Part shown: positions 1 through 64,000 of the stretch, piece after piece
Numbering within the stretch: position 1 is the stretch's first letter
How the letters are laid out: each line of letters opens with the position of its first letter
Assembly: GCA_019358945.1 (NCBI GenBank)
Contig: JAHHIE010000007.1
Location: forward strand, 1 to 64,000
From: Stenomitos rutilans HA7619-LM2
GTDB lineage: Bacteria > Cyanobacteriota > Cyanobacteriia > Leptolyngbyales > Leptolyngbyaceae
Length of the DNA: 64,000 bases
Reading direction: 5' to 3'
The notes under the pieces: model-generated
Told to the model about the DNA's origin: nothing
Databases searched by the model: none
What the model saw: only the letters and a program-made list of their open reading frames with translations
Made by a program: the position numbers and the translations under genes

Positions 1-129
1 TGGCTCATTCTTTCCTTGATTGCCTATCTCTTAGCGCATTGGATTGACCAATGGTCTTTACCTCCGTTCCTCGATTGGAAAGCCGCCAGTGATTTAGCAT
101 TAAAGAGCTTGTTCCCCTCGATTGTGTAG
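1..129 (+). pseudogene. C-terminal end of a transposase (cut by window edge)
   Basis: An open frame enters from the left edge and runs 42 codons to a TAG. The residues (start WLILSLIAYLLAHW, later DWKAASDLALKSLF) resemble the C-terminal helix of IS4/IS701-like transposases common in cyanobacteria, where a hydrophobic stretch is followed by a DWKAAS-type segment. Only the tail is visible, so neither the family nor the integrity of the gene can be settled. No terminal inverted repeat was identified in the 200 bases that follow. Confidence 0.4.
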
Positions 130-332
130 TTCCAGTTACTCAAATCCATTCAAATTCATGCCGAAATCACGGCTCAACATGGGTTTGAGCTTGTCCTCAA
201 GCCTTTGCCTAAATGGGTTTATCGAGAATGCTGCAAGATCTGAGCTAACCCTGGTTGCAGCGAAATACTGGGTATGCATAAGGCTGCTAGCACGCATCCA
301 ATTATAGTTTTATTGCGGTTCCAAGATTTCAT

Positions 333-677
333 ATGATTGTGCATTATGGGAGGAATCTTACAAGGCGATCGCCTTTTATGAGCATTCCCTCATTGAGTGT
401 CTTGCTCACTGATTACCGTATGCTCTTCTTTATAAGAGATAGAACCATTAATTCAGTTAAGGCAGCACGAGCTGATAAACAGTTATTTGAGGAAATGTCT
501 AAATATATTCGTCATATTGCTGTCTACAAAGCTTTGAGAGAGTCTGAGGTGTTCGACAAAGACTCGATCGCGTTTGGTAAACCATTTCCAAAGCACTTTT
601 TTAGCCGTTTAGCAGCAGAAAAGGAGAAACTACAGCAAGAGTTCGATCGCTTACTGGATTTGGAAAGAAAGGCATAG
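333..677 (+). CDS. Hypothetical protein, charged and helical
   Basis: A 114-residue frame with an internal ATG at 378 that would give 100 residues. The second half is rich in Lys, Glu and Arg (KAARADKQLFEEM, then AAEKEKLQQEFDRLLDLERK) and looks like a helical, possibly coiled-coil tail. No family is recognised. Neither start has a convincing ribosome binding site. A HIP1 octamer (GCGATCGC) lies just before the 378 ATG. It stands alone between a transposase tail and a sensor kinase, so it may be accessory. It could also be a spurious frame. Confidence 0.4.
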   Translation: MIVHYGRNLTRRSPFMSIPSLSVLLTDYRMLFFIRDRTINSVKAARADKQLFEEMSKYIRHIAVYKALRESEVFDKDSIAFGKPFPKHFFSRLAAEKEKLQQEFDRLLDLERKA

Positions 678-847
678 GATTAGGCACATTCTTAACTTTC
701 GTTGGGTGCAGTTTAATGTGGGCCTTGTATAGTGAAGAGCACGATCGTCATGAACGCTTAGATCTAAAAATCTCATAAGTAATTGCTGCTTTCACCGTGA
801 GCTGGTTTTATGCTACGAGAAACTCTGCTTTGATCTCAGAGGTCGCT

Positions 848-3817
848 ATGGATCTAGCATCGGCTCAGCTTTACAACCATCTCTCTGCCCTGGAACAAGA
901 GAATGCTTGGTTGCGATCGCGTCTGCAAGCCTGTGAGCAATCTCACAGCCTACTCCAAGCCGAAATAACGAAATATCGTCCACATGAACAGAGTGGGCAG
1001 GCACAAGCTGAACCAAAACAGATAGATGCATTGCCTATTCCCAAACTGCTTGAAGACACGGCAACGGTTGCTAATGTTTTATTAACGATCGAGGACTTTG
1101 ATGTCGCAGTCAACACAGCCCTGCGCATTCTAGGCGAAGTGTTAGAGACCGATCGCGTTACAGTCATTGAAAACTTTGCTGCGCAAGCTGACGCTTCAGT
1201 GCTCAACTGGCGAGTTTTGTATGAATGGGATGCGCTGGGCGTTGTGTCACAGATCACTCATCCCAATGTGGCTCAAGGTAATTGGGAAGGCATTGAGTCG
1301 TGGTACGAACAATTGAGTCAGGGGCGGAGCCTTAGCTGCTTACTGGAAGAGATGCCAGAACCGTTTCGCAGTGGTCAGGCCGCACTAGGGTTAAAAGCAC
1401 TACATGTCGTTCCCATTTTTGTGGAGGGTAAGTACTGGGGAGAAATCGGGTTTGATGACTGCCATGAGGCGAAACGGCGCAGCACGGCTGACTTAGCTGT
1501 AGTGAGAGTCGCAGCCGATTGTATTGGTAGCGCCATTCAGCGTGAACGTACCCAACAAGCCCTGCTGCAAGCCGAGCAAGCACGATCGCATGAACTGGAG
1601 CACCACAATCTTGCATTACAACAAGCGCTGGATCATCTTGCCGAATCGGAAGAACGCTTGCGTCGATTGTTTGAATTGAGTAGTGAAGGATTCTACGAGG
1701 TAGAGATTACGCCGCCCTGTCCCATCAGCCTCTCGATCGAAGAACAATGTGATTTGCTTTACCGCAATATTCGCGTTGTCAAAGCAAATCGTGCGCTTGC
1801 TGCCATGTATGGTGCAGACAATCCCGATGAACTGATTGGATTAAGAAATGGCGACGTGCATGTTGCAGATTCAGACAAGAATGCAGCGTTTATTCGAGGC
1901 ATGATCGAGAGTGGATACCGCTTTCGCAACCTGGAGACCGAGGAGATTGATCGACGGGGGCGGCAGCGTTACTTTCTCAACAGCGGCGTTTTCACCATTC
2001 AGAATGATTGTTTGGTGAGTGGTTGGGCGACTCAAATTGACATCACTGAACTACGAGAAACACAGCAAACGCTACTAGAAGCTGAACAACTTCGTTCCCG
2101 CAATGCCGCAGAGCGATCGCACGAACTGGAGCGTTACAATACCGAACTTCAACAAGCGCTTGATCGCCTCGCTGAATCAGAAAGACGCTATCGCACTTTG
2201 TTTGAACTCAGTGGTGAAGGCATTGTGCGTTTTGGTTATGCACAAGCCATTCCTCTAAATTTAACCGTAGACGAGCAAGTTGACTTGTGTTATCGCTCGA
2301 TTTATATGGCTGAAGCTAACCCTGCGTTTGCTGCCATGTATGGGTATGAACAAGCAGACGATTTAATTGGGGTAATGCTAAGGGACTTGCATGATTACAG
2401 CTCTGAAATTACACAGACAACGATGCGAAAGTGGGCTGAGAATCAGTTTTTCTGCCGCCACTTAGAAACTGAGGAATTTGATCGCACGGGACGTAAGCGT
2501 TATTTTCTCAATAGTGCGGTCAGCACGATCGAAGAGAATGCTGTCGTGAGTACCTGGGTGAGCCAGGTTGATATTACAGAACTGCGGGAAACCCAACAAG
2601 CTTTATTGAACACCGAACAAGCACGATCGACGGGGCTGGCAAACGCCAATGATGCGCTCAAGCAAACCGTTGATGTGCTGGCAACAGAAACCGACTTCGA
2701 TCGCTTTTTGGGGCATGTGCTTAAAGTCATTGCTCAACAACTAGATGCGCCCCTGACCGAATATTGGTACCATCCAGCACCCGCTAATCTTGCGTATGTT
2801 GGACTGACCTATTGGCAAGGGCAGATTCTTAAACCAGAGGAGCAACCAGGGCATGTTGGGTTGCATGGTTACCCAGTGCCGCCAGACATGATTCAGCAGG
2901 AGAGTTTGCATTATCGTCGAAGCTATATCCAGATTGATGATCTGATAACCAGTACGATTCATCGTCAAATAGCGAATGAGCACGGCTTAGATGCTGGAGC
3001 GTGGTACGCATCTCGCGGGGTCAGGCGGCTTCTGAATGTACCGCTGATTTTGGGTGACAGAACAATCGGCGCACTGGTTGTCTTTCTGCCGAGCGATCGC
3101 CACTTCATAGACCAACAAATTGAATTAACCTACGCCCTGGCGCAACAGGTAACACTGGCTGTTCAACTTACACGACTTGCAGAGGAAGCTAAGCACGCCG
3201 CGATTTTTGAAGAGCGCAACCGCATGGCAGGCGAAATCCACGATACTCTAGCGCAAGCCTTTACGGGCATTTCCCTTCAGTTAGAAGTTGCTAAAGCCTT
3301 GCTTGGTCAAGACCCTCAAACCGTTCAGCAGATCCTCAATCACGTCAGCCGACTGGCAGAAAGCGGACTTGCCGAAGCCCGCCGTTCTGTCTGGGCGCTC
3401 TATCCACCCGCTGCTGAATATGCCGATCTAGCACAGCTCCTTTATGACAGTGTGGAACAGATGACCCGCAACACCACTACAGCGATTGATGTCAATCTTC
3501 AGGGTACGCCCTGCCCCCTGCCGCCCATCATTGGCATGAACCTGCTGCGAATTGGACAGGAAGCCCTAACCAACGCCCTCAAACATGCCCAGGCACAGAC
3601 TATTGCGATTGAACTCGCCTACGAACCCGATCGCATTCTGCTGACCATTCGCGATAACGGACGTGGCTTCACTCCACCGACGGCAATCGATACCCTCAAC
3701 GGCGGGTTTGGGCTGATGGGGATGTATGAACGCTGCGATCGCATTGGTGCCTTACTTAGCCTCACAAGCCAGCTAGGGCAAGGCTCTCAGATTCTTGTAG
3801 AAGCACCGTTGGGTTAG
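848..3817 (+). CDS. Soluble NarL-type sensor histidine kinase, GAF-PAS-PAS-GAF-HisKA_3-HATPase
   Basis: A 989-residue multidomain kinase. After a short coiled coil there is a GAF domain (about 60-230), two tandem PAS domains (about 265-405 and 445-590) that resemble each other closely, a second GAF domain (about 605-765), and a NarL/DegS-type kinase core. The phospho-accepting His is H798 in RMAGEIHDTLAQ. The ATPase part has the N-box around EALTNALKHA, then DNGRGF and GGFGLMGMYER. No membrane segment is seen, so it should sense an internal signal. ATG 848 was preferred over GTG 797 because AGAGG precedes it. The response regulator at 3967 follows on the same strand and is the likely partner. 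The two PAS repeats suggest an internal duplication. Confidence 0.9.
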   Translation: MDLASAQLYNHLSALEQENAWLRSRLQACEQSHSLLQAEITKYRPHEQSGQAQAEPKQIDALPIPKLLEDTATVANVLLTIEDFDVAVNTALRILGEVLETDRVTVIENFAAQADASVLNWRVLYEWDALGVVSQITHPNVAQGNWEGIESWYEQLSQGRSLSCLLEEMPEPFRSGQAALGLKALHVVPIFVEGKYWGEIGFDDCHEAKRRSTADLAVVRVAADCIGSAIQRERTQQALLQAEQARSHELEHHNLALQQALDHLAESEERLRRLFELSSEGFYEVEITPPCPISLSIEEQCDLLYRNIRVVKANRALAAMYGADNPDELIGLRNGDVHVADSDKNAAFIRGMIESGYRFRNLETEEIDRRGRQRYFLNSGVFTIQNDCLVSGWATQIDITELRETQQTLLEAEQLRSRNAAERSHELERYNTELQQALDRLAESERRYRTLFELSGEGIVRFGYAQAIPLNLTVDEQVDLCYRSIYMAEANPAFAAMYGYEQADDLIGVMLRDLHDYSSEITQTTMRKWAENQFFCRHLETEEFDRTGRKRYFLNSAVSTIEENAVVSTWVSQVDITELRETQQALLNTEQARSTGLANANDALKQTVDVLATETDFDRFLGHVLKVIAQQLDAPLTEYWYHPAPANLAYVGLTYWQGQILKPEEQPGHVGLHGYPVPPDMIQQESLHYRRSYIQIDDLITSTIHRQIANEHGLDAGAWYASRGVRRLLNVPLILGDRTIGALVVFLPSDRHFIDQQIELTYALAQQVTLAVQLTRLAEEAKHAAIFEERNRMAGEIHDTLAQAFTGISLQLEVAKALLGQDPQTVQQILNHVSRLAESGLAEARRSVWALYPPAAEYADLAQLLYDSVEQMTRNTTTAIDVNLQGTPCPLPPIIGMNLLRIGQEALTNALKHAQAQTIAIELAYEPDRILLTIRDNGRGFTPPTAIDTLNGGFGLMGMYERCDRIGALLSLTSQLGQGSQILVEAPLG

Positions 3818-3966
3818 GAAAAACCGGAAAGGGAAAACCGAAAAGAGAGAACACCATGACAACAAAGCGGAAGGAAACCAATAGCCAACTGCAACCGAAG
3901 TGTCCGAAAACCCGTGTCCCGTTCTCTCTGTCTACCCGCTACCCATCCCTCTCTGCCCGATGCACC

Positions 3967-4593
3967 ATGAGCGACACTACCATTCGAGTTTTAATTGCCG
4001 ATGACCATCCTATTGTTCGCTCTGGTCTAGCCATGATTATTCAATACACTACCGGTATTGAAACGGTGGCTGAAGCCAGCACTGGCGCTGAGGCAGTGGT
4101 GCTGTTTCGTCAGCATCAGCCTGACGTGGTGTTGATGGATTTAAAGATGCCTGAGATGGGTGGTGTGGAGGCGATCGCAACCATTCGCCAAGAGTTTGCT
4201 AACGCTCATATCATTGTGCTGACGACCTATGATGGCGATGAAGACATTTATCGCGGACTCAGTGCTGGAGCGAGAGGTTACCTGCTCAAAAACGTGACTC
4301 GTCAGGAGTTGATTGAAGCCATTCAACGCGTTCATGCCGGACAAAAGTACATTCCGGCTGAAGTGGGTGCCAGACTCTCTGAACGGATGAGTAGTCCTCA
4401 ACTCACGGAGCGCGAACGACAGGTTTTACTACTCATCACCGAAGGTAAAAATAATCAAGAGATTGCTAATGCACTTAATGTGAGTGAGGGCACCATTAAG
4501 TTCCATGTGAATGGCATTTTGAGAAAGTTAGGCGCGAGCGATCGCACCCAAGCCGTTCTAGTCGCGCTCAAACGAGGCATTGCCAATCTTTAA
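3967..4593 (+). CDS. LuxR/NarL-family response regulator
   Basis: A 208-residue regulator with an N-terminal receiver and a C-terminal LuxR-type helix-turn-helix. The receiver shows the acidic pair D12-D13 and phospho-acceptor D58 (VLMDLKMPEMGG). The DNA-binding end has the signature LTERERQVLLLITEGKNNQEIA followed in the same helix by a GTIKFHVNGILRKL segment. The open frame extends upstream to 3856, but the receiver fold begins at ATG 3967, so that start was chosen. It lies about 150 bases after the NarL-type kinase on the same strand and is presumably phosphorylated by it. The closely similar regulator at 5483-6109 is a paralog. Confidence 0.9.
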   Translation: MSDTTIRVLIADDHPIVRSGLAMIIQYTTGIETVAEASTGAEAVVLFRQHQPDVVLMDLKMPEMGGVEAIATIRQEFANAHIIVLTTYDGDEDIYRGLSAGARGYLLKNVTRQELIEAIQRVHAGQKYIPAEVGARLSERMSSPQLTERERQVLLLITEGKNNQEIANALNVSEGTIKFHVNGILRKLGASDRTQAVLVALKRGIANL

Positions 4594-4661
4594 ACGGTTC
4601 TTCTTTCTATCTTTTACAGTGGAGATGGAAACTGTCTGAGTCATGGGAGAGCCATGCAAAA

Positions 4662-5117
4662 TCAACGCTTTCCATAAGCGACCAGCGAAACGCCAAGAAC
4701 GACAAAGACAGCGCCAGCGATACGAGTCGGGCTGGCGGCATACCTGGTTAAGCCGATCGCACCATAATGATCCAGAAGCAGTGCTGCAATCATTTGACCC
4801 GCGATCGTCAGCGCCAGAGCAAGAGTGGCCCCAATTTGGGGTGTTGCAAAAATGGTTGACCAGACGTAAAACGTGCCCAAACAGCCACCCACCCACATCC
4901 ACCAGGATGTTTGGGTTAAGGCAGCCATAGCAGGAAGTGGATATTGGGCAAAGACACAGATGGCAAGCGAGGCTACAGACCCAGCCACATAGGAAATAAA
5001 CGTCACCTGCATCGGTTCGCCGACGTAACGTCGCAGCAAAGTGTTTAATGCAACTTGTACTGGAAGAACCGCTCCGCCTGCCAATGCTGCTAAAAGATAA
5101 ATCGTCCGTCCGCTCAT
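4662..5117 (-). CDS. DMT-superfamily small membrane transporter (YdcZ/DUF606 type)
   Basis: A 151-residue hydrophobic protein with about five membrane helices, e.g. IYLLAALAGGAVLPVQVALN at the N-terminus and IAGAVFVVLGVSLVAYGKR at the C-terminus. The pattern PVQVALNTLLRR and the length fit the YdcZ/DUF606 branch of the drug/metabolite transporter superfamily, whose substrates are mostly unknown. The frame is open to 5222, but ATG 5117 (MSGRTIYLL) begins directly at the first helix. It is convergent with the upstream regulator gene. A second long minus-strand frame over the same bases is a shadow. Confidence 0.75.
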   Translation of the reverse strand: MSGRTIYLLAALAGGAVLPVQVALNTLLRRYVGEPMQVTFISYVAGSVASLAICVFAQYPLPAMAALTQTSWWMWVGGCLGTFYVWSTIFATPQIGATLALALTIAGQMIAALLLDHYGAIGLTRYAASPTRIAGAVFVVLGVSLVAYGKR

Positions 5118-5482
5118 TGTGTAGATCTCCAAGTTGAACCAAGCATGATTGTCTTGCTGGAATGGCCGATCAGTTGGTTGCTGCGCATTGGACGCTGATT
5201 GAACGCCTCGGCATTCTTCCAAGATTACAATCTGTCCTCAACCATTAGCTTTTGTTGAACTTAACAACCAGAGACGTTCAACACGTTAGGCCAGAAGTTA
5301 TGCTAAGCAGTGCTTTAAAACCTTTGGATTGTTTCCTTGACTGATGGTGTTCTCCCTAAATCTCCCTTAAAATAGGGAGCTTTGAATGGTTTGGCTCTCT
5401 CCTTTTTTCTAGCGTTAGCAACGTGAAGCGCGAGGGTTGTGGAGGATCGAGGGTTTTAAACCAAGCCCTGGCTCTCTCAAAG
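5118..5482. other. Intergenic region, 365 bp, with a small hairpin
   Basis: No gene was found. An inverted repeat CTCCCT/AGGGAG (5362-5379) and a pyrimidine-rich stretch near 5395-5411 are the only structure. The region lies downstream of the orphan regulator and upstream of the DMT transporter, so it may hold the transporter promoter, which I could not place. Confidence 0.5.
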
Positions 5483-6109
5483 CTATGGATTAACAATCCC
5501 ACGCTTAATAGCAACGAGGGTCGCTTGGGCGCGATCGCTCACCCCTAATTTGCTAAAAATCTTGTTGATGTGAAACTTGACTGTGCCTTCCTGAATGCGC
5601 AGTACAGTCGCAACTTGTTGATTGTTTTTGCCCTCAGCGATCAAGAGCAATACATCGTGCTCTCGGTTACTCAATTGAGGTTGCTCCAAACGTTCAACTA
5701 GCTTTGCGCCTATGACAGGAGGAATGTAGTTTGCCCCCATATGCACGATGTGAATCGCTCGGACAATTTCATCGAGTGGCGCATCTTTGAGAATGTACCC
5801 CTTGGCCCCGGCCTGCAAGCCTCGATAGACGTTTTCGTTACCATCATATGTGGTGAGAATGATAACGCGAGCATCAGGAAATTCTTGTCGAATCGCAGAA
5901 GTGGCTTCAACGCCTGTCATGTGAGGCATGCGCAAATCCATCAATGTCACATCCGGTTGATGCTGACGAAATAACTCGACGGCTTCTAAACCGTTGGTCG
6001 CCTCAGCCGCGATCGTCATTTCGGGTTTTAAGTTCACTATCATCGCTAAACCATTACGAATGATAGGATGATCGTCAGCAATTAAGACTCGAATGGGTGA
6101 GAGAGTCAT
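5483..6109 (-). CDS. Orphan LuxR/NarL-family response regulator
   Basis: A 208-residue regulator, nearly the same length and layout as the one at 3967. It has acidic pair D12-D13, phospho-acceptor D58 (TLMDLRMPHM) and a C-terminal HTH (LSNREHDVLLLIAEGKNNQQ). The frame is open upstream to 6226, but the receiver starts at ATG 6109. No kinase is adjacent on this strand. The two regulators sit back to back around the DMT gene, which suggests duplication of a regulator with the kinase kept beside only one copy. It may be phosphorylated by the same kinase, but that is an inference. Confidence 0.88.
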   Translation of the reverse strand: MTLSPIRVLIADDHPIIRNGLAMIVNLKPEMTIAAEATNGLEAVELFRQHQPDVTLMDLRMPHMTGVEATSAIRQEFPDARVIILTTYDGNENVYRGLQAGAKGYILKDAPLDEIVRAIHIVHMGANYIPPVIGAKLVERLEQPQLSNREHDVLLLIAEGKNNQQVATVLRIQEGTVKFHINKIFSKLGVSDRAQATLVAIKRGIVNP

Positions 6110-6354
6110 AGGAATGTGAAAAGGAGAACGGGCGAGTGCGTTGAATCTGAGCTTGTTTCTGAGGCTGCATGTGGTTTCTTTTTCTCCTTTTGCTGTTGTG
6201 CCTGTTCCAGAGGTACCTCCATCCAAATTTATGTTTCACATGGCGCGACCTATTTTGTTCTGTTAAGGAAACGGAGTTTCAAATGGTTTAATCCATACGC
6301 CCTGGTTGGCTGACAAATCGTTCAGCGATCGCCCACTCCATCCTGCACTAAAAG

Positions 6355-6490
6355 TACGGGCTAGCAGCAGGAAGTCCTCTATAGGCTTTGCCTTCCCGAA
6401 GGGTAGAGGACTGCAATCACCTTTCAACCCGTTTTAACGGGTTTCGCACCGTTAGCCCGGCTTTTAATCACGGGCGGGTGAGCAACGAAG
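6355..6490. repeat. Structured dispersed repeat, copy A
   Basis: It begins with CGGGCTAGCAGCAGGAAG and ends with the inverse of CCCGCCCGTGATT. The outer ends can pair (CGGGCTAGC with GTTAGCCCG). Two inner hairpins are visible: GTCCTCT/AGAGGAC and AACCCGTTTTAACGGGTT. The same 18-base start recurs at 27227, where it also follows CCCGCCCGTGATT. It could be a transposon-end relic of the IS200/IS605 kind, a MITE-like element or a structured RNA. Confidence 0.5.
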
Positions 6491-6847
6491 CCATCAGCCT
6501 TTCAAGACTTTTGTCAATCAACTAGCCATCACGCCCCAGAGCTTAGAGTAGTAAACATTAATAGTGTGAATATTTTGTGAATATGCAGTAGTTCTACAGG
6601 GTAAGGAAGGAGCTTTGATGGGGTTAAGCAGTCTATGCAGCAAATCGCCTTGAACCTGGATGGAATTGGTTTTGGTGGTGCTTTGGAGAGAAAATATGCG
6701 ATCGCGCTTTTGGTTACGTTGCCTAACTTTCGTTGAGCGATCGCCCAGCGAAAGTCTAGTGTTAGGCTCATCTGTCCTTAAGTACAAGACATATCTCTAG
6801 CGTAGTGACAGTCCTTTTTGAACCGTATACACTCCAACCTAAGAACG

Positions 6848-6888
6848 TAGAAAAAAGCACCATTTCAAACCTAGAAAAAAGCACCATT
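6848..6888. repeat. Two 17-bp direct repeats upstream of the HTH gene
   Basis: TAGAAAAAAGCACCATT occurs at 6848-6864 and again at 6872-6888, a spacing of 24 bases. It lies 53 bases before the HTH gene at 6941 and could be a binding site for that protein. It could equally be a chance tandem duplication. Confidence 0.45.
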
Positions 6889-6940
6889 CAGACATCTTTG
6901 CTTCGCTTTTCCCTGCTCCTACTCCTTCCAGGTCGTTCTG

Positions 6941-7486
6941 ATGTCAAACCTTCAAGTTATTCCCCTCCATTCCTACCGCCAACTGACTCAGCCTGCGGCT
7001 GCACCACCAGCAACTTTTAACTACAGCAAGCAAAGACGTAGACGCGGTATTCTCTTGACCCATCAAGGGTGGCAAAAACTTCACCAGTCGCAAGTTCTAT
7101 GCAACGAGTTTGGTGAGCGGCACACGTTGGAATACCTGAGTGAAAAAACCTTGCTCGATCCGCGCACAATTTATCGCATAATTGGGCGCGAAGTTGCTGT
7201 AGACAAACGGAGCCTGGTGATCTTCTTTAATGCTTTTAACTTAGAGCTGAGTCAAGAAGACTACACAATACCGCCAGTCAACAGGCAACCTGCTCAAACA
7301 GAACGTCAAACCGTTTCGTTTAATGCTTCTACCTTAATGGACGAGGATGTTGCTTACTTCAAGCGGCAAATTATTGAAAGCTATCATGGCTTGATTCAGT
7401 GTCTCAATTTAGATAGCAACAATAGTATTACTCTGTCTGTGAATTTGACCCTACACGCGCCGCCTCAACTCAAGTTGCATCTTTAA
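6941..7486 (+). CDS. Helix-turn-helix protein of a cyanobacterial family
   Basis: A 181-residue protein. Residues about 30-110 resemble the DNA-binding module found at the N-terminus of many cyanobacterial multi-domain proteins: RRRRGILLTHQGWQKL, then RHTLEYLSEKTLLDPRTIYR and VDKRSLVIFFNAFNLELSQE. Here the module is not followed by repeats or an ATPase; the remaining 70 residues show no known domain. It is probably a transcriptional regulator. The two 17-bp direct repeats just upstream make autoregulation plausible. Its target is unknown. Confidence 0.65.
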   Translation: MSNLQVIPLHSYRQLTQPAAAPPATFNYSKQRRRRGILLTHQGWQKLHQSQVLCNEFGERHTLEYLSEKTLLDPRTIYRIIGREVAVDKRSLVIFFNAFNLELSQEDYTIPPVNRQPAQTERQTVSFNASTLMDEDVAYFKRQIIESYHGLIQCLNLDSNNSITLSVNLTLHAPPQLKLHL

Positions 7487-7825
7487 TCCTTGCTCTTTCT
7501 CGGTTGCCTATTAAAGGCTTTGCGATGATTTTTGCGACGTCGCGTGCCCGTATCGTGTGACAAGCGACTGCCTCTACGCACGATCGCTCAACTACTTTCT
7601 TCGCTAAGTAGGTAGCCACAATTAATTGCAAAAAGGGGTTTGGGTGCTTTGCGCCCAAGCAGAGAGTTTTACCCCAACGGCCTCTTCTTTTAGCGGCACT
7701 CTTCGCACGGTATTTTCTTTCTGAATGCGCTTTTGACCGATTTAGATAATCGTTATACTGCTTATCTAGCAGTGCGCGTTCGGTCATTTAACTTACGTGC
7801 CAAGCTGATTCACTTACCTTCTATC
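7487..7825. other. Intergenic region, 339 bp, upstream of the MFS gene
   Basis: No gene is supported. A minus-strand frame at 7470-7787 has no recognisable content. The final 90 bases hold a probable regulatory palindrome (7743-7768). Confidence 0.45.
7743..7768. promoter_or_regulatory. Possible operator upstream of the MFS gene
   Basis: The arms TAGATAA and TTATCTA are perfect inverted repeats separated by 12 bases that include TTATACT, which resembles a -10 box. TTGACC lies about 15 bases before the TATACT, a short spacing for a -35. A repressor site over the promoter of the transporter at 7826 is plausible but unproven. Confidence 0.3.
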
Positions 7826-8992
7826 ATGTCCCTTAAAGCGGATTCCTTTCTTGTCAAAGCAACGCTGCTACTTAGCAGTAGCCTGACCATCATGGCAGGA
7901 GCCACGATCGCGCCCTCTCTCCCTGCCATGCGTGATCACTTTGCCGCTACACCAAATGCAGACTACTGGGTTCGGTTGGTCTTAACGGTTCCGGCTTTGT
8001 TTATTGCGATCGGTGCTCCCATTGTAGGAACAGCGATTGACCGCTTTGGTCGGAAGACGCTCTTGGCTTTCGCTGTGTTGCTGTATGGCCTTGCAGGCAC
8101 CTCTGGAGCCATGTTGAACGAGATTGGCTTGATTTTGGTGGGGCGAGTACTGTTGGGTTTGAGCGTGGCAGGCATTATGACGACTGCAACGGCCTTAATT
8201 GCAGACTATTATGTTGGCTCAGCTCGTGCCCAGTTTCTCGGTTTTCAAGCAGCGTTCATGGGCTTAGGTGGGGTTGTCTTTCTCTCTTTGGGTGGGATTC
8301 TGGCTGATGTGAGCTGGCGTATGCCGTTCTTCATTTATCTGCTGGCGCTACTCATCTTGCCGCTTGTTGTGTTTGTGCTGCCAGAACCCAATCGGACGTT
8401 GGTTAGTCAGAATTTGGGTATTGATGCTACTAATGCCTTTCCCTGGCACATTGCAGGTTTAACTTATGCAGCGGCGCTCCTGTCGCAAGTTGTGTTTTAC
8501 TTAATTCCCGTGCAGTTGCCGTTTCATTTAAAGCAACTGACCAGTGCAAATGCTTCACAAGCCGGATTGGCGATCGCTCTTGCAACGTTGTTCAGCGCAG
8601 GTAGCGCGATCGCTTACCAGCAAGTTAAAGCCCGACTATCGTTTATGGGCATTTACGCAATCGCCTTTCTGTCGATGGCTGTCGGTTACGTTGTCATTAG
8701 CTTTGCTACTACCTATGCGTTGGTCTTAGTGGGTTTGGCGATCGCTGGCACTGGCTTAGGCTTACTCACGCCTAACATGAATGTTTGCCTCACCTCTGTT
8801 ATCCCTGCAAGTTTCAGGGGGCGCGTGTTAGGCGGGTTGACAACTGCTTTTTTCCTCGGACAATTCATTTCACCAATCTTGAGTCAACCGCTTAGCGGTA
8901 TTGTTGGTTTAGATGTTACTTATCGGCTAGCAGGCCTACTCTTAGCCTGTATGGGAGCGATCGCCCTTTTGCTAGGTTGGCGCTGGCAGTGA
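7826..8992 (+). CDS. MFS transporter
   Basis: A 388-residue inner-membrane protein with about 12 hydrophobic segments. The loop between helices 2 and 3 has the family signature (GTAIDRFGRKTLL), and the DHA1-like start (IAPSLPAMRDHF) is typical of bacterial drug or metabolite exporters. The open frame reaches 7733, but ATG 7826 places a short basic tail before the first helix. The substrate cannot be told. It ends about 85 bases before a decayed IS1 element, which has not damaged it. Confidence 0.85.
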   Translation: MSLKADSFLVKATLLLSSSLTIMAGATIAPSLPAMRDHFAATPNADYWVRLVLTVPALFIAIGAPIVGTAIDRFGRKTLLAFAVLLYGLAGTSGAMLNEIGLILVGRVLLGLSVAGIMTTATALIADYYVGSARAQFLGFQAAFMGLGGVVFLSLGGILADVSWRMPFFIYLLALLILPLVVFVLPEPNRTLVSQNLGIDATNAFPWHIAGLTYAAALLSQVVFYLIPVQLPFHLKQLTSANASQAGLAIALATLFSAGSAIAYQQVKARLSFMGIYAIAFLSMAVGYVVISFATTYALVLVGLAIAGTGLGLLTPNMNVCLTSVIPASFRGRVLGGLTTAFFLGQFISPILSQPLSGIVGLDVTYRLAGLLLACMGAIALLLGWRWQ

Positions 8993-9078
8993 GAAGCCCT
9001 CTGACTCTTGGCTTCTGGCTCCTGAATACTTCTCAATCAATCGCACTTCATTTGCTTGGAAAGGCACTTTAAAATGAC

Positions 9079-9902
9079 GGTAGTACCTTTTCGTAAAGGC
9101 TAGATAAAATAGGGAATGACTGCCATCTTCATCTCCTATGTCCAGCATTCCTCCCTTTCTGCATTGTCCTAATTGTGGCTCAGAAGACATCATGAAAAAT
9201 GGCACCACCTGACGCGGCAAACAAACTACAAATGCCGCGATTGTGGTCGCCAATTTGTGGAAAATCCGCAGTGGCAACGTCGAGAAAAAGATAGCACTGT
9301 GATGATTGACCGCCTGCTGTTAGAGAAGATTCCTTTAGCTGGCATTGCCCGTGTGCTGAAGTTGTCAGAGTCCTGGCTACAAGGATATGTCAACCAATGC
9401 TACAGGGTGATACCGAAACCTAAAGGAGCATTGAGTGTGCAAATGGATGAATTGTGGTCCTTTGTCAATGACAAAGGCAACAAGCAGTGGGTGTAGTTAG
9501 CGCTCGATGTCGGCGCTCGTGAGATTGTGGGCTGTCACGTTGGTGATCGTTCCAAAGACTCTGCTTTCGCCCTTTGGCAATCGATGCCAGCGGTGTATCG
9601 ACAATGCGCCATGATTTTCACCGACCATTGGGAGGCATATAAGGTAGTCTTACCGAGCAAGCGGCACTGTGCAGTAGGGAAAGAAACGGGATTGACCAGT
9701 GACATTGAACGCTTCAATAACACGTTACGACAACGAGTTTCGCGGTTGGTGAGACAAACCTTATCGTTTTCTAAGAAAGTGGATAATCACATTAGCGCCA
9801 TTTGAAATTTCATCCATGACTACAACGAACAAACTCGTTTAGAGCAAGCAAGTTGTTAAGAGCGCACCGCTTTTTCCCTATCCTTTACTAAAAAAGACTA
9901 CC
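9079..9902 (+). mobile_element. Degenerate IS1-family insertion sequence
   Basis: The inverted-repeat ends are GGTAGTACCTTTTCGTAAAG (from 9079) and the inverse of CTTTACTAAAAAAGACTACC (ending 9902), which match imperfectly over about 25 bases. They enclose a broken IS1-type transposase. The length, about 824 bases, is near that of IS1 (768). No direct target repeat is obvious. With three disruptions in the transposase, it cannot move on its own. Confidence 0.7.
9138..9859 (+). pseudogene. IS1-family transposase, frameshifted and with two stops
   Basis: Reading starts at ATG 9138 with a zinc-finger-like MSSIPPFLHCPNCGSEDI. The frame is then lost at about 9200-9215 and resumes one frame over in YKCRDCGRQFVENPQW. 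It runs through a DNA-binding region and the DDE-type core (ALSVQMDELWSFVNDKG). An in-frame TAG at 9494-9496 follows QWV, where a Trp codon would be expected, and a TGA at 9803-9805 again replaces Trp before NFIHDYNEQTR. The original end is TAA at 9857-9859. IS1 elements naturally use a -1 frameshift between insA and insB, but the shift here is early, within the zinc finger. The two stop codons mark decay. Confidence 0.75.
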
Positions 9903-10493
9903 TCAAATTTTTGATGCGTTTACCCTGCCCCTACTCCCCACTCCCACCTTCTGCCGCTGTTGACTCCGAAATTCTGCTGGACTCACCCGCATTGGCTGTT
10001 TAGGATTCCAAAGACCAAGACCCAGCACTCTGGCATGTTCTTGAGCCTGGGCAAGCCGTCGATCGTACTTGCTGTTGGGCGGATGAGGAGTGACGATCGC
10101 ATACCCTTCCGCTACCAACACTTCATTCAACAAGCGATCGCCCTGCCACACATATGCCAACCGTCGTCCAAAGGCATCTCGTGGTTCAGCATCGGTTTCC
10201 AGCAGCACCGATTTTTGTTGGAGGTATGTTTCGAGCAGGCGTTTGGCTGCTGTACCCCAGGGTTCTTGACGCACATCAGGCACATCAATGCCTTCCAGCC
10301 GTACCCGTTCAGTTAAATCTGGCGCAGCAGCGACACCTGCTACTTCAAACTCTCGCCCACTCAATACCCGTTGAACGTCGATCGTCAGCCCTTGAACTGG
10401 CACATTCGGCTGGCAACCCGTTAGAAGCATGAAAAAGACAACCAACCCCAACCATTTCAGATAATGTCCAACGCGATCGTGTGCCTTTTTCAT
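9903..10493 (-). CDS. Thermonuclease-family lipoprotein
   Basis: A 196-residue SNase-like nuclease. The N-terminus has a hydrophobic stretch ending in a lipobox (L24-T25-G26-C27), so export and lipid attachment are expected. The nuclease core shows VRLEGIDVPDVRQEPWG, then RDAFGRRLAYVW with the Arg/Glu pattern typical of the family. The C-terminus after about 170 is basic and low complexity. The TGA stop at 9903-9905 abuts the right end of the IS1 element, so the insertion may have fixed the present C-terminus. It follows the ferredoxin gene on the same strand and may share its transcript. Confidence 0.8.
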   Translation of the reverse strand: MKKAHDRVGHYLKWLGLVVFFMLLTGCQPNVPVQGLTIDVQRVLSGREFEVAGVAAAPDLTERVRLEGIDVPDVRQEPWGTAAKRLLETYLQQKSVLLETDAEPRDAFGRRLAYVWQGDRLLNEVLVAEGYAIVTPHPPNSKYDRRLAQAQEHARVLGLGLWNPKQPMRVSPAEFRSQQRQKVGVGSRGRVNASKI

Positions 10494-10502
10494 GCTGTCG
10501 TC

Positions 10503-10871
10503 CTAATCTTCGTCAAGCGGCAAGCCTACTTTTATTTTTCCCTTGCCGAAGTAACGACCAAACTGAAGCTCGTAAACTTCATCTTCATCCTGCGTTTCTA
10601 CCTCCAGGTCAGACCGAGGATAGCTCACGCATAACAGCGCATATCCACGCTGCTGTAGTTTCGGCGATAAGCCCATTGCTTCTGGTTGACAGAGGTCTCC
10701 AGACAGAACACGCACTGCACAAGTCGTACAGGCTCCATTACGGCAAGCAAACGGAAGCGTCACCCCCTGAGCTTCAGCCGTTTGTAGAATGTAGCGATCG
10801 TCAGGAATCTTGACCGTATGCAGTTGATTAGTGCGGCGGTCGTGAATGCGAACAGTATAAGAATGCGGCAT
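10503..10871 (-). CDS. Plant-type 2Fe-2S ferredoxin
   Basis: A 122-residue electron carrier. The cluster ligands are C43, C48, C51 and C81, in FACRNGACTTCAVRV and YALLCVSYP. An extended C-terminus (about residues 95-122, EDEVYELQFGRYFGKGKI) is characteristic of a cyanobacterial branch related to FdxC-type ferredoxins rather than the photosynthetic PetF. The frame opens at 10943, but ATG 10871 (MPHSYTVRIH) begins the fold. The nuclease gene lies 9 bases downstream on the same strand. Confidence 0.85.
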   Translation of the reverse strand: MPHSYTVRIHDRRTNQLHTVKIPDDRYILQTAEAQGVTLPFACRNGACTTCAVRVLSGDLCQPEAMGLSPKLQQRGYALLCVSYPRSDLEVETQDEDEVYELQFGRYFGKGKIKVGLPLDED

Positions 10872-11040
10872 AGCTTCAGCGTTAGACTGCCATCGATAAA
10901 CGGCTAAGTGTGAATGGTTGGACAATGAGCGGTGGCTTTTCATGAGTAGCCTCCAGATTTACGCTCAAGCCCCTTGTCTAAAGTCTACCTGCTTCTGCTA
11001 GGATAGTTATCCTGTGACTGTTCATACAGTACAGCCCTAT

Positions 11041-11127
11041 GGAGAGATGGCCGAGTGGTTGAAGGCGCAGCACTGGAAATGCTGTTTAGGGGTAACTTTA
11101 ACGAGGGTTCGAATCCCTCTCTCTCCG
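11041..11127 (+). tRNA. tRNA-Ser(GGA)
   Basis: An 87-base class II tRNA. The acceptor stem GGAGAGA pairs with TCTCTCC, the anticodon loop CTGGAAA gives anticodon GGA (reads UCC/UCU), a long variable arm is present, and the T-arm GAGGGTTCGAATCCCTC is perfect. The discriminator base is G. No CCA is encoded. Confidence 0.95.
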
Positions 11128-11250
11128 TCCTAAAACCAAGGTATATCAGGGTTTAGAAGCATTTCTTGCTTTCACTCAGAAGCCTTTTTTCTGGATCGTT
11201 TCGTGGTGAATGCCAAAATGCCCTGCTAAAGAGAAAGCAATTGCGATGGC

Positions 11251-12141
11251 TTAGAGCACAGTTGCCACCCACGATCGCAGCAACTCATTGACCTGATCGG
11301 GAACCTCATCATGAGGACAGTGCCCTGCCCGCAAGTAATATTCGGTGAGTTTGGGATGATATTGCCGAAACTTCGCACCCCGCTCTCTAGCGTTGATCCA
11401 GGGGTCGGCTTCGCCCCAGAGCATCAGTAGGGGACGGTTCAGTTGCCCCAGCAAGACATCTACTTTTTCACCCTGAGGCGTGTTGAAAACCGACGCAAAA
11501 ACTTTGGGCGCACCTGGATCGCATGAAGGCTGATAGATTTCCTCTACAAGCTGGTCTGTAACAGCCGCTTGGTCTAAATAGACTTTTTCTAACGTCTTGC
11601 GGATGAGAGACTTCTGGCGCACATATTGAAAGAGCAAAAAACTCGCCCACTCCTGACGAAAGAGCGTTTGCACGACTTTGCCCATCACTTCGCGAACTGG
11701 ATCAGGTTTTGTGGTGCCCTGAATGTCAGTAAACGGGCCTGCGCTATTCACAAGCACCAGCCCTGCTACAGACTCTGGGCGCTGCGCTGCAACGCAGAGA
11801 GCCGCATACCCACCCAGAGAATTGCCCACTAAAACCGCAGGCCGACCAATCACCTGCGTAATAAATTCATGGAGTTGGTCGCGCCACAAATCGCCACTGT
11901 AAGCGCGATCGGGTTTCGCCGACCGCCCAAAGCCCAGTAGATCGATCGCCCAGACTTCAAACTCCTCACTCAAACCCGCGATCGTCTTACGCCAATGATC
12001 TGTAGACGCGCCAAACCCATGAATCAGCAGCAGTGGAGGACGTTGTGCCTGACACGTTCCAGCTTTGACGTAATAAATGGGCTGCTGTTGCCACTGCCAA
12101 TATTGACCAGGTTTAGGAAGAGAAAGCGGAGGAGCTTGCAT
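11251..12141 (-). CDS. Alpha/beta-fold hydrolase
   Basis: A 296-residue soluble hydrolase. The oxyanion-hole segment is LLLIHGFGASTDHW, the nucleophile is S108 in VGNSLGGYAAL, and a late Asp (LMLWGEADPW) and His (RAGHCPHDEVP) complete a likely triad. Close cyanobacterial and plastid relatives are annotated as general hydrolases or pheophytinase-like proteins. The substrate cannot be told from sequence. It is transcribed away from tRNA-Ser. Upstream lies a low-complexity repeat tract, so its promoter is within about 50 bases of the ATG. Confidence 0.82.
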   Translation of the reverse strand: MQAPPLSLPKPGQYWQWQQQPIYYVKAGTCQAQRPPLLLIHGFGASTDHWRKTIAGLSEEFEVWAIDLLGFGRSAKPDRAYSGDLWRDQLHEFITQVIGRPAVLVGNSLGGYAALCVAAQRPESVAGLVLVNSAGPFTDIQGTTKPDPVREVMGKVVQTLFRQEWASFLLFQYVRQKSLIRKTLEKVYLDQAAVTDQLVEEIYQPSCDPGAPKVFASVFNTPQGEKVDVLLGQLNRPLLMLWGEADPWINARERGAKFRQYHPKLTEYYLRAGHCPHDEVPDQVNELLRSWVATVL

Positions 12142-12189
12142 GAACAGAGTACGTAGAGTCGCCTCTGGTATTCTAGCGTGATGCTTACA

Positions 12190-12370
12190 GGCAGAAGAGG
12201 TGAGGAGGAAGGGGGAAAGAGAGAGTTTTGAGTTCTGAGTTTTGAGTTCTGAGTTCTGCCTCCTCTGCTCCCCCTGCTTCCCCTACTCTCTCCGCATCCC
12301 CCGCATCCCCTACTCCCCCTGCTCCCTCTGCCCTCTGTCTTCTACCCCTATCCCTGCCCCCTACTTCCCA
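12190..12370. repeat. Dispersed G/A-rich plus TTTTGAGTTCTG low-complexity repeat
   Basis: On the plus strand it reads as TTTTGAGTTCTGAG-type units followed by a C/T-rich run of CTCCCCCTGC-type units. The complement gives GCAGAACTCAGAACTC after a purine run, the same order as the insert inside panC (13681-13795). The 3' end of the ferritin-like gene ends inside this tract, so its last residues (about 10) are encoded by it. Confidence 0.65.
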
Positions 12371-13127
12371 CCAACTCCCGTTCAGCCGGAGCTTCTGACA
12401 TCTCGGTAGGTACACCATCTCGAACAAGGGAGGGTGATTTGCCACTCTTTTGAATGAAATTGCCCACCATTGCAAAAATAGCGTTCACTTTGCGAGTACG
12501 CCAGAAGTCAATCACAGTATCCACTTCAGAGCGGGGTAATCGTCGCTCTAGCGCTTCACGCAGGTAAGCAGCATGCCCGGTTTCGTCGCTGGCAACGCTG
12601 AGAATCCCTTTTTTGAGGCTGGCGCTGACAGGTTCATCCTCTGGCAAGACATTTGCCATGCGTACAAAGTCTTTGCTGGCATCCAGCTCTAGAATGTATG
12701 TGCTTCCCAAAAATGCAATCCAGTCGATCGCCTCTGGCTTCAAATCTGCCTGGGTGTAGCCTTCAAAATACGCATCAAAAAAGGGGTTTCGTTTACGTTC
12801 TTCAGGCTTCTCTTGCGTGTTGGTCGGTCTGGGAGAAGCTTTGAAATCAATCACCTGCTTGTTGAGTTGCTTCAGAGCGTGGGCGAAAATCTGCCCATGA
12901 CGGCGTTCGTCGTTGGCGTGACGAGTGAGCCGTTCTGCCAGCCAGGGATCGCCTTCTGCGACGGCACGATCGCGCAACGCTTCTAGATAGGGCACCGAAC
13001 CAGATTCAGCCAGTTGTAGGCTTGCTAGCGTGTTGGGTCGCGTCAACGGATCACGCATATTGCGGGCCGTGATGAACGCAGCGGCTCCCGAACCAAGCAG
13101 ATGTAACACCTGCGTGAAAAAGTTCAT
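12348..13127 (-). CDS. Ferritin-like diiron-domain protein
   Basis: A 259-residue mostly helical protein with two carboxylate-bridged iron half-sites: an early Glu in LAESGSVPYLEAL, the ExxH motif E74-R-R-H77 (NDERRHGQIF), a mid Glu in TYILELDASKDF, and a second ExxH in SDETGHAAYL. This places it in the ferritin-like superfamily. The reaction is unknown. The final residues (ELVGSRGQG) are encoded by the neighbouring low-complexity repeat, so the original C-terminus may have been replaced. Confidence 0.7.
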   Translation of the reverse strand: MNFFTQVLHLLGSGAAAFITARNMRDPLTRPNTLASLQLAESGSVPYLEALRDRAVAEGDPWLAERLTRHANDERRHGQIFAHALKQLNKQVIDFKASPRPTNTQEKPEERKRNPFFDAYFEGYTQADLKPEAIDWIAFLGSTYILELDASKDFVRMANVLPEDEPVSASLKKGILSVASDETGHAAYLREALERRLPRSEVDTVIDFWRTRKVNAIFAMVGNFIQKSGKSPSLVRDGVPTEMSEAPAERELVGSRGQG

Positions 13128-13341
13128 AGCTGTTTGAAGAAGAGCTTACAGACGACATCCTAACGCTCTTCGCTAAAATGGGCAGCGACAGGGCGTACCG
13201 ATTTCAAGTGGCAGCGGTAGCAGTCTTGCTGATAGGCTTAACAGGGAAATTCAGGTCTAGGGTGAGAGGCAGCCATTGAGCCTGTGATAGTGAATCGCCA
13301 TCCAGTCGTCTTAAGAGATCATTCATCCTTTGGGGGTTACG

Positions 13342-15012
13342 GTGCGTTTGTTTAAAACCGTTGCTGGATTGCGCTGTTATCTCGATCGATACCGCTCCGG
13401 TCAACCTCTCTTCGATCGCTCAGCCACAGGTGAGCCGGATGCGGCAGTGGCTTCGATCGGTCTCGTGCCGACGATGGGATCACTGCATGTTGGGCATCTT
13501 AGCTTGATTCAAAAGGCACGCCGCGAAAATCAGCTTGTCGTGGTGAGCATTTTTGTGAACCCACTTCAGTTTGGCCCTACAGAAGATTTTCACCAGTATC
13601 CTCGCACCCTGGAGCAAGACCGGGCATTGTGTGAGCAAGCTGGAGTCGATGTAATTTTTGCGCCCAGTGCAGAGGAGATGGGAGTTGGGGAGAGGGCAGA
13701 AGGCAGAAGGCAGGAGGCAGAGGCGGCGGGGGAAGCGGAGGGAGCAGGGGAGGCAGAACTCAAAACTCAAAACTTAAAACTCAAAACTCCTTTCCCTTCA
13801 TCCACCCAAGTCATCCCACCGGAAGCGATGACTGCTATTTTGTGTGGCCGCTCGCGCGTAGGGCATTTTCAGGGTGTGGTGACGATCGTGACCAAATTGT
13901 TTAACATTGTGCAGCCGCACCGAGCCTACTTTGGGCAAAAAGACGCGCAGCAGTTGGCGATTCTTCAGCGACTGGTCTTAGACTTAAATTTGCCTGTTAC
14001 CATCGTTGCCTGTCCCACGGTGCGCGAAGCAACTGGACTAGCGTTCAGCTCGCGCAATCAATACTTAACTGCAGCCCAAAAAGAGCAGGCAGTGGTGCTT
14101 TACCGTGGGTTGCGTGCGGCTGAGCAGGTGTTTCGATCAGGCGAGCACGTCAGTGACGTGCTGATCAAAACGGTTAAAACAGAGCTGGAGCGCATTCCTG
14201 CCATTGCTCCCGAATATATCGAACTCGTTCATCCTTCCACGTTGGAACCTCTAGACATGGTGAAAGAAACAGGCTTATTGGCGATCGCGGCCCGTCTCGG
14301 ATCAACACGCCTCATTGACAATTTGGTGCTATCGGCACGGCAGCCGATTGTGGCGATCGACGGCCCCGCTGGCGCTGGTAAATCGACCGTTTCCCGCCAA
14401 GTCGCGGACGAACTCAACCTGCTCTATCTGGATACAGGGGCGATGTATCGGGCTGTCACCTGGTTGGTGTTGCAGTCTAGCATTGCAGTAGACGACGAAC
14501 CCAGCATTGCCGAACTGGTGAGCCAGTGCGAAATTGCAGTGAGCGGTCATCCCTCTTCCGTAAGCGTTTCGATTAATGGTCAGGATGTGACGCAGGCGAT
14601 TCGGAGCTTAGAGGTCACGTCGAAGGTGTCGGCGATCGCCGCACAAGCGACCGTTCGTCATGAGTTAGTGCAGCAGCAGCGACGCTACGGCAAAGACGGC
14701 GGCATTGTAATTGATGGTCGCGATATTGGCACCTACGTTTTTCCTGATGCGGAACTCAAGCTGTTTTTGACGGCCTCGGTGCAAGAGCGGGCACGCCGCC
14801 GCCAGCAAGACCTCAAAAATCAGGGCAAGGGCGAAATTAGCCTGGATGAGTTAGAACAGGCCATTTATGATCGCGATTGCAAAGACAGCACCCGCACCCT
14901 GGCTCCTTTACGTCAAGCCGACGACGCGATCGTCATTCAGACAGATAACTTGAGTATTGCCGAAGTGGTTGGTCGCATTGTGCAACTCTACGCAGAACGG
15001 GCAGAACGATAA
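13342..15012 (+). CDS. panC/cmk: Bifunctional pantoate-beta-alanine ligase / cytidylate kinase
   Basis: The fused enzyme typical of cyanobacteria. Residues 1-about 330 are PanC (VPTMGSLHVGHLSLI, then GHFQGVVTIVTKLFN and YFGQKDAQQLAI), making pantothenate from pantoate and beta-alanine. Residues from about 335 are Cmk (P-loop DGPAGAGKST), which phosphorylates CMP and dCMP. GTG 13342 gives the usual RLFKTVAGL start; TTG 13330 is possible. About 38 residues (roughly 114-151) are encoded by an in-frame low-complexity repeat (13681-13795) just before TQVIPPEAM. All PanC motifs on both sides stay intact, so the enzyme is probably still active with an extra surface loop. Confidence 0.93.
   Translation: MRLFKTVAGLRCYLDRYRSGQPLFDRSATGEPDAAVASIGLVPTMGSLHVGHLSLIQKARRENQLVVVSIFVNPLQFGPTEDFHQYPRTLEQDRALCEQAGVDVIFAPSAEEMGVGERAEGRRQEAEAAGEAEGAGEAELKTQNLKLKTPFPSSTQVIPPEAMTAILCGRSRVGHFQGVVTIVTKLFNIVQPHRAYFGQKDAQQLAILQRLVLDLNLPVTIVACPTVREATGLAFSSRNQYLTAAQKEQAVVLYRGLRAAEQVFRSGEHVSDVLIKTVKTELERIPAIAPEYIELVHPSTLEPLDMVKETGLLAIAARLGSTRLIDNLVLSARQPIVAIDGPAGAGKSTVSRQVADELNLLYLDTGAMYRAVTWLVLQSSIAVDDEPSIAELVSQCEIAVSGHPSSVSVSINGQDVTQAIRSLEVTSKVSAIAAQATVRHELVQQQRRYGKDGGIVIDGRDIGTYVFPDAELKLFLTASVQERARRRQQDLKNQGKGEISLDELEQAIYDRDCKDSTRTLAPLRQADDAIVIQTDNLSIAEVVGRIVQLYAERAER
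13681..13795. repeat. Dispersed repeat inserted in frame inside panC
   Basis: A purine-rich GAGGGCAGAAGGCAGAAGGC stretch is followed by GGCAGAACTCAAAACTCAAA-type units. It is the same kind and order as the tract at 12190-12370 (complement). It encodes VGERAEGRRQEAEAAG and AELKTQNLKLKT within the PanC domain. The panC reading frame is kept. Confidence 0.7.
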
Positions 15013-15116
15013 AAACGATAAATGCGATCGCATTAGTCGCAAAGCAAAATTCTGTACTTGTAACGCATCAGGTTATTTATCTAGCGATCCTATTTGATTT
15101 GTGGATATGCTTCTGG

Positions 15117-15200
15117 CTTAGCCTACGCCTTTGGCGAAGCAAGCTACAGCTTCCCGCTTTAAGTTCCAGGTTGACCGCTGACGGCTGACCGCTGCTTGGA
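15117..15200. repeat. Dispersed CAAGCTACAGC / GACCGCTGACGGCTG repeat
   Basis: GCCTACGCCTTTGGCGAAGC and CAAGCTACAGCTTCCCGC are followed by GACCGCTGACGGCTGACCGC. Related pieces lie at 23925-23980 (complement, TGTAGCTTGCTTCCCG) and 60655-60710. It lies in the upstream region of the tetR promoter. Confidence 0.45.
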
Positions 15201-15216
15201 TCAAACACAACATGCT

Positions 15217-15245
15217 TTGCACGAATGCTTTAGGACTGCTATATA
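15217..15245 (+). promoter_or_regulatory. Sigma-70-type promoter of the TetR gene
   Basis: TTGCAC (15217-15222) and TATATA (15240-15245) are separated by exactly 17 bases. Transcription should start near 15252, and the palindromic operator at 15264-15279 would lie just downstream of it. Confidence 0.6.
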
Positions 15246-15263
15246 CTAGCTTGTATGCCCAAA

Positions 15264-15279
15264 AAGACCGATCGGTCTT
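15264..15279. promoter_or_regulatory. TetR-type operator, copy 1
   Basis: AAGACCGATCGGTCTT is a perfect 16-bp palindrome. It lies 15 bases before the TetR start and just past the predicted transcription start, as expected for autorepression. An identical palindrome precedes the thioesterase gene. Confidence 0.75.
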
Positions 15280-15294
15280 GATACTACAGATGTT

Positions 15295-15888
15295 ATGCAA
15301 AAAGCGGCAGAAACCAGAGCCAAGATTATTCAGCAGGCGGCTGGGCTTTTTAATCAGCAAGGCTACGCTGGCTCATCCATGTCGGACATTATGCGTGTCA
15401 CCGGACTGCAAAAGGGAGGCATCTACAATCATTTCAACAGTAAAGAAGAACTGGCCTTAGCTGCTTTTGATTTTGCCATTCAATTGAGCAGTCAACAGTT
15501 TCTTGAAGCGATACGTGGTAAACGCCATGCAATAGAAAAATTGCAGGCCATGCTCCAGGTTTATCGGCAGTTTGTGGACAATCCCCCAATTCCGGGTGGT
15601 TGTCCGCTGTTGAATACAGCCGTGGAAAGTGATGATGCTCATCCAGCGTTGCGTGATCGAGCACAGCAAGCGATGACATCGTGGCGAAGGCTGATCATTC
15701 GCATTATTGCTAAAGGCATTGCCAAAGGTGAAATTCACGCTAATGCTGACCCAGAGGCGGCTGCAACAATTCTGATTGCAACGATCGAGGGAGCGTTAAT
15801 GATGAGCAAACTTTACGGCAATGAGGTGCATTTAGAGCGGGCGATCGAACATCTGCACCATTATCTCGTTCGTGAATTGCGTGCATAG
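15295..15888 (+). CDS. TetR-family transcriptional repressor
   Basis: A 197-residue regulator. The N-terminal HTH (residues about 8-52) reads AAETRAKIIQQAAGLF, then GSSMSDIMRVTGLQKGGIYNH. The C-terminal part is a helical ligand pocket. AAGACCGATCGGTCTT palindromes lie before this gene and before the next one, so it probably represses itself and the downstream thioesterase and lets go when a ligand binds. The GACCGATCGGTC core is typical of AcnR/YcdC-like and other TetR regulators. The neighbour suggests an acyl-CoA or similar ligand, but that is an inference. Confidence 0.88.
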   Translation: MQKAAETRAKIIQQAAGLFNQQGYAGSSMSDIMRVTGLQKGGIYNHFNSKEELALAAFDFAIQLSSQQFLEAIRGKRHAIEKLQAMLQVYRQFVDNPPIPGGCPLLNTAVESDDAHPALRDRAQQAMTSWRRLIIRIIAKGIAKGEIHANADPEAAATILIATIEGALMMSKLYGNEVHLERAIEHLHHYLVRELRA

Positions 15889-15918
15889 GTACTCATTCAA
15901 TCTTTTTTTGATGTTAAA

Positions 15919-15934
15919 AAGACCGATCGGTCTT
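15919..15934. promoter_or_regulatory. TetR-type operator, copy 2
   Basis: AAGACCGATCGGTCTT, identical to the site at 15264-15279, lies 28 bases before the GTG start of the thioesterase gene. It likely lets the TetR protein control that gene separately from its own promoter. Confidence 0.75.
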
Positions 15935-15962
15935 AGTCACTTAATCAGGAGTAACCATACTA

Positions 15963-16382
15963 GTGCTTGACCCATCATCGAGACCATTACTGATCACGAT
16001 CGACATTCCGATAAAAACTTACGATATTGACTTTGCTAGCATTGTTAGCAACATTGTTTATCTGCGGTGGTTAGAAGATTTACGCATTAAGCTGTTAGAA
16101 GAACACTTTCCTTCGCTTTATCAGCAGCAGCAAACCATCTTTCCCATTCTATCTGAAACCCAGATCACATATAAGCGTCCCATTCGACTCTTTGATCAGG
16201 TTACTGGGCAGCTCTGGATGAGACACCTCACCCGTATCAAGTGGACAGTGCAGGCAGAAATTTTGTGCAACCGTGAAGTTGCAACCCTCGCAACGCAAAC
16301 GGGCGCTTTTGTCGATAGCAAACGGATTCGTCCTGTGCCGATTCCCAGCTTTATGTCGCAAAAATTCTTTGAGCAGCAGTGA
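15963..16382 (+). CDS. Acyl-CoA thioesterase, 4HBT/hot-dog fold
   Basis: A 139-residue protein starting with GTG 15963 (GGAG lies a few bases upstream). ITIDIPIKTYDIDFASIVSN and YLRWLEDLRIKLLEEHF fit the YbgC/FadM type of 4-hydroxybenzoyl-CoA thioesterase, in which an Asp in the Y-x-D-x-x-A segment is catalytic. It would hydrolyse acyl-CoA or acyl-ACP; the natural substrate is unknown. A perfect copy of the TetR operator lies just upstream, so expression should rise when the repressor is released. Confidence 0.75.
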   Translation: MLDPSSRPLLITIDIPIKTYDIDFASIVSNIVYLRWLEDLRIKLLEEHFPSLYQQQQTIFPILSETQITYKRPIRLFDQVTGQLWMRHLTRIKWTVQAEILCNREVATLATQTGAFVDSKRIRPVPIPSFMSQKFFEQQ

Positions 16383-16546
16383 GAGTGCCTATTCGCAAAA
16401 ACCATGAGATGCACTCATTTGCAAACATTAGAGGTCAGAATGACAAATGTTTTTAACGCCTGATTTCTGGTTGCCTACCGATGCCACGCTGCAAGAGCTT
16501 ACACATCACACGATGTAGGAACAGGCTCATCAATTGGTCAGTCTAA

Positions 16547-16924
16547 ATGAAGCAGGTTGACGATCGTCTTGGGTATACTGAGAACTCCGAGCGTCCATCC
16601 ATTAATGTCAATTCGTTTATCGACAGTTGCACTCTTATGACACGCCTAAGACTGAAGCCAGCGATTCCAGGTCAACCATTCCGCAAAGCCTCGCGACGGC
16701 TGTTGAGCAAAGAACTGGATTTGCTGCTGCTTACAGGCTGTTCTTGTCTACTGACCTTGCTGCATCACCCCATTAGCGAAGCGATCCAGGCCCAGTCGCC
16801 TGCTCGCAATGCCCCGATCGAAACCTCAACCCAGACAGGGCAGAGTAATGCCAAAATAGTCAGCCAGTTTTCTATTACCATGCCACCAGACCGTAAAAAG
16901 CTGAAAGTGGTAAAAGAAGGCTAA
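16547..16924 (+). CDS. Hypothetical protein
   Basis: A 125-residue frame with an internal ATG at 16637 that leaves 95 residues. It has one hydrophobic stretch (ELDLLLLTGCSCLLTLLHHP) that could be a signal or membrane segment, then a polar tail. No family is recognised. It lies between the thioesterase and a frameshifted membrane-protein gene. It may be real, but codon and start evidence is weak. Confidence 0.35.
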   Translation: MKQVDDRLGYTENSERPSINVNSFIDSCTLMTRLRLKPAIPGQPFRKASRRLLSKELDLLLLTGCSCLLTLLHHPISEAIQAQSPARNAPIETSTQTGQSNAKIVSQFSITMPPDRKKLKVVKEG

Positions 16925-16965
16925 GCAATGATTGGGGGCTAGTTTTTAAAGAGCGAAGGAGGCAG

Positions 16966-17366
16966 ATGCATCACTCTAACCAGGAAAAGTGGCTATTGAC
17001 GTTGATTCTGCTCAACATTTTTGTGTCACTGGGGCACTACATTCACAACATAGTGTTTTTACCGGAATACCACGAACCCGGATGGATTACTCCAGCTCTA
17101 ATTGATTCGCTGTGGATTGTGATGACCCCTTCAGTTGTGCTGGGTATGTGCTGTTCTCCAAGCGCAAGTTTTCCTTGGCTTTCGCACTGCTTTATGTGTA
17201 CTGCGGGTTAAGTCTGCTGGTTTTGGGACACTATTGGATCACACCGCTTTGGATGCTTTCCCCGATGATCAACGTGATCATTCTCTCTGAGGCGATCGTA
17301 GCGACTATGCTAGCTAGCTATGCCCGATGGTTGCAGGCACATGCAACAGATCAAGCCGCAGCCTAA
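16966..17366 (+). pseudogene. Small membrane protein, frameshifted
   Basis: The first frame (start MHHSNQEKWLLTLILLNIF) runs through two membrane helices to about 17140. The continuation, with two more helices (FSLAFALLYVYCGLSLLVLG and INVIILSEAIVATMLASYAR), is in another frame from about 17145 to 17366. Joining near CTGGGTATG would give one protein of about 133 residues with four membrane helices. The two parts have matching character and no gap, so a single base has been lost in or near the GGG run at 17142. It is either a genuine mutation or a sequencing error. No family is recognised. Confidence 0.65.
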
Positions 17367-17402
17367 TCAGTTGTTGGGCTGCCAAGAAGTTGCAGTCCAA
17401 GG

Positions 17403-17452
17403 TTGACAACAAAAACCTCTATGTCTATAGTTGGATTGTTCATTTTTTGAAC
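17403..17452 (+). promoter_or_regulatory. Promoter and operator of the MarR gene
   Basis: TTGACA (17403-17408) and TATAGT (17426-17431) are 17 bases apart. GTTCATTTTTTGAAC (17438-17452), an inverted repeat with GTTCA/TGAAC arms, sits on the expected transcription start. The same motif occurs twice before the SDR gene. Confidence 0.7.
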
Positions 17453-17472
17453 TTGCTAAGTTTTGAAGTAGT

Positions 17473-17922
17473 GTGAGCAAAGCAGACGAGTTAACGCAAT
17501 ATATCGCCATCCTTGCTGACCTTTTTGAGGTAGCACAGCAGAGTTCAGGTGAAGCGGTCAACCTGAATAAGCAGGAATGCCGTGTCATTGGTGTAGTAGG
17601 GCAGTTTCAGCCGCTCATGATGCGTGAGCTTGCTGAAAGAGCAAAACTCAGTATCACTAACACGACTGGAATTGTAGATAGGTTGGTCAGAAGAAAGTGT
17701 CTGTGCCGCGATCGCTCTGACGAAGACAGGCGCATTGTCAGAATTTGCCTTATGCCCGAAGGAGAGAAAATTTATGCAATGGAAATTGAGAACTATAGGA
17801 AGGTTAGTCGAGCGATTCTCAATGGTTTAGAAGAGCCAGAGCAACAGGAGATGGTGCGGATGATGCGAAAAGTAGCAGTGCATCTCAATCACCAGAAGGC
17901 TGACCTGCTGAGAAATTTTTAG
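17473..17922 (+). CDS. MarR-family transcriptional regulator
   Basis: A 149-residue winged-helix regulator. The recognition region reads MRELAERAKLSITNTTGIVD, followed by the wing (RSDEDRRIVRICLMPEG) with the Asp-x-Arg pattern of the family. The start is GTG 17473. Its own promoter carries the GTTCATTTTTTGAAC operator and the SDR promoter carries two more, so it probably represses both genes. Ligands of MarR proteins are often phenolics or oxidants. The ligand here is unknown. Confidence 0.85.
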   Translation: MSKADELTQYIAILADLFEVAQQSSGEAVNLNKQECRVIGVVGQFQPLMMRELAERAKLSITNTTGIVDRLVRRKCLCRDRSDEDRRIVRICLMPEGEKIYAMEIENYRKVSRAILNGLEEPEQQEMVRMMRKVAVHLNHQKADLLRNF

Positions 17923-17944
17923 CGGTTATTTTTTTGATCTTGAA

Positions 17945-17983
17945 GTTCAAAAAATGAACCTTTCAAAAAATGAACCTTATAAT
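17945..17983 (+). promoter_or_regulatory. Double MarR operator and promoter of the SDR gene
   Basis: GTTCAAAAAATGAAC (17945-17959) and TTTCAAAAAATGAAC (17961-17975) are in tandem and directly precede a perfect TATAAT (17978-17983). The sites cover the -35 position, so bound repressor would block RNA polymerase. Confidence 0.72.
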
Positions 17984-18012
17984 CCTTGACAAATCAAAAC
18001 AGGAGAAAACCC

Positions 18013-18795
18013 ATGCACTATGTCGGAAAAACTGCTCTGATTACTGGCGCATCCAGTGGCATTGGCGAATCATTTGCTCATGAATTAGCAAGCCGAAAAA
18101 TGAACCTTGTTCTCGTAGCACGCTCAGAAGATAAGCTACAGGCTTTAGCAACCCAACTTCGAGATCGCCATAACATCAGTGTCGAAGTCATTACAGCCGA
18201 TCTTAGTTGTGAAGGAGAAAGCTTACGAGTTTATGAAGAGGCACAAGCAAGGCAATTGAATGTTTCTATGCTGGTTAATAACGCTGGCTTTAGCACTCAC
18301 GGAGCATTCGAGTCAATCTCGTCTCACAAAGACCATCAGCAAGTCATGCTCAATGTGCTTTCTGTCGTTGATTTAACTCACGCCTTCATTCCAGGCATGT
18401 TGGCAAAGGGTGAAGGCAGCATTATTAATATTGGTTCAACCACAAGTTTCTACCCGTTGCCTCGTCAAGCGGTATACGCAGCAACCAAAGCATTTGTCCT
18501 TTCATTCAGCGAAGCATTGTGGATTGAGTACCAAAAACGAGGCATTAAGGTGTTAGCTCTATGTCCAGGTGCAACAAACACAGATTTCTTTAACGCAATG
18601 GGGCGTGATGTTGTAACTGGAAAGCATTCCCCACAGAAAGTCGTTCGCGTTGGACTGTTAGCTCTGGAACACAATCGGCATTATGTCATTCCCGGTTTTA
18701 GAAACTCTTTTGAGTCGAACATTTTGCCCCGCTTACTGCCTCGTGCTGTTCTGGCAACTCTAGTTGGAAGTGTAAGTCAACGCGCTTTTAAGTAA
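18013..18795 (+). CDS. Short-chain dehydrogenase/reductase
   Basis: A 260-residue classical SDR. The cofactor motif is TGASSGIG, NNAG follows around residue 90, and the catalytic Ser and Y-x-x-x-K are in STTSFYPLPRQAVYAATKAF. An Arg follows the second strand (VLVARSEDKL), which suggests NADP(H). ATG 18013 has AGGAG 8 bases upstream, so it was preferred over 17986. The substrate is unknown. It lies directly after marR and its promoter bears two MarR operators, so it is the likely target of that regulator. Confidence 0.85.
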   Translation: MHYVGKTALITGASSGIGESFAHELASRKMNLVLVARSEDKLQALATQLRDRHNISVEVITADLSCEGESLRVYEEAQARQLNVSMLVNNAGFSTHGAFESISSHKDHQQVMLNVLSVVDLTHAFIPGMLAKGEGSIINIGSTTSFYPLPRQAVYAATKAFVLSFSEALWIEYQKRGIKVLALCPGATNTDFFNAMGRDVVTGKHSPQKVVRVGLLALEHNRHYVIPGFRNSFESNILPRLLPRAVLATLVGSVSQRAFK

Positions 18796-18931
18796 GTTAT
18801 CGACAGCAGCATAATAATCCACTTGCACCTGACCCTTGAGAGTTTTTTCGCTAAGTTCGAGAGGCTATTGGCGTCGGGTGAACGGGGTCGTTACACTGAA
18901 GCACGTTAAAAGCTTGTAACTCAACCCGTTC

Positions 18932-19285
18932 TTATTCCTTTCTGCCTACTCGATCGCCGTGTGCTTCGCAGGGAGGCGCAGAAATGGAGCGATCGAGCCA
19001 GGCCACAGCTTGCTGAAGCCTTGGCAGTGCTTCGTCTGGCTGGTCTTTGAGCAGGAAGACGATCGCGGCAGCGGCTTGTTCATTAGCGCGGGCTTTGCGG
19101 TTGGACTGGAGGCGATGCCAGTCACGGTTGTCGATCGCGAGTTTTGCCAGCAGCGCTTGCGCTAGTTCGGCAGCGCTAAATTGGCTCAGATCAGGGTTTT
19201 CAGCAGAAACAATCTGGGATGGTGTGGCGGAGATAGACGGGTCAGGCATACGGTTGCTGCGATCGTGGGCATAATCTAAAGACAT
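18932..19285 (-). CDS. Conserved cyanobacterial protein, DUF6439-like
   Basis: A 117-residue protein. The middle part (FSAAELAQALLAKLAIDNRD, then RANEQAAAAIVFLLKDQPDE and LQQAVAWLDRSISAPPCEAH) is conserved among cyanobacteria and I associate it with DUF6439. Its function is unknown. It is probably helical and soluble. It is divergent from the coiled-coil gene at 19307, with 21 bases between them, so the promoters must overlap the coding starts. Confidence 0.6.
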   Translation of the reverse strand: MSLDYAHDRSNRMPDPSISATPSQIVSAENPDLSQFSAAELAQALLAKLAIDNRDWHRLQSNRKARANEQAAAAIVFLLKDQPDEALPRLQQAVAWLDRSISAPPCEAHGDRVGRKE

Positions 19286-19306
19286 CTCTACTCTACTACC
19301 GCTGTT

Positions 19307-19753
19307 ATGCCGCTGCCCTCATCATCCTCTGATCCAGCCTCCGACCGCGACGGTGAAGCACTGTCGGATGCACAGACCTTTGAGCAGGAGCTAGCAGAGG
19401 TTGAGTGGTCGCTCCGTGGTCTCCAGGAACGCTACATGCAGGTGCAGCAAGATGAACAACGGCAGGCAACGCTTGAGACACACAAAGCAGACGTTAGACG
19501 CCAACTTCAGCGATCGTCGTCCTCAGACCTCAAAGCTGAGTTAACCCGCTTGCAAGCACAAATCGACGCATTGGAAGTAAACCTGGAAAGTCGGCTTTTC
19601 TCCTGGGGTAGCTTACGAGAACCGTTCTGGCAGATTGTGCGCTTTGGCGGCTTGGGTCTTATCATTGGTTGGTCGATCGCGGTTGCCACATTGCACAACC
19701 CATCCCCCGCGCCACAACCCTCAGTTTCTGCTCCTCAAGCGCCCCAGCAATAA
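19307..19753 (+). CDS. Coiled-coil protein with a C-terminal membrane helix
   Basis: A 148-residue protein. Residues about 25-95 are heptad-rich and charged (AEVEWSLRGLQERYMQVQQD), followed by a membrane helix at about 113-130 (FGGLGLIIGWSIAVATL) and a Pro/Ala tail. The family is not recognised, but the layout is common among cyanobacterial membrane-anchored coiled-coil proteins. It is convergent with sasA (18 bases between stops) and divergent from the DUF6439-like gene. Confidence 0.6.
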   Translation: MPLPSSSSDPASDRDGEALSDAQTFEQELAEVEWSLRGLQERYMQVQQDEQRQATLETHKADVRRQLQRSSSSDLKAELTRLQAQIDALEVNLESRLFSWGSLREPFWQIVRFGGLGLIIGWSIAVATLHNPSPAPQPSVSAPQAPQQ

Positions 19754-19771
19754 TTACATTAAGACTCTGTA

Positions 19772-21043
19772 TCAGATGCGGTAAACGGGCAGCGTAAAGT
19801 GAAAACAACTGCCGTTATTGGGAGTCGAATCTACCCAGATTTGTCCGTAGTGTGCGCGAATGATGCGCTGACAGAGTGATAGCCCAATACCATAGCCATC
19901 TTTTGCCTCATCCCGCTCCAGGCGAAAGTGGTCTTCAAAGATGCGATCGCGGTTTTCTTCGGGAATGCCAGGGCCATTATCGCAGACGCTCACCTGTACT
20001 TTTTGCGTGGTACGGTGCAGGGTGGAAATAACAATCGCCCCCCCGGCAGGTGTGTACTTAAACGCGTTGTCAAGAAGATTGACCAATACTTGCCGCACTC
20101 GTTCACCATCTGCATAAACGCTGGGTAAATCAGAAGGAATGTCGTGATTCACGCGTTGGGATTTTGCTTGAAAACGGTCTTGCAGATAAGCCAGCACTTC
20201 AAGGCATAAGCTACCTAAATCTAGCTTTTGAGGTACGATGCGCAACTCGCCGCTAGTACCCCGGGCTGCCTGCAAAATATCGGTGATCATGTGATCGATC
20301 GCACGAGTCTGGGTGCGTGCATGCTTCAGGAGTTGTGCGGTTAGAGAGGGCGTAAGTCGAGAAGACCAACCTTCGGTGACGCTATGGCCCATTTCTAAAG
20401 TTTCGATGGCAATCGACGCAGCCGTAAGGGGGTTGCGCAAATCATGAGCCAGCATGGAAATAATTTCGTCTTTAAAGCGCAACTGATCCTCCAGTTCAGC
20501 TTTCTCTTGCTTAAGATGAAAAACTTCATCCGTCAGATGAATCAGCTCAGTGGAACGAGCGATCGTGCCCAACGCGCTAGACAACCCGCTCGTAGAGGCT
20601 TTGTTTGAAGAGTTCGCGTCAGTCGATTCGGTCAGATAGCTGGCGGTTGCACCGTCTGCGATCGTGCCTGCTCTTAACGCTTCAAGGGTTTCGCCTGGGG
20701 GTTGCTGGTAGCTATCATTCACAAGATAAGCTTCGACAGAGCGTTGCCAGTAAGGCCACCAATGTTGCAGTTGAGCAACCAGATCGCTACCAGCCAGAGT
20801 TTGCCGAGGCTGAGGATGAAGTTTGATTAAAGCAGGCGTTGCCACCAAGCGAAAGTGTTCTGCTAAGTAGGGCTGCTCACTAACATCAATCACCTCTAGC
20901 TCAAAAGGATACGCTGTCCTGAGATCTTTCAATGCATCTCGAATGTGTCGAATCCGTTCTCTCGAACTCGGTCGTTTGTCAACAAACAGCAATAACTGTA
21001 GCAGCATTTCGCCGCTGGTCTGCTTTTCAGAAAATGCCTGCAT
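19772..21043 (-). CDS. sasA: Circadian clock-associated sensor kinase SasA
   Basis: A 423-residue kinase. The N-terminal KaiB-like thioredoxin fold (residues about 12-100, [18 protein letters not shown] and [18 protein letters not shown]) docks on KaiC. A linker is followed by a coiled coil, the HisKA domain with H200 ([15 protein letters not shown]) and an HATPase with [23 protein letters not shown] and [12 protein letters not shown]. The length matches SasA of other cyanobacteria. It transfers phosphate to RpaA to turn clock output into transcription. RpaA and the kai genes are not in this window. GTG 21061 is an alternative start, six residues longer. Confidence 0.92.
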
Positions 21044-21215
21044 GCCAGCTCTTTCCAGCACTTGGTGTCAACGGGGCAAAGTTTTGCTTGATTTACAAGC
21101 GGAGTGAACATTAAAACATTCAATCGAATTAATGTATCTCTCTACTTTCTAGAGTAGCCCCTTCTATCCAATTCTGGTCATCGGTAACTGAACCGTAACG
21201 GTCGCTCAGGTTAGA

Positions 21216-22373
21216 TCAAGCTTGAGTCGATCGACAAAGCAATACCGGGCAGGGTGCATGATGTAATGTATAGTCTTCAGCGGCACTGAGACGCGCATTA
21301 CGTAGGGCAGGCGGTTGCTTGGTACTCTCAGCATCCGTTGGTTGTTTCGATAGTGGTTTCGATCGCCGAAAGGATTGCAAGGGAAATAGCCCTTCGCCAG
21401 AAGGGAGGCGTAGCCAGCTCTGCATGGCATTGCCGCCCAGTACAATCAGGTCTACCTGCTGTTGCTGGGCCGTTTGGCAAATTAATGGGCCTGGATCGCC
21501 GATTTGGCGAAGCGTGTGAATCTCAAGGTCTGAGGCGCTAAAGGCGGCTTTGGCGTGTGCAAGCACCTCTTCACTTCGTTCTTTTTGGGCATCTTGCAGA
21601 GATTGATTGAACTGCCAACTGGGCGTGGGCGTGGCAAAAGGGCCAAACAGGTAGTCGGCGTTTAAGGGATGCTGAGTGTAGAGAATGGTCAGGTACCTTA
21701 CACCTGCGGGGATCAGTTGACGAGTTGCTTCAATCGCCTGTTGAGTAGCTGGAGAATCATTAACGATCAACAAAAGGTGATGCAAATTTGGTTCTGCTTC
21801 AGGAGGCATCACGGCTCCACGAAACACCAGTACGCTACAGGGAGCATAACGTGCAATGACGGTCGATACGCTGCCCATCAACCGTCCACGCATATTGGTT
21901 GTGCCTCGTGACCCGACGGCAATCAGTCCGGCTTGCATAGCGCGAGCACAGTTCAAAATCTCGATCGCGGGACGGCCCTGACGCACCTGGACAGTAAACG
22001 GTACCGTCGTTGGTAGTGCTTCCATCGTCCTGGTTAAGTCATCTGCGTTTGGTGTTGACGCCGTGGTTGCTGTTGGCTCTGAAGGGGCATGGGCAGAGGT
22101 AGATACAGGCTCCTGAGTGGCGTCGGTTGAAAGGGCTGCGTTTGATAGAGACGGTTGGGGAGACAACGGCATGGGCGTCAACCGTCTTGAACGGCTAGAG
22201 CGCCGAGGTTGCACTGACAGCACCGTCACGAGCGATCGCCCGTTGCCATTTTGCTGCCCTTGAGTGGAGTGGGCAATCATCACCAGCAACTTCTGCGCGA
22301 GAAAGGCACTTGGTGAGCCATCGGTTGCCACCAGAAAAGGGGGAAAAAGGACTGGAGCGTTTGTTCGAGTCAT
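21216..22373 (-). CDS. Double-domain universal stress protein
   Basis: A 385-residue protein with two Usp domains and a Ser/Pro/Thr-rich insert at about 55-110. The first domain begins at PFLVATDGSPSAFLAQKLLV and has the ATP-binding motif GSRGTTNMRGRLMGSVS. The second begins at HLLLIVNDSPATQQAIEATR but lacks a clear copy of that motif and holds an insert before HAPCPVLLCRS. So only the first half is expected to bind ATP. Usp proteins act in stress survival. It lies on the same strand as sasA, 170 bases upstream of it, and is divergent from the glycosyltransferase. Confidence 0.78.
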   Translation of the reverse strand: MTRTNAPVLFPPFLVATDGSPSAFLAQKLLVMIAHSTQGQQNGNGRSLVTVLSVQPRRSSRSRRLTPMPLSPQPSLSNAALSTDATQEPVSTSAHAPSEPTATTASTPNADDLTRTMEALPTTVPFTVQVRQGRPAIEILNCARAMQAGLIAVGSRGTTNMRGRLMGSVSTVIARYAPCSVLVFRGAVMPPEAEPNLHHLLLIVNDSPATQQAIEATRQLIPAGVRYLTILYTQHPLNADYLFGPFATPTPSWQFNQSLQDAQKERSEEVLAHAKAAFSASDLEIHTLRQIGDPGPLICQTAQQQQVDLIVLGGNAMQSWLRLPSGEGLFPLQSFRRSKPLSKQPTDAESTKQPPALRNARLSAAEDYTLHHAPCPVLLCRSTQA

Positions 22374-22637
22374 TGCTTTAGCCTCTTACCCTCATCATTA
22401 ATCAGCCCAGACCATCCCATCTAGTTCCTCTGTTGTAGTGCATACTACTAGATTACGGTAGCGTTGACGGCATGCGTTCACCAATTCCCACAATACTGAT
22501 GATTTGTGGTGATCCCACCCCACTTCTGCCCACGATTAATCGTGCCAGTCCTCCCAGAAAACGGCTGTACCTCCTGAGCTACTTTAAGGAGAACACTGTG
22601 CAGCGCTAAAATAAGTCAACTGTCGAGACGATTGCCG

Positions 22638-23828
22638 ATGAAGATTCTGGTACTGGCTTGGGAATTTCCACCTCGTATTGTGGGTGGAATCGCTCGACAC
22701 GTAGCAGAACTGTACCCTGAAGTTGCCAAGCAGGGGCACGAAATCCATTTGGTTACGGTCGAGTTTGGTCAAGCGCCTTGCTACGAAGTCGTTGATGGTA
22801 TTCATGTCCATCGCGTTGGTGTTGGCTTCAGCAGTGACTTCTTTCACTGGATCGTCAACATGAACGAAAGCCTGGGTCAACACGGTGGCAAGTTGCTGCT
22901 CGAAGAAGGCCCTTTTGATCTCATTCATGCTCATGATTGGCTGGTAGGAGATGCCGCGATCGCGCTCAAGCACACCTTCAAGATGCCTCTGGTTGCCACC
23001 ATTCACGCCACAGAATTTGGTCGCCACAATGGCATTCACACCGACGTCCAATGGTATATCCATCACAAAGAACGATTGCTAGCACACAACGCTTGGCGCA
23101 TTGTTGTATGTACGAATTACATGCGGCTAGAGGTTGAGCGTGCACTGAGTGCACCGTGGAACAAGATTGATGTCGTATACAACGGCATTCGCCCTGAAAA
23201 AAAGCACCGTGATCCAGAGTTTGACTATTGGACGTTTCGACGACGGTTCGCAGCGGATGAGGAAAAAATTGCCTACTATGTCGGGCGAATGTCTTACGAA
23301 AAGGGCGTTTCAGTTTTACTCAGCGCTGCGCCAAAAGTCATTCAAGCGAGTGATCGTGGCGTCAAATTTGTGCTCATTGGTGGCGGCAACACAGACCAAC
23401 TAAAGCGCCAAGCATGGGAATTGGGCATTTGGGAGCAATGCTACTTTACCGGGTTTATGTCAGATGCCGATCTGGATCGCTTTCAGACGGTAGCAGACTG
23501 TGCCGTGTTTCCCAGCCTGTACGAACCCTTTGGCATTGTGGCATTGGAGAGCTTTGCCGCCCGCGTACCAGTGGTTGTGTCTGATACGGGTGGCCTGCCT
23601 GAAGTCGTGCGTCACACCAAAACTGGCATCGTCACCTGGACAAATAACCCAGATTCTCTCGCCTGGGGCATCTTAGAGATCCTGCGGCATCCAGGCTATG
23701 CCCAGTGGCTGGTAGACAACGCCTATGCGGATCTGAAGCATCGGTTTGATTGGGCAAAACTGGCGCTGCAAACAGAGGCGGTTTATGGGCGAGTACTGCA
23801 CGAGCGATCGCAGGTCTTGTGGGAGTAA
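22638..23828 (+). CDS. Family 4 glycosyltransferase
   Basis: A 396-residue GT-B enzyme. The N-terminal lobe begins MKILVLAWEFPPRIVGGIAR, in which the Gly pair binds the sugar nucleotide, and HAHDWLVGDAA is typical of GT4 glycogen-synthase-like members. The C-terminal lobe has YVGRMSYEKGVSVLLSA and the acidic pair E-x7-E in PSLYEPFGIVALESFA. It transfers a sugar from an NDP donor; acceptor and pathway are unknown, since no neighbour is diagnostic. TTG 22632 is a weaker start than ATG 22638. Confidence 0.82.
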   Translation: MKILVLAWEFPPRIVGGIARHVAELYPEVAKQGHEIHLVTVEFGQAPCYEVVDGIHVHRVGVGFSSDFFHWIVNMNESLGQHGGKLLLEEGPFDLIHAHDWLVGDAAIALKHTFKMPLVATIHATEFGRHNGIHTDVQWYIHHKERLLAHNAWRIVVCTNYMRLEVERALSAPWNKIDVVYNGIRPEKKHRDPEFDYWTFRRRFAADEEKIAYYVGRMSYEKGVSVLLSAAPKVIQASDRGVKFVLIGGGNTDQLKRQAWELGIWEQCYFTGFMSDADLDRFQTVADCAVFPSLYEPFGIVALESFAARVPVVVSDTGGLPEVVRHTKTGIVTWTNNPDSLAWGILEILRHPGYAQWLVDNAYADLKHRFDWAKLALQTEAVYGRVLHERSQVLWE

Positions 23829-24339
23829 GTTGAATGAAGGGGGCAGGGGTTAGGAGACAGGGGGCAGAAGGCAGAAGGCAAAAGTAAAAAGGTAAAAGGC
23901 AGAAGAAGTTGGTTGTTAGAAGAACGCTGACCGCTGACCGCTGTAGCTTGCTTCCCGTAGGGTTGGCTGATCGCTCTTTAACTCAAAACTCAAAACTTCT
24001 ACACGACCGCTGATAGCTGACGGCTGATAGCAGAACTCAAAACTCAAAACTCTCTCCCTCCCCCAAGACCTTAACGGAGCCTTTACCTTGACCGTGTTTC
24101 ATAGCGGCAGATCTGAGGTAGCATCTGTGAACTGCTCAGGCTTAGCGATCGGGTGCTTGTTCCTTCCCCATCATGCAGTTGTCTTAGAAGACTTTCAGTA
24201 GCACGTGTTTTATTCGTTGGTTTAGCCGCAGGGTAATGTTGATCGTCTCTAAGCAGGTTCCTGGCACTGTCAGTTTCAGCCGGGGCGTTTACGCGCTTTA
24301 CTGGACACATGCGCTTTATTTGGCACAGAGGAGGAACGC
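23829..24339. repeat. Intergenic region built from several dispersed repeats, 511 bp
   Basis: From left to right: a purine tract (GGCAGAAGGCAGAAGGCAAA), a GACCGCTGACCGCTG unit with the complement of the CAAGCTACAGC repeat, then CTCAAAACTCAAAACTTC and GCAGAACTCAAAACTCAAAA. These are the same kinds as at 12190-12370 and in panC. No gene was found. The last 150 bases probably hold the pilQ promoter, which I could not place. Confidence 0.6.
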
Positions 24340-26994
24340 TTGCAACGGTACCATCTTGTGATCGGTGGCTTATTTAGTGCAGCCGCGATCGCGCTGGTCA
24401 CTCAATCTGCTGGAGCGCTCACTCAAGTCAGTGGCATTGCTCTGACTCCTACAGCTAGCGGCCTTGATATCGTGCTACAGCTCCAGACCGTAGCGCAAAA
24501 GAGCGGCGATCGTCCCCAAATTTTTACGAGTGGTCAGGGAAATACCTGGATCGCAAATATTACCAATGCTCAGCTAGGTACAGCCGCAGCTAAACCCTAT
24601 CGTCAAGAGAATCCCGCACCTGGCATTGAGACGATTAGCATTACGGCTGCCAGTGCCAGCAGCATCCAGGTCATCGTCACCGGAAAACCCGGCGCACTCA
24701 TGGGGCAGGTACAGCAGGATGGCACAAAGCTAACCCTCAGCCTGCTCCATACCGCTGCACTTGGTGCTGCCTCGATCGCAGGGCGACCTGCCAGCTCATC
24801 ACCTCAACCGCAGTCAACGCTTCCCACAGTGCCCACCACGGCTCCAGCACCGACAAACAGTGCGGTTACGCCTGCCCCATCGGGTGCCCAAGCACCTGCT
24901 GCAACGCCTTCTACCATTGCGCAATCTCCTGTCCCTAGGCCCCAGCTCCTTTCCAAACCAACGACACTAACCATCCCTTCTACCGCTCCAACCCCGACCG
25001 CAACACTACCCGGCAACCGGATTACCTACACCGATCTCAACGTTCAGGCCACGACGATCGATCTGGGTACAGCTGCCCGGATTGAGCGGGTCGTGCTGCG
25101 CGAAACGCCTGTTCGAGAAGCACTGGCACTGCTGGCGCGGGCGGCCGATCTGGGTATCGTGTATGCCGAAGATTTAGGCGGAACACCTGCCACTGGAGCG
25201 ACTGGACAAGCTGGGTTGATTATTGATTCCAATATTTCCCTCGATATCGAGAACGAACCCATTCAAGATGTGTTTAATTACATCTTACGGGCGAAAGGGC
25301 TGAAGGCGAATCGCATGGGTAGGACGATTTTTGTGGGTCTCAATCTACCTGCCACAACGGGTAGCTATGTGGCGCGCACCCTACGGCTCAATCAAATGCG
25401 GGCCACCTTACCACAGACAAACCTTACAACAACGGCTGTCAGTGCCTCTAGTCTGACGAGCGGCGGTGGACAGGGTGGCAGCACTACGACAAGCCAGGTC
25501 GGTAGAACCAGCGCCACCACCGAAAATATCCCGTATAAAGGGGCGCTGCAAGTGATGGAAGAGTTGGGGGCAAACAACAGCGCCACGGCTAGAAGTCCTG
25601 TCTTTAAAGGCTTACAGGTAACGGCTGATGCACGCACCAATACGCTGTCGATCGTGGGTTCTCTGGAGCAGGTACAGCTTGCAACAGACTACCTCAACAA
25701 GCTGGATGCGCGCCGTAAGCAGGTCGCGGTCAACGTCAAAATTGTGGAAGTCGATCTATCAAAAACGAGCAACATTGGCTCTAGCTTTTCCTTTGGTGTG
25801 GCTGGCAACTTCTTTAATGTGAACCAGGGACGAGGCGGGGTCAACGTTGGCCCAGTCAACCCGTCGTTGATTGACTCGAATAGCCTGACCAGTCCCTCGA
25901 CGATCGCCAACCCGTTTGCCACTGTACAACCACCGCTCAATACGGGTGCTCAGGTGACCGATCGCCAAGGCAACACCCTGGGCTTTCAGCCTGCCAGCCC
26001 GACCAATGCTAACCCACTCGCTCCAGTCGTCACGGGACTCACCAGCGGCTCGACGGTGAGCACCAGCGGCAATGTCACCACCGTGCTGGGGCAGGCACTC
26101 ACCTATGGACTCTCACCGTTATTTCAGTTTCCGGCGCAGTTTTTGCTAAACCTGCAAGCACAAGTGGTTTCAGGCAATGCCAAAATTCTGACTGATCCCA
26201 CCCTCATCGTGCAGGAAGGCAACCAATCGCAGGTCAACCTGACCTCTCAAGTCTTTTCGGGCTTTACAGAGCAGCGCGTGACGGAAGGCAATGTGACCTC
26301 AACGCGAATTCTGCCGCAGCCACCTGTGGATGTGGGCGTAATTTTGAATGTGCAGGTGGATCAAATTGATGACAACAACTTTGTTACGATTGCAGTCTCA
26401 CCCGAAGTCAGTTCGCTCGGTCAACAGATCACCGATCCGTCACGGAACAATCTGCTTATTCAACAGTTGGTGAACCGCCGACGGTTGGAGACAGGCAGAA
26501 TTCGGTTACGAGATGGTCAAACGTTGATTTTGACAGGCATTATTCAGGAGCAAGATCGAGAAATTATTACCAAAGTGCCCATTTTGGGTGACATTCCGCT
26601 GCTCAATCTGCTGTTTCGCAACCGCCGCAAAGAGCGATCGCGCAATGAAGTTGTGGTGCTGGTGACACCGCAAATCTTGGATGATTCGGATCGATCGCCC
26701 TACGGCTACAACTATCTTCCAGGCCCGGAGGTGCAGAAGTTTTTGCAGCGCTTACCCCAGCCACCGCAAGGTAATTTACCACCACAAGGGAACGTACCAG
26801 CCCCCCAGGTGCCTCAAGCGTCCACCCAGAATGGAGCAACCGCACCAACCCAGGCAAGTCCTGTGCCACAGCTAGCACCGCAGAACCTTCCAGTAGCACC
26901 AACCCAGACAACTCCGCTCTTACAGCGGAACACACCAACCGCACCGACTAGCAATGCACCATCTGACTCAAACTCCAGCCGTCCCTCAGAGTGA
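24340..26994 (+). CDS. pilQ: Type IV pilus secretin
   Basis: An 884-residue outer-membrane pore protein. It starts with TTG 24340 after a strong GAGGAGGAA and a signal peptide (LFSAAAIALVTQSAGAL). An AMIN domain (about 30-140) follows, then a Pro/Thr/Ala-rich linker (150-230), an STN-like domain near 250-330 (VREALALLARAADLGIVYAE), a secretin_N domain and the secretin barrel ending in QTLILTGIIQEQDREIITKV and PILGDIPLLNLLFRNRRKE. The Gln/Pro-rich tail is long. In many cyanobacteria pilQ follows pilM, pilN and pilO. Here none of them lies upstream; the gene has its own 500-base repeat-filled leader. Confidence 0.88.
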   Translation: MQRYHLVIGGLFSAAAIALVTQSAGALTQVSGIALTPTASGLDIVLQLQTVAQKSGDRPQIFTSGQGNTWIANITNAQLGTAAAKPYRQENPAPGIETISITAASASSIQVIVTGKPGALMGQVQQDGTKLTLSLLHTAALGAASIAGRPASSSPQPQSTLPTVPTTAPAPTNSAVTPAPSGAQAPAATPSTIAQSPVPRPQLLSKPTTLTIPSTAPTPTATLPGNRITYTDLNVQATTIDLGTAARIERVVLRETPVREALALLARAADLGIVYAEDLGGTPATGATGQAGLIIDSNISLDIENEPIQDVFNYILRAKGLKANRMGRTIFVGLNLPATTGSYVARTLRLNQMRATLPQTNLTTTAVSASSLTSGGGQGGSTTTSQVGRTSATTENIPYKGALQVMEELGANNSATARSPVFKGLQVTADARTNTLSIVGSLEQVQLATDYLNKLDARRKQVAVNVKIVEVDLSKTSNIGSSFSFGVAGNFFNVNQGRGGVNVGPVNPSLIDSNSLTSPSTIANPFATVQPPLNTGAQVTDRQGNTLGFQPASPTNANPLAPVVTGLTSGSTVSTSGNVTTVLGQALTYGLSPLFQFPAQFLLNLQAQVVSGNAKILTDPTLIVQEGNQSQVNLTSQVFSGFTEQRVTEGNVTSTRILPQPPVDVGVILNVQVDQIDDNNFVTIAVSPEVSSLGQQITDPSRNNLLIQQLVNRRRLETGRIRLRDGQTLILTGIIQEQDREIITKVPILGDIPLLNLLFRNRRKERSRNEVVVLVTPQILDDSDRSPYGYNYLPGPEVQKFLQRLPQPPQGNLPPQGNVPAPQVPQASTQNGATAPTQASPVPQLAPQNLPVAPTQTTPLLQRNTPTAPTSNAPSDSNSSRPSE

Positions 26995-27383
26995 GTCAGC
27001 CATCGCCGAGGTACCGCGATCGCAGCAACCATCCAGCCTGCCTTTATTAGCGTCAGATCGCCTGGTGGTTTGTCAGTTTTGGTTTTGTGCGTGAACCACT
27101 GCTGGAAGTACTTCTAGCAAACGCCTACAAGATTTGACTACCCACAATTTTAAGCTTGACAGTCCACTAGGATATGTTCTAAAACCTTTCACCACGCTGC
27201 TTTCCCGCCCGTGATTGCAAATCCGGGCTAGCAGCAGGAAGGCCACTAAAGGGAATGCCAATGTCTTGAGTCCCTTTAGTGGGCTTGGATCTGTGAGCGC
27301 GAACTTACAGTTCAGCGCGGATAACCAACGCAGCAGAGAAGTTTTAAAACACGCCTTAGCATGGGTTAGTGCCAAAGCTTTCC
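26995..27383. other. Intergenic region between convergent pilQ and tldD, 389 bp
   Basis: No gene was found. It carries copy B of the structured repeat (27205-27290). The region after it (27291-27383) shows nothing recognisable. Confidence 0.45.
27205..27290. repeat. Structured dispersed repeat, copy B
   Basis: CCCGCCCGTGATTGCAAATC is followed by CGGGCTAGCAGCAGGAAG and then a hairpin with CCACTAAAGGGA and TCCCTTTAGTGG arms. The 18-base start and the CCCGCCCGTGATT block both occur in copy A near 6.4 kb, there with the block in inverse orientation at the far end. The hairpin sequence differs between copies, while its position after the 18-base block is kept. Confidence 0.5.
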
Positions 27384-28856
27384 CTACCGTCCACCAACTG
27401 TGATGGAATCGACTTTGATGTGGGGTTGCCCAACAGTGACGTAGACACTACCGCTCACGGAGCCACAGAAGCCTGCTGCCAGATCAAGATCATTGGAACA
27501 CATGGAAATTTTGTTCATGATTTCCTTGGCTTCACCAATCAGCGTTGCGCCTTTAAGAGGTTTGGTGATTTTGCCGTTTTCGATCAGGTAAGCTTCATCT
27601 ACCGAGAAGTTGAATTGACCCGTAGCACCCACGCTGCCGCCGCCCATTTTTTTGCAGTAGATACCTTTTTCAATGGATGCAAAGAGGTCTTCATTGGTGA
27701 AATTACCGGGAGCGATATAGGTGTTCCGCATGCGGGATGCCGCCGCAAAAGTGTAGTTCTGACGACGTCCGCTGCCAGTGCGGGGATGTCCCGTGCGAAT
27801 GGAGCCTGCCCGATCGGCAATAAAGTTCTTCAACACCCCTTTTTCAATTAAAAGCGTGCGTTGGGCAGGCATCCCTTCATCGTCCATGTCGATCGTGCCA
27901 AAGGCATCAGCAGAAAGCCCTTCATCCCAGGCTGTCAGGTTTTCGTGGGCGATCTTTTCGCCCTTTTTGTCTATAAAGGGAGTCGTGCGCTTCTCGATTT
28001 GTGTGGTTTCCAGCAGATGACCGCAAGCCTCGTGGAAAATCACGCCGCCGAATTTATTTGCCATGACGATCGGGTACGTGCCCGATTCCACATAATCCGC
28101 GTAAAGCATTCTGCCAGCAGATTCAGCGACGCTTTCAGCGGTAGACGCGTAATCCCAGGTGCGGAGGAAGTTTGGATCGCTGGTATTGCCTGCCCGTTCG
28201 CCAATAGAGGCGCGGTTGGTGCCATCAGCGCAGAGCAAGTTGTAACCAACGGATTGCGTCAGGCGGATATCTCTGGCAAACGTGCCGTCACTGGAAGCCA
28301 CCAGCACTTCCTGCCAATCACGGAAGTAGACCGCACGGCGCGATTGCACATGCGTAGCTTTTTGCTGCAAGCGAGCATTGGCATCCAACAAGACTTCGCC
28401 CATCTCGCGCATAGAGCTAGCTTCTGAGAGCCAGGACTCTTTGCCCCGCAAAACAGCATAGTCCCGTAGCGGTTCCAGGTTGATTTCGGGGATGTAGGCT
28501 CCCGGTGAGGGCAACTGCAAGCCCAAAATGGAAAGCCCTTTTTCAAGGGCGGCTTTTAGGCCAGAAAAGGTTAGATCATTGGTGCTGACATAACAATCGG
28601 TTTGACCGCGAAAGACGCGGATACCTGCACCCGTGGAAAGTCGTGGCGAAATGCTGGTAATGGCATCGTCTTCAGCAAGGCAGCTAATATAGTTGACCCG
28701 CTCTAAAAAGAATTCAACGAAATCTGCGCCTGCTGCCCGCCCTAACCCTAACAACGTTGATAGGGGAGATTCCCAGGTCGCGTCGAAGCGATCGCGCGTA
28801 GACGTATAGTCTAATGTCGGCAGTTCTCTAGAGCGAAGAAGCGGAGTTGCAATCAT
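27384..28856 (-). CDS. tldD: TldD-type metalloprotease
   Basis: A 490-residue protein of the TldD/PmbA family. The zinc-binding motif is H275-E-A-C-G-H280 ([13 protein letters not shown]), as in TldD but not TldE, and [20 protein letters not shown] near the C-terminus is typical. In E. coli TldD works with TldE to process microcin and unfold certain peptides; the cyanobacterial substrate is unknown. A tldE gene is not adjacent, so the partner must lie elsewhere. It is divergent from the VanX-like gene and convergent with pilQ. Confidence 0.9.
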
Positions 28857-29048
28857 GGGTAGCCTCGGCTGCGATCGTGGAACGAGTTGATTCGTCAGGA
28901 CTTCTCTTCTAGCTAGAAGGGCAAGCTTTCTCTTTTTAAGATCTCTATGCTTAAGATCTCTATTCTAAAGGGGCTGCGATTCTTTTGTCAGAGAACTGGA
29001 CGTTACGGGAATACTGAGTGTTACTGCTTACACATGAGAACTCAATAA

Positions 29049-29780
29049 GTGAAACCCCTAAACAAACTCTACTATTGGCTGAAACTCGCCGCGATCGCAC
29101 TTCTATCCTTCTCGTTCGCCTGTCAGAGCTACTCACCCAGTGCTGCTGACTCAAGCGCCATCTCTAGCCCAAATGTAGCAATGCCTCAACCAACGACTGT
29201 TCTCACCGTGCAGCCCAAGAAGATGTCCAAGCAGGCACAGCTCGTTGAGCTTCACATGCTCAATACCGGCATTCGCCTGGATATGCGCTATGCGACCGCT
29301 AACAACTTTATGCACCGACCACTTTACAAACAGCCTCGCTGCCTGCTGAGAGCGATCGTTGCAGAGCAACTCTCGCAGGTGCAGTCAGATCTGGAAGCGG
29401 ATGGGTTGGGTCTCAAAGTCTATGACTGCTACCGTCCACTCTCGGTGCAGAAACAAATGTGGAAGCTGGTACCGAACGATCGCTTCGTTGCTAACCCCGC
29501 TACCGGATCACGGCATAATCGCGGGTCTGCGGTCGATGTCACGCTGGTCGATCGGCAGGGCAACGAACTCCTAATGCCCACCGCCTTCGATGACTTTACC
29601 GAGCAAGCCGCTACAGACTATGACGGTGCAAGTTCATTAGCAAAACAGAATCGTCAGCGCTTACAAGACGCAATGGCGAAGCATGGGTTCACGCCATTGA
29701 TAACAGAATGGTGGCATTTTGATGCGGCGAATTGGTCTCAGTTTCCACTGCTAGATGTGCCGTTAGAAACCGCTCTCTAA
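29049..29780 (+). CDS. M15D D-alanyl-D-alanine dipeptidase, VanX-like
   Basis: A 243-residue exported zinc peptidase. The start is GTG 29049, followed by a signal peptide (LKLAAIALLSFSFACQSYSP). The Cys at position 25 could be lipidated, although the preceding residues are not a perfect lipobox. Zinc ligands are H156 and D163 (SRHNRGSAVD) and H223, with catalytic E220 (TEWWHFDA). VanX-type enzymes cut D-Ala-D-Ala; in organisms without vancomycin resistance they recycle peptidoglycan fragments. No van genes are nearby, so cell-wall turnover is the likelier role. Confidence 0.85.
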   Translation: MKPLNKLYYWLKLAAIALLSFSFACQSYSPSAADSSAISSPNVAMPQPTTVLTVQPKKMSKQAQLVELHMLNTGIRLDMRYATANNFMHRPLYKQPRCLLRAIVAEQLSQVQSDLEADGLGLKVYDCYRPLSVQKQMWKLVPNDRFVANPATGSRHNRGSAVDVTLVDRQGNELLMPTAFDDFTEQAATDYDGASSLAKQNRQRLQDAMAKHGFTPLITEWWHFDAANWSQFPLLDVPLETAL

Positions 29781-29987
29781 GGCAACTTCAAACCCTCTAG
29801 GGACTCGCTGGGGAATAACATCCCACCGCTCATTCACCTCTCCACTCATCCACCCCTCCACTCATTCACCCCCTTCAGCCTGGGATTTTATTGGTTACCA
29901 GTTCCCCTACGCTCCTAAAAACCTGTTTCCTGGCGCGGCCTAAATTAACCCCAGAGTAAACTAGACGTAGCATGGTGAAACAAAACG

Positions 29988-30179
29988 ATGACAACCAAAG
30001 AACAGATCATTCAAGCCCTTGATCAGTTACCCGAACCAAAGCTCACAGATGTGCTGACGTTTATCCATTCCCTCGAAGCAACGGACACTCCACCTGCTGT
30101 TCGTCCTGAAGTGTGGCAAGCGTATTTGGATTCAGAGCGAGAACGAGAAGAGGTGTACCGTCGTCTTGCTAACTCCTAG
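29988..30179 (+). CDS. Antitoxin of a Doc-type pair
   Basis: A 63-residue protein. It begins TKEQIIQALDQLPEPKLTDV, a pattern seen in small DUF2281-like antitoxins, and ends with RPEVWQAYLDSEREREEVYR. It overlaps the toxin gene by 14 bases, as in many type II toxin-antitoxin operons. It does not look like Phd, the classical partner of Doc, since no AbrB-like or Phd N-terminal motif is visible. Its role is inferred mainly from position. Confidence 0.68.
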   Translation: MTTKEQIIQALDQLPEPKLTDVLTFIHSLEATDTPPAVRPEVWQAYLDSEREREEVYRRLANS

Positions 30180-30582
30180 ATTTCTTTCGATCGCTGAAAC
30201 ACTAAACATCCACACCAGACAACTTAAAAGATTTGGTGGCACCGCTGGTATTAGAGATGAAGGGCTTCTGGAATCAGCTTTAGCGCAACCACAAGCCACG
30301 CTTGGTGGTGAATTTCTGCACGCCACGCTTTACGAGCAAGCAGCCGCCCTTTACCATTTGGCGAAAAATCATCCGTTTCTGGATGGCAACAAGCGCACGA
30401 CCTTTGCTGTGATGGATACTTTCTTACGTATTAATGGCTCTACGCTGACGCTAACCAACGAGCAAGCCTATTCACTGGTGCAAGACGTAGTGAATGGGCG
30501 CATCAGTAAGACTGATTTGGCGACCTTGTGGTGGAGCGATCGATCCACTAGGCACCGATCGCTTTTGTCAGTGTGCGACTGA
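30166..30582 (+). CDS. Doc/Fic-fold toxin
   Basis: A 138-residue Fic-fold protein starting at TTG 30166 inside the antitoxin gene. The active-site motif reads H69-PFLDGNKRT, the Doc form of HxFx(D/E)xNKR, in which NKR replaces the NGR of AMP-transferring Fic proteins. Doc phosphorylates elongation factor Tu and stops translation; whether this protein keeps that activity is unknown. Its 3' end overlaps the end of the GrpE-like gene on the other strand by 35 bases, so the C-terminal 11 residues may be late additions. Confidence 0.82.
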   Translation: MLTPRFLSIAETLNIHTRQLKRFGGTAGIRDEGLLESALAQPQATLGGEFLHATLYEQAAALYHLAKNHPFLDGNKRTTFAVMDTFLRINGSTLTLTNEQAYSLVQDVVNGRISKTDLATLWWSDRSTRHRSLLSVCD

Positions 30583-31276
30583 CTTTAGCAGGGCAAAGAA
30601 TTGTATTCCCATCCCGATAGCCCACAAAGCGAACATAGACTAATTCACCCGGCGCGAGATCAGGCACATCCGGTTGATGAAGGGTTGGATCATAAGCCAC
30701 TTGTTCCCATGCTGTACCAATCTGGTGATACCCCCAACTCTGAATCAAATTCTCCAGGGGCACAAACATGGGCGTTAGACTTTTGGCAGGCAAGTCTGGT
30801 TTTGCTTCAATGATTTTGCTAATGGTGGGATGGTGGGTAAAGAGCGTTTGGAGTTGCTTAAAGAGTGTATGGCGGAAGGTTGCAGTTAGCGTTGCCTCTT
30901 GCTGCTGCAACGCCTGCTCAAGCTGCAAGCATTTCTGTGTGAGTCGATCGGTTTCTTGCTGTAGCGCTTGCTGGAGTTGTTTATGCTCATCCGTTAACAG
31001 TTCTGATGGCTGTAGGGGGGATTGGCGATCGGGAAGCATCTGAGTGAGTTGTTCATCCCGTCGCTGCAAGACCTGCAAACGGAGATTCTCTTGCGTTAAT
31101 TCGGCTTTTTGCTCTAATGCCTGCTTCAGGCGTTCGTACTCCCGCCTCATACGGTTGCGTTCGGCATCAAGTTTATCGTTGCTGTTGGAGCCTAAGTCTA
31201 CCAGCTTGACGATTGCCAAAATGAAGACGAACTCAATCAAAAAACCAAACCAAAAGAGGTTGGTGTTATCTCGCAT
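30548..31276 (-). CDS. Membrane-anchored GrpE-like protein
   Basis: A 242-residue protein with an N-terminal membrane helix (residues about 8-28, LFWFGFLIEFVFILAIVKLV), a Gln-rich coiled coil (about 35-150) and a C-terminal domain that reads like the beta-domain of GrpE: GYHQIGTAWEQVAYDPTLHQ, then GYRDGNTILCPAKVSRT. GrpE swaps nucleotide on DnaK. A form tethered to a membrane could recruit a DnaK there. The name is assigned by the C-terminal pattern only. It is convergent and overlapping with the Doc gene. Confidence 0.55.
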   Translation of the reverse strand: MRDNTNLFWFGFLIEFVFILAIVKLVDLGSNSNDKLDAERNRMRREYERLKQALEQKAELTQENLRLQVLQRRDEQLTQMLPDRQSPLQPSELLTDEHKQLQQALQQETDRLTQKCLQLEQALQQQEATLTATFRHTLFKQLQTLFTHHPTISKIIEAKPDLPAKSLTPMFVPLENLIQSWGYHQIGTAWEQVAYDPTLHQPDVPDLAPGELVYVRFVGYRDGNTILCPAKVSRTLTKAIGA

Positions 31277-31488
31277 GCTCCTGATCTCCTCGGCGCGACA
31301 GTAGCATTGCGCCAGCTAAGCTTTACCATCCCCTATTCTGGCCCATAGGTTGCATTCCAGTAACTTTAGAAAAGTCGATTTTTGTTACGTCAAGCCTTGC
31401 ACTCTAAAGCTAACGGTTAGGCGACATAAGGGGGCATGGATGAAGGAGGGTACCACTCACTTTTGCTATAGTTCGAGGCTCACGTTGG

Positions 31489-33402
31489 CTACAGTTCGAG
31501 TTGAATGGGAATTTCGATGTAAAACTCACTGCCTTGACCGGGTGTTGATTGGCACTTTAGTTGCCCATGATGCTTTTCTGTCACAATTTGGTAGGAAATC
31601 GCTAGCCCTAGCCCGGTACCTTTGCCAACAGGTTTTGTGGTAAAGAAAGGGTCAAATAGCCTCTGCTGTACTCCTTCTGGAATGCCTGATCCATTGTCAG
31701 CAATCCGAATTGCAACGCTTTGACCCCGCTGCTCTGTTTGAATCGTAATGGTGGGTTGTTTAACATTAACAGCCTGTTTCCCTTCATGGGACTGGATGCC
31801 ACTGATGCTCAGTCGCAGGTTACTGCTCATCGACTCTTCCAGTGCATCGATCGCGTTAACCAGAATATTCATAAAAACCTGATTGAGAGGCCCCGGATAA
31901 CACTCAACGGGTGGCAGAACAGCATAGTTTTTACAAATTTGGATATTAATCTCGTTGGGGCAGCGCTTTAAGCGGCTATCCAGCAGCATCAACGTACTTT
32001 CCAGCCCTTCATGGACATCAACCGTTTTGATAGCCGCTTCGTCTATATGGGCAAAGTTGCGTAGGGACAGTACTAACTGCCGAATCCGATCGGCTCCTAC
32101 TTGCATTGAGGCCAAAAGCTTCGGTAGATCGGCTTCAACAAAACTTAGATCACTATCTTCTAGTAAGTGCTGAATTGCAGGTGGTGGGTCAGGATAATAC
32201 TGCTGGTAGAGCTTGACGATCGCCAGCAGGTCTTGAGTATATGTGTTGGTATAGGTGAGATTGCCATAAATAAAATTAATCGGATTATTAACTTCATGAG
32301 CAACACCAGCAACCAGTTGTCCTAAACTCGACATTTTCTCTGCTTGAATAATGCTATAGGTTGCCATTGCTGCTTCTGAAAAAGGTTTAACAATCACCAC
32401 CTTCCAATACGATCGTGGCACATGAAACAAGAAAGCAGTAGCAGGTTCTTTAAGCAAGAAATCACATTCAATTTCAAATTGCTGATAAAGATGCGTGGTG
32501 GAATTACCTTCACCAGAATCATCATTGACGTTTAGCGGATCAGTCAAGATTGATGCGATCAAATCTGCTTCTGACACATCAATTTGATAGCTGTCAGTAT
32601 GTAGCCTCTTTGCAACATCCAACTGGTCATCTGAGCGGCGTTGTGCCTCTTGCAAAATTGCCTGATTCATGGACTCAACCGCGATCGCCAGGGGCGCAAA
32701 CAAAGGCTGCTTTCCTGCAAACTCACCTGCCAGCATGAACTCTGCCGCAGTATGCCCCTCGCTCTCATCGGGCTTTATTTTGACTAGAAGTGGGTTGGGA
32801 AAGGTGACAAAGCGATTATTTCGGTCTAGAACAAAAATGTATCCACCCGTCTTTTCACGCCAGGCTTCTATAAATGCCTGTACTCCCTCTAGCTTTAAAT
32901 CAACCGTCACCACACCAGAGAAAATGCCCCTTTCAAACATAGGCGTAGTGCAGGTAATCATCGGTTGATGGGAGTATGGATCGAGATACGACGCACTCCA
33001 AACACATTGCCCAGTTTTCGCATAGCGCCCTACGGCGTACCATGCTTCGTAGTGATAACCTGAACCAGGTTTGTTATAGTCGTCAAAATATTCCAGTTTG
33101 CCCTCAACATTGCGTCCAAAAAAGAAGCTTCGACGCGCTTGATCGGGAGAAAAAAGATAAGGTTCATGCCAGACACCACCGCCTGCAATACTCAGATCGC
33201 CCTGAAAATTGAGCAAGGTGGGAACAATGGCTTTGAACAAAGATTCGCTCTTGGGTAAATGCTCGATCGTGGCACCTAATGTACGAGTGAGTGCTTCAAC
33301 TTCGCGCACTCGTGCATACAGGTCAAGCACAATGTTATTACCAATCTGCCCAATGATTCTGGACGACTCAGCGAGAATAATGCTCTTGCTTTCAGTATTC
33401 AT
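31489..33402 (-). CDS. Sensor histidine kinase with a Cache-like N-terminal domain and no membrane helix
   Basis: A 637-residue kinase. Residues about 30-340 resemble a dCache ligand-binding domain: SIAGGGVWHEPYLFSPDQAR, WYAVGRYAKTGQCVWSASYL, then FSGVVTVDLKLEGVQAFIEA. The kinase core has H369 (VAGVAHEVNNPINF), NILVNAIDALEES and ADNGSGIPEGVQQRLFDPFF with GKGTGLGLAISYQIV. Cache domains usually face outward between two membrane helices, but no such helices are seen here. Either the domain senses an internal ligand or the N-terminus is truncated. No response regulator is adjacent. Confidence 0.85.
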   Translation of the reverse strand: MNTESKSIILAESSRIIGQIGNNIVLDLYARVREVEALTRTLGATIEHLPKSESLFKAIVPTLLNFQGDLSIAGGGVWHEPYLFSPDQARRSFFFGRNVEGKLEYFDDYNKPGSGYHYEAWYAVGRYAKTGQCVWSASYLDPYSHQPMITCTTPMFERGIFSGVVTVDLKLEGVQAFIEAWREKTGGYIFVLDRNNRFVTFPNPLLVKIKPDESEGHTAAEFMLAGEFAGKQPLFAPLAIAVESMNQAILQEAQRRSDDQLDVAKRLHTDSYQIDVSEADLIASILTDPLNVNDDSGEGNSTTHLYQQFEIECDFLLKEPATAFLFHVPRSYWKVVIVKPFSEAAMATYSIIQAEKMSSLGQLVAGVAHEVNNPINFIYGNLTYTNTYTQDLLAIVKLYQQYYPDPPPAIQHLLEDSDLSFVEADLPKLLASMQVGADRIRQLVLSLRNFAHIDEAAIKTVDVHEGLESTLMLLDSRLKRCPNEINIQICKNYAVLPPVECYPGPLNQVFMNILVNAIDALEESMSSNLRLSISGIQSHEGKQAVNVKQPTITIQTEQRGQSVAIRIADNGSGIPEGVQQRLFDPFFTTKPVGKGTGLGLAISYQIVTEKHHGQLKCQSTPGQGSEFYIEIPIQLEL

Positions 33403-33610
33403 ACTGTGAAAAACTTAGCTACCGAGGCTTTAACTGATCTGAATGCTAAAAAAGACTGAGCTGAGCACCCTTTCATCATCTACGGTTAGCTTAGAAAAGC
33501 ATCAGGATTATTGATCAACAATCCCACAAATAAAGCTTCCATCTCTACCATTTTCTACTAATTCTTTGTAGAGTGTTTGTAGAGTACGTTACTTCCAATT
33601 TCCGATTTAA

Positions 33611-33979
33611 ATGCGATCGCACATGAATTCACCGCTATCCCCTGATACACGATCGCTGCAATCTTCTACGCCTGCTGAGCCTGTTACACATCAGCATGTT
33701 CTAGTTTGCCAGAATCGTACCTGTCTCAAGCAGGGCGCGATCGCGGTTTTAGCTGCCTTTCAAGCACATCCAGTTCCTGGCTATATCGTAACTAAAACGG
33801 GCTGCATGGGTCAGTGCGGCAATGGCCCAATGGTACGCATCTTGCCGGATAACATCTGGTATTGTCGAGTGCGTCCAGAAGAAGTGCCCGACGTGGTGGA
33901 ACGCCATCTGCGGGGTGTTCGCCCCATTAGGGCCATGCTTTCACCTCATTTCCATGCCGAGCTTGGACAGCAATCGTAG
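33611..33979 (+). CDS. Thioredoxin-like 2Fe-2S ferredoxin domain protein
   Basis: A 122-residue protein with cluster ligands C33, C38, C65 and C69 (VLVCQNRTCLK, TGCMGQCGNGP), the arrangement of the NuoE/HoxE and Shethna-type thioredoxin-like ferredoxins. Cyanobacteria carry free-standing versions whose partners are mostly unknown. ATG 33611 is the first start and ATG 33623 a shorter one. It is convergent with ygfZ. Confidence 0.75.
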   Translation: MRSHMNSPLSPDTRSLQSSTPAEPVTHQHVLVCQNRTCLKQGAIAVLAAFQAHPVPGYIVTKTGCMGQCGNGPMVRILPDNIWYCRVRPEEVPDVVERHLRGVRPIRAMLSPHFHAELGQQS

Positions 33980-33994
33980 GATTATACTGACAAT

Positions 33995-35056
33995 TTAGGG
34001 CTGCTTACTTACACGATCGCGCGTGACAAAAGGCACATCTACCACCTCTCCTCCGGTCTCACCAACCTGCACCTGTAAACCAGCACCGCCTGCTTTGGTG
34101 CGAATATATGCTAACCCAAACGCTCCCTGTGCTGTTTCCGTCGAGCTAGTCAGCATACCAACTTTTTCTTCTTGCAACGTAATTGGGGTTCCTGGCGCAA
34201 CGCTGTGCTTGAGACGGATACCCCAAAGCTGCTGCTTCACGCCTTTATAGGTATCAAGGCGGGCGATCGTCTCCTGCCCAATATAGCAACCCTTGTCAAA
34301 CGAGATAGTTTGCCATAGCCCCGCTTCTAAGGGATTGTAGTCCTCCGTCAGTTCATGATCCGGTGCAGGCCGACCTTGTTCGATGCGGAGACGCTCCCAA
34401 ACGCGATCGCCGAGCGGCGTAGCACCCGTTTCCACAAGCACCGTCCACAACGGAGCAGCAGCTACATTATCTGTCGTCAACGTATAGCCTTCTAGCGCTA
34501 AACCACTACCGACACCAATGCGTACAGGTTGTCCTGCTAGCGTAGTGAGCCAGTGGCTACCGTAGGAGGTGTTAGCTGGAATTTCAATGCCTAATTGCTT
34601 AAGCAGGCTACTGCTTTTGGAACCGATCAAGCTAAAACTGGCAGTTTGCTCAGTTACATTAGTTAACGTGACTTGATCACCAAAAAAGATGTAGCGATCT
34701 AACCATTTGAGCAGTTGTTCGTGGCGATTAGGCGAAACCAGGACGAGAACAGCATCCTCCAGGATGTAAGCGGTTGCCAAGTCAATGGTACGAGCTGTGG
34801 AGGTCACAAAAACGGTATCGCAACCTTGGCCCGGTTTCAGCCGCTTGAAGTCGTTTGTGCTTTGGTTATGCAAAAAGTTGAGACGATCGGCCCCAGTGAG
34901 CTGAATGCGACCCCAATGGGTGCGATCGCAAACTGCCACACCCGATCGTGCGGCTTGCAATGCCACTACATCATTACCAAAGCTGACAGGCACGCTGACA
35001 GGTTCCTCAAACTCAGCACCAAGGTGTTTCTGAATAGCACGTAAACTCTCAGTCAT
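33995..35056 (-). CDS. ygfZ: Folate-binding protein YgfZ (GcvT-like), Fe-S cluster maintenance
   Basis: A 353-residue protein of the GcvT fold. The signature K-G-C-Y-x-G-Q-E is present (FDKGCYIGQETIARL), with the Cys that defines YgfZ. In E. coli it binds folate and supports Fe-S enzymes such as MiaB. The frame opens at 35071, but ATG 35056 (MTESLRAIQ) is the better start. The terminator hairpin of ndhD1 lies just upstream on the same strand, so ygfZ probably has its own promoter. Confidence 0.87.
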   Translation of the reverse strand: MTESLRAIQKHLGAEFEEPVSVPVSFGNDVVALQAARSGVAVCDRTHWGRIQLTGADRLNFLHNQSTNDFKRLKPGQGCDTVFVTSTARTIDLATAYILEDAVLVLVSPNRHEQLLKWLDRYIFFGDQVTLTNVTEQTASFSLIGSKSSSLLKQLGIEIPANTSYGSHWLTTLAGQPVRIGVGSGLALEGYTLTTDNVAAAPLWTVLVETGATPLGDRVWERLRIEQGRPAPDHELTEDYNPLEAGLWQTISFDKGCYIGQETIARLDTYKGVKQQLWGIRLKHSVAPGTPITLQEEKVGMLTSSTETAQGAFGLAYIRTKAGGAGLQVQVGETGGEVVDVPFVTRDRVSKQP

Positions 35057-35120
35057 AACAATCCAACTCATGGGTGCAGGGTCTCGCTTTCAGATTACCG
35101 CGACTCAAGCCTCCTTAACC

Positions 35121-35155
35121 AAAAAGCCCATGTGAATGGATCACACAGGCCTTTT
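35121..35155 (-). terminator. Terminator after ndhD1
   Basis: Read on the minus strand, GGCCTGTGTGA and TCACATGGGC pair with two G-U pairs around a TCCAT loop, and CTTTTTGG follows. It lies about 30 bases after the ndhD1 stop. Confidence 0.6.
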
Positions 35156-35183
35156 ACAATCGATTCAGTTGTTATCAATCAAC

Positions 35184-36788
35184 TTATTTGACGATGCCCA
35201 ATAAATCAGGCGTTGCAGAGTGCGTGAACGCTGGAGCTTCTGAGATTTGAGAAAACAGTTCGAGAGGCTGATGCGCCACTGTAGAAGCTGCCGATCGCAC
35301 GTGACTGGCAATCTCTACCGTTTTCACGTCGTATGCCTGAGTCATGAGTTTCGGGTACAGCCCAATCCCAATCACAGGCAGCAGGAGGCAAGCAGTAATG
35401 AAGACTTCACGAGGCTTGGCATCCAGCAAAACCGTCCCTTTGAACTCGGCGCTTTCTTCGCCGTAGAACATCTCACGCAGCATCGAAAGCAGGTAGACCG
35501 GGGTAAGAATCAAACCGACGGCTGAGAGTAAGACCACGACGACCTTAAAGGTGGATGTGTAGGAATCGCTGGTCGCAAAGCCAAGGAAAACCCCAAGCTC
35601 ACTCACAAAGCCACTCATACCGGGAAGCGCCAACGAAGCCATTGAGCCAACCGTAAAGAGTGCAAAAACCGTTGGCATCGCTTTTGCCAAGCCGCCCATC
35701 TTATCTAGCATCAGCGTATGGGTGCGATCGTAGGCAATCCCAGACAAGTAGAACAGGGCAGCCGCAATTAGCCCGTGAGAAACCATTTGAAGCACCGCAC
35801 CGCTCAGACCAATCTCCGTATAGGACGCGATACCGAGTAGGACAAACCCCATGTGGGAAATCGAGGAGTAAGCCATCCGACGCTTCAGATTGCGCTGTGC
35901 GAAGGAGACGATCGCGCCGTAAACAATGTTGACAACACCCAGCACGGCCAGCACTGGAGCGAAATAGAAGTGAGCATCCGGCAGCATTTCCATGTTCATC
36001 CGAATGAGGGCATACCCGCCCATCTTGAGCAAAACGCCTGCCAGAATCATTGAGACGGGTGCGGACGCTTCACTGTGAGCATCTGGCAACCAGGTGTGCA
36101 GAGGGAAGATGGGCAGTTTGACCCCGTAAGCGACAAACAAGGCCGCATAGACCAACAGTTCAAACGTAAGCGGGTAGTCCTTCAACCCAAGTTCGCGCAT
36201 GTCGAACGTGACATTGCCGCCGTAGAACGCCATCGCTAGAGCCGCCACCAGGATGAAGATGGACCCGATCGCGGTATAAATGATGAACTTTGTCGCGGCA
36301 TAAAGACGCTTTGAGCCACCCCAAATGGAGATCAGAATATAGACCGGAACTAGCTCCAACTCCCACATCAGGAAGAACAACAGGATGTCTTGAGCGCAGA
36401 AAACTCCAATTTGAGCACTGAACATCGCCAGCATCAAAAAGTAAAACAGACGGGGTTTCTCCGTCACTTTCCAGGAGGCCAAAATCGCCAGCGTTGTCAC
36501 CAAAGCAGACAGGACTACCAACGGCATTGAAATGCCATCAACAGACAACGACCAGTTCAGACCCAGTTGAGGCACCCATGCGATCGTCTCAACCATTTGC
36601 AAGTCAGGATTCTGGAAGTCGTAGCTTTGCCAGAATGCGTAGACAATCAGCGCGAAGTCTAGCAGAGCAACCGAAAGGGCATACCATCGAATCGTTTTGC
36701 CCTGCTTATCCGGCAGCACCGGAATGAGCAGAGAAGCCGCAAGGGGCAGCAAGGTAATCGTTGTGAGCCAAGGGAATTGGGTATCCAT
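35184..36788 (-). CDS. ndhD1: NAD(P)H-quinone oxidoreductase chain 4, NdhD1
   Basis: A 534-residue thylakoid membrane protein with about 14 helices. [20 protein letters not shown] and LGASAP-type loops ([20 protein letters not shown]) mark the antiporter-like proton channel subunit of NDH-1. The length and start ([20 protein letters not shown]) fit NdhD1 of the respiratory/cyclic complex. NdhD1 is usually transcribed after ndhF1. No ndhF1 is visible upstream here, since the next gene reads away. A terminator hairpin lies 30 bases downstream. Confidence 0.9.
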
Positions 36789-37328
36789 CTTGAAAACTTA
36801 CTTGAGGTTGCGGGAATAAAGAGCCTTGGGGTTGCTGGATGATGAGCAAGAAGCAACCCAAACCTAATCCGCAGAGAAGCCCACTTATCCAAGTGGAGGA
36901 CTGGATAGCTCCAGACGCGCTTGCAATTGATAACTGAGCAGTAACTACCGCTTATGAATCGTGAGGTTCAAGGTCAAAAAGCTTAACCTGGTACGGCAAT
37001 CACTGGATGTCTCCTTCACAGACTAAGTAGACGTGTTAAACAATCAGCTAATTAAGAATTTGTACCTACTGGCTTATACTACCCCAATTTATTAAGTTAA
37101 ATAAACTTTGTCCTCGATATTGTGACGGTTTTTGAATGAATGTATCTGCTCAAGCAACGAAGATCGCACCCGAAAAAGGCCAAGTTACTATTGAGCAGGC
37201 TTTTTGCTGATCTTGCCTTTGCACAGCTTTTGCTAAGACATGTGCCAATTATTTCGATTTTGTTACGAAAATCCGAGCGGTCGCCTTACTCAGGTACGAT
37301 GATATGTTGCGAGCAATACACTTTTTCT
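36789..37328. other. Divergent promoter region of ndhD1 and the 37329 gene, 540 bp
   Basis: No gene was found. An open frame from 37140 is the in-frame extension of the gene at 37329 and has no coding character of its own. The region must hold both promoters, but no box was placed with confidence. A loose inverted pair GAAAAAGGCC / GGCTTTTTGC lies at 37170-37206. Confidence 0.45.
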
Positions 37329-37856
37329 ATGGCAACGCCCAAGTTCCAGGATTTAACAGCCTGGCAGCAAGCAGAACAACTCATGCAGCCTGCCTTCATC
37401 CGGTTGGTTGATAATCTTCGCAAGCAGCTTGACCAATCTTCGTGGAAAGGGATGTATGAAGACGTGCCAATCTGGTCTGAAGGTGTTAGTGCAGTCGATA
37501 AGGCCAGAGTAAGTCAGCTACAAACGGAGCTTAAGTCAGCGTCAGCTGAAGAATCGATCGCGATCGAGGCTGCTTTAGCGCAACTCCCTTCACCGCATCC
37601 AGGCTACCTGTTGCACCTCCAGCAGCACGAGCAGACCGTCACTGTCGATCTCTGGAACCTTTGTTATAAAATCTGTTTTCAGGACTATGACCCTGCAAGC
37701 GGAACATCTCACGCTCCTGAGTCGATCGGCGGTAGTCGGGGAGTGAAAATCGACACGACTCTCTTTGATGAAGCTGGAGAAGTCGATTGGGATCAGCTCG
37801 ATCGTAAGGCTCACCTGGTTGTAGAGCAGACGTTTGCTAACTTACCGACGAGCTGA
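37329..37856 (+). CDS. Conserved hypothetical protein
   Basis: A 175-residue soluble protein. The start ATG 37329 (MATPKFQDLTAWQQAEQL) was chosen because the 63 residues upstream in this frame are not protein-like. Residues near 50-60 (WKGMYEDVPIWSEGVS) and the end (VDWDQLDRKAHLVVEQTFAN) look folded, but I recognise no family. It reads toward petM, with a shared terminator hairpin between them. Confidence 0.62.
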   Translation: MATPKFQDLTAWQQAEQLMQPAFIRLVDNLRKQLDQSSWKGMYEDVPIWSEGVSAVDKARVSQLQTELKSASAEESIAIEAALAQLPSPHPGYLLHLQQHEQTVTVDLWNLCYKICFQDYDPASGTSHAPESIGGSRGVKIDTTLFDEAGEVDWDQLDRKAHLVVEQTFANLPTS

Positions 37857-37884
37857 GCCGACAAATTTACAGATGTAAAAGCTT

Positions 37885-37907
37885 CGGCAAAAGGTGCGCT
37901 TTTGCCG
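37885..37907. terminator. Bidirectional terminator hairpin between the 37329 gene and petM
   Basis: CGGCAAAAG and CTTTTGCCG form a perfect 9-bp stem with a GTGCG loop. The A/T-rich part of the stem gives a run of four to five T or A on either strand. It lies between two convergent genes. Confidence 0.65.
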
Positions 37908-37915
37908 CACAATCT

Positions 37916-38017
37916 TTACTCTTCGCCGCCCTGTAACTTGAGCAGAAGGAAGCCCACGCTAAGTCCAATCAAAATTAGGACAGGAGGCAATAAAGCTGCA
38001 TTGAGAATTTCACCCAT
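37916..38017 (-). CDS. petM: Cytochrome b6f complex subunit PetM
   Basis: A 33-residue gene below the usual length cut-off. The sequence begins MGEILNAALLPPVLILIGLS and ends FLLLKLQGGEE: a short outer segment, one membrane helix and a Gln-Gly-Gly-Glu-Glu end as in known PetM (subunit VII) of cyanobacteria. It starts at ATG 38017 with AAGGA a few bases further upstream. It helps stabilise the b6f dimer, which links photosystem II to photosystem I. It lies downstream of thf1 on the same strand but after a hairpin, so it may be transcribed alone. Confidence 0.85.
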   Translation of the reverse strand: MGEILNAALLPPVLILIGLSVGFLLLKLQGGEE

Positions 38018-38184
38018 TGGTAATCGATTCCTTTGTGGTACGGTTTTGAAATGGCGGTTACAAGTCGAAGCGGTAGAACGTGAAAACCACTGTAGCTACT
38101 GCGAACATGCCAACACAGAGTATTCTAAACTGGATTGACCACATCGCTTCGCTGCAAAGAGAACTTTAGCGGTTCAGAATAAGG

Positions 38185-38208
38185 CCATGCACAGCGATCG
38201 GTGCATGG
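38185..38208 (-). terminator. Hairpin after thf1
   Basis: CCATGCAC and GTGCATGG form a perfect 8-bp stem around an 8-base loop, 14 bases after the thf1 stop on the minus strand. No T run follows, so it may be an mRNA-end stabiliser rather than an intrinsic terminator. Confidence 0.45.
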
Positions 38209-38222
38209 AACGGCACAACGGA

Positions 38223-38963
38223 TCAGGAACCTGGAGTTGCTTCTTCTTTCGGCTCGGTTAAATCAGCAGGCGTGCCTGAGCTTGCGGTTGCTTTTGCCCG
38301 CTCACGGTCTTCGCGCTTCTTGCGCTCTGCTTTTAGCACGTCTTCCATAACAATTTGCGCCTGAGCCATTTTCTCAAGATTGCTGCGGTAGAGCTCCAGG
38401 TCTTTTTGCACCTTGTCTAGTGATAAGTTCAAAGCGCTACAGATTCTCTTGAGCGCCTCAAGCAGCTTTGCTTCATCTTTGACTAGCGTTGCATCCGTTG
38501 CTTCTAACAGAGTAAATAACCCGATCGCAAACAGACGACTGTACTTAAAGTTCGCATTGTGCGCGATCGCAGCGGCAGCTTGCTGCAAATCATTAAAGTC
38601 TGCAATGGAAGACGTTTGCTCCAGCCAACTCATGATATCTTCGACAGATGAGCGGTTTGCCAGAGTCTGCAACCGTTCTGAATCGTGCCTGTACCGCTGG
38701 GGATCATCCTGCAACGCTTTACAAAGACCATCAAAAATAGAGGCAATATCTTGTTCAGGACGATAAGCCTGCATGAAGCGATGGAACGAGGTAAAAACGC
38801 CCAGCGCGTAGAAAGGGTCGTAGTGGAAGTCTACGTTGACCGTCAGCAAATGCATCTCGACCATTAGCTCCTCTACTACCCGGCGGTAGATCGAATTAAT
38901 GGGGCGAGTATGGATCGTGTAGAAGGCTCTTTTAGTATCTGAGACGGTACGAACGTTATTCAC
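38223..38963 (-). CDS. thf1: Photosystem II biogenesis protein Thf1/Psb29
   Basis: A 246-residue mostly helical protein. VSDTKRAFYTIHTRPINSIY, then VEMHLLTVNVDFHYDPFYAL and VFTSFHRFMQAYRPEQDI are hallmark segments of the ThyLF/Psb29 family. It works with the FtsH protease in photosystem II assembly and repair at the thylakoid. The C-terminal 40 residues are charged and coiled-coil-like. petM follows 206 bases downstream on the same strand. Confidence 0.92.
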   Translation of the reverse strand: MNNVRTVSDTKRAFYTIHTRPINSIYRRVVEELMVEMHLLTVNVDFHYDPFYALGVFTSFHRFMQAYRPEQDIASIFDGLCKALQDDPQRYRHDSERLQTLANRSSVEDIMSWLEQTSSIADFNDLQQAAAAIAHNANFKYSRLFAIGLFTLLEATDATLVKDEAKLLEALKRICSALNLSLDKVQKDLELYRSNLEKMAQAQIVMEDVLKAERKKREDRERAKATASSGTPADLTEPKEEATPGS

Positions 38964-39154
38964 AGCAAATTGAGATAGAGCAGAACTACTCTTATTCTCG
39001 CGCTTGACGGCAAGTTTGCCAAGCGTTGAGCAAGTTGGACTGCCTGCGATCCCCGTTACCTCGTTGAATAAACTCCTTTGTCACAACTCCAAGTAAGTGG
39101 CTAGATGCCTGTGGGTAATGAGTGCTATGTAGAACGAGTGTCTTAACACGCTGC

Positions 39155-40114
39155 TTATTTTTTCGCTTGGGTAGGCCGCATGAGATCCTTCAAGACGTAG
39201 GATTCGGGATTATTGGCAACCCAGCCCAGTCCAGAGCGCGATCGCACTTCAAAGTGCAGATGTGGTTCTTTAGAACTGGGGGTTCCAGTCGTGCCAACTG
39301 TGGCGATCGCTTGTCCACGTTTAACGACTTGCCCTGCTTTGACCTTTATGGTCGCCAGTTGAGCGTACCGTGTTTGTAGCCCTTCAGCATGGTTGATGAC
39401 AATCAGATTGCCGTAAGCACCTTGTTTGCCAGCAAAGGCAACTGTGCCATTGGCAACAGCTAGCACGGGCGAACCAACGGTGGCCGCCAGATCAATGCCG
39501 CTGTGGAAGCCAACCTTACCCGTTAAGGGCTGAATGCCCCAGCCGTAACCCAGCAGTAGGGCCGATCGCGCTGGTTTGGAGGTAAGTGGATAAGCACTCA
39601 GAAGACGCACTGGCTGAGTGACACCAGGTTTAGCCGTTGGGGTGGTTGCTGCCACAGGAGACCAATTCACACCGGGGACAAAGACAACTTTGGGCGCTGT
39701 CTGACAGCCGTTGACTTCAAATAAAACATCGGGGCGAATGTTGTATATTTTGGCCACATCCCGCCACGTCTGGTTTGGCTTGACCTCTACCCGAATACCG
39801 TTATAGGGAGGGATCAAAATTTCAGCGCCAACAGGTGCTTTGCCGCTCCGTAAAACTGGGTTGAAGCCCATCAAGGTGGAGGGAATCAAATCGTAGCGTT
39901 GTGCAATACTTTCCAGCGTTTCACCGGAGGCAACTTTGTGCTGTACCAACCGCGAAAGAGCAGAAGACGCACAGGTTAATTGACTTAGCGCGGGTACCGG
40001 GGTTGCTTGTGCAATGACCTGCGATCGCTCAGCACTCAAAGCTGCTTGCGTAAAGCTCAGGCAACCCAACGGGATCAATAACCAGTGAACCTGCATCCAG
40101 TGAACTTGTCTCAT
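39155..40114 (-). CDS. Exported LysM and M23-peptidase protein
   Basis: A 319-residue protein. ATG 40114 gives a signal peptide (WLLIPLGCLSFTQAALSAER); ATG 40162 is 16 residues longer. Two LysM-like domains (GETLESIAQRYDLIPSTLMG and NQTWRDVAKIYNIRPDVLFE) should bind peptidoglycan. The C-terminal M23 domain has FHSGIDLAATVGSPV and PHLHFEVRS with the H-x-H zinc motif. It is likely a periplasmic glycyl-glycine-type endopeptidase, or a non-catalytic activator such as NlpD/EnvC. The conserved His and Asp are present, so it is probably active. It is divergent from htrA. Confidence 0.82.
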   Translation of the reverse strand: MRQVHWMQVHWLLIPLGCLSFTQAALSAERSQVIAQATPVPALSQLTCASSALSRLVQHKVASGETLESIAQRYDLIPSTLMGFNPVLRSGKAPVGAEILIPPYNGIRVEVKPNQTWRDVAKIYNIRPDVLFEVNGCQTAPKVVFVPGVNWSPVAATTPTAKPGVTQPVRLLSAYPLTSKPARSALLLGYGWGIQPLTGKVGFHSGIDLAATVGSPVLAVANGTVAFAGKQGAYGNLIVINHAEGLQTRYAQLATIKVKAGQVVKRGQAIATVGTTGTPSSKEPHLHFEVRSRSGLGWVANNPESYVLKDLMRPTQAKK

Positions 40115-40326
40115 AGCGCCAGATTTTCCCAGACTTTCGCCGTGAATGTGCAGTGTGACCATGCTGTTCTTCTACTCTACCGCGTTCCCTTTTAAGCCCT
40201 TCTTTTCAAAGCGGTCTCAATCCGGATGATGGAACCGGGGTAGACGTAACGGTTGGAATAGAGGCAAGCAGTTACAATAAGCCCATGTTGTTTGGGCTAA
40301 CACGGCTGTTGTTGGCTAATAGCGCT

Positions 40327-41559
40327 ATGAATCTCTCTTTGAAGCAGTTGGCGACCTATGCTTCGTTGCTGGCGATCGGCAGTGGCACCGGGATTATCGG
40401 CAGCTACTATTTTTTGCCTCATGAGCGGATCAAATCCAACTCTGCCGATATGCCAACTGTACTGAAACCAGTGCCCAGCCAGTCGGCGAATCAAACCGCT
40501 GCTTTAGCACCCAATGATCTGGTGCGATCTGGTGGCGCTAACTTTATTGCCACGGCAGTGGAGCGGATTGGCCCGGCAGTTGTGCGTATTGATGCCGCCC
40601 GTAAAGTGGTGAACAGCCTCCCAGACGCGCTTCAGAATCCGCTTTTTCGGCGCTTCTTTGGTAACGAGATGCCTGTACCCAAAGAGCGCGTTGAGCGTGG
40701 TACAGGCTCTGGTTTTATTTTGAGTGGTGATGGTCGGTTGCTGACCAATGCGCATGTGGTGGCTGGCGCAGATACAGTAGAGGTAACGCTGAGAGATGGT
40801 CGCACGTTTGAAGGTCGTGTGATCGGCTCTGATACTGTCACGGATGTCGCAGCCGTTAAGATTAACGCCACAGGGCTACCAACGGTACGGGTTGGACGTT
40901 CTGATAACTTAACTCCCGGCGAGTGGGCGATCGCGATCGGCAATCCGTTAGGGCTTGATAACACCGTTACCGCAGGTATTATCAGCGCGACAGGGCGATC
41001 GAGTTCTCAGGTAGGTGTTCCCGATAAGCGAGTTAGCTTTATCCAAACCGATGCAGCGATCAATCCTGGCAATTCAGGCGGGCCATTGCTGAACGATCAG
41101 GGTGAAGTGATTGGGGTCAATACCGCCATCCGTGCCGATGCTCAGGGGCTTGGCTTTGCGATTCCGATCGAAACGGCACAACGGGTCGCCAGCCAGCTCT
41201 TTGCTAGAGGCAAAGTGGAGCATCCCTACCTGGGCATTCAAATGGTGGATCTGACTCCAGCCTTACGTAAAGAAATCAACCAAGACGAGGATGCGAAGCT
41301 GAAGGTTAATCAGGATCAGGGCGTACTGATTGTGCGGGTTTTTGACAACTCTCCAGCCGCTCAGTCTGGTATTCAGCAGGGCGATATTATCCAAAAGGTT
41401 GATGGAAAGCCTGTCAAAACGGCTTCAGATGTGCAAGAAAGGGTCGAAGCAAGCGCGATCAATAAAATGCTGGTGGTTGAGATCGTGCGCGATAATCAAC
41501 GACGCAACCTTCAACTCAAGCCAGCCCCCTTTCCAAGCAAAACTGAAAGCCGACCATAA
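40327..41559 (+). CDS. HtrA/Deg-type serine protease with one PDZ domain
   Basis: A 410-residue periplasmic or membrane-tethered protease. A hydrophobic N-terminal segment (TYASLLAIGSGTGIIGSYYF) anchors or exports it. The trypsin-like core has His in TNAHVVAGADTVEVTLRD, Asp in DTVTDVAAVKI and Ser in INPGNSGGPLLNDQGEVIGV. A PDZ domain follows (HPYLGIQMVDLTPAL to VQERVEASA). This is the HhoA/HhoB/HtrA layout of cyanobacteria, used in protein quality control. Which paralog it is cannot be settled. MLFG at 40285 is an alternative start. Confidence 0.9.
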   Translation: MNLSLKQLATYASLLAIGSGTGIIGSYYFLPHERIKSNSADMPTVLKPVPSQSANQTAALAPNDLVRSGGANFIATAVERIGPAVVRIDAARKVVNSLPDALQNPLFRRFFGNEMPVPKERVERGTGSGFILSGDGRLLTNAHVVAGADTVEVTLRDGRTFEGRVIGSDTVTDVAAVKINATGLPTVRVGRSDNLTPGEWAIAIGNPLGLDNTVTAGIISATGRSSSQVGVPDKRVSFIQTDAAINPGNSGGPLLNDQGEVIGVNTAIRADAQGLGFAIPIETAQRVASQLFARGKVEHPYLGIQMVDLTPALRKEINQDEDAKLKVNQDQGVLIVRVFDNSPAAQSGIQQGDIIQKVDGKPVKTASDVQERVEASAINKMLVVEIVRDNQRRNLQLKPAPFPSKTESRP

Positions 41560-41665
41560 GCTGCAATGGTTGCTACATCCTTCTAAGTGGTGCTTCTTTT
41601 TTCAAATGCGATGTGAAAGCGTTGAGTAAAGGGTCGCAATTAAAGATGACTGAAGGATAACGCTC

Positions 41666-43468
41666 CTATGCTTGCTGACGCATTACAGGGGCTTTGCTCC
41701 AATGAGTATCATTTTGAGCACTGAGCTTATCCTGGCAAAGGGTATGCGCCTCCCAGACAGGATGTGTTTCAGGGTAATCAACTCGATAGTGTCCGCCTCG
41801 ACTCTCAGTCCGAAACTGGGCGCTCTTCAGGATTAGCCACCCTACATCAAGCAAATTACGAGTTTCTGCCCAAACCCTGAGTCGCTCGTCAACTTCGATC
41901 GCATTCACTTCTACAGTTTGCTCCGGTTTGAGATGTTGCAGCGATCGACTAATGGCAAGCTGATTAAATTTCTCTTGCCAGAGTTGAATTTGCGCGATCG
42001 CCGCCGACATGACAGTGCCATCTCGACAGATGCCTGCACTTTGCCATACTAAGCGAGGTAGTTGCTGGCGTAAGGTACTAAGCTCTTCAAAGTCAGCTTG
42101 AGACAGCGCGACGTGAGCAGTAGCAAGATCGTCTGTTATGGTTGCTTGCCCTTCTGTCTCCTGCCTCCTGCCTCCTGCCTCTCCCAAGTCTAACGTTGCA
42201 AACTGCGCCCCAAAGACCAGACATTCCAACAGTGAATTGCTCGCCAGTCGATTGGCCCCATGCACACCTGTACTGGCCGTTTCCCCAACTGCATATAGGC
42301 CCGAAATAGATGTCTGGTTGGACAAGTCTGTCGCCACCCCACCCATCCAGTAGTGGGCCGCAGGCGCAACGGGAATTGGCTCTCGCAGCACATCAATACC
42401 CCACCGTTGGCATACCTGAATGATGTTGGGGAAGCGGTGTTGTATCGTTGCGGGTGCGATCGCTCGTAGATCTAACCAGACGTGAGCCGTCGCCGGATCA
42501 GCATGCGTCGTTTGTAAGTAACTAAAGATGGCACGGCTTACCACATCTCTGGGAGCCAATTCTCCAGCAGGATGGTAATCAAAGGCAAAGCGCCGACCCT
42601 GGTCATCTACTAAATGAGCGCCTTCCCCCCGCACGGCTTCACTGATCAAAAACCGGGGTGCTCCAGGTTGGGTCAAGGCAGTTGGGTGAAACTGCACAAA
42701 CTCCAGGTCGCGCAAAACGGCTCCTGCGCGATGGGCGATCGCAACCCCATCGCCCGTGCTCAGGGCAGGATTAGTCGTTTGGGCGAAGACCTGCCCCCCC
42801 CCGCCCGTAGCTAAAATGATCGCCGCCGCTCTTAGCCAGATGACGTGGCCTTGATAGAGGACGCAAATACCCTGACAGCGCTGTTTGGCTTCATCAAGCC
42901 AAACATTCAGTGTCAACGCCTGAGCAAGCACATGGATATTCTGACGGCGCAATACATGTGCTGTCAGCGTACTAACCACTTCACGCCCTGTGGTATCAGC
43001 AGCATGTAACACTCGTCGTCGGGAATGAGCCGCTTCTAACGTTAACGCTAACTCGCCATTGTGTCGATCGAAGGCTACCCCCATCTCAACCAGTGTTTGA
43101 ATACACTGCGGTGCCTGTTCTACAAGAAACTTGACTGCATCATAGTCACACAAGCCTGCACCCGCCTGCAACGTATCGGCTAGGTGCAGTGATGACGAGT
43201 CAGCCGGGTCTATCACCGCTGCAATACCACCTTGCGCCCAATCGCTGGCAGAGAGCGAAAGAGTGTCTTTCGTCAGCAACCCAATGCGATAGTTGCTGGG
43301 TAGACAGAGCGCTGTGTAAAGCCCAGCCGCCCCCGCCCCCACAATGAGAACATCAAACTGAGAGGGTATCTCTGAAACGGGAGGCGATCGCAAAACGGAC
43401 GATTGCAAAGCTGCCACTAATTTTTGGCTCTTAAGTCTAGATGAATAGGGCCTATGTATTTTGACCAA
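41666..43468 (-). CDS. nadB: L-aspartate oxidase
   Basis: A 600-residue FAD enzyme that oxidises aspartate to iminoaspartate in NAD synthesis. The dinucleotide motif GAGAAGLYTAL is near residue 43, followed by SASDWAQGGIAAV and the active-site region RFLISEAVRGEGAHLVDDQG and HPTALTQPG. The C-terminal domain has the usual helical end (TESRGGHYRVDYP). The start is uncertain: TTG 43468 gives 600 residues, later codons a shorter form. Near residue 430 a low-complexity segment (LGEAGGRRQETEGQATI) is encoded by a dispersed repeat (42150-42186). All catalytic motifs remain. Confidence 0.9.
   Translation of the reverse strand: MVKIHRPYSSRLKSQKLVAALQSSVLRSPPVSEIPSQFDVLIVGAGAAGLYTALCLPSNYRIGLLTKDTLSLSASDWAQGGIAAVIDPADSSSLHLADTLQAGAGLCDYDAVKFLVEQAPQCIQTLVEMGVAFDRHNGELALTLEAAHSRRRVLHAADTTGREVVSTLTAHVLRRQNIHVLAQALTLNVWLDEAKQRCQGICVLYQGHVIWLRAAAIILATGGGGQVFAQTTNPALSTGDGVAIAHRAGAVLRDLEFVQFHPTALTQPGAPRFLISEAVRGEGAHLVDDQGRRFAFDYHPAGELAPRDVVSRAIFSYLQTTHADPATAHVWLDLRAIAPATIQHRFPNIIQVCQRWGIDVLREPIPVAPAAHYWMGGVATDLSNQTSISGLYAVGETASTGVHGANRLASNSLLECLVFGAQFATLDLGEAGGRRQETEGQATITDDLATAHVALSQADFEELSTLRQQLPRLVWQSAGICRDGTVMSAAIAQIQLWQEKFNQLAISRSLQHLKPEQTVEVNAIEVDERLRVWAETRNLLDVGWLILKSAQFRTESRGGHYRVDYPETHPVWEAHTLCQDKLSAQNDTHWSKAPVMRQQA
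42150..42186. repeat. Dispersed repeat fragment inserted in frame inside nadB
   Basis: On the minus strand this reads GGAGAGGCAGGAGGCAGGAG and continues to GACAGAAGG. It is the same type of purine tract as in the panC insert (13681-13795) and in intergenic regions. It encodes GEAGGRRQETEG between two conserved regions. Confidence 0.6.
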
Positions 43469-43535
43469 AACCTCGGAGGTTTAAGCGACAACGGTAGTGA
43501 TGTGCTTGACTCCTGGTTCAGACCTTCGAGGTCTG
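43468..43535. repeat. Two perfect short palindromes upstream of nadB
   Basis: AAACCTCGGAGGTTT (43468-43482) and CAGACCTTCGAGGTCTG (43519-43535) each form a hairpin. They lie between psbU and nadB. They may be a terminator remnant or operator pair. A short minus-strand frame at 43417-43632 across them is not protein-like. Confidence 0.4.
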
Positions 43536-43659
43536 CGTAAGTCTTATAAGGGCTAACGCCTGAAGTAGAGGGTAAAGACAGAAATTGCTCGCCGACTGTA
43601 AACCAGTCATTGAGCAATTTCGTCACCAGCATAGGGTGAACGTCGTCAGAACAGACAGA

Positions 43660-44106
43660 TTAGCGGTAAATTCCGTTGTTAATCCGATCAGCTCCTTCCA
43701 CCAATGCTTCTTCAACATCTGTAGCCGTGAAATGATCCAGGTTGGACTCTAGCACGTCTTTCTGAGCTGCCGTCAATCCGGCAATATTCAAAACATCATC
43801 AACGCTTTCATAGGGCGCATTTTTAACAATCAGCCCTGCCAGAGTGGGATATAGCCCTGGATACTGCCTGAATGCCCGCACGTTGGTGTTGTTCAGATCT
43901 AGCTTCTTACCGTATTCCGAGCTGAGCTTTTCGCCTACCGCGTCACGAATCGCTTCAGCAGCCAGCAGCGTTGGCATGATCGGACGGGACAGCGAGTATC
44001 CAAAACCACCCAAACTGGCTGCCGTAGCCTTCTGCGGCATTCCTAGCCAGCTCATACAGCCAACCATCATGCAAAGAACTATCAACACACGAACCAACCG
44101 TTTCAT
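43660..44106 (-). CDS. psbU: Photosystem II 12 kDa extrinsic protein PsbU
   Basis: A 148-residue precursor. The signal peptide ([20 protein letters not shown], then QKATAAS) sends the protein to the thylakoid lumen. The mature part has the double helix-hairpin-helix fold: [20 protein letters not shown] and [20 protein letters not shown]. It stabilises the oxygen-evolving manganese cluster. ATG 44106 has GGGAGG 9 bases upstream, so it is preferred to 44133. Confidence 0.95.
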
Positions 44107-44325
44107 GAATCTATTCCTCCCTTCCTGTTGCATGGAAAACCATACACAGCATTTCTTCAGAGCCTATCATTTTCTGGTCATCATCATTCACTATGGCTTG
44201 TCTACAGAGAGATTCCAGATACAAATCTTTACGCCTGAGCGCCTGGGTTTAAGGTGTTTGGGCGACGGTTCTTAAGACAAAGAGGCCTCAATTGTGATGC
44301 TGCCTCTAAATATGACCAGACGTTG

Positions 44326-44372
44326 ACGTTCTTGCAGATAAACTACTCTCTACTCTTCATCTGCAAGAACGT
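44326..44372 (-). terminator. 14-bp perfect hairpin at the end of the cyclase gene
   Basis: ACGTTCTTGCAGAT and ATCTGCAAGAACGT pair perfectly around a 19-base loop. The stop codon of the cyclase gene (44343-44345) lies in the loop, so one arm is coding. No T run follows. It could stop transcription before psbU or protect the mRNA end. Confidence 0.5.
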
Positions 44373-45377
44373 TTCCAAATCTGGGAAGGAGCAGGCGTGA
44401 GCCACCGTCGGCATGTCATAGCCCTTGAGATGAACCGTATAGTTTCTGAATAAGTCGATCGACGTAATCTCCATATTCACGAGATGTTGATACGTCGTTT
44501 CGCCAACAGCAATATCCAACCCAATTTGCTTAGTAGACGTTTCTAGGCGAAATGCAGCATTGACGGTATCACCCAAAGCGGTGTAATCCGGTCGATCGCC
44601 GCTGCCAGTGTTACCGACCATCGCGTAGCCGGTGTTGATGCCAGCCCCAATCCGCAGCGGGAACGGCAGTGGATACAGGTTATACAAATCGCTGGTCATC
44701 GTGTGTAAAGCATTCAGGGCACGGAAAATGCGCAGCATCTCATCGTTATTAACTCCTTGCGGGCCATGAATCCAAATCGCCATCACAGCATCGCCAATGT
44801 ATTTATCCACCCAGCTTCCGTACTCGCGAATAATGTCACCCGCATGGCGAAACCAGGTACCAATGACTTCCGACAGCACCTTTTCATCCAACTGGCGCGT
44901 GAGTACGGTAAAGTCACGAATATCGACCACTAGCACTGAAATTAAACGCCGGACGTGCAGGGTTGCCGTCGCTGTAAACTCTTTGGAATCCGAACCAGCC
45001 GAGGAATCAGCCGGTGGATTGAGCGTTGGGCAGTAAAAGTCGAGGTCGGTTTGACCAAATGTTAACCGATCGCCATTGTGCAGCGTGACCGGAATGCTTA
45101 CCCGACGACCATTCACAAATGAACCGTTGCGGCTACCTAAATCGATTAAATAAAACTCCCCCGTCTCCATACATTGCAACATGGCATGGTTACGAGAGAT
45201 CCAGCGATCGGGCAGAACAAAATTATTGTCTTCGCTGCGCCCGATCGTCCAGCAGTTACTACCCGCAAGCGGCAACCGCCGACTACCAGAGTCAGTGCGA
45301 AGAACGAGATGGGGAGTGGGTTGTAAAGTCACCACAGGCTGAGAAAAATAATCCTTTCCTATGATGCATCCTGACAT
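44343..45377 (-). CDS. FHA-domain adenylate/guanylate cyclase (class III)
   Basis: A 344-residue protein. The FHA domain (residues about 30-115) shows WTIGRSEDNNFVLPDRWISR, NHAML and DLGSRNGSFVNG, and should bind a phospho-threonine partner. The class III catalytic domain (about 145-320) has the metal Asp pair in LVVDIRDFTVLTRQ and KYIGDAVMAIW. Whether it makes cAMP or cGMP cannot be decided from sequence. It lies before psbU on the same strand with a hairpin between them. Confidence 0.85.
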   Translation of the reverse strand: MSGCIIGKDYFSQPVVTLQPTPHLVLRTDSGSRRLPLAGSNCWTIGRSEDNNFVLPDRWISRNHAMLQCMETGEFYLIDLGSRNGSFVNGRRVSIPVTLHNGDRLTFGQTDLDFYCPTLNPPADSSAGSDSKEFTATATLHVRRLISVLVVDIRDFTVLTRQLDEKVLSEVIGTWFRHAGDIIREYGSWVDKYIGDAVMAIWIHGPQGVNNDEMLRIFRALNALHTMTSDLYNLYPLPFPLRIGAGINTGYAMVGNTGSGDRPDYTALGDTVNAAFRLETSTKQIGLDIAVGETTYQHLVNMEITSIDLFRNYTVHLKGYDMPTVAHACSFPDLETFLQMKSRE

Positions 45378-45496
45378 ATCTCACTATGCCAGTGTAGTCT
45401 TCCCACGAAAATTCGTTCAAAAAAGTTTTGAGCCAAGCTTTTCTAAGAAGTCTGGTTGAGAGAATGCGACGCAGCAAATAATTTATAGCGCTTTAT

Positions 45497-46252
45497 TCAG
45501 GCAGCGATCGCCGCTAACCAAAACAAACTATCTACCAAAATTGTACTCAACACTGCGCCACTAAATGCCCACCAATGAAGCTGTCTTGAAAAGAGCGGCA
45601 CAAGACTGACCATAAGGAGGAGCAGTGCAAGCGTAAGCGCCCAGCCAACACCCCACGGCGTCTGAATTTGAGCGATCGCACTCTGAAAAATTGGTTGTAC
45701 AGCATCAACTTCTACCTGCATCAACTGTCGCCAATAGGGAATCAGGTCAACCAGATAAAAGTAGACATCGGTCAAGACCGTTCCAAACAGTGACCCGAAG
45801 TAAAAGAAATTACCAATCTTGCCTGAATTACGGGAAACGCCCCAGATCGCAAAGGGCAATCCAATCGCTTCCACTGGGAGATGCAACAACGGCTCCCACC
45901 GCAACCAACCCCAATACATTGACCCCGCAAGCCACGTCCAGGTAAAGCCAATAAATAGATCACCCCAGTGATGACTGGCAGGACGGGTCATCAGACTTAA
46001 CCCCAACACCAACCAAGCCGCTGTCAAAATGAAGCTACCAACGGGAAAGAGCCGCACCAATGGAGCTTGTACAAAGACTGGTACTGAAACTAGAACGATC
46101 GCAGCTACAAACATAAGCCAACGCTGCTGATTTTCAGATGGCTTCGCTGAAATTGCTAGAGGCGCTTCGTCTGGCTCAGAGTATGTGTTGCTTGGGTAGA
46201 TGACTGAAGGGGGCAAATAGCCAGCATCAGTGCGAGAGGTAAAGGAAACCAA
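45497..46252 (-). CDS. DUF3120 membrane protein
   Basis: A 251-residue protein with about six to seven membrane helices. SVPVFVQAPLVRLFP, HWGDLFIGFTWTWLAGSMYW and LLHLPVEAIGLPFAIWGV are the conserved parts of DUF3120, a family found mostly in cyanobacteria. The function is unknown. The first 40 residues are polar and not part of the domain. It reads in the same direction as the cyclase, 119 bases upstream of it. Confidence 0.8.
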   Translation of the reverse strand: MVSFTSRTDAGYLPPSVIYPSNTYSEPDEAPLAISAKPSENQQRWLMFVAAIVLVSVPVFVQAPLVRLFPVGSFILTAAWLVLGLSLMTRPASHHWGDLFIGFTWTWLAGSMYWGWLRWEPLLHLPVEAIGLPFAIWGVSRNSGKIGNFFYFGSLFGTVLTDVYFYLVDLIPYWRQLMQVEVDAVQPIFQSAIAQIQTPWGVGWALTLALLLLMVSLVPLFSRQLHWWAFSGAVLSTILVDSLFWLAAIAA

Positions 46253-46659
46253 AGTGTCGCTTATATTTCTTAATTTAGTTTACTTTACTTAACATAGCAC
46301 ACTCTCGCATATACCCCCAGGTGGGATATGGACATATACTACCTTAAATTTCCGCTGAAGTTTTGCTGGAACTGTTCTCAACTTCTTGCTCTTTGGTTAA
46401 GCTCTCGGTGTATATTCTTCAAGGCAATCAACTACACTGTTGTGATGTTGCTTTTCGGTACGCCAGGATGCTGTTCTATTGCCTTTTGGCATCTCCAGGG
46501 CAGAGACTTCACCAATGCACAGAGCATCTAGCAAATGGTTAGCCAACGGGTTTCATTCAACTGTCATTTTGTCCTCGTGGCACTATGTGGCTTGGAAGAT
46601 AAGCGCGACATAGCCAGGGCTTTGAGCGCTGTGCCGCGATCGTTGTAGGGAAGATGTAG
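46253..46659. other. Divergent promoter region, 407 bp
   Basis: AT-rich sequence upstream of DUF3120 (minus) and uppP (plus). A plus-strand frame at 46328-46531 has no recognisable content. No repeat or RNA was identified. Confidence 0.45.
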
Positions 46660-47607
46660 ATGGTTTGGTTAGCGTTAAATCTTGATCTTTCGCTACTTGG
46701 TGTAGGCTGGTGCGGTTTAGAGAGTATCCAGCACAGTCTTGTAGCGACTGCAACCCAAACAGGCACTGCGGCCTCTGAGGTAAGCGTCATTGAAGCGGCG
46801 CTTGAGTCTTTTGCTCTAGGCATTGTGCAGGGTGTTACAGAGTTTCTACCAATTAGTAGTACGGCTCATCTACTCATCTTTACGAGATTGTTTGGTTGGG
46901 AAGCGACGGGGCAGAAAGCGTTTGTGGATGCCATTCAGTTCGGCAGTGTAATTGCTGTTGTCTGGTATTTCTGGACTGATATCCGTCAGATTTTGACGGG
47001 TGCTTGGGCCGCTTTACAGCAGCAAGACTGGCAGCGGGAAGAGTGGAAAATTCTGACGGGAATTGCTGTTGGCACCATCCCAGCTCTTGGCGTGGGCTTT
47101 GTGCTGAAGAAACTAAATTTGCTGCCAGATGGAGTGTTGATCATTGCCATTATGTCGATCGTGATGTCTCTTCTGCTGGGACTAGCTGAGAAGGTCGGCA
47201 GCCGCAAGCGTAACTTCAGTGATCTTCAAACCAAAGACGGCATTTTGGTCGGTATTGGTCAAACGATAGCGTTACTGCCTGGAGCCTCTCGGTCTGGCTC
47301 CACTTTAACGACAGCGCTCTTCCTAGGTTTAGAGCGACAAACAGCAGCCAGATTCTCTTTTTTGCTGGGTATTCCAACGCTGACGATCGCAACATTGGTG
47401 CAAGCCAAAGATTCGCTAAGCAACAGTCAGATGCTGATTCCTTTGCTAGTTGGTATCCTCTCGTCGTTTGTTTTTTCGTATCTATCGATCGCATGGTTGC
47501 TACGATTCCTTCAGCGTCAGAGCACCTGGGTCTTTGTTTGGTACCGCCTTGCGCTTGGAGTCGTGTTGTTAGCAGCACTCGCTGGTGGTGCCTTCCACAA
47601 CAGTTAG
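46660..47607 (+). CDS. uppP: Undecaprenyl-diphosphate phosphatase
   Basis: A 315-residue membrane enzyme that regenerates undecaprenyl phosphate for cell-wall synthesis. ALGIVQGVTEFLPISSTAHL has the catalytic Glu pair and Ser, and ALLPGASRSGSTLTTALFLG has the second Arg motif. About eight helices. The start gives 45 residues before the usual beginning of the fold; these contain a hydrophobic part and may be a leader. The next downstream gene is about 100 bases away on the same strand. Confidence 0.9.
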   Translation: MVWLALNLDLSLLGVGWCGLESIQHSLVATATQTGTAASEVSVIEAALESFALGIVQGVTEFLPISSTAHLLIFTRLFGWEATGQKAFVDAIQFGSVIAVVWYFWTDIRQILTGAWAALQQQDWQREEWKILTGIAVGTIPALGVGFVLKKLNLLPDGVLIIAIMSIVMSLLLGLAEKVGSRKRNFSDLQTKDGILVGIGQTIALLPGASRSGSTLTTALFLGLERQTAARFSFLLGIPTLTIATLVQAKDSLSNSQMLIPLLVGILSSFVFSYLSIAWLLRFLQRQSTWVFVWYRLALGVVLLAALAGGAFHNS

Positions 47608-47714
47608 TCCTAAAAAGAGAATCCCCAAACGTAAAGGAGAACGGTGTAGATTGGAAGAACAGGGGATAGAGAATTCAGTTCCATCTCTGCCTCTCATCCT
47701 AAGTTCTTCCTTTC

Positions 47715-49049
47715 ATGAGTGACGCTGCCATTCGTCCAGCTTTGATTACGGCTGTTCTACCGGACTCGATCGCGGCAGAAATTGGCTTTGAGGCGGGCGA
47801 TCGACTGGTATCGATTAACGGTCAGCGTCCTCGCGACCTGATTGACTACCAGTTTCTTTGCGCCGATGAAGGTCTGGCACTAGAAGTATTAGACACTGCT
47901 GGAAAAGCACATCACGTTGAAATCGAGAAGGACTACGACGACGATTTAGGGCTAGAATTTGAGAGCGCGTTGTTTGATGGGTTAATTCAGTGCAACAACC
48001 GCTGCCCCTTTTGCTTCATTGACCAGCAGCCACCGGGAATGCGGCAAACCCTTTATCTAAAAGATGACGACTACCGCCTCAGCTTTCTGTATGGCAGCTA
48101 TTTAACTTTAACGAACCTCACTCAGCGCGAGTGGGATCGCATTGAGCAGATGCGTCTATCACCCCTATTTGTGTCAGTTCACGCCACGGAACTAGAGGTT
48201 CGCAGTCGGTTGCTCAAAAACCCACGAGCTGGGCAATTGCTTGACCAATTACGGTGGTTTCAAGAGCGACGGCTACAGATTCACGCTCAAGTTGTCTTAT
48301 GCCCTGGGATCAATGATGGTGATCATCTCACTCGTACACTCCTCGATCTGTTTCAATTTCATCAGAATGAGGTGCCTGCGGTTGCCTCTGTTGCCGTTGT
48401 GCCTGTTGGCCTAACGCGCTTTCGTCCTAGCGGGGATGAGTTAATTCCCGTTAGCTGCGAGAAAGCGCAGGAAGTGATTGAGCAAGTGCAAACACTGCAA
48501 GCCAAATTCCGCCAACAATCTGGCTCTACCTTTGCGTGGCTGGCCGACGAATGGTTTCTGCTGGCCCATGAAGATCTGCCGCCCGAATCGCACTACGAAG
48601 ACTATCCACAGATTGGTAATGGGGTTGGCTCCATTCGCCAGTTTCTTAAACAGTTTCAAACAGCGGCACGATCGCTGCCTCACCAGCTACCCCATCCGCG
48701 ACATTTTACCTGGATCGTCGGCAATGCGGTTGAGCTAGCTTTTCAGCCGATTCTCAGGCGCTTGAATGCTGTAGAGGGTTTAAAGGTGAGTATGGTTGCT
48801 CTTGCTAGCCAATATTGGGGGCAAGCTATGACGGTGACAGGGCTGTTGACTGGGCAGGATATTCTTCATGCGCTTAAAGAGCGAGAACTCGGCGATGCGA
48901 TTCTGCTACCGTCTCTGATGCTGAAGCATAACGACACCTGTTTTCTCGACGACATGACCGTGGCAGACCTGAGCCATCAGTTGCAAACCCCAATTCTAGT
49001 CATCGGGGATGTTGAGCATCTCGTAGAAACAGTGGGACGAAAGGGATGA
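47715..49049 (+). CDS. PDZ / radical SAM / DUF512 protein (TIGR03279 family)
   Basis: A 444-residue protein. A PDZ-like domain (about 10-65, SIAAEIGFEAGDRLVSINGQ) precedes a radical SAM-like Cys cluster C-x3-C-x2-C (CNNRCPFCFIDQQPPGMR) and a DUF512 C-terminal region. The family is present in most cyanobacteria and some other bacteria; its reaction is unknown. All three cluster cysteines are present. It follows uppP on the same strand. Confidence 0.88.
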   Translation: MSDAAIRPALITAVLPDSIAAEIGFEAGDRLVSINGQRPRDLIDYQFLCADEGLALEVLDTAGKAHHVEIEKDYDDDLGLEFESALFDGLIQCNNRCPFCFIDQQPPGMRQTLYLKDDDYRLSFLYGSYLTLTNLTQREWDRIEQMRLSPLFVSVHATELEVRSRLLKNPRAGQLLDQLRWFQERRLQIHAQVVLCPGINDGDHLTRTLLDLFQFHQNEVPAVASVAVVPVGLTRFRPSGDELIPVSCEKAQEVIEQVQTLQAKFRQQSGSTFAWLADEWFLLAHEDLPPESHYEDYPQIGNGVGSIRQFLKQFQTAARSLPHQLPHPRHFTWIVGNAVELAFQPILRRLNAVEGLKVSMVALASQYWGQAMTVTGLLTGQDILHALKERELGDAILLPSLMLKHNDTCFLDDMTVADLSHQLQTPILVIGDVEHLVETVGRKG

Positions 49050-49264
49050 AGTATAAAGGATGAGGAATGAAGGATAAAGTAAAAGCCTTGAGAGTTAAGG
49101 TTTGAATTTCTTTAGCCTTTTATCCTCTGCCTCCTGCCTTGATCTGTCCTGACCAATCCCTCAAATTGTGTTTCCGATTTAACGTCACCTGATAAGCTGT
49201 GGGAGGTTTGCGATCGCCCTCTCTGTCTGATCGTGCTTTTTCGGACGTAACGTCAACGTGCAGC

Positions 49265-49921
49265 ATGATATTTCAGCAAATTTCTAACGTCTTTGCAGCG
49301 GGTGGCATCGTCATGTTTCCGCTGCTGGGCTTTTCAATTCTGGCAGTGGCATTGATTCTGGAACGGCTGCGTTTTTGGTTACGCATCGCCCAGCGTCAGG
49401 ATAAATTCGTCCGCAAAATATTAGACCTTTATCAGCAGAGTCCTAGAGCGGTGCTGTTACAGCTAGAGCAGAATCTTGATCTGCCGATCGCCCGCATTTT
49501 TTTGGCCGCCTTGGGACTCGATCGCCCCAATCCTGAAGAGTTTCGTCTCGCTTTAGAAACAGCGGCTCAAGCAGAGCTACCGTTGATTAAACGGTTCAAT
49601 ACTGTTTTTGAGACGATCATCAGCCTGTCGCCTTTGCTGGGGCTGCTTGGCACGATTTTGGGACTGATTCGCTCGTTTGCGTCTCTTAGAATCGGGGACG
49701 TGAGCGCCAGCAATGCGGTTCCTGTAAGCGCTGGCATCAGTGAAGCGTTGATTTCAACTGCGTCAGGGTTAGCAGTGGCGATCGTCACACTCACCTTTGC
49801 CAATACCTTTCGAGGGCTTTATTTACGGCAAATTGCCTTGATTCAAGAATATGGTGGTCAGATGGAGCTACTCTATCGCCGCCGCTATGAACGAGGAGAA
49901 CTTCCCTATGCGTCTCCCTGA
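49265..49921 (+). CDS. exbB: MotA/TolQ/ExbB proton channel protein
   Basis: A 218-residue membrane protein with three helices. ISLSPLLGLLGTILGLIRSF and GISEALISTASGLAVAIVTL are the conserved channel parts. ATG 49265 (MIFQQISNVF) begins the fold; an in-frame extension to 49199 is less likely. It overlaps exbD by 14 bases and should form with it the proton-driven motor. No TonB or outer-membrane receptor is nearby, so the energised partner is unknown. Confidence 0.85.
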   Translation: MIFQQISNVFAAGGIVMFPLLGFSILAVALILERLRFWLRIAQRQDKFVRKILDLYQQSPRAVLLQLEQNLDLPIARIFLAALGLDRPNPEEFRLALETAAQAELPLIKRFNTVFETIISLSPLLGLLGTILGLIRSFASLRIGDVSASNAVPVSAGISEALISTASGLAVAIVTLTFANTFRGLYLRQIALIQEYGGQMELLYRRRYERGELPYASP

Positions 49922-50315
49922 GGAACCAGACAATCCATCACAGATCAACATCGTGCCGATGATCGATGTGATCTTTGCACTGCTGACGTTTTTTATTATG
50001 TCCACGCTTTATCTCACGCGATCGGCTGGGCTGCCTGTTAACCTACCTAAAGCCGTGACAGCTCAGACTCAATCCCAGAGCCAAATTGTGGTCACTATTA
50101 ATCAGAGCGGACAACTTTTACTTAACCGCCAACCCGCTCAATTAGGTGATTTGCAAACTAGAATTCGTGCTATCAAGGGCAATACACCCAGTGCGCTTGT
50201 TGTAATCAACGCAGATGAACGGGTGAGCCACGGAAAGGTGATTGCCGTGATGGATCAGTTGCGCTTGATTCCGGGCGTGAAGCTGGCGATCGCCGCTCAG
50301 CGCCCAACGCAGTAG
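49908..50315 (+). CDS. exbD: ExbD/TolR-family protein
   Basis: A 135-residue protein with one membrane helix. INIVPMIDVIFALLTFFIMS has the Asp used in proton transfer, and the periplasmic part follows. ATG 49908 has GAGGAG 9 bases upstream, inside the exbB end, so it is the better start; ATG 49887 and 49851 are in frame but weaker. It couples with ExbB. It is convergent with ugd. Confidence 0.85.
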   Translation: MRLPEEPDNPSQINIVPMIDVIFALLTFFIMSTLYLTRSAGLPVNLPKAVTAQTQSQSQIVVTINQSGQLLLNRQPAQLGDLQTRIRAIKGNTPSALVVINADERVSHGKVIAVMDQLRLIPGVKLAIAAQRPTQ

Positions 50316-50333
50316 ATAAAGTTATGAGTGTTA

Positions 50334-50372
50334 AGTTTTGAGTTTTGGCACAGCTACTCAAAACTCAAAACT
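50334..50372. repeat. Perfect 14-bp hairpin from CAAAACT repeats, between exbD and ugd
   Basis: AGTTTTGAGTTTTG and CAAAACTCAAAACT face each other around an 11-base loop, followed by another CTCAAAACTC. The units are the same as in the dispersed repeat at 24 kb, 12.2 kb and in panC. It can act as a bidirectional terminator for the two convergent genes. Confidence 0.6.
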
Positions 50373-50391
50373 CTTGACTCAAAACTCTACC

Positions 50392-51807
50392 TTACCCTCT
50401 CCCAACACCTACATAGCGGAAACCAGCCTGCTCCAGTTGCTTGCGATCGAGGAAGTTGCGGCCATCAATCATAACAGGGCTATGCATGAGCGTTGCCATT
50501 TTGGTGTAGTCAAGCTGGCGAAACTGTTTCCAGTCGGTTACGAGTACCAGTGCATCACAGCCATCTGCTAGCCGCTCTGGATCGGTCTCGACGATGACGT
50601 CGGACAAACCATGTCGCATGCCGGTCTGAGAAACGATAGGGTCGTATGCCTTTACCTTGGTACCCAACCGGGCGAGTTGTTCGATAATGTTCAGGGCAGG
50701 GGCATCCCGCAGGTCATCTGTATCCGGTTTGAAGGTGAGACCCAGCAGACCGACTGTTTTACCTTTGAGGATTTTGAGCACCTGCTGAAGTTTTTCGATC
50801 GCAATGATGCGTTGATGCTGGTTGACGTTAACGGCTGCTTTGAGTAACTGGGCCTCATAACCGTAGTCATCGGCTGTATGAATCAGCGCAGAAACGTCTT
50901 TAGGAAAACACGAACCGCCCCAACCGATGCCAGCCTGAAGAAACTTGTTGCCCACGCGAGAGTCTAAACCAATGCCCTTTGCGACTTCAACCACGTCGGC
51001 ACCTACACGATCGCAGATATTGGCAACTTCGTTGATGAAGCTAATTTTGGTCGCCAGAAAGGCATTCGCTGCGTACTTGATCATTTCTGCTGAGCTAAGG
51101 TCAGTCACCACAACAGGCACAGGCGGTAGCGTCTTATCCATTGCATATTGACGGTTGACAATGGGTTCGTAGAGTTCTTGCATCAGCGCGATCGCTTTGG
51201 CACTGTTGCTGCCCAAGACAATGCGATCGGGGTTAAAGGTATCGTCAACCGCGCACCCTTCTCGCAAAAACTCAGGGTTGCTGACCACATCAAACTCAGG
51301 CTCTGGCAGCGAAGCTTTTCTCGTGACTAAATTTTCCGTTGCCCCAGTTCCCGCCAGTACGGCTGCATTAAGGGTTGCTCGCTGTTCCGCAAACCCTTCC
51401 ATAATGAGCATGCGAACCCAGTCACCTGACCCGATCGGAACCGTTGACTTGTTGACGATGACCTTGTGATCGCTACCAAGGTGAGAGCCAATGCCCCGCG
51501 CCACTGCTTCGACATAGCGGGTATCGCTTTCTCCATTCGGTAACGCAGGCGTACCTACTGCAATAAACAAAATTTGCCCATGTGCGACTCCAGCGGCCAA
51601 ATCGGTCGTGAACTCAATTTTTTCTGATTGAATGGCTGCTTTAATGATGTCTGACAGGCCGGGTTCAAAAATGGGGGACTGCCCAGTCTGCATCAGCTTG
51701 ACTTTCTCTTCGTTGTTGTCTACGCAAATCACGTGATGCCCCACATGGGCAAGGCAAGCTCCAGTAACCAGGCCAACGTATCCGGTACCAATGACACAAA
51801 CGCGCAT
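50392..51807 (-). CDS. ugd: UDP-glucose 6-dehydrogenase
   Basis: A 471-residue enzyme that oxidises UDP-glucose to UDP-glucuronate with two NAD. It begins RVCVIGTGYVGLVTGACLAH (nucleotide fold). The catalytic Cys is in GIGWGGSCFPKDVSALI, with NPEFLREGCAVDDTFNPDR ahead of it. It lies 125 bases after the UDP-glucuronate decarboxylase gene on the same strand, and the two act in sequence to make UDP-xylose. Confidence 0.92.
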   Translation of the reverse strand: MRVCVIGTGYVGLVTGACLAHVGHHVICVDNNEEKVKLMQTGQSPIFEPGLSDIIKAAIQSEKIEFTTDLAAGVAHGQILFIAVGTPALPNGESDTRYVEAVARGIGSHLGSDHKVIVNKSTVPIGSGDWVRMLIMEGFAEQRATLNAAVLAGTGATENLVTRKASLPEPEFDVVSNPEFLREGCAVDDTFNPDRIVLGSNSAKAIALMQELYEPIVNRQYAMDKTLPPVPVVVTDLSSAEMIKYAANAFLATKISFINEVANICDRVGADVVEVAKGIGLDSRVGNKFLQAGIGWGGSCFPKDVSALIHTADDYGYEAQLLKAAVNVNQHQRIIAIEKLQQVLKILKGKTVGLLGLTFKPDTDDLRDAPALNIIEQLARLGTKVKAYDPIVSQTGMRHGLSDVIVETDPERLADGCDALVLVTDWKQFRQLDYTKMATLMHSPVMIDGRNFLDRKQLEQAGFRYVGVGRG

Positions 51808-51932
51808 GGAAGAATCCTCAAGAAGTACTAGCGATAGTCAGAAAATTAATAGGAACAACGATGGTTAGCGGCGACGACACTAGCGTTCTAATCGTTCCTG
51901 GTGCTAAAAGGCACAATGCCGCAACTGGCACT

Positions 51933-52925
51933 CTAAAGTGAAGTGGCGTGATCGAGCGAAACCGTCTCGCTGGCATCGCTGCTAGACGCTGACTCTGGAT
52001 CACTCATGCGTGCACGAAAATCGGCGATCGTATAGTCAAGTCCCTGCTGTAGCGGCACAGTCGGTTGCCAGCCAAGCCATTCTTTAGCTCTGGTAATATC
52101 TGGTTTGCGCCGACGCGGATCGTCTTGAGGCAAAGGCTCAAAGCGGATGGCAGACGCCGGATTAATCTTTTGCTGCACCGCCTGGGCGAGCTGTAGAATG
52201 GTGTATTCGTCCGGGTTGCCTATGTTTATAGGCCCCTGGTGATCACCGTTCATAAGTCGTATTAGCCCTTCTACCAGATCGGAAACATAGCAAAAGCTGC
52301 GAGTTTGTGAACCGTCACCATAAATGGTGAGGGGAATCCCTTTCAGGGCTTGCACGACAAAATTGCTGACAACGCGACCATCATTTTCCAGCATTCTGGG
52401 GCCGTAGGTGTTGAAAATTCTCGCTACGCGAATATCAACCTCGTTTTGGCGGTAGTAATCAAAGGCGAGTGTTTCAGCAACGCGTTTGCCTTCGTCGTAA
52501 CAGCTCCGAATGCCGATCGTGTTGACGTTACCTCGGTAGTCTTCTGTTTGGGGATGAATTTCAGGATCGCCATAGACTTCAGAGGTAGACGCAAGCAAGA
52601 AGCGGGCTTTAACGCGCTTTGCCAACCCCAGCATGTTTAAAGTGCCGATGACATTAGTTTTAATAGTCTTGACGGGATTGTACTGGTAATGGACAGGTGA
52701 GGCTGGGCAGGCAAGGTGATAGATTTGATCGACTTCTAGCCGAATTGGCTCTGTTACATCGTGGCGAATCAGCTCAAAATAGGGATGGTCAAACCACTTC
52801 AGCAGATTCCGCTTATGCCCGGTGTAGAAGTTATCCAGACAGATGACTTCGTGACCCTCTAACATGAGGCGATCGATCAAATGAGAACCAATGAAGCCTG
52901 AGCCGCCCGTTACCAGAATTCTCAT
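51933..52925 (-). CDS. uxs: UDP-glucuronate decarboxylase (UDP-xylose synthase), SDR type
   Basis: A 330-residue extended SDR. The NAD motif is [14 protein letters not shown], the active-site region [14 protein letters not shown] holds the Tyr and Lys, and [18 protein letters not shown] with [20 protein letters not shown] fits the UXS type rather than epimerases. It turns UDP-glucuronate, made by Ugd next door, into UDP-xylose for exopolysaccharide or glycoprotein sugars. The last 22 residues are Ser/Asp-rich and variable. Confidence 0.88.
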
Positions 52926-53059
52926 GGGTACTTAACAAAGGAATAGGGTGTTTGCAAGTTAATTCTTTCTCCCAAGATTAACGGGCAAATCCGCATAAAT
53001 ACAGTCATAACTCGCAAGAATTCACGAAATCTTCAAAGCAGGATTGCCCCGACTTTGCT

Positions 53060-54868
53060 TTACTGTTCCAGGCGCAGAACGGCCATGAAGGCTTCTTGAG
53101 GTACATCAACCGTTCCGATCGACTTCATCCGCTTCTTACCCTTCGCTTGCTTTTGAAGCAATTTTTTCTTACGCGAAATATCGCCACCGTAGCACTTGGC
53201 AAGCACGTCCTTGCGGAGAGCGGGAATATGCTCGCTGGCAACAATTTTACTGCCGATCGCAGCCTGGATGGGAATTTTAAACTGATGACGGGGGATGAGT
53301 TCCTTCAACTTTTCGGTCAGTGCACGACCGACCCCATACGCTTTGTCACGATGAACGATCGTGGCAAGTGGATCGACCGGATCACCATTAATCATAATGT
53401 CCAGCTTGACCAGAGGATTTTCTCGATAGTCAATGATCTGGTACTCCATGCTGGCATAGCCGCGCGACCGAGACTTCATTTGGTCAAAAAAGTCAGTCGC
53501 CACTTCAGCCAAGGGTAGCTCGTAAATCAGGGTGGTTCGTCCCGGTGTGAGGTACTTCATGTCTTTGAAGATGCCTCGTCGCCCCTGGCTTAGCTCCATC
53601 AAGGTACCAACATAGGTTTCTGGGGTAATCATGTCTACCTGGACATATGGCTCTTCGATCTTCTCCCGGAACTGCGGGTCGGGCAAACGGCTGGGATTGT
53701 CAATTTCCAACACCTCCCCCTTAATCGTGGTCACGCGATATACCACCGACGGCGATGTGGTAATCAAGTCCAGGTTGTATTCTCGCTCTAACCGTTCCTG
53801 GACAATCTCCATATGCAGCAGACCCAGGAAGCCGCAGCGGAAGCCAAACCCCATCGCGCTTGAGGTTTCTGGCTCGTAGTGGAGAGCCGCATCGCTGAGT
53901 TTAAGTTTTTCTAAAGCTTCGCGCAGATTCTCAAACTGGTCGGCATCGATCGGAAACATGCCGCAGAACACCATTGGCTTGGCTTCAACGTATCCTGGTA
54001 ACGGCTCTTTGGCAGGGGCTGTGGCGAGGGTAATCGTGTCGCCAACACGAGCATCTTCAACGGCTTTAATCGCGGCGGCCAGATAACCCACTTCGCCTGC
54101 ATGAAGTTGCTCAACGGGCACTTGAGTCGGTGAGAGCACGCCGATCTCATCTACTTGATATTCCTTACCAGAAACCATCAGCCGCACCCGATCGCCCTTT
54201 TTCAACGCCCCATCCATGACCCGGAAGTAAACAATGACACCGCGATAGGGATCATAGTAGCTGTCAAAAATCAGCGCTCGGAGTGGTTCTTGCACCGTGT
54301 CCTGGGGTGGCGGCACCTGATGGACGATCGCTTCCAGAATGTCCTCAATGCCAATACCCTCTTTGGCGGAGGCTTCGATCGCATTGGCGCAATCCAGCCC
54401 GATGATATCCTCAATTTCTTGCTTGACTCGATCGGGTTCAGCGCCAGGGAGATCGATCTTATTCAAGACCGGAATGATTTCTAGATTATGCTCTAGCGCA
54501 AGATAAACATTGGCGAGCGTTTGAGCTTCCACGCCTTGAGATGCATCCACTACAAGCAAAGCACCTTCGCAGGCCGCTAGCGATCGCGATACTTCATAAG
54601 AAAAATCTACGTGTCCTGGTGTGTCAATTAAATTCAGGACATACTGCTGCCCATCACGCGCGGTATAGTTCATGCGGGCAGCCTGTAGCTTGATCGTAAT
54701 GCCACGCTCCCGCTCCAGTTCCATATTGTCTAGAAACTGTTCCTTCATCTCCCGCGCTTGAACGGTGCCTGTGTCTTGCAGCAGGCGATCAGCCAGGGTC
54801 GATTTGCCGTGGTCAATATGGGCAATGATTGAAAAATTACGGATATGAGAGACGGGTGCGTCAGTCAT
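53060..54868 (-). CDS. lepA: Elongation factor 4
   Basis: A 602-residue ribosomal GTPase. The G1 motif is [20 protein letters not shown], followed by DTPGHVDF (G3) and NKIDLPGAE (G4). The C-terminal LepA domain ends [18 protein letters not shown] and [12 protein letters not shown], as in all LepA. It back-translocates stalled ribosomes. The length is normal. It lies upstream of the UXS gene but 134 bases away, so it is probably separate. Confidence 0.95.
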
Positions 54869-55267
54869 GCACTTTTAAGTAGTAATAAGTAATGGAGAGG
54901 GACGTTAGGGTGTGTAGAGGTTGGCGATCGCCTTTCATGCTTCAGACTTAGAGTGCCAAACTTCTGGTCAGTGGTAACACATGTCAGTTATCGCACATGG
55001 TAAGAGTGTCTCTACTTCACGTATTGTAATGCTTTCTGAGCAGCCAGCGTTGCACCCGATCACGCTGCCCTGTTGAATGTTCTGATGTACTCTCAGAAAG
55101 AGGTATGTAAAATCTATGAAGAAGTCATGAGGTTTCGTGCCATAGATTGATACATGCTGACTTTTAAGCATTGCCTAGCGCTTTGCTCAGGTAGTAGGCT
55201 AGGCAAGATGGATTTATTCCATGCGTTGGTTTGTGCTTTCTTTCCCAAGACCCTTCGGTTTCTCCCT
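54869..55267. other. Divergent promoter region of lepA and the CopG-like gene, 399 bp
   Basis: No gene or structured repeat was found. In-frame codons from 55154 precede the CopG-like ATG at 55268 but do not look like protein. Confidence 0.4.
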
Positions 55268-55498
55268 ATGAACGAGCCTGCTGTCCATTCTCATCCCCCG
55301 ACTGAAAAAGTAGCGGTTTCTATTCAGCTTGATCCTGATCTGCTAGACCAGCTTAAGCACTTGACCAATGATCCGAGCAAAGTGATTGAAGTGGCAATTC
55401 GACAATGGCTTAGAAATCAGGGTGGGCGAGAAGATGAACTCGCTCGCACATTGAAGCGCAATCCGCCTGTGCCACCTCGAGGTGAGTGGAATGATTAA
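55268..55498 (+). CDS. CopG-like ribbon-helix-helix protein
   Basis: A 76-residue protein. VAVSIQLDPDLLDQLKHLTN and SKVIEVAIRQWLRNQG resemble the strand, helix 1 and helix 2 of RHH repressors. It ends RNPPVPPRGEWND. In many cyanobacteria such proteins are antitoxins. Here the bases after the stop give only a 19-residue frame starting at 55489, so a toxin partner is missing or lost. ATG 55268 was chosen because the fold starts there. Confidence 0.6.
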   Translation: MNEPAVHSHPPTEKVAVSIQLDPDLLDQLKHLTNDPSKVIEVAIRQWLRNQGGREDELARTLKRNPPVPPRGEWND

Positions 55499-55668
55499 GG
55501 TGAGGGCCAATCGCACTCTCACCATACGGTTTGCAGCTTGTGCTGCTTGAGCCTTGGTTTCCGCTCTGTTGATATCGCTTTCATTAAGACATCCTAACGC
55601 CCAGAATTTGATTGCATCTATCCTGCGTGATTGCCTTGAGCGCTCCTTAAAACCCCATTCTGGCTCTG

Positions 55669-57492
55669 ATGACCTCTCCTACAGATTTTCAACGTCCCCC
55701 GTCAGAAGGTTTGGCATTCACAGCGGCAAAAGAGCAGTTGCCGGAACTTACGGATGAATTAGTCTTTCTTCAAGATGGGGCAGGGCGCTATTTGTCGTTT
55801 CGTTGGCAACAAGCGTCCCAATGTGATGTTGTGCCAGACCGGGTAATTGGTAGTCGCATCAGCGAGGTCTTTAGTCCTGTCGATGTAACTGCCTATCTAG
55901 AGCGCATTCAGCGTGTACTGAGTTGCCTTGTTGCAGAGCATTTCTGCTGCTACTTTCGTGTTGCAGAACAAACGCTGCTGTTTGATTTGGTGATGAGCCC
56001 TGTTCTGGTACCACAACGATCGCCAACAAATGTTGTGGTCGCAGGGCGCTTAATTCTTGCCTCAGTAGATGCAACCGCACCGGGACTAGAAGAGTCCATG
56101 CCTCTGGAGGATGTATTGTCTAGTGATTTTCCGGTGATTTCCCTGAGTTCCGATCGCTATCAAAAACTGCTGACTCAGATTGCCTCGAATATTCGCCGCA
56201 CACTGGATTTACCCACTATTTGGCAGCAGACAGTGCAGGGCTTAGGCAAAGCCCTGGGAACCAGTCGCTGTCTTGTTTTTCCCTATGAGCGTGTCCACGA
56301 GCAGCGCACCCCTAAAGTCAAGGTGGTAGCAGAATACTGCCAGGAAGCCTTTCCCTCAATGATGGACTTGGAGTTTTGGGTGGCTGATCATCCGGTGTTA
56401 GCTGCGGCGATCGCCTCACTGAAACCCATCGTTGCGCAAGGTAGTTCGGATCTACAAGGACTGGACACGAACTTTCAGCAGCAATCAACGCTGGTGGTCG
56501 CCACCTGCTATCTGGATCAACCGAACGGACTGATTGTACTGCACCAGTGCGATCGATCCCGTGTGTGGACGGAGGCTGAGCTTGAGTTGATGCAGGAAAT
56601 GGCGGATCAGGTGGGGACAGCGATCGCCCATGCATCTCTTTTTACTGAGAGCAATACCTTGACAGTAGAACTGCAACGGGCGAATGGCAGGTTGATCCAG
56701 AAGCACCGCGAACTTGAGGAGGCTAGACGGCAAGCAGAAGAAGCCTCTCGACTCAAGAGTGAGTTTTTGGCAAACACCTCTCACGAGCTGCGGACTCCAC
56801 TCAACGGCATGATTGGCTTTTTAAAGCTCATTCTGGACGGCATGGCAGACGATCCAGCAGAACAGTATGAGTTTATTAAAGAAGCGTATGGGTCAGCCCT
56901 GCACCTACTAGAAATCATCACAGACGTACTAGACATCGCCAAGATTGAAGCTGGTACGCTGCAAATTGAGCTGAATCCTGTGAATTTAAGCGAGCTGCTG
57001 CATGATGTGAAGCGCTTTGCCCATAGCCAGATGCATCTCAAGAAGCTGAGCTTTGAAATTCAAAAGCCACCCACTGACGACGAAATCATTTTATTCGGTG
57101 ATTATTTGCGGCTGAAGCAGGTGATGTTTAACCTGGTTGGCAACGCCATTAAGTTCACCCATGAAGGTGGTGTGACGATCAGCATCGAAGTGATTAAGAA
57201 GAAAATCAACTTTCAGAACCAGGAGCTTCCTGGTATGGTGAAGGTGCGTGTTGCTGATACCGGGATTGGCGTTTCTCTGGATAAACAAGATCGGCTGTTT
57301 CAATCATTTAGCCAAATCGACGGCTCACGCACGCGGCAGTATGGGGGCACTGGGCTGGGGTTAGCCATCTCTCAGAAGCTGGTGGAAGCGATGGGCGGCG
57401 ATGTAAGGTTTTACAGCATGGGTGAAGGGCTAGGCTCCACTGTGACCTTTACCGCTTTACTGTATCAAGAGCCTGTGATGATTACGTCTTAG
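55669..57492 (+). CDS. Soluble sensor histidine kinase, PAS-GAF-HisKA-HATPase
   Basis: A 607-residue kinase without membrane helices. A PAS-like domain (about 25-130) is followed by a GAF domain (about 175-325), a coiled coil (ELEEARRQAEEASRLKSEFL) and the core: HisKA ANTSHELRTPLNGMIGFLKL, N-box FNLVGNAIKFTHEG, ADTGIGVSLDKQDRLFQSFS and YGGTGLGLAISQKLVEAMGG. No response regulator is adjacent. Its stop is immediately followed by the end of the URC4-like gene on the other strand, with no base between. Confidence 0.85.
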   Translation: MTSPTDFQRPPSEGLAFTAAKEQLPELTDELVFLQDGAGRYLSFRWQQASQCDVVPDRVIGSRISEVFSPVDVTAYLERIQRVLSCLVAEHFCCYFRVAEQTLLFDLVMSPVLVPQRSPTNVVVAGRLILASVDATAPGLEESMPLEDVLSSDFPVISLSSDRYQKLLTQIASNIRRTLDLPTIWQQTVQGLGKALGTSRCLVFPYERVHEQRTPKVKVVAEYCQEAFPSMMDLEFWVADHPVLAAAIASLKPIVAQGSSDLQGLDTNFQQQSTLVVATCYLDQPNGLIVLHQCDRSRVWTEAELELMQEMADQVGTAIAHASLFTESNTLTVELQRANGRLIQKHRELEEARRQAEEASRLKSEFLANTSHELRTPLNGMIGFLKLILDGMADDPAEQYEFIKEAYGSALHLLEIITDVLDIAKIEAGTLQIELNPVNLSELLHDVKRFAHSQMHLKKLSFEIQKPPTDDEIILFGDYLRLKQVMFNLVGNAIKFTHEGGVTISIEVIKKKINFQNQELPGMVKVRVADTGIGVSLDKQDRLFQSFSQIDGSRTRQYGGTGLGLAISQKLVEAMGGDVRFYSMGEGLGSTVTFTALLYQEPVMITS

Positions 57493-58809
57493 TTAAAAAA
57501 CAGTCCCGTCGCTTTCAATTTGAATCGGGGGCCTACCGCTTGGTCGCAATTCTGCGGCAATTTGTCGTCCTGCTGCCCAGGTGCCGCCCTGAAGGATCTT
57601 GACTAAAGGCAGATCGGTTGCGGTTAGGTGAAGCTGCTGTCGGATCGTTTCAGCCAGACGATCGAGCAAAATGACGGTTAACGCACGCCACTCGACGATC
57701 GCCTCGGCACTGGACAAATGTTTTTGTTGTAAGACGATCGGATCTTTGATTTGCAGTAGTCCTAAGTCAACACACAAACCACCATTACGATATTCTGGCA
57801 AACCTGTAAGGGCATCTAAACCGATGATCTCTAGAGTGGCTTGAAGGGGTTCTATTTTAACAACACTAGCAATTTCCTCCTCAGTTAAGGAGATTTCTGT
57901 GCCTAATGCTTGTAGTGGCTCTAATAGTGAGTAAGTCAACCATTGGGAAAGTTTGTGAAACGGCACCAGTTGCGAGTAAGGTTGATCGTCTGGTAGTGCC
58001 GAATGCACCCAAACGTCACCCAAGTTAACGTCTGCGATCGTGAGCCTTCCAGGCCAGATTGCTCCTAAGCCAGAGAGTACGACACTAAGAACAGCACTGG
58101 CTTCTAACTGCCCGTCTCGGATCTGCCTCAGTAAGTAATTGACTAAACACCCAGGACGAGGATTTTGAACACCAAAGACGTCAGGGCTGTCTTGAAGTAC
58201 TTTGCCCAAGCGCTGTAGCAGGTTTAGCCGACCCTGGACACCCACTAGTGGATTTTCGGCACTGACCTGAAACGCTTCACTTAACGCCTCTTCAGTCAAC
58301 GTTTGTAGCCCGATCGCGTCTGCTTGCAACGGTTGGTTGGCATCGCTGGAGAATACTCCCTGACAGAACGCATGGAAACTGGCGATCGCTAAACCTTCCG
58401 ATCGTCGCCAGACTTGCCCACTTCCCGGTTCGGTGTATTGCCAGCGATCCCCTGCGCCAGCATCCAACAGCACACTCACGATCGCCAAATCAAACTTTGC
58501 CTGAGCTTTGGCTAGCGGTGTTAACCCTGCCAGCTTTTCATCTAGCAACGTTAGCCGTGTGGAATCCCCAACTTCAAAATGTCGCCAACGGCTATGAAAC
58601 GGAATGTTCAAATCCGGGTAGCTTTCACGCGTGATTTGGATCACATATTCAGCGACTCGATCCAATTGACTGAGATCGCAACGAAAGTACCGCAGTTTAT
58701 CGGCACACGCCAGATCGAACAGTTGCCCACAGCGCTCTCGAATCGCAAGGGGAGAATGCAGGTAGGCGATCGCGGCAGAGTCCTCTGGATTGAGTAGTTT
58801 AAAGGTCAT
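57493..58809 (-). CDS. URC4/urg3-family protein (DUF1688), uracil catabolism
   Basis: A 438-residue soluble protein of the DUF1688 family. NIPFHSRWRHFEVGDSTRLT, DLAIVSVLLDAGAGDRWQYT and RSEGLAIASFHAFCQGVFSS are conserved in URC4 of yeast (Lachancea kluyveri) and Urg3 of Aspergillus. The biochemical reaction is not established, but URC4 is needed for the URC route that uses uracil as a nitrogen source. It lies 162 bases after the URC1-like GTP cyclohydrolase II on the same strand, the same gene pair as in fungi, which supports the role. Confidence 0.8.
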   Translation of the reverse strand: MTFKLLNPEDSAAIAYLHSPLAIRERCGQLFDLACADKLRYFRCDLSQLDRVAEYVIQITRESYPDLNIPFHSRWRHFEVGDSTRLTLLDEKLAGLTPLAKAQAKFDLAIVSVLLDAGAGDRWQYTEPGSGQVWRRSEGLAIASFHAFCQGVFSSDANQPLQADAIGLQTLTEEALSEAFQVSAENPLVGVQGRLNLLQRLGKVLQDSPDVFGVQNPRPGCLVNYLLRQIRDGQLEASAVLSVVLSGLGAIWPGRLTIADVNLGDVWVHSALPDDQPYSQLVPFHKLSQWLTYSLLEPLQALGTEISLTEEEIASVVKIEPLQATLEIIGLDALTGLPEYRNGGLCVDLGLLQIKDPIVLQQKHLSSAEAIVEWRALTVILLDRLAETIRQQLHLTATDLPLVKILQGGTWAAGRQIAAELRPSGRPPIQIESDGTVF

Positions 58810-58971
58810 GCTCCCTTCTCAAGGATTGTGCATTACAGCAGTTTTCGGTCGAATAAACCAAAGATTGAGCTAGGCGAATGCAGGTTGTTAACCAAAGGTG
58901 GGTAATGGTTCCAACCTTTTGTGTCTTTCTGTAGGGAGGTTACGTGGGACATCCCTACAAAAGGTCAACGA

Positions 58972-60258
58972 CTAATCGCTAAGATCGCGGCCTTTGACCG
59001 TGGCTAAAATGGCCTCCGTTGGTACCTGACCTTCGGTATAGTAACCAGCCGCTTTCTTGGCCTCAATTTCCACCTGAGCATCGGCTGGAATCATGTCATC
59101 CGGGATGGGTACGCGTTCGACGACTGTAATGCCTGAATGGGTAATCGCGTTGTACTTCATATTGCTCATAGAAATCAGGCGATCGATGCGTGTGATGCCC
59201 AGCCAATGAAGGACATCGGGCATGAGTTCCTGAAAGCGCATATCCTGCACACCAGCCACGCATTCTGTCCGCGCAAAGTAAGCATCCGCTCGATCGCCCC
59301 CTTCCTGACGTTTGCGGGCGTTGTAGACCAAAAACTTTGTCACTTCACCCAAGGCACGACCTTCTTTACGGAAGTAGACAATCACACCCGCTCCGCCTGC
59401 CTGCGCGGTTTGCACACAACCCTCAATGCCATGCACTAGATAGGGGCGGCAGGTACAAATATCAGAGCCAAAGACATCGGAGCCGTTGCACTCGTCATGA
59501 ATCCGCACGGCAAGTTCTCGATCGGGATCAGTAATGGCCGTCACATCGCCCACAATGTAGACCGTCATGCCACCGATCGGCGGTAAAAAGACATGGAGAT
59601 CGGGACGTGTAACCAGTTCCGGAAACATGCCGCCTGTTTGCTCAAACAACGTTCGTCGTAGCGTTGATTCTGTCACGCTCAGCCGTTTAGCGAGTCCCGG
59701 CAGATACCAGACAGGTTCGATCGCGGCTTTCGTCACCACCAGATCGCCATTGCCCTTCATAATCGTGCCGTCCACCTTCAGGCGACCTTTCGCCGCCGCC
59801 TCCTGAAGTTCGGGCATGTTGATGTGCGCCTTTGTGATAGCGATCGTGGGGCGAATGTCGTATCCCTGATCATAGAGCGGTTTATAGACCTCTCCAACCA
59901 GGGCACCAAAGGGGTCTAGTGACACAATCTTCTCTGGATCTGACCAGGCCGGGTATGGCCCCAAGAGCGCTGCGGGAGAAGTATTCGTCAGGTCTGCTCG
60001 GTGGTCAGACTGAAGCTGACCGCTTGCAACCGCTAACGCTCTGTAGATGCCGTAAGCCCCAGAGTGACTACCAATCACATTTCGATGAGCCGCCTTAGTC
60101 AAAGTGCCAACGATCGCTCCCCGCACAAGCGGATCTGCCGCTCCCCACTGAATTGGGAGAGGTTTGGGACCAAAGCGGGTAGGGTGGGAGGTCAGAACAA
60201 TATGTTTCGACGGCGACCCTATCTTTTCGCTGGATGACTCTATCTTTTCGCTGGACAT
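58972..60258 (-). CDS. GTP cyclohydrolase II of the URC1 type
   Basis: A 428-residue protein whose C-terminal half is a GTP cyclohydrolase II domain: zinc cysteines in HDECNGSDVFGSDICTCRPY and the catalytic segment VIVYFRKEGRALGEVTKFLV. The N-terminal half (ADPLVRGAIVGTLTKAAHR and IGSHSGAYGIYRALAVA) is not found in RibA but in URC1, which acts in uracil breakdown, so a riboflavin role is less likely. ATG 60258 has GGGAG upstream; the frame is open to 60372. The start contains a small direct repeat (SSEKIESSSEKIG). It is likely cotranscribed with the URC4 gene. Confidence 0.85.
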   Translation of the reverse strand: MSSEKIESSSEKIGSPSKHIVLTSHPTRFGPKPLPIQWGAADPLVRGAIVGTLTKAAHRNVIGSHSGAYGIYRALAVASGQLQSDHRADLTNTSPAALLGPYPAWSDPEKIVSLDPFGALVGEVYKPLYDQGYDIRPTIAITKAHINMPELQEAAAKGRLKVDGTIMKGNGDLVVTKAAIEPVWYLPGLAKRLSVTESTLRRTLFEQTGGMFPELVTRPDLHVFLPPIGGMTVYIVGDVTAITDPDRELAVRIHDECNGSDVFGSDICTCRPYLVHGIEGCVQTAQAGGAGVIVYFRKEGRALGEVTKFLVYNARKRQEGGDRADAYFARTECVAGVQDMRFQELMPDVLHWLGITRIDRLISMSNMKYNAITHSGITVVERVPIPDDMIPADAQVEIEAKKAAGYYTEGQVPTEAILATVKGRDLSD

Positions 60259-60712
60259 AGATGCTCCCAATGAGAATAGACGTGAAGAGAACGCTAGACG
60301 ATAACCTCTACACTTGACAGCTTTGATTTTGAAGCAGTCGATCGTGCCGCCTCCAGTGACTGGCGTAGCCATAGCCAGATTGGTTAGGACGGTGTGCAGG
60401 GGTGGAATCCCTGGTTAAGGGCAACCCACACACCCTTTGGTCCCTATGTCCTCACCTTTAGGACAACAGCTATATTCACCTTTAGGACAACAGCTATATA
60501 AAGCCCAAATCAGACAACTGACATGCAATCAGGTGTGATCTTTGCCACGCGTAGAGCCTACGATTCTACCAATTGAGGTTTGCCTGTGGAGTGATGCAGG
60601 CAGCAGAAAGGCAGGGAGAGTGGGGGAAAGAAGTGGGGTGAGGGATAAATTTAGCCGTCAGCATTCAGCCTTTAGCCTACTGCTCCGCAGAAGCAAGCTA
60701 CAGTCTTAGCCT
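60259..60712. other. Region between the URC1-like and mutY genes, 454 bp
   Basis: It holds two perfect tandem 24-bp repeats (60452-60499) and, nearer mutY, CAAGCTACAGTC and CCTTTAGCC-type dispersed repeats (60600-60715). No gene was found. An inverse segment near 60550-60585 looks a little like a tRNA but does not fold. Confidence 0.5.
60452..60499. promoter_or_regulatory. Tandem 24-bp repeat upstream of the URC1-like gene
   Basis: A 24-base unit containing CCTTTAGGACAACAGCTATA occurs twice with no gap and no mismatch. It lies about 195 bases before the ATG 60258. It could bind a regulator of the pyrimidine genes or be part of the promoter. Function unproven. Confidence 0.5.
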
Positions 60713-61894
60713 TTAGCCTTCATCCTTTCTTCCTGCTTCCTGCTTCAGCGCCTCGATAATCTGCCCGTTTGCTTTTGGAAAGGGAAATTGCTCAAGCTCG
60801 GTGAGCGTGACCCAGCGCACTTCATCACACTCGATCGCTTGTGGTTCACCAGCAACATAGCGGCAGTGATGCACCTGCAGAGTGACGCGAATATGGCTGT
60901 AGGCATGGTCAACCACTATGAGGCGATCGCCAACGGCAATTTCAATTCCCAACTCTTCTCGAATTTCGCGTTGAATGCAGGCTTCGATCGTTTCGCCTGC
61001 CTCAACTTTGCCGCCCGGAAATTCCCACAGGCCACCGAGCAGTCCTTCCTGGCGACGGCGATCAATGAGAATTTGTCTCTGGTCATTCCAGATCACAGCA
61101 ACCCCAATGGTTTTGTGGGGCAGAGGCGCACGCGTTTCAGACATAGGCAGCTTTGCTTGAATGCCTTGATTGTAAGCCTGACAGTGCTCTTTCCACGGAC
61201 AAACTGGACATAACGGTTGATGAGGCGTGCACACCGTTGCGCCCAAATCCATGATGGCCTGATTAAAATCACGCGGTTGCTGCTGATCCAAAAGGGTCTC
61301 TGAAAGTTGCCACAGGTAGGGCAATGCGCGATTTGGCGAGACGTGTAACGCGACTAACCGTGCTAAAACCCGCTTCACGTTACCATCCAAAATCGCTAAG
61401 GGCTGATTGAAAGCCGCGCTGAGAATGCCACCTGCTGTTGTGCGTCCAATGCCCGGTAATTGCATCACGTCCACCAGCCGATCAGGAAAAGTTCCGTTAT
61501 AAAGCAACATCACGGTTTGAGCGGCACGATGCAGGTTACGAGCGCGAGCATAATACCCAAGCCCTTCCCAGGCTTTGAGTACAGCTTGCTGTTCTGCGAT
61601 CGCCAGCGTTTGCACGGTAGGAAACACGTCCAGCCAGCGATGGTAATAGGGCATCACCGTTTTTACCTGAGTTTGCTGAAGCATAATCTCCGAAACCCAA
61701 ATTGCATAAGGATCACGGCTCTGTCGCCAGGGCAAAACGCGCCCAAATTGACCATACCAAACCAACAGGTTGTATTGAAGACTGGCAAACACAGAAGCGG
61801 GCAGATGACTACAATCATCTGCCCGCTTCAAAGAAGGCTGTAAGAAATGGTTTGAGGCTTTAACGGTGCGATCGTCAATGGACTTACGCGACAT
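60713..61894 (-). CDS. mutY: A/G-specific adenine glycosylase with NUDIX domain
   Basis: A 393-residue DNA-repair enzyme. The catalytic Glu is in VSEIMLQQTQVKTV, helix-hairpin-helix and Asp in LPGIGRTTAGGILSAA, and the 4Fe-4S cluster in C-x6-C-x2-C-x5-C (CTPHQPLCPVCPWKEHC). The C-terminal MutT-like domain (about 265-385, WEFPGGKVEAGETIEACIQR) recognises 8-oxoguanine. The end (EALKQEAGRKDEG) is encoded by the same kind of repeat as elsewhere. It removes A opposite 8-oxoG. Confidence 0.93.
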   Translation of the reverse strand: MSRKSIDDRTVKASNHFLQPSLKRADDCSHLPASVFASLQYNLLVWYGQFGRVLPWRQSRDPYAIWVSEIMLQQTQVKTVMPYYHRWLDVFPTVQTLAIAEQQAVLKAWEGLGYYARARNLHRAAQTVMLLYNGTFPDRLVDVMQLPGIGRTTAGGILSAAFNQPLAILDGNVKRVLARLVALHVSPNRALPYLWQLSETLLDQQQPRDFNQAIMDLGATVCTPHQPLCPVCPWKEHCQAYNQGIQAKLPMSETRAPLPHKTIGVAVIWNDQRQILIDRRRQEGLLGGLWEFPGGKVEAGETIEACIQREIREELGIEIAVGDRLIVVDHAYSHIRVTLQVHHCRYVAGEPQAIECDEVRWVTLTELEQFPFPKANGQIIEALKQEAGRKDEG

Positions 61895-62021
61895 GACAGG
61901 AGAGGTAGGTATACGTGAGCTTCAGATCTGGCTCCTTAGTGTATCGCAATCACGTATCGCAACCAGAAGAGAGGACAACCTTGAAGCGCGATCGCTCTCG
62001 TCACGTCCCTCTTAAGGGGGC

Positions 62022-62366
62022 TTAACCTTCTGAGCTAGAACTATCTGCTGTGGTGGCTGCAAGAGACGTTTCAAACGCCATCCGCTGCTCAGCGTTGTGC
62101 AAGAAGTAGCCACTCATCATGGCAGAAGCCAATAAACGACCCAAATCTTCGCGACTGGTCGTAACCATAACGTTAAAGCTATCAGGAGGTAGTGCCCCTA
62201 GTAAGCCAACAATATTCCGCTCCATCACTTGAAAGACATCCGACGAAGCGGGGCGAGAAAGTTGAGCGATGGCTTCTGGACTCAAGGATTGGACGTAATT
62301 CAGAAACTGATTGCTGGACTCAGCACCGCCGAGAAACTCTGGCATCCGGTCTGACGTGTTGTTCAC
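62022..62366 (-). CDS. DUF760 protein
   Basis: A 114-residue small soluble protein. QFLNYVQSLSPEAIAQLSRP, VMERNIVGLLGALPPDSFNV and LASAMMSGYFLHNAEQRMAF fit DUF760, a family shared by cyanobacteria and plastids. The function is unknown. It stands between mutY and the sigma factor on the same strand with about 130-170 bases on either side. Confidence 0.75.
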   Translation of the reverse strand: MNNTSDRMPEFLGGAESSNQFLNYVQSLSPEAIAQLSRPASSDVFQVMERNIVGLLGALPPDSFNVMVTTSREDLGRLLASAMMSGYFLHNAEQRMAFETSLAATTADSSSSEG

Positions 62367-62484
62367 TTAAGGAACCTCAAGCTAAACTGCTGTGGATTTA
62401 TATCAACAAATGTATCAACGTCTTGCTGATAACCGAAGTGAGTAGAACCGAACTATGTGTGGGGGATGGGCGTACATGGAGCAC

Positions 62485-62530
62485 TTAGTTGTTAGTTGTT
62501 AGAACTTTTTGTCCAACAACTAACAACTAA
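62485..62530 (-). terminator. 16-bp perfect hairpin after the sigma factor gene, from TTAGTTG repeats
   Basis: TTAGTTGTTAGTTGTT and AACAACTAACAACTAA form a 16-bp perfect stem around a 14-base loop that contains TTTTT. It starts directly after the stop codon of the sigma gene (62534). The heptamer units suggest slippage-grown repeats. Likely acts as a terminator, though the T run is in the loop. Confidence 0.55.
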
Positions 62531-62533
62531 CAA

Positions 62534-63490
62534 CTAACTCGCTAAATACTCGCCGATCGCAGCCTTGCGTTTCCGCAACTTTGTTAGGGCTTCGCGTTCG
62601 ATCTGGCGCACCCGTTCGCGGCTAATATTGAGGCGATCACCAATTTTTGCCAGGGTCAAGGCTTGACCGTCTTCCAAGCCAAACCGCAGCGCCAGCACTT
62701 CACGCTGCTGGGGCGTGAGATCTGACATCAAGCGTTCTAAGTCAGCACGTAGAGAAGACTGTAAGGCGAAATCTTCTGGCGAAGCGCCCGTATCTTCTAG
62801 CAGTTCACCTAGTTCGGTATCCTGGTTGTCGCCGACGCGCAGATCTAGAGAAAGCGGCTGGCGCGATCGCTCTAGATATTCGCGAACCTGTCGCGGGGTT
62901 AGCTCCAATTCGCTCGCCAGTTCAGAAGCAGTGGCAGCACGTCCGAGTTGCTGAGAGAGTTGCCGCTGGGCTTTCTTGATCTTGTTAAGCTTTTCAGTGA
63001 TATGGATGGGCAACCGAATGGTGCGGCCCTTTTCGGCGATCGCACGGGTAATGGCCTGACGAATCCACCAATAGGCATAAGTTGAGAACCGATAGCCCTT
63101 AGTGGGATCAAACTTTTCTACCCCGCGCTGCATCCCGATCGTACCTTCCTGAATCAAGTCCAGCAGATCGACATTGCGCTTGGTGTACTTCTTGGCAACC
63201 GAAACGACTAAACGCAGGTTTGCTTCCACCATTTTGCGCTTCGCATTTTCGCCCTCGGCGATCGCCTGCTGTAATTCCGGCACGGAGAGGTCAACCTTCT
63301 GTGCCAAGATCGCCAGCGCTGGATCGTGTCCCAACTGCTCAAAAAGCAGTTCTTTGGCATCGTACACTACGGCTAGCCTTTGCACTTGTTTGCCATAGAG
63401 AATTTCTTGCTCATGGGTCAGCAGAGGCACACGACCAATTTCTCTTAAGTAAGCGCGTACTAAATCAGTTGAGGTTTGAGCGGTCTTCAT
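62534..63490 (-). CDS. Group 2 sigma-70 factor
   Basis: A 318-residue sigma factor of the RpoD/SigA family. Region 1.2 begins [20 protein letters not shown]; region 2 has [40 protein letters not shown] and [20 protein letters not shown]; region 4 has [20 protein letters not shown] and [20 protein letters not shown]. It lacks the long N-terminus of the primary SigA, so it is one of the SigB/C/D/E-type non-essential factors used under stress, light or nitrogen change. Which one cannot be decided without a tree. Confidence 0.88.
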
Positions 63491-64000
63491 AGCGCTGTTG
63501 AGGTAGTGACAGTGAATAGAAGGCTGGGATCAGCAGCCAGAGAGAGCTTTCGACGAAACTGAAACGATACCTTTGAGCTGAAATATCTAAGCAATGAACC
63601 CGCAACTTCCATCCGCAAGTCTTGGTCACCAAGCTAGAAGCAACGTCAGGCCACACAAGGCGTCATACAGCAGCGACAGTGGAATGTGAAAGAAGGGTAG
63701 TGACGTTCGAGGTGCTGTCAAAGAGCAGAAAACCCGCATTGCCAACTTGAATCACGATTGCTGATATAGCATATGAACAAATGTAACATTCCTGAGAGGG
63801 GACGTATATACCTAGCGAAGGATTTTCTAAGGCATAAAGATATAGGGACGACGAACGATATACGGTTTGAGTTTAGATAAGACTACTCAGGATTAAGCTC
63901 TACAAATGCATCCCATAAAACAAAATGCCCCAGTAAAAACCAAAGCAGTACAAATATTCAGCTTGTCTTAAGAACCTTTTTGTTAAGAAGCATCAGCTTT
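63491..64000. other. Right-end intergenic region, 510 bp
   Basis: Upstream region of the sigma factor gene. No gene, RNA or convincing repeat was seen. The last 150 bases are AT-rich. The neighbouring gene lies outside the window. Confidence 0.4.

Follow-up and report, generated by a model that had tools for sequence, protein, structure and literature searches.

A cyanobacterial URC1–URC4 gene pair as the probable core of a uracil-catabolism pathway, and URC4 as a predicted distant relative of Qng1

The window examined here is a stretch of 64,000 nucleotides of the cyanobacterium Stenomitos rutilans HA7619-LM2 (contig JAHHIE010000007.1). Near its end, a gene for a URC1-family cyclohydrolase precedes a gene for a URC4/DUF1688 protein (Table 1). 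This pair had been proposed in a first-pass annotation made from the letters alone, and it proved to be real: both open reading frames are complete, lie where they had been placed and match their family profiles. The URC1 protein scores 281 bits with Pfam PF12471, 64 bits with PF00925 and 755.5 bits with NCBIfam NF005536 (cut-off 403). URC4 matches PF07958 in two stretches with 514.4 bits (cut-off 25); DUF1688 is listed in Pfam as a domain of unknown function.

The URC1 frame can also be read from position 60372. The ATG at 60258 is supported as the start, since its context is common to close relatives and the DNA upstream of it diverges. The context GGGAGCATCTATG is found in the window and in three related loci (L110, L071 and L077), and variants occur in L070 (GGGTGCCTCTATG) and L074 (GGGTGAACTATG). 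Scans for promoters and terminators placed no site between the two genes, and their frequency across the region did not exceed that in shuffled sequences. An NtcA-type GTA-N8-TAC site was absent upstream of URC1 in the window and in the five relatives compared, and Rfam and tRNA searches gave no match at the locus. URC1 and URC4 are probably expressed as one unit.

Table 1. Features of the URC1–URC4 locus (positions within the window)
Feature	Position	Strand	Remarks
URC1-family cyclohydrolase (UTP-cyclohydrolase type)	58972..60258	-	428 aa; PF12471 N-terminal half and PF00925 catalytic half
URC1–URC4 intergenic gap	58810..58971	-	162 nt; without promoter-like or terminator-like site
URC4/DUF1688 protein	57493..58809	-	438 aa; predicted Qng1-like nucleotide N-glycosyl hydrolase
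URC4 K286 codon	57952..57954	-	aligns with Qng1 K199
URC4 in-frame insertion, 22 codons	57835..57900	-	residues 304-325; seen in 1 of 81, the window copy; model confidence low here
URC4 E339 codon	57793..57795	-	aligns with Qng1 D231 (Asp to Glu)

The solved structures closest to the URC1 protein are PDB 7eev and 7ej3 (E 3.5e-186, 65% identity, Z 45.7), which it matches over nearly its full length, its own predicted model being only fair (pLDDT 73.8). Both entries are titled UTP cyclohydrolase, and the molecule is named GTP cyclohydrolase II. To judge from its title, the article on a UTP cyclohydrolase by Zhang et al. (ACS Catal 2021) probably describes these structures; as far as the title goes, the first enzyme of the route discussed below is already published under that name. 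Given the 65% identity, the URC1 protein of the window is likely to be a UTP cyclohydrolase as well.

The two genes are largely inherited together. URC4 is present in 25 of the 292 genomes of the phylum; these 25 come from 19 of 116 genera. URC1 scores over its cut-off in 24 of these 25 genomes, but in none of the 267 genomes without URC4 (Fisher 2.8e-34, kinship ignored). One of the 24 (G215) has its URC1 split over two frames. In the single exception (G039), URC1 contains six in-frame stops and URC4 contains one. At least three genomes in which URC4 has no match (G125, G167 and G278) contain fragments of URC1; the one in G167 lies next to a partial upp gene of the URC type. The regions of 11 to 20 kb fetched around URC4 from the 24 other URC4 genomes include URC1 in 18 cases (one of them broken); in the remaining six cyanobacterial genomes it sits elsewhere in the genome. 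On plasmids, all 13 records with URC4 also carry URC1. Conversely, URC1 is nearly full-length in 16 plasmid records, and three of these, all from Rhizobium leguminosarum, contain no URC4 (plasmid records alone were searched). The pairing is not absolute. Five stretches of viral contigs fitted a pattern in a search for URC4, and none of them encoded a relative.

The first-pass annotation had described the pair as a bacterial two-gene unit lacking the phosphoribosyltransferase. It was right that upp is absent from the window, but in the genome check that it recommended, contig C64 of the same genome proved to carry two genes that score over cut-off as uracil phosphoribosyltransferases (G000:C64:785-1441 and 29776-30399). 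One of them is of a distinct URC type, 72-84% identical to the upp of 20 of the 24 other URC4 genomes. With the genome studied here included, the URC-type gene occurs in 21 of 25 URC4 genomes (the copy in G157 carries a stop), and in none of 25 genomes without URC4 except for the fragment in G167; these comparison genomes were the first 20 listed plus five chosen, three of the latter for their URC1 fragments. All 50 genomes possess another upp copy with 35-45% identity to the URC type, presumably the housekeeping enzyme. The URC-type paralogue, co-inherited with the pair, is the likely entry enzyme in cyanobacteria.

Of at least 570 loci in relatives, we compared the 80 best, which lean to close relatives and are in some cases cut by contig ends. 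The locus includes URC1 in 72 cases, upp in 65 and both genes in 59; of the eight that lack URC1, two start directly at URC4. In 50 of the 80, URC1, URC4 and upp follow each other in the same orientation, no more than 400 bases apart. The 80 loci come from cyanobacteria, myxobacteria, Proteobacteria and a Planctomycetota record; the trio is also carried by three annotated plasmids. In L070 and L110, the two closest relatives of the window among the 80, upp is not found within 10 kb. Clustering of the neighbouring genes, with one representative annotated per cluster, also yielded a Bmp-type binding protein (10/80), a permease (15/80) and an NMT1/THI5-like protein (9/80). We rejected a stand-alone two-gene unit because a URC-type upp exists elsewhere in this genome and upp lies within the locus in 65 of the 80 relatives.

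We then turned to URC4. Its AlphaFold2 model, built from 81 sequences, has a pLDDT of 91.2 and a pTM of 0.90. A Foldseek search with this model returned 11 PDB chains at E<=0.001, all of them Qng1/DUF2419 proteins, and the next entry had an E value of 0.23. VIA-align superimposed the model on human Qng1 with Z 27.1 (3.2 Å over 326 residues) and on bacterial Qng1 with Z 27.0 (2.9 Å over 311 residues). The best entry other than Qng1 was a Pyrococcus protein with Z 9.1, and HhH DNA glycosylases were among the following rows. The predicted fold of URC4 is Qng1-like at the level of the superfamily.

Searches of PDB sequences with URC4 (one phmmer and two hmmsearch profiles) matched no solved structure, and no Qng1 chain appeared at E<=10. 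The link between the two families therefore rests on the fold, a scan of the Pfam model over family members and profile-profile comparison. On the URC4 of the window, PF10343 (Q_salvage) scores 14.3 bits, below its cut-off of 25, so that URC4 is a distant relative of Qng1 and not a member of its family. This model is touched by 43 of 81 URC4s at E<=1 (best 1.6e-5), as against 5 of 81 for the next family; in a subset of 27 URC4s, eight reach it at E<=0.1 (best 0.011). An alignment of these 27 chosen, mostly non-cyanobacterial URC4s (A5) was compared by hhalign with one of seven Qng1s (A6), taken from eight loci after exclusion of L166 for its weak Q_salvage match. The result was P 6e-6 with a probability of 85% over 302 columns. 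With all 81 URC4s, the comparison gave P 2.7e-4 and a probability of 42% over 275 columns. Both alignments are collinear, and a control comparison of URC1 with Qng1 gave P 0.36. The seven Qng1-type proteins come from the phylum to which L133 belongs, and one of them, compared with the PDB, matches 7uk3/7u07 at 1.8e-46. URC4 and Qng1 are homologous by these comparisons.

The profile alignment sets two motifs of Qng1 opposite conserved motifs of URC4: FxKRAQ with K199 faces PFHKLSQ with K286, and LTxFAD with D231 faces LTGLPE with E339. Both K286 and E339 are invariant in all 81 URC4s. The Lys199/Asp231 pair of Qng1 is thus kept in its lysine, with glutamate in place of the aspartate. PDB titles name the Qng1 mutants K199C and D231N, the latter crystallised with queuosine-5'-phosphate, and these mutants fit the catalytic role that we assume for the two residues. 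The C-terminal HRTRT of Qng1 has no obvious counterpart in URC4, which ends in SDGTVF, and phosphate binding is therefore unaccounted for. A search for Q_salvage proteins in 26 URC-bearing genomes or records gave no match, and the control genomes had none either.

Taken as a whole, we consider it quite probable that the pair forms the core of a bacterial URC pathway for the catabolism of uracil as a nitrogen source, with URC4 as a Qng1-like hydrolase of phosphoribosylurea and upp on another contig. Uracil and PRPP would be joined to UMP by the URC-type Upp encoded on C64, and general kinases would convert UMP to UTP. URC1 would then split UTP into pyrophosphate, the three-carbon aldehyde acid 3-oxopropanoate and N-(5-phosphoribosyl)urea. 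We propose this step because of the name UTP cyclohydrolase and the chemistry of GTP cyclohydrolase II, which opens the ring with release of pyrophosphate. URC4 would hydrolyze phosphoribosylurea to urea and ribose-5-phosphate, working like Qng1 as an N-glycosyl hydrolase and relying on K286 and E339, and urease would convert the urea to ammonia and CO2. Qng1 cleaves the sugar-base bond of a 5'-nucleotide. If UTP is opened in the way GTP is by GTP cyclohydrolase II, urea is left on the sugar, and a Qng1-like enzyme would free it. In a published yeast metabolic model, URC4 degrades ribosylurea to urea (PMC7530994), an assignment that agrees with the proposed hydrolysis of phosphoribosylurea.

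On balance, we favor the view that URC4/DUF1688, which belongs to the core of the URC route in bacteria as well as fungi, is a distant Qng1 relative in the HhH-glycosylase-like superfamily that hydrolyzes N-(5-phosphoribosyl)urea, with Lys286 and Glu339 as the candidate catalytic pair. If this is true, the fold of a base-salvage nucleosidase has been turned to freeing urea from an opened pyrimidine nucleotide. Through the homology, a reaction and a substrate can be proposed for DUF1688 and two residues named for mutation, which opens the unsolved half of the URC pathway to direct tests in bacteria as well as yeast.

URC4 might be Qng1-like in fold and yet act beside or before URC1 on another nucleotide, such as UMP, UTP or a modified one. 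Similarity of fold does not fix the substrate, and the ligand named in the titles of the Qng1 structures is queuosine-5'-phosphate. Still, we regard this as rather unlikely, since the co-inheritance with URC1 and the published assignment of yeast URC4 to the step from ribosylurea to urea (PMC7530994) place URC4 after ring opening, and cleavage of UMP would merely reverse the Upp step. There is only a slim chance that URC4 takes part in ring opening, with release of the C3 unit, and no longer has the glycosidase activity of its fold. The exchange of Asp231 for glutamate would fit such a loss, and PMC7530994 describes the yeast steps from uracil to ribosylurea as uncharacterised; however, the lysine/acid pair does not vary among the 81 URC4s, and the titles of 7eev and 7ej3 give the identity of a UTP cyclohydrolase to the URC1 homologue alone.

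Of the further enzymes of a complete URC pathway, the genome supplies both a uracil phosphoribosyltransferase (URC6/Upp) and a urea-using enzyme. Two urease alpha genes are present. Urease is found in 25 of 25 URC4 genomes and in 23 of 25 others (Fisher p 0.49); its presence is non-discriminating and counts as permissive evidence only. The first-pass annotation had also suggested looking for rut genes. A RutA-like gene (404 bits, below the TIGR03612 cut-off of 498) and, nearby downstream, a RutB-like gene (344 bits, cut-off 378) were found at G000:C39, both of them sub-cut-off. The search with PF00860 for a uracil/RutG-type permease yielded two genes that both score best as xanthine permeases. 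Of the 50 genomes searched, none of the other 49 has a protein comparable to the RutA-like one; the best match of nearly full length reaches 31% identity. With these two genes present, growth of this strain on uracil would be no proof of the URC route, and what had been put forward as a good model for the pathway is a confounded strain for that test.

The RutA/RutB-like pair would also suit a scenario in which the URC pair is a relic here, inactivated by the insertion in URC4 and the separation from upp, with a Rut-like route active in its place. The insertion of 22 residues is found in no other of the 81 URC4s, and decay of the cluster is seen in G039 and G167. Against this, both frames are open, as is that of the URC-type upp in the genome, and the positions inspected are conserved. 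The insertion falls where confidence in the model is low, and in the sequence it is separated from K286 and E339. A relic is thus very improbable.

Lastly, we compared the cyclohydrolase with RibA. In a tree of 43 URC1 rows and 7 RibA rows, the two groups are split at a 100/100 branch (one change); long branches meet in this tree, and only the split is used. The URC1 rows were 34 of the 66 intact URC1s from the 80 loci, the window and eight others, and the URC1 alignment (A4) is the same choice minus these eight. A second GTP cyclohydrolase II domain of the genome lies in a 574-aa frame (G000:C17), a candidate for the expected RibA. C257, C268, C270, Y312, D339, R341 and K368 are shared by all 11 URC1 rows inspected and the genome's own RibA; we take them to be the active-site positions of RibA, with the three cysteines as the zinc site. 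Grouping with RibA had been named beforehand as the outcome that would count against the pair, and the sequence half of that test, which we ran, places the cyclohydrolase on its own side of the tree. Although the protein shares PF00925 and the zinc-site cysteines with RibA, we rejected its identity as riboflavin RibA as extremely unlikely, because of the tree split, the low scores of the RibA models (64.3 bits against a cut-off of 148, and 61.6 against 205.85) and the separate RibA candidate.

The same three protein families are known from yeasts, as URC1, URC4 and URC6 in Lachancea kluyveri and as urg1, urg2 and urg3 in Schizosaccharomyces pombe. In S. pombe, the three genes form a cluster and respond to uracil by induction (PMC2174524, PMC3869809). 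Compared with the yeast systems, URC1 here adjoins URC4, upp is on another contig, and urease genes are present. URC1-URC4-upp operons on plasmids of Azospirillum, Pseudoroseomonas and Gordonia contain the same genes in the same order of URC1 and URC4; there upp directly follows URC4, whereas in the genome of the window it is unlinked. In the plasmid records, upp stands next to genes labelled 'GTP cyclohydrolase II' and 'URC4/urg3 family protein'. The bacterial pair has therefore been annotated already, and the locus is unexceptional, adding one more host to a known pathway. Its cyclohydrolase likewise has a close counterpart of nearly full length in 7eev/7ej3. What appears to be new is the connection of URC4/DUF1688 with Qng1/DUF2419, which was not found in the open-licence literature among the matches listed. 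URC4 resembles Qng1 (7u07, 7uk3, 7ugk and 7ulc) in its predicted fold (Z 27), in the collinear profile alignment and in the lysine that corresponds to Lys199. It differs in that the identity is only 16-20%, Qng1 is about 100 residues shorter, the C-terminal motif is not the same and the two proteins belong to different pathways.

The URC4 gene of the window carries an in-frame insertion of 22 codons that is found in one of 81 URC4 sequences. The end of the insertion and the residues that follow it (EPLQATLEI) resemble the stretch immediately ahead of it (EPLQALGTEI), an echo of the kind that an ancient, incomplete duplication would leave. A gene for a GAF-domain histidine kinase converges on URC4, and the two genes end on neighbouring bases (57492 for the kinase, 57493 for URC4). 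Upstream of URC1, the window differs from its two closest relatives among the 80 named loci (L070 and L110) by an insertion of ~135 bases, for which Rfam and tRNA searches gave no match; with this insertion comes a 21-base sequence present in two identical copies spaced 24 bases apart.

Coordinates of the features discussed
Feature	Position	Location
22-codon URC4 insertion	57835-57900	window
Histidine kinase gene	55669-57492	window
~135-base insertion	about 60358-60493	window
21-base copies	60452-60496	window
RutA-like gene	L154:7197-8258	G000:C39, about 164-167 kb
RutB-like gene	L154:8958-9674	G000:C39, about 164-167 kb
PF04115 protein gene	L036:1641-2132	G000:C64
Urease alpha gene	L038:8574-10304	G000:C3
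Urease alpha gene	L039:1882-3648	G000:C19
URC1-family gene	L068:7920-9119	CP050552.1

Elsewhere in the same genome (G000), a RutA-like and a RutB-like gene lie on the same strand, preceded by a caspase-domain gene. Each scores below its own NCBIfam cut-off, and no match comparable to the RutA-like protein was present in the other 49 of the 50 genomes searched. Just downstream of the URC-type upp is a gene for a ureidoglycolate-lyase-domain protein (PF04115, 32 bits), and this single genome has two urease alpha genes.

Q_salvage (PF10343), the family whose fold predicted URC4 resembles, was matched in 8 of 246 genomes (L159-L166, one match being weak) in the phylum of the Planctomycetota record L133. 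In the plasmid collection, a URC1-family protein (53% identical) is encoded on a Rhizobium leguminosarum plasmid with no accompanying URC4. Next to its gene are those for a Rieske protein, a RibD_C reductase and a PF14518 protein resembling haem oxygenase; the URC1-family protein may thus be a cyclohydrolase of URC1 type that has taken on a biosynthetic role.
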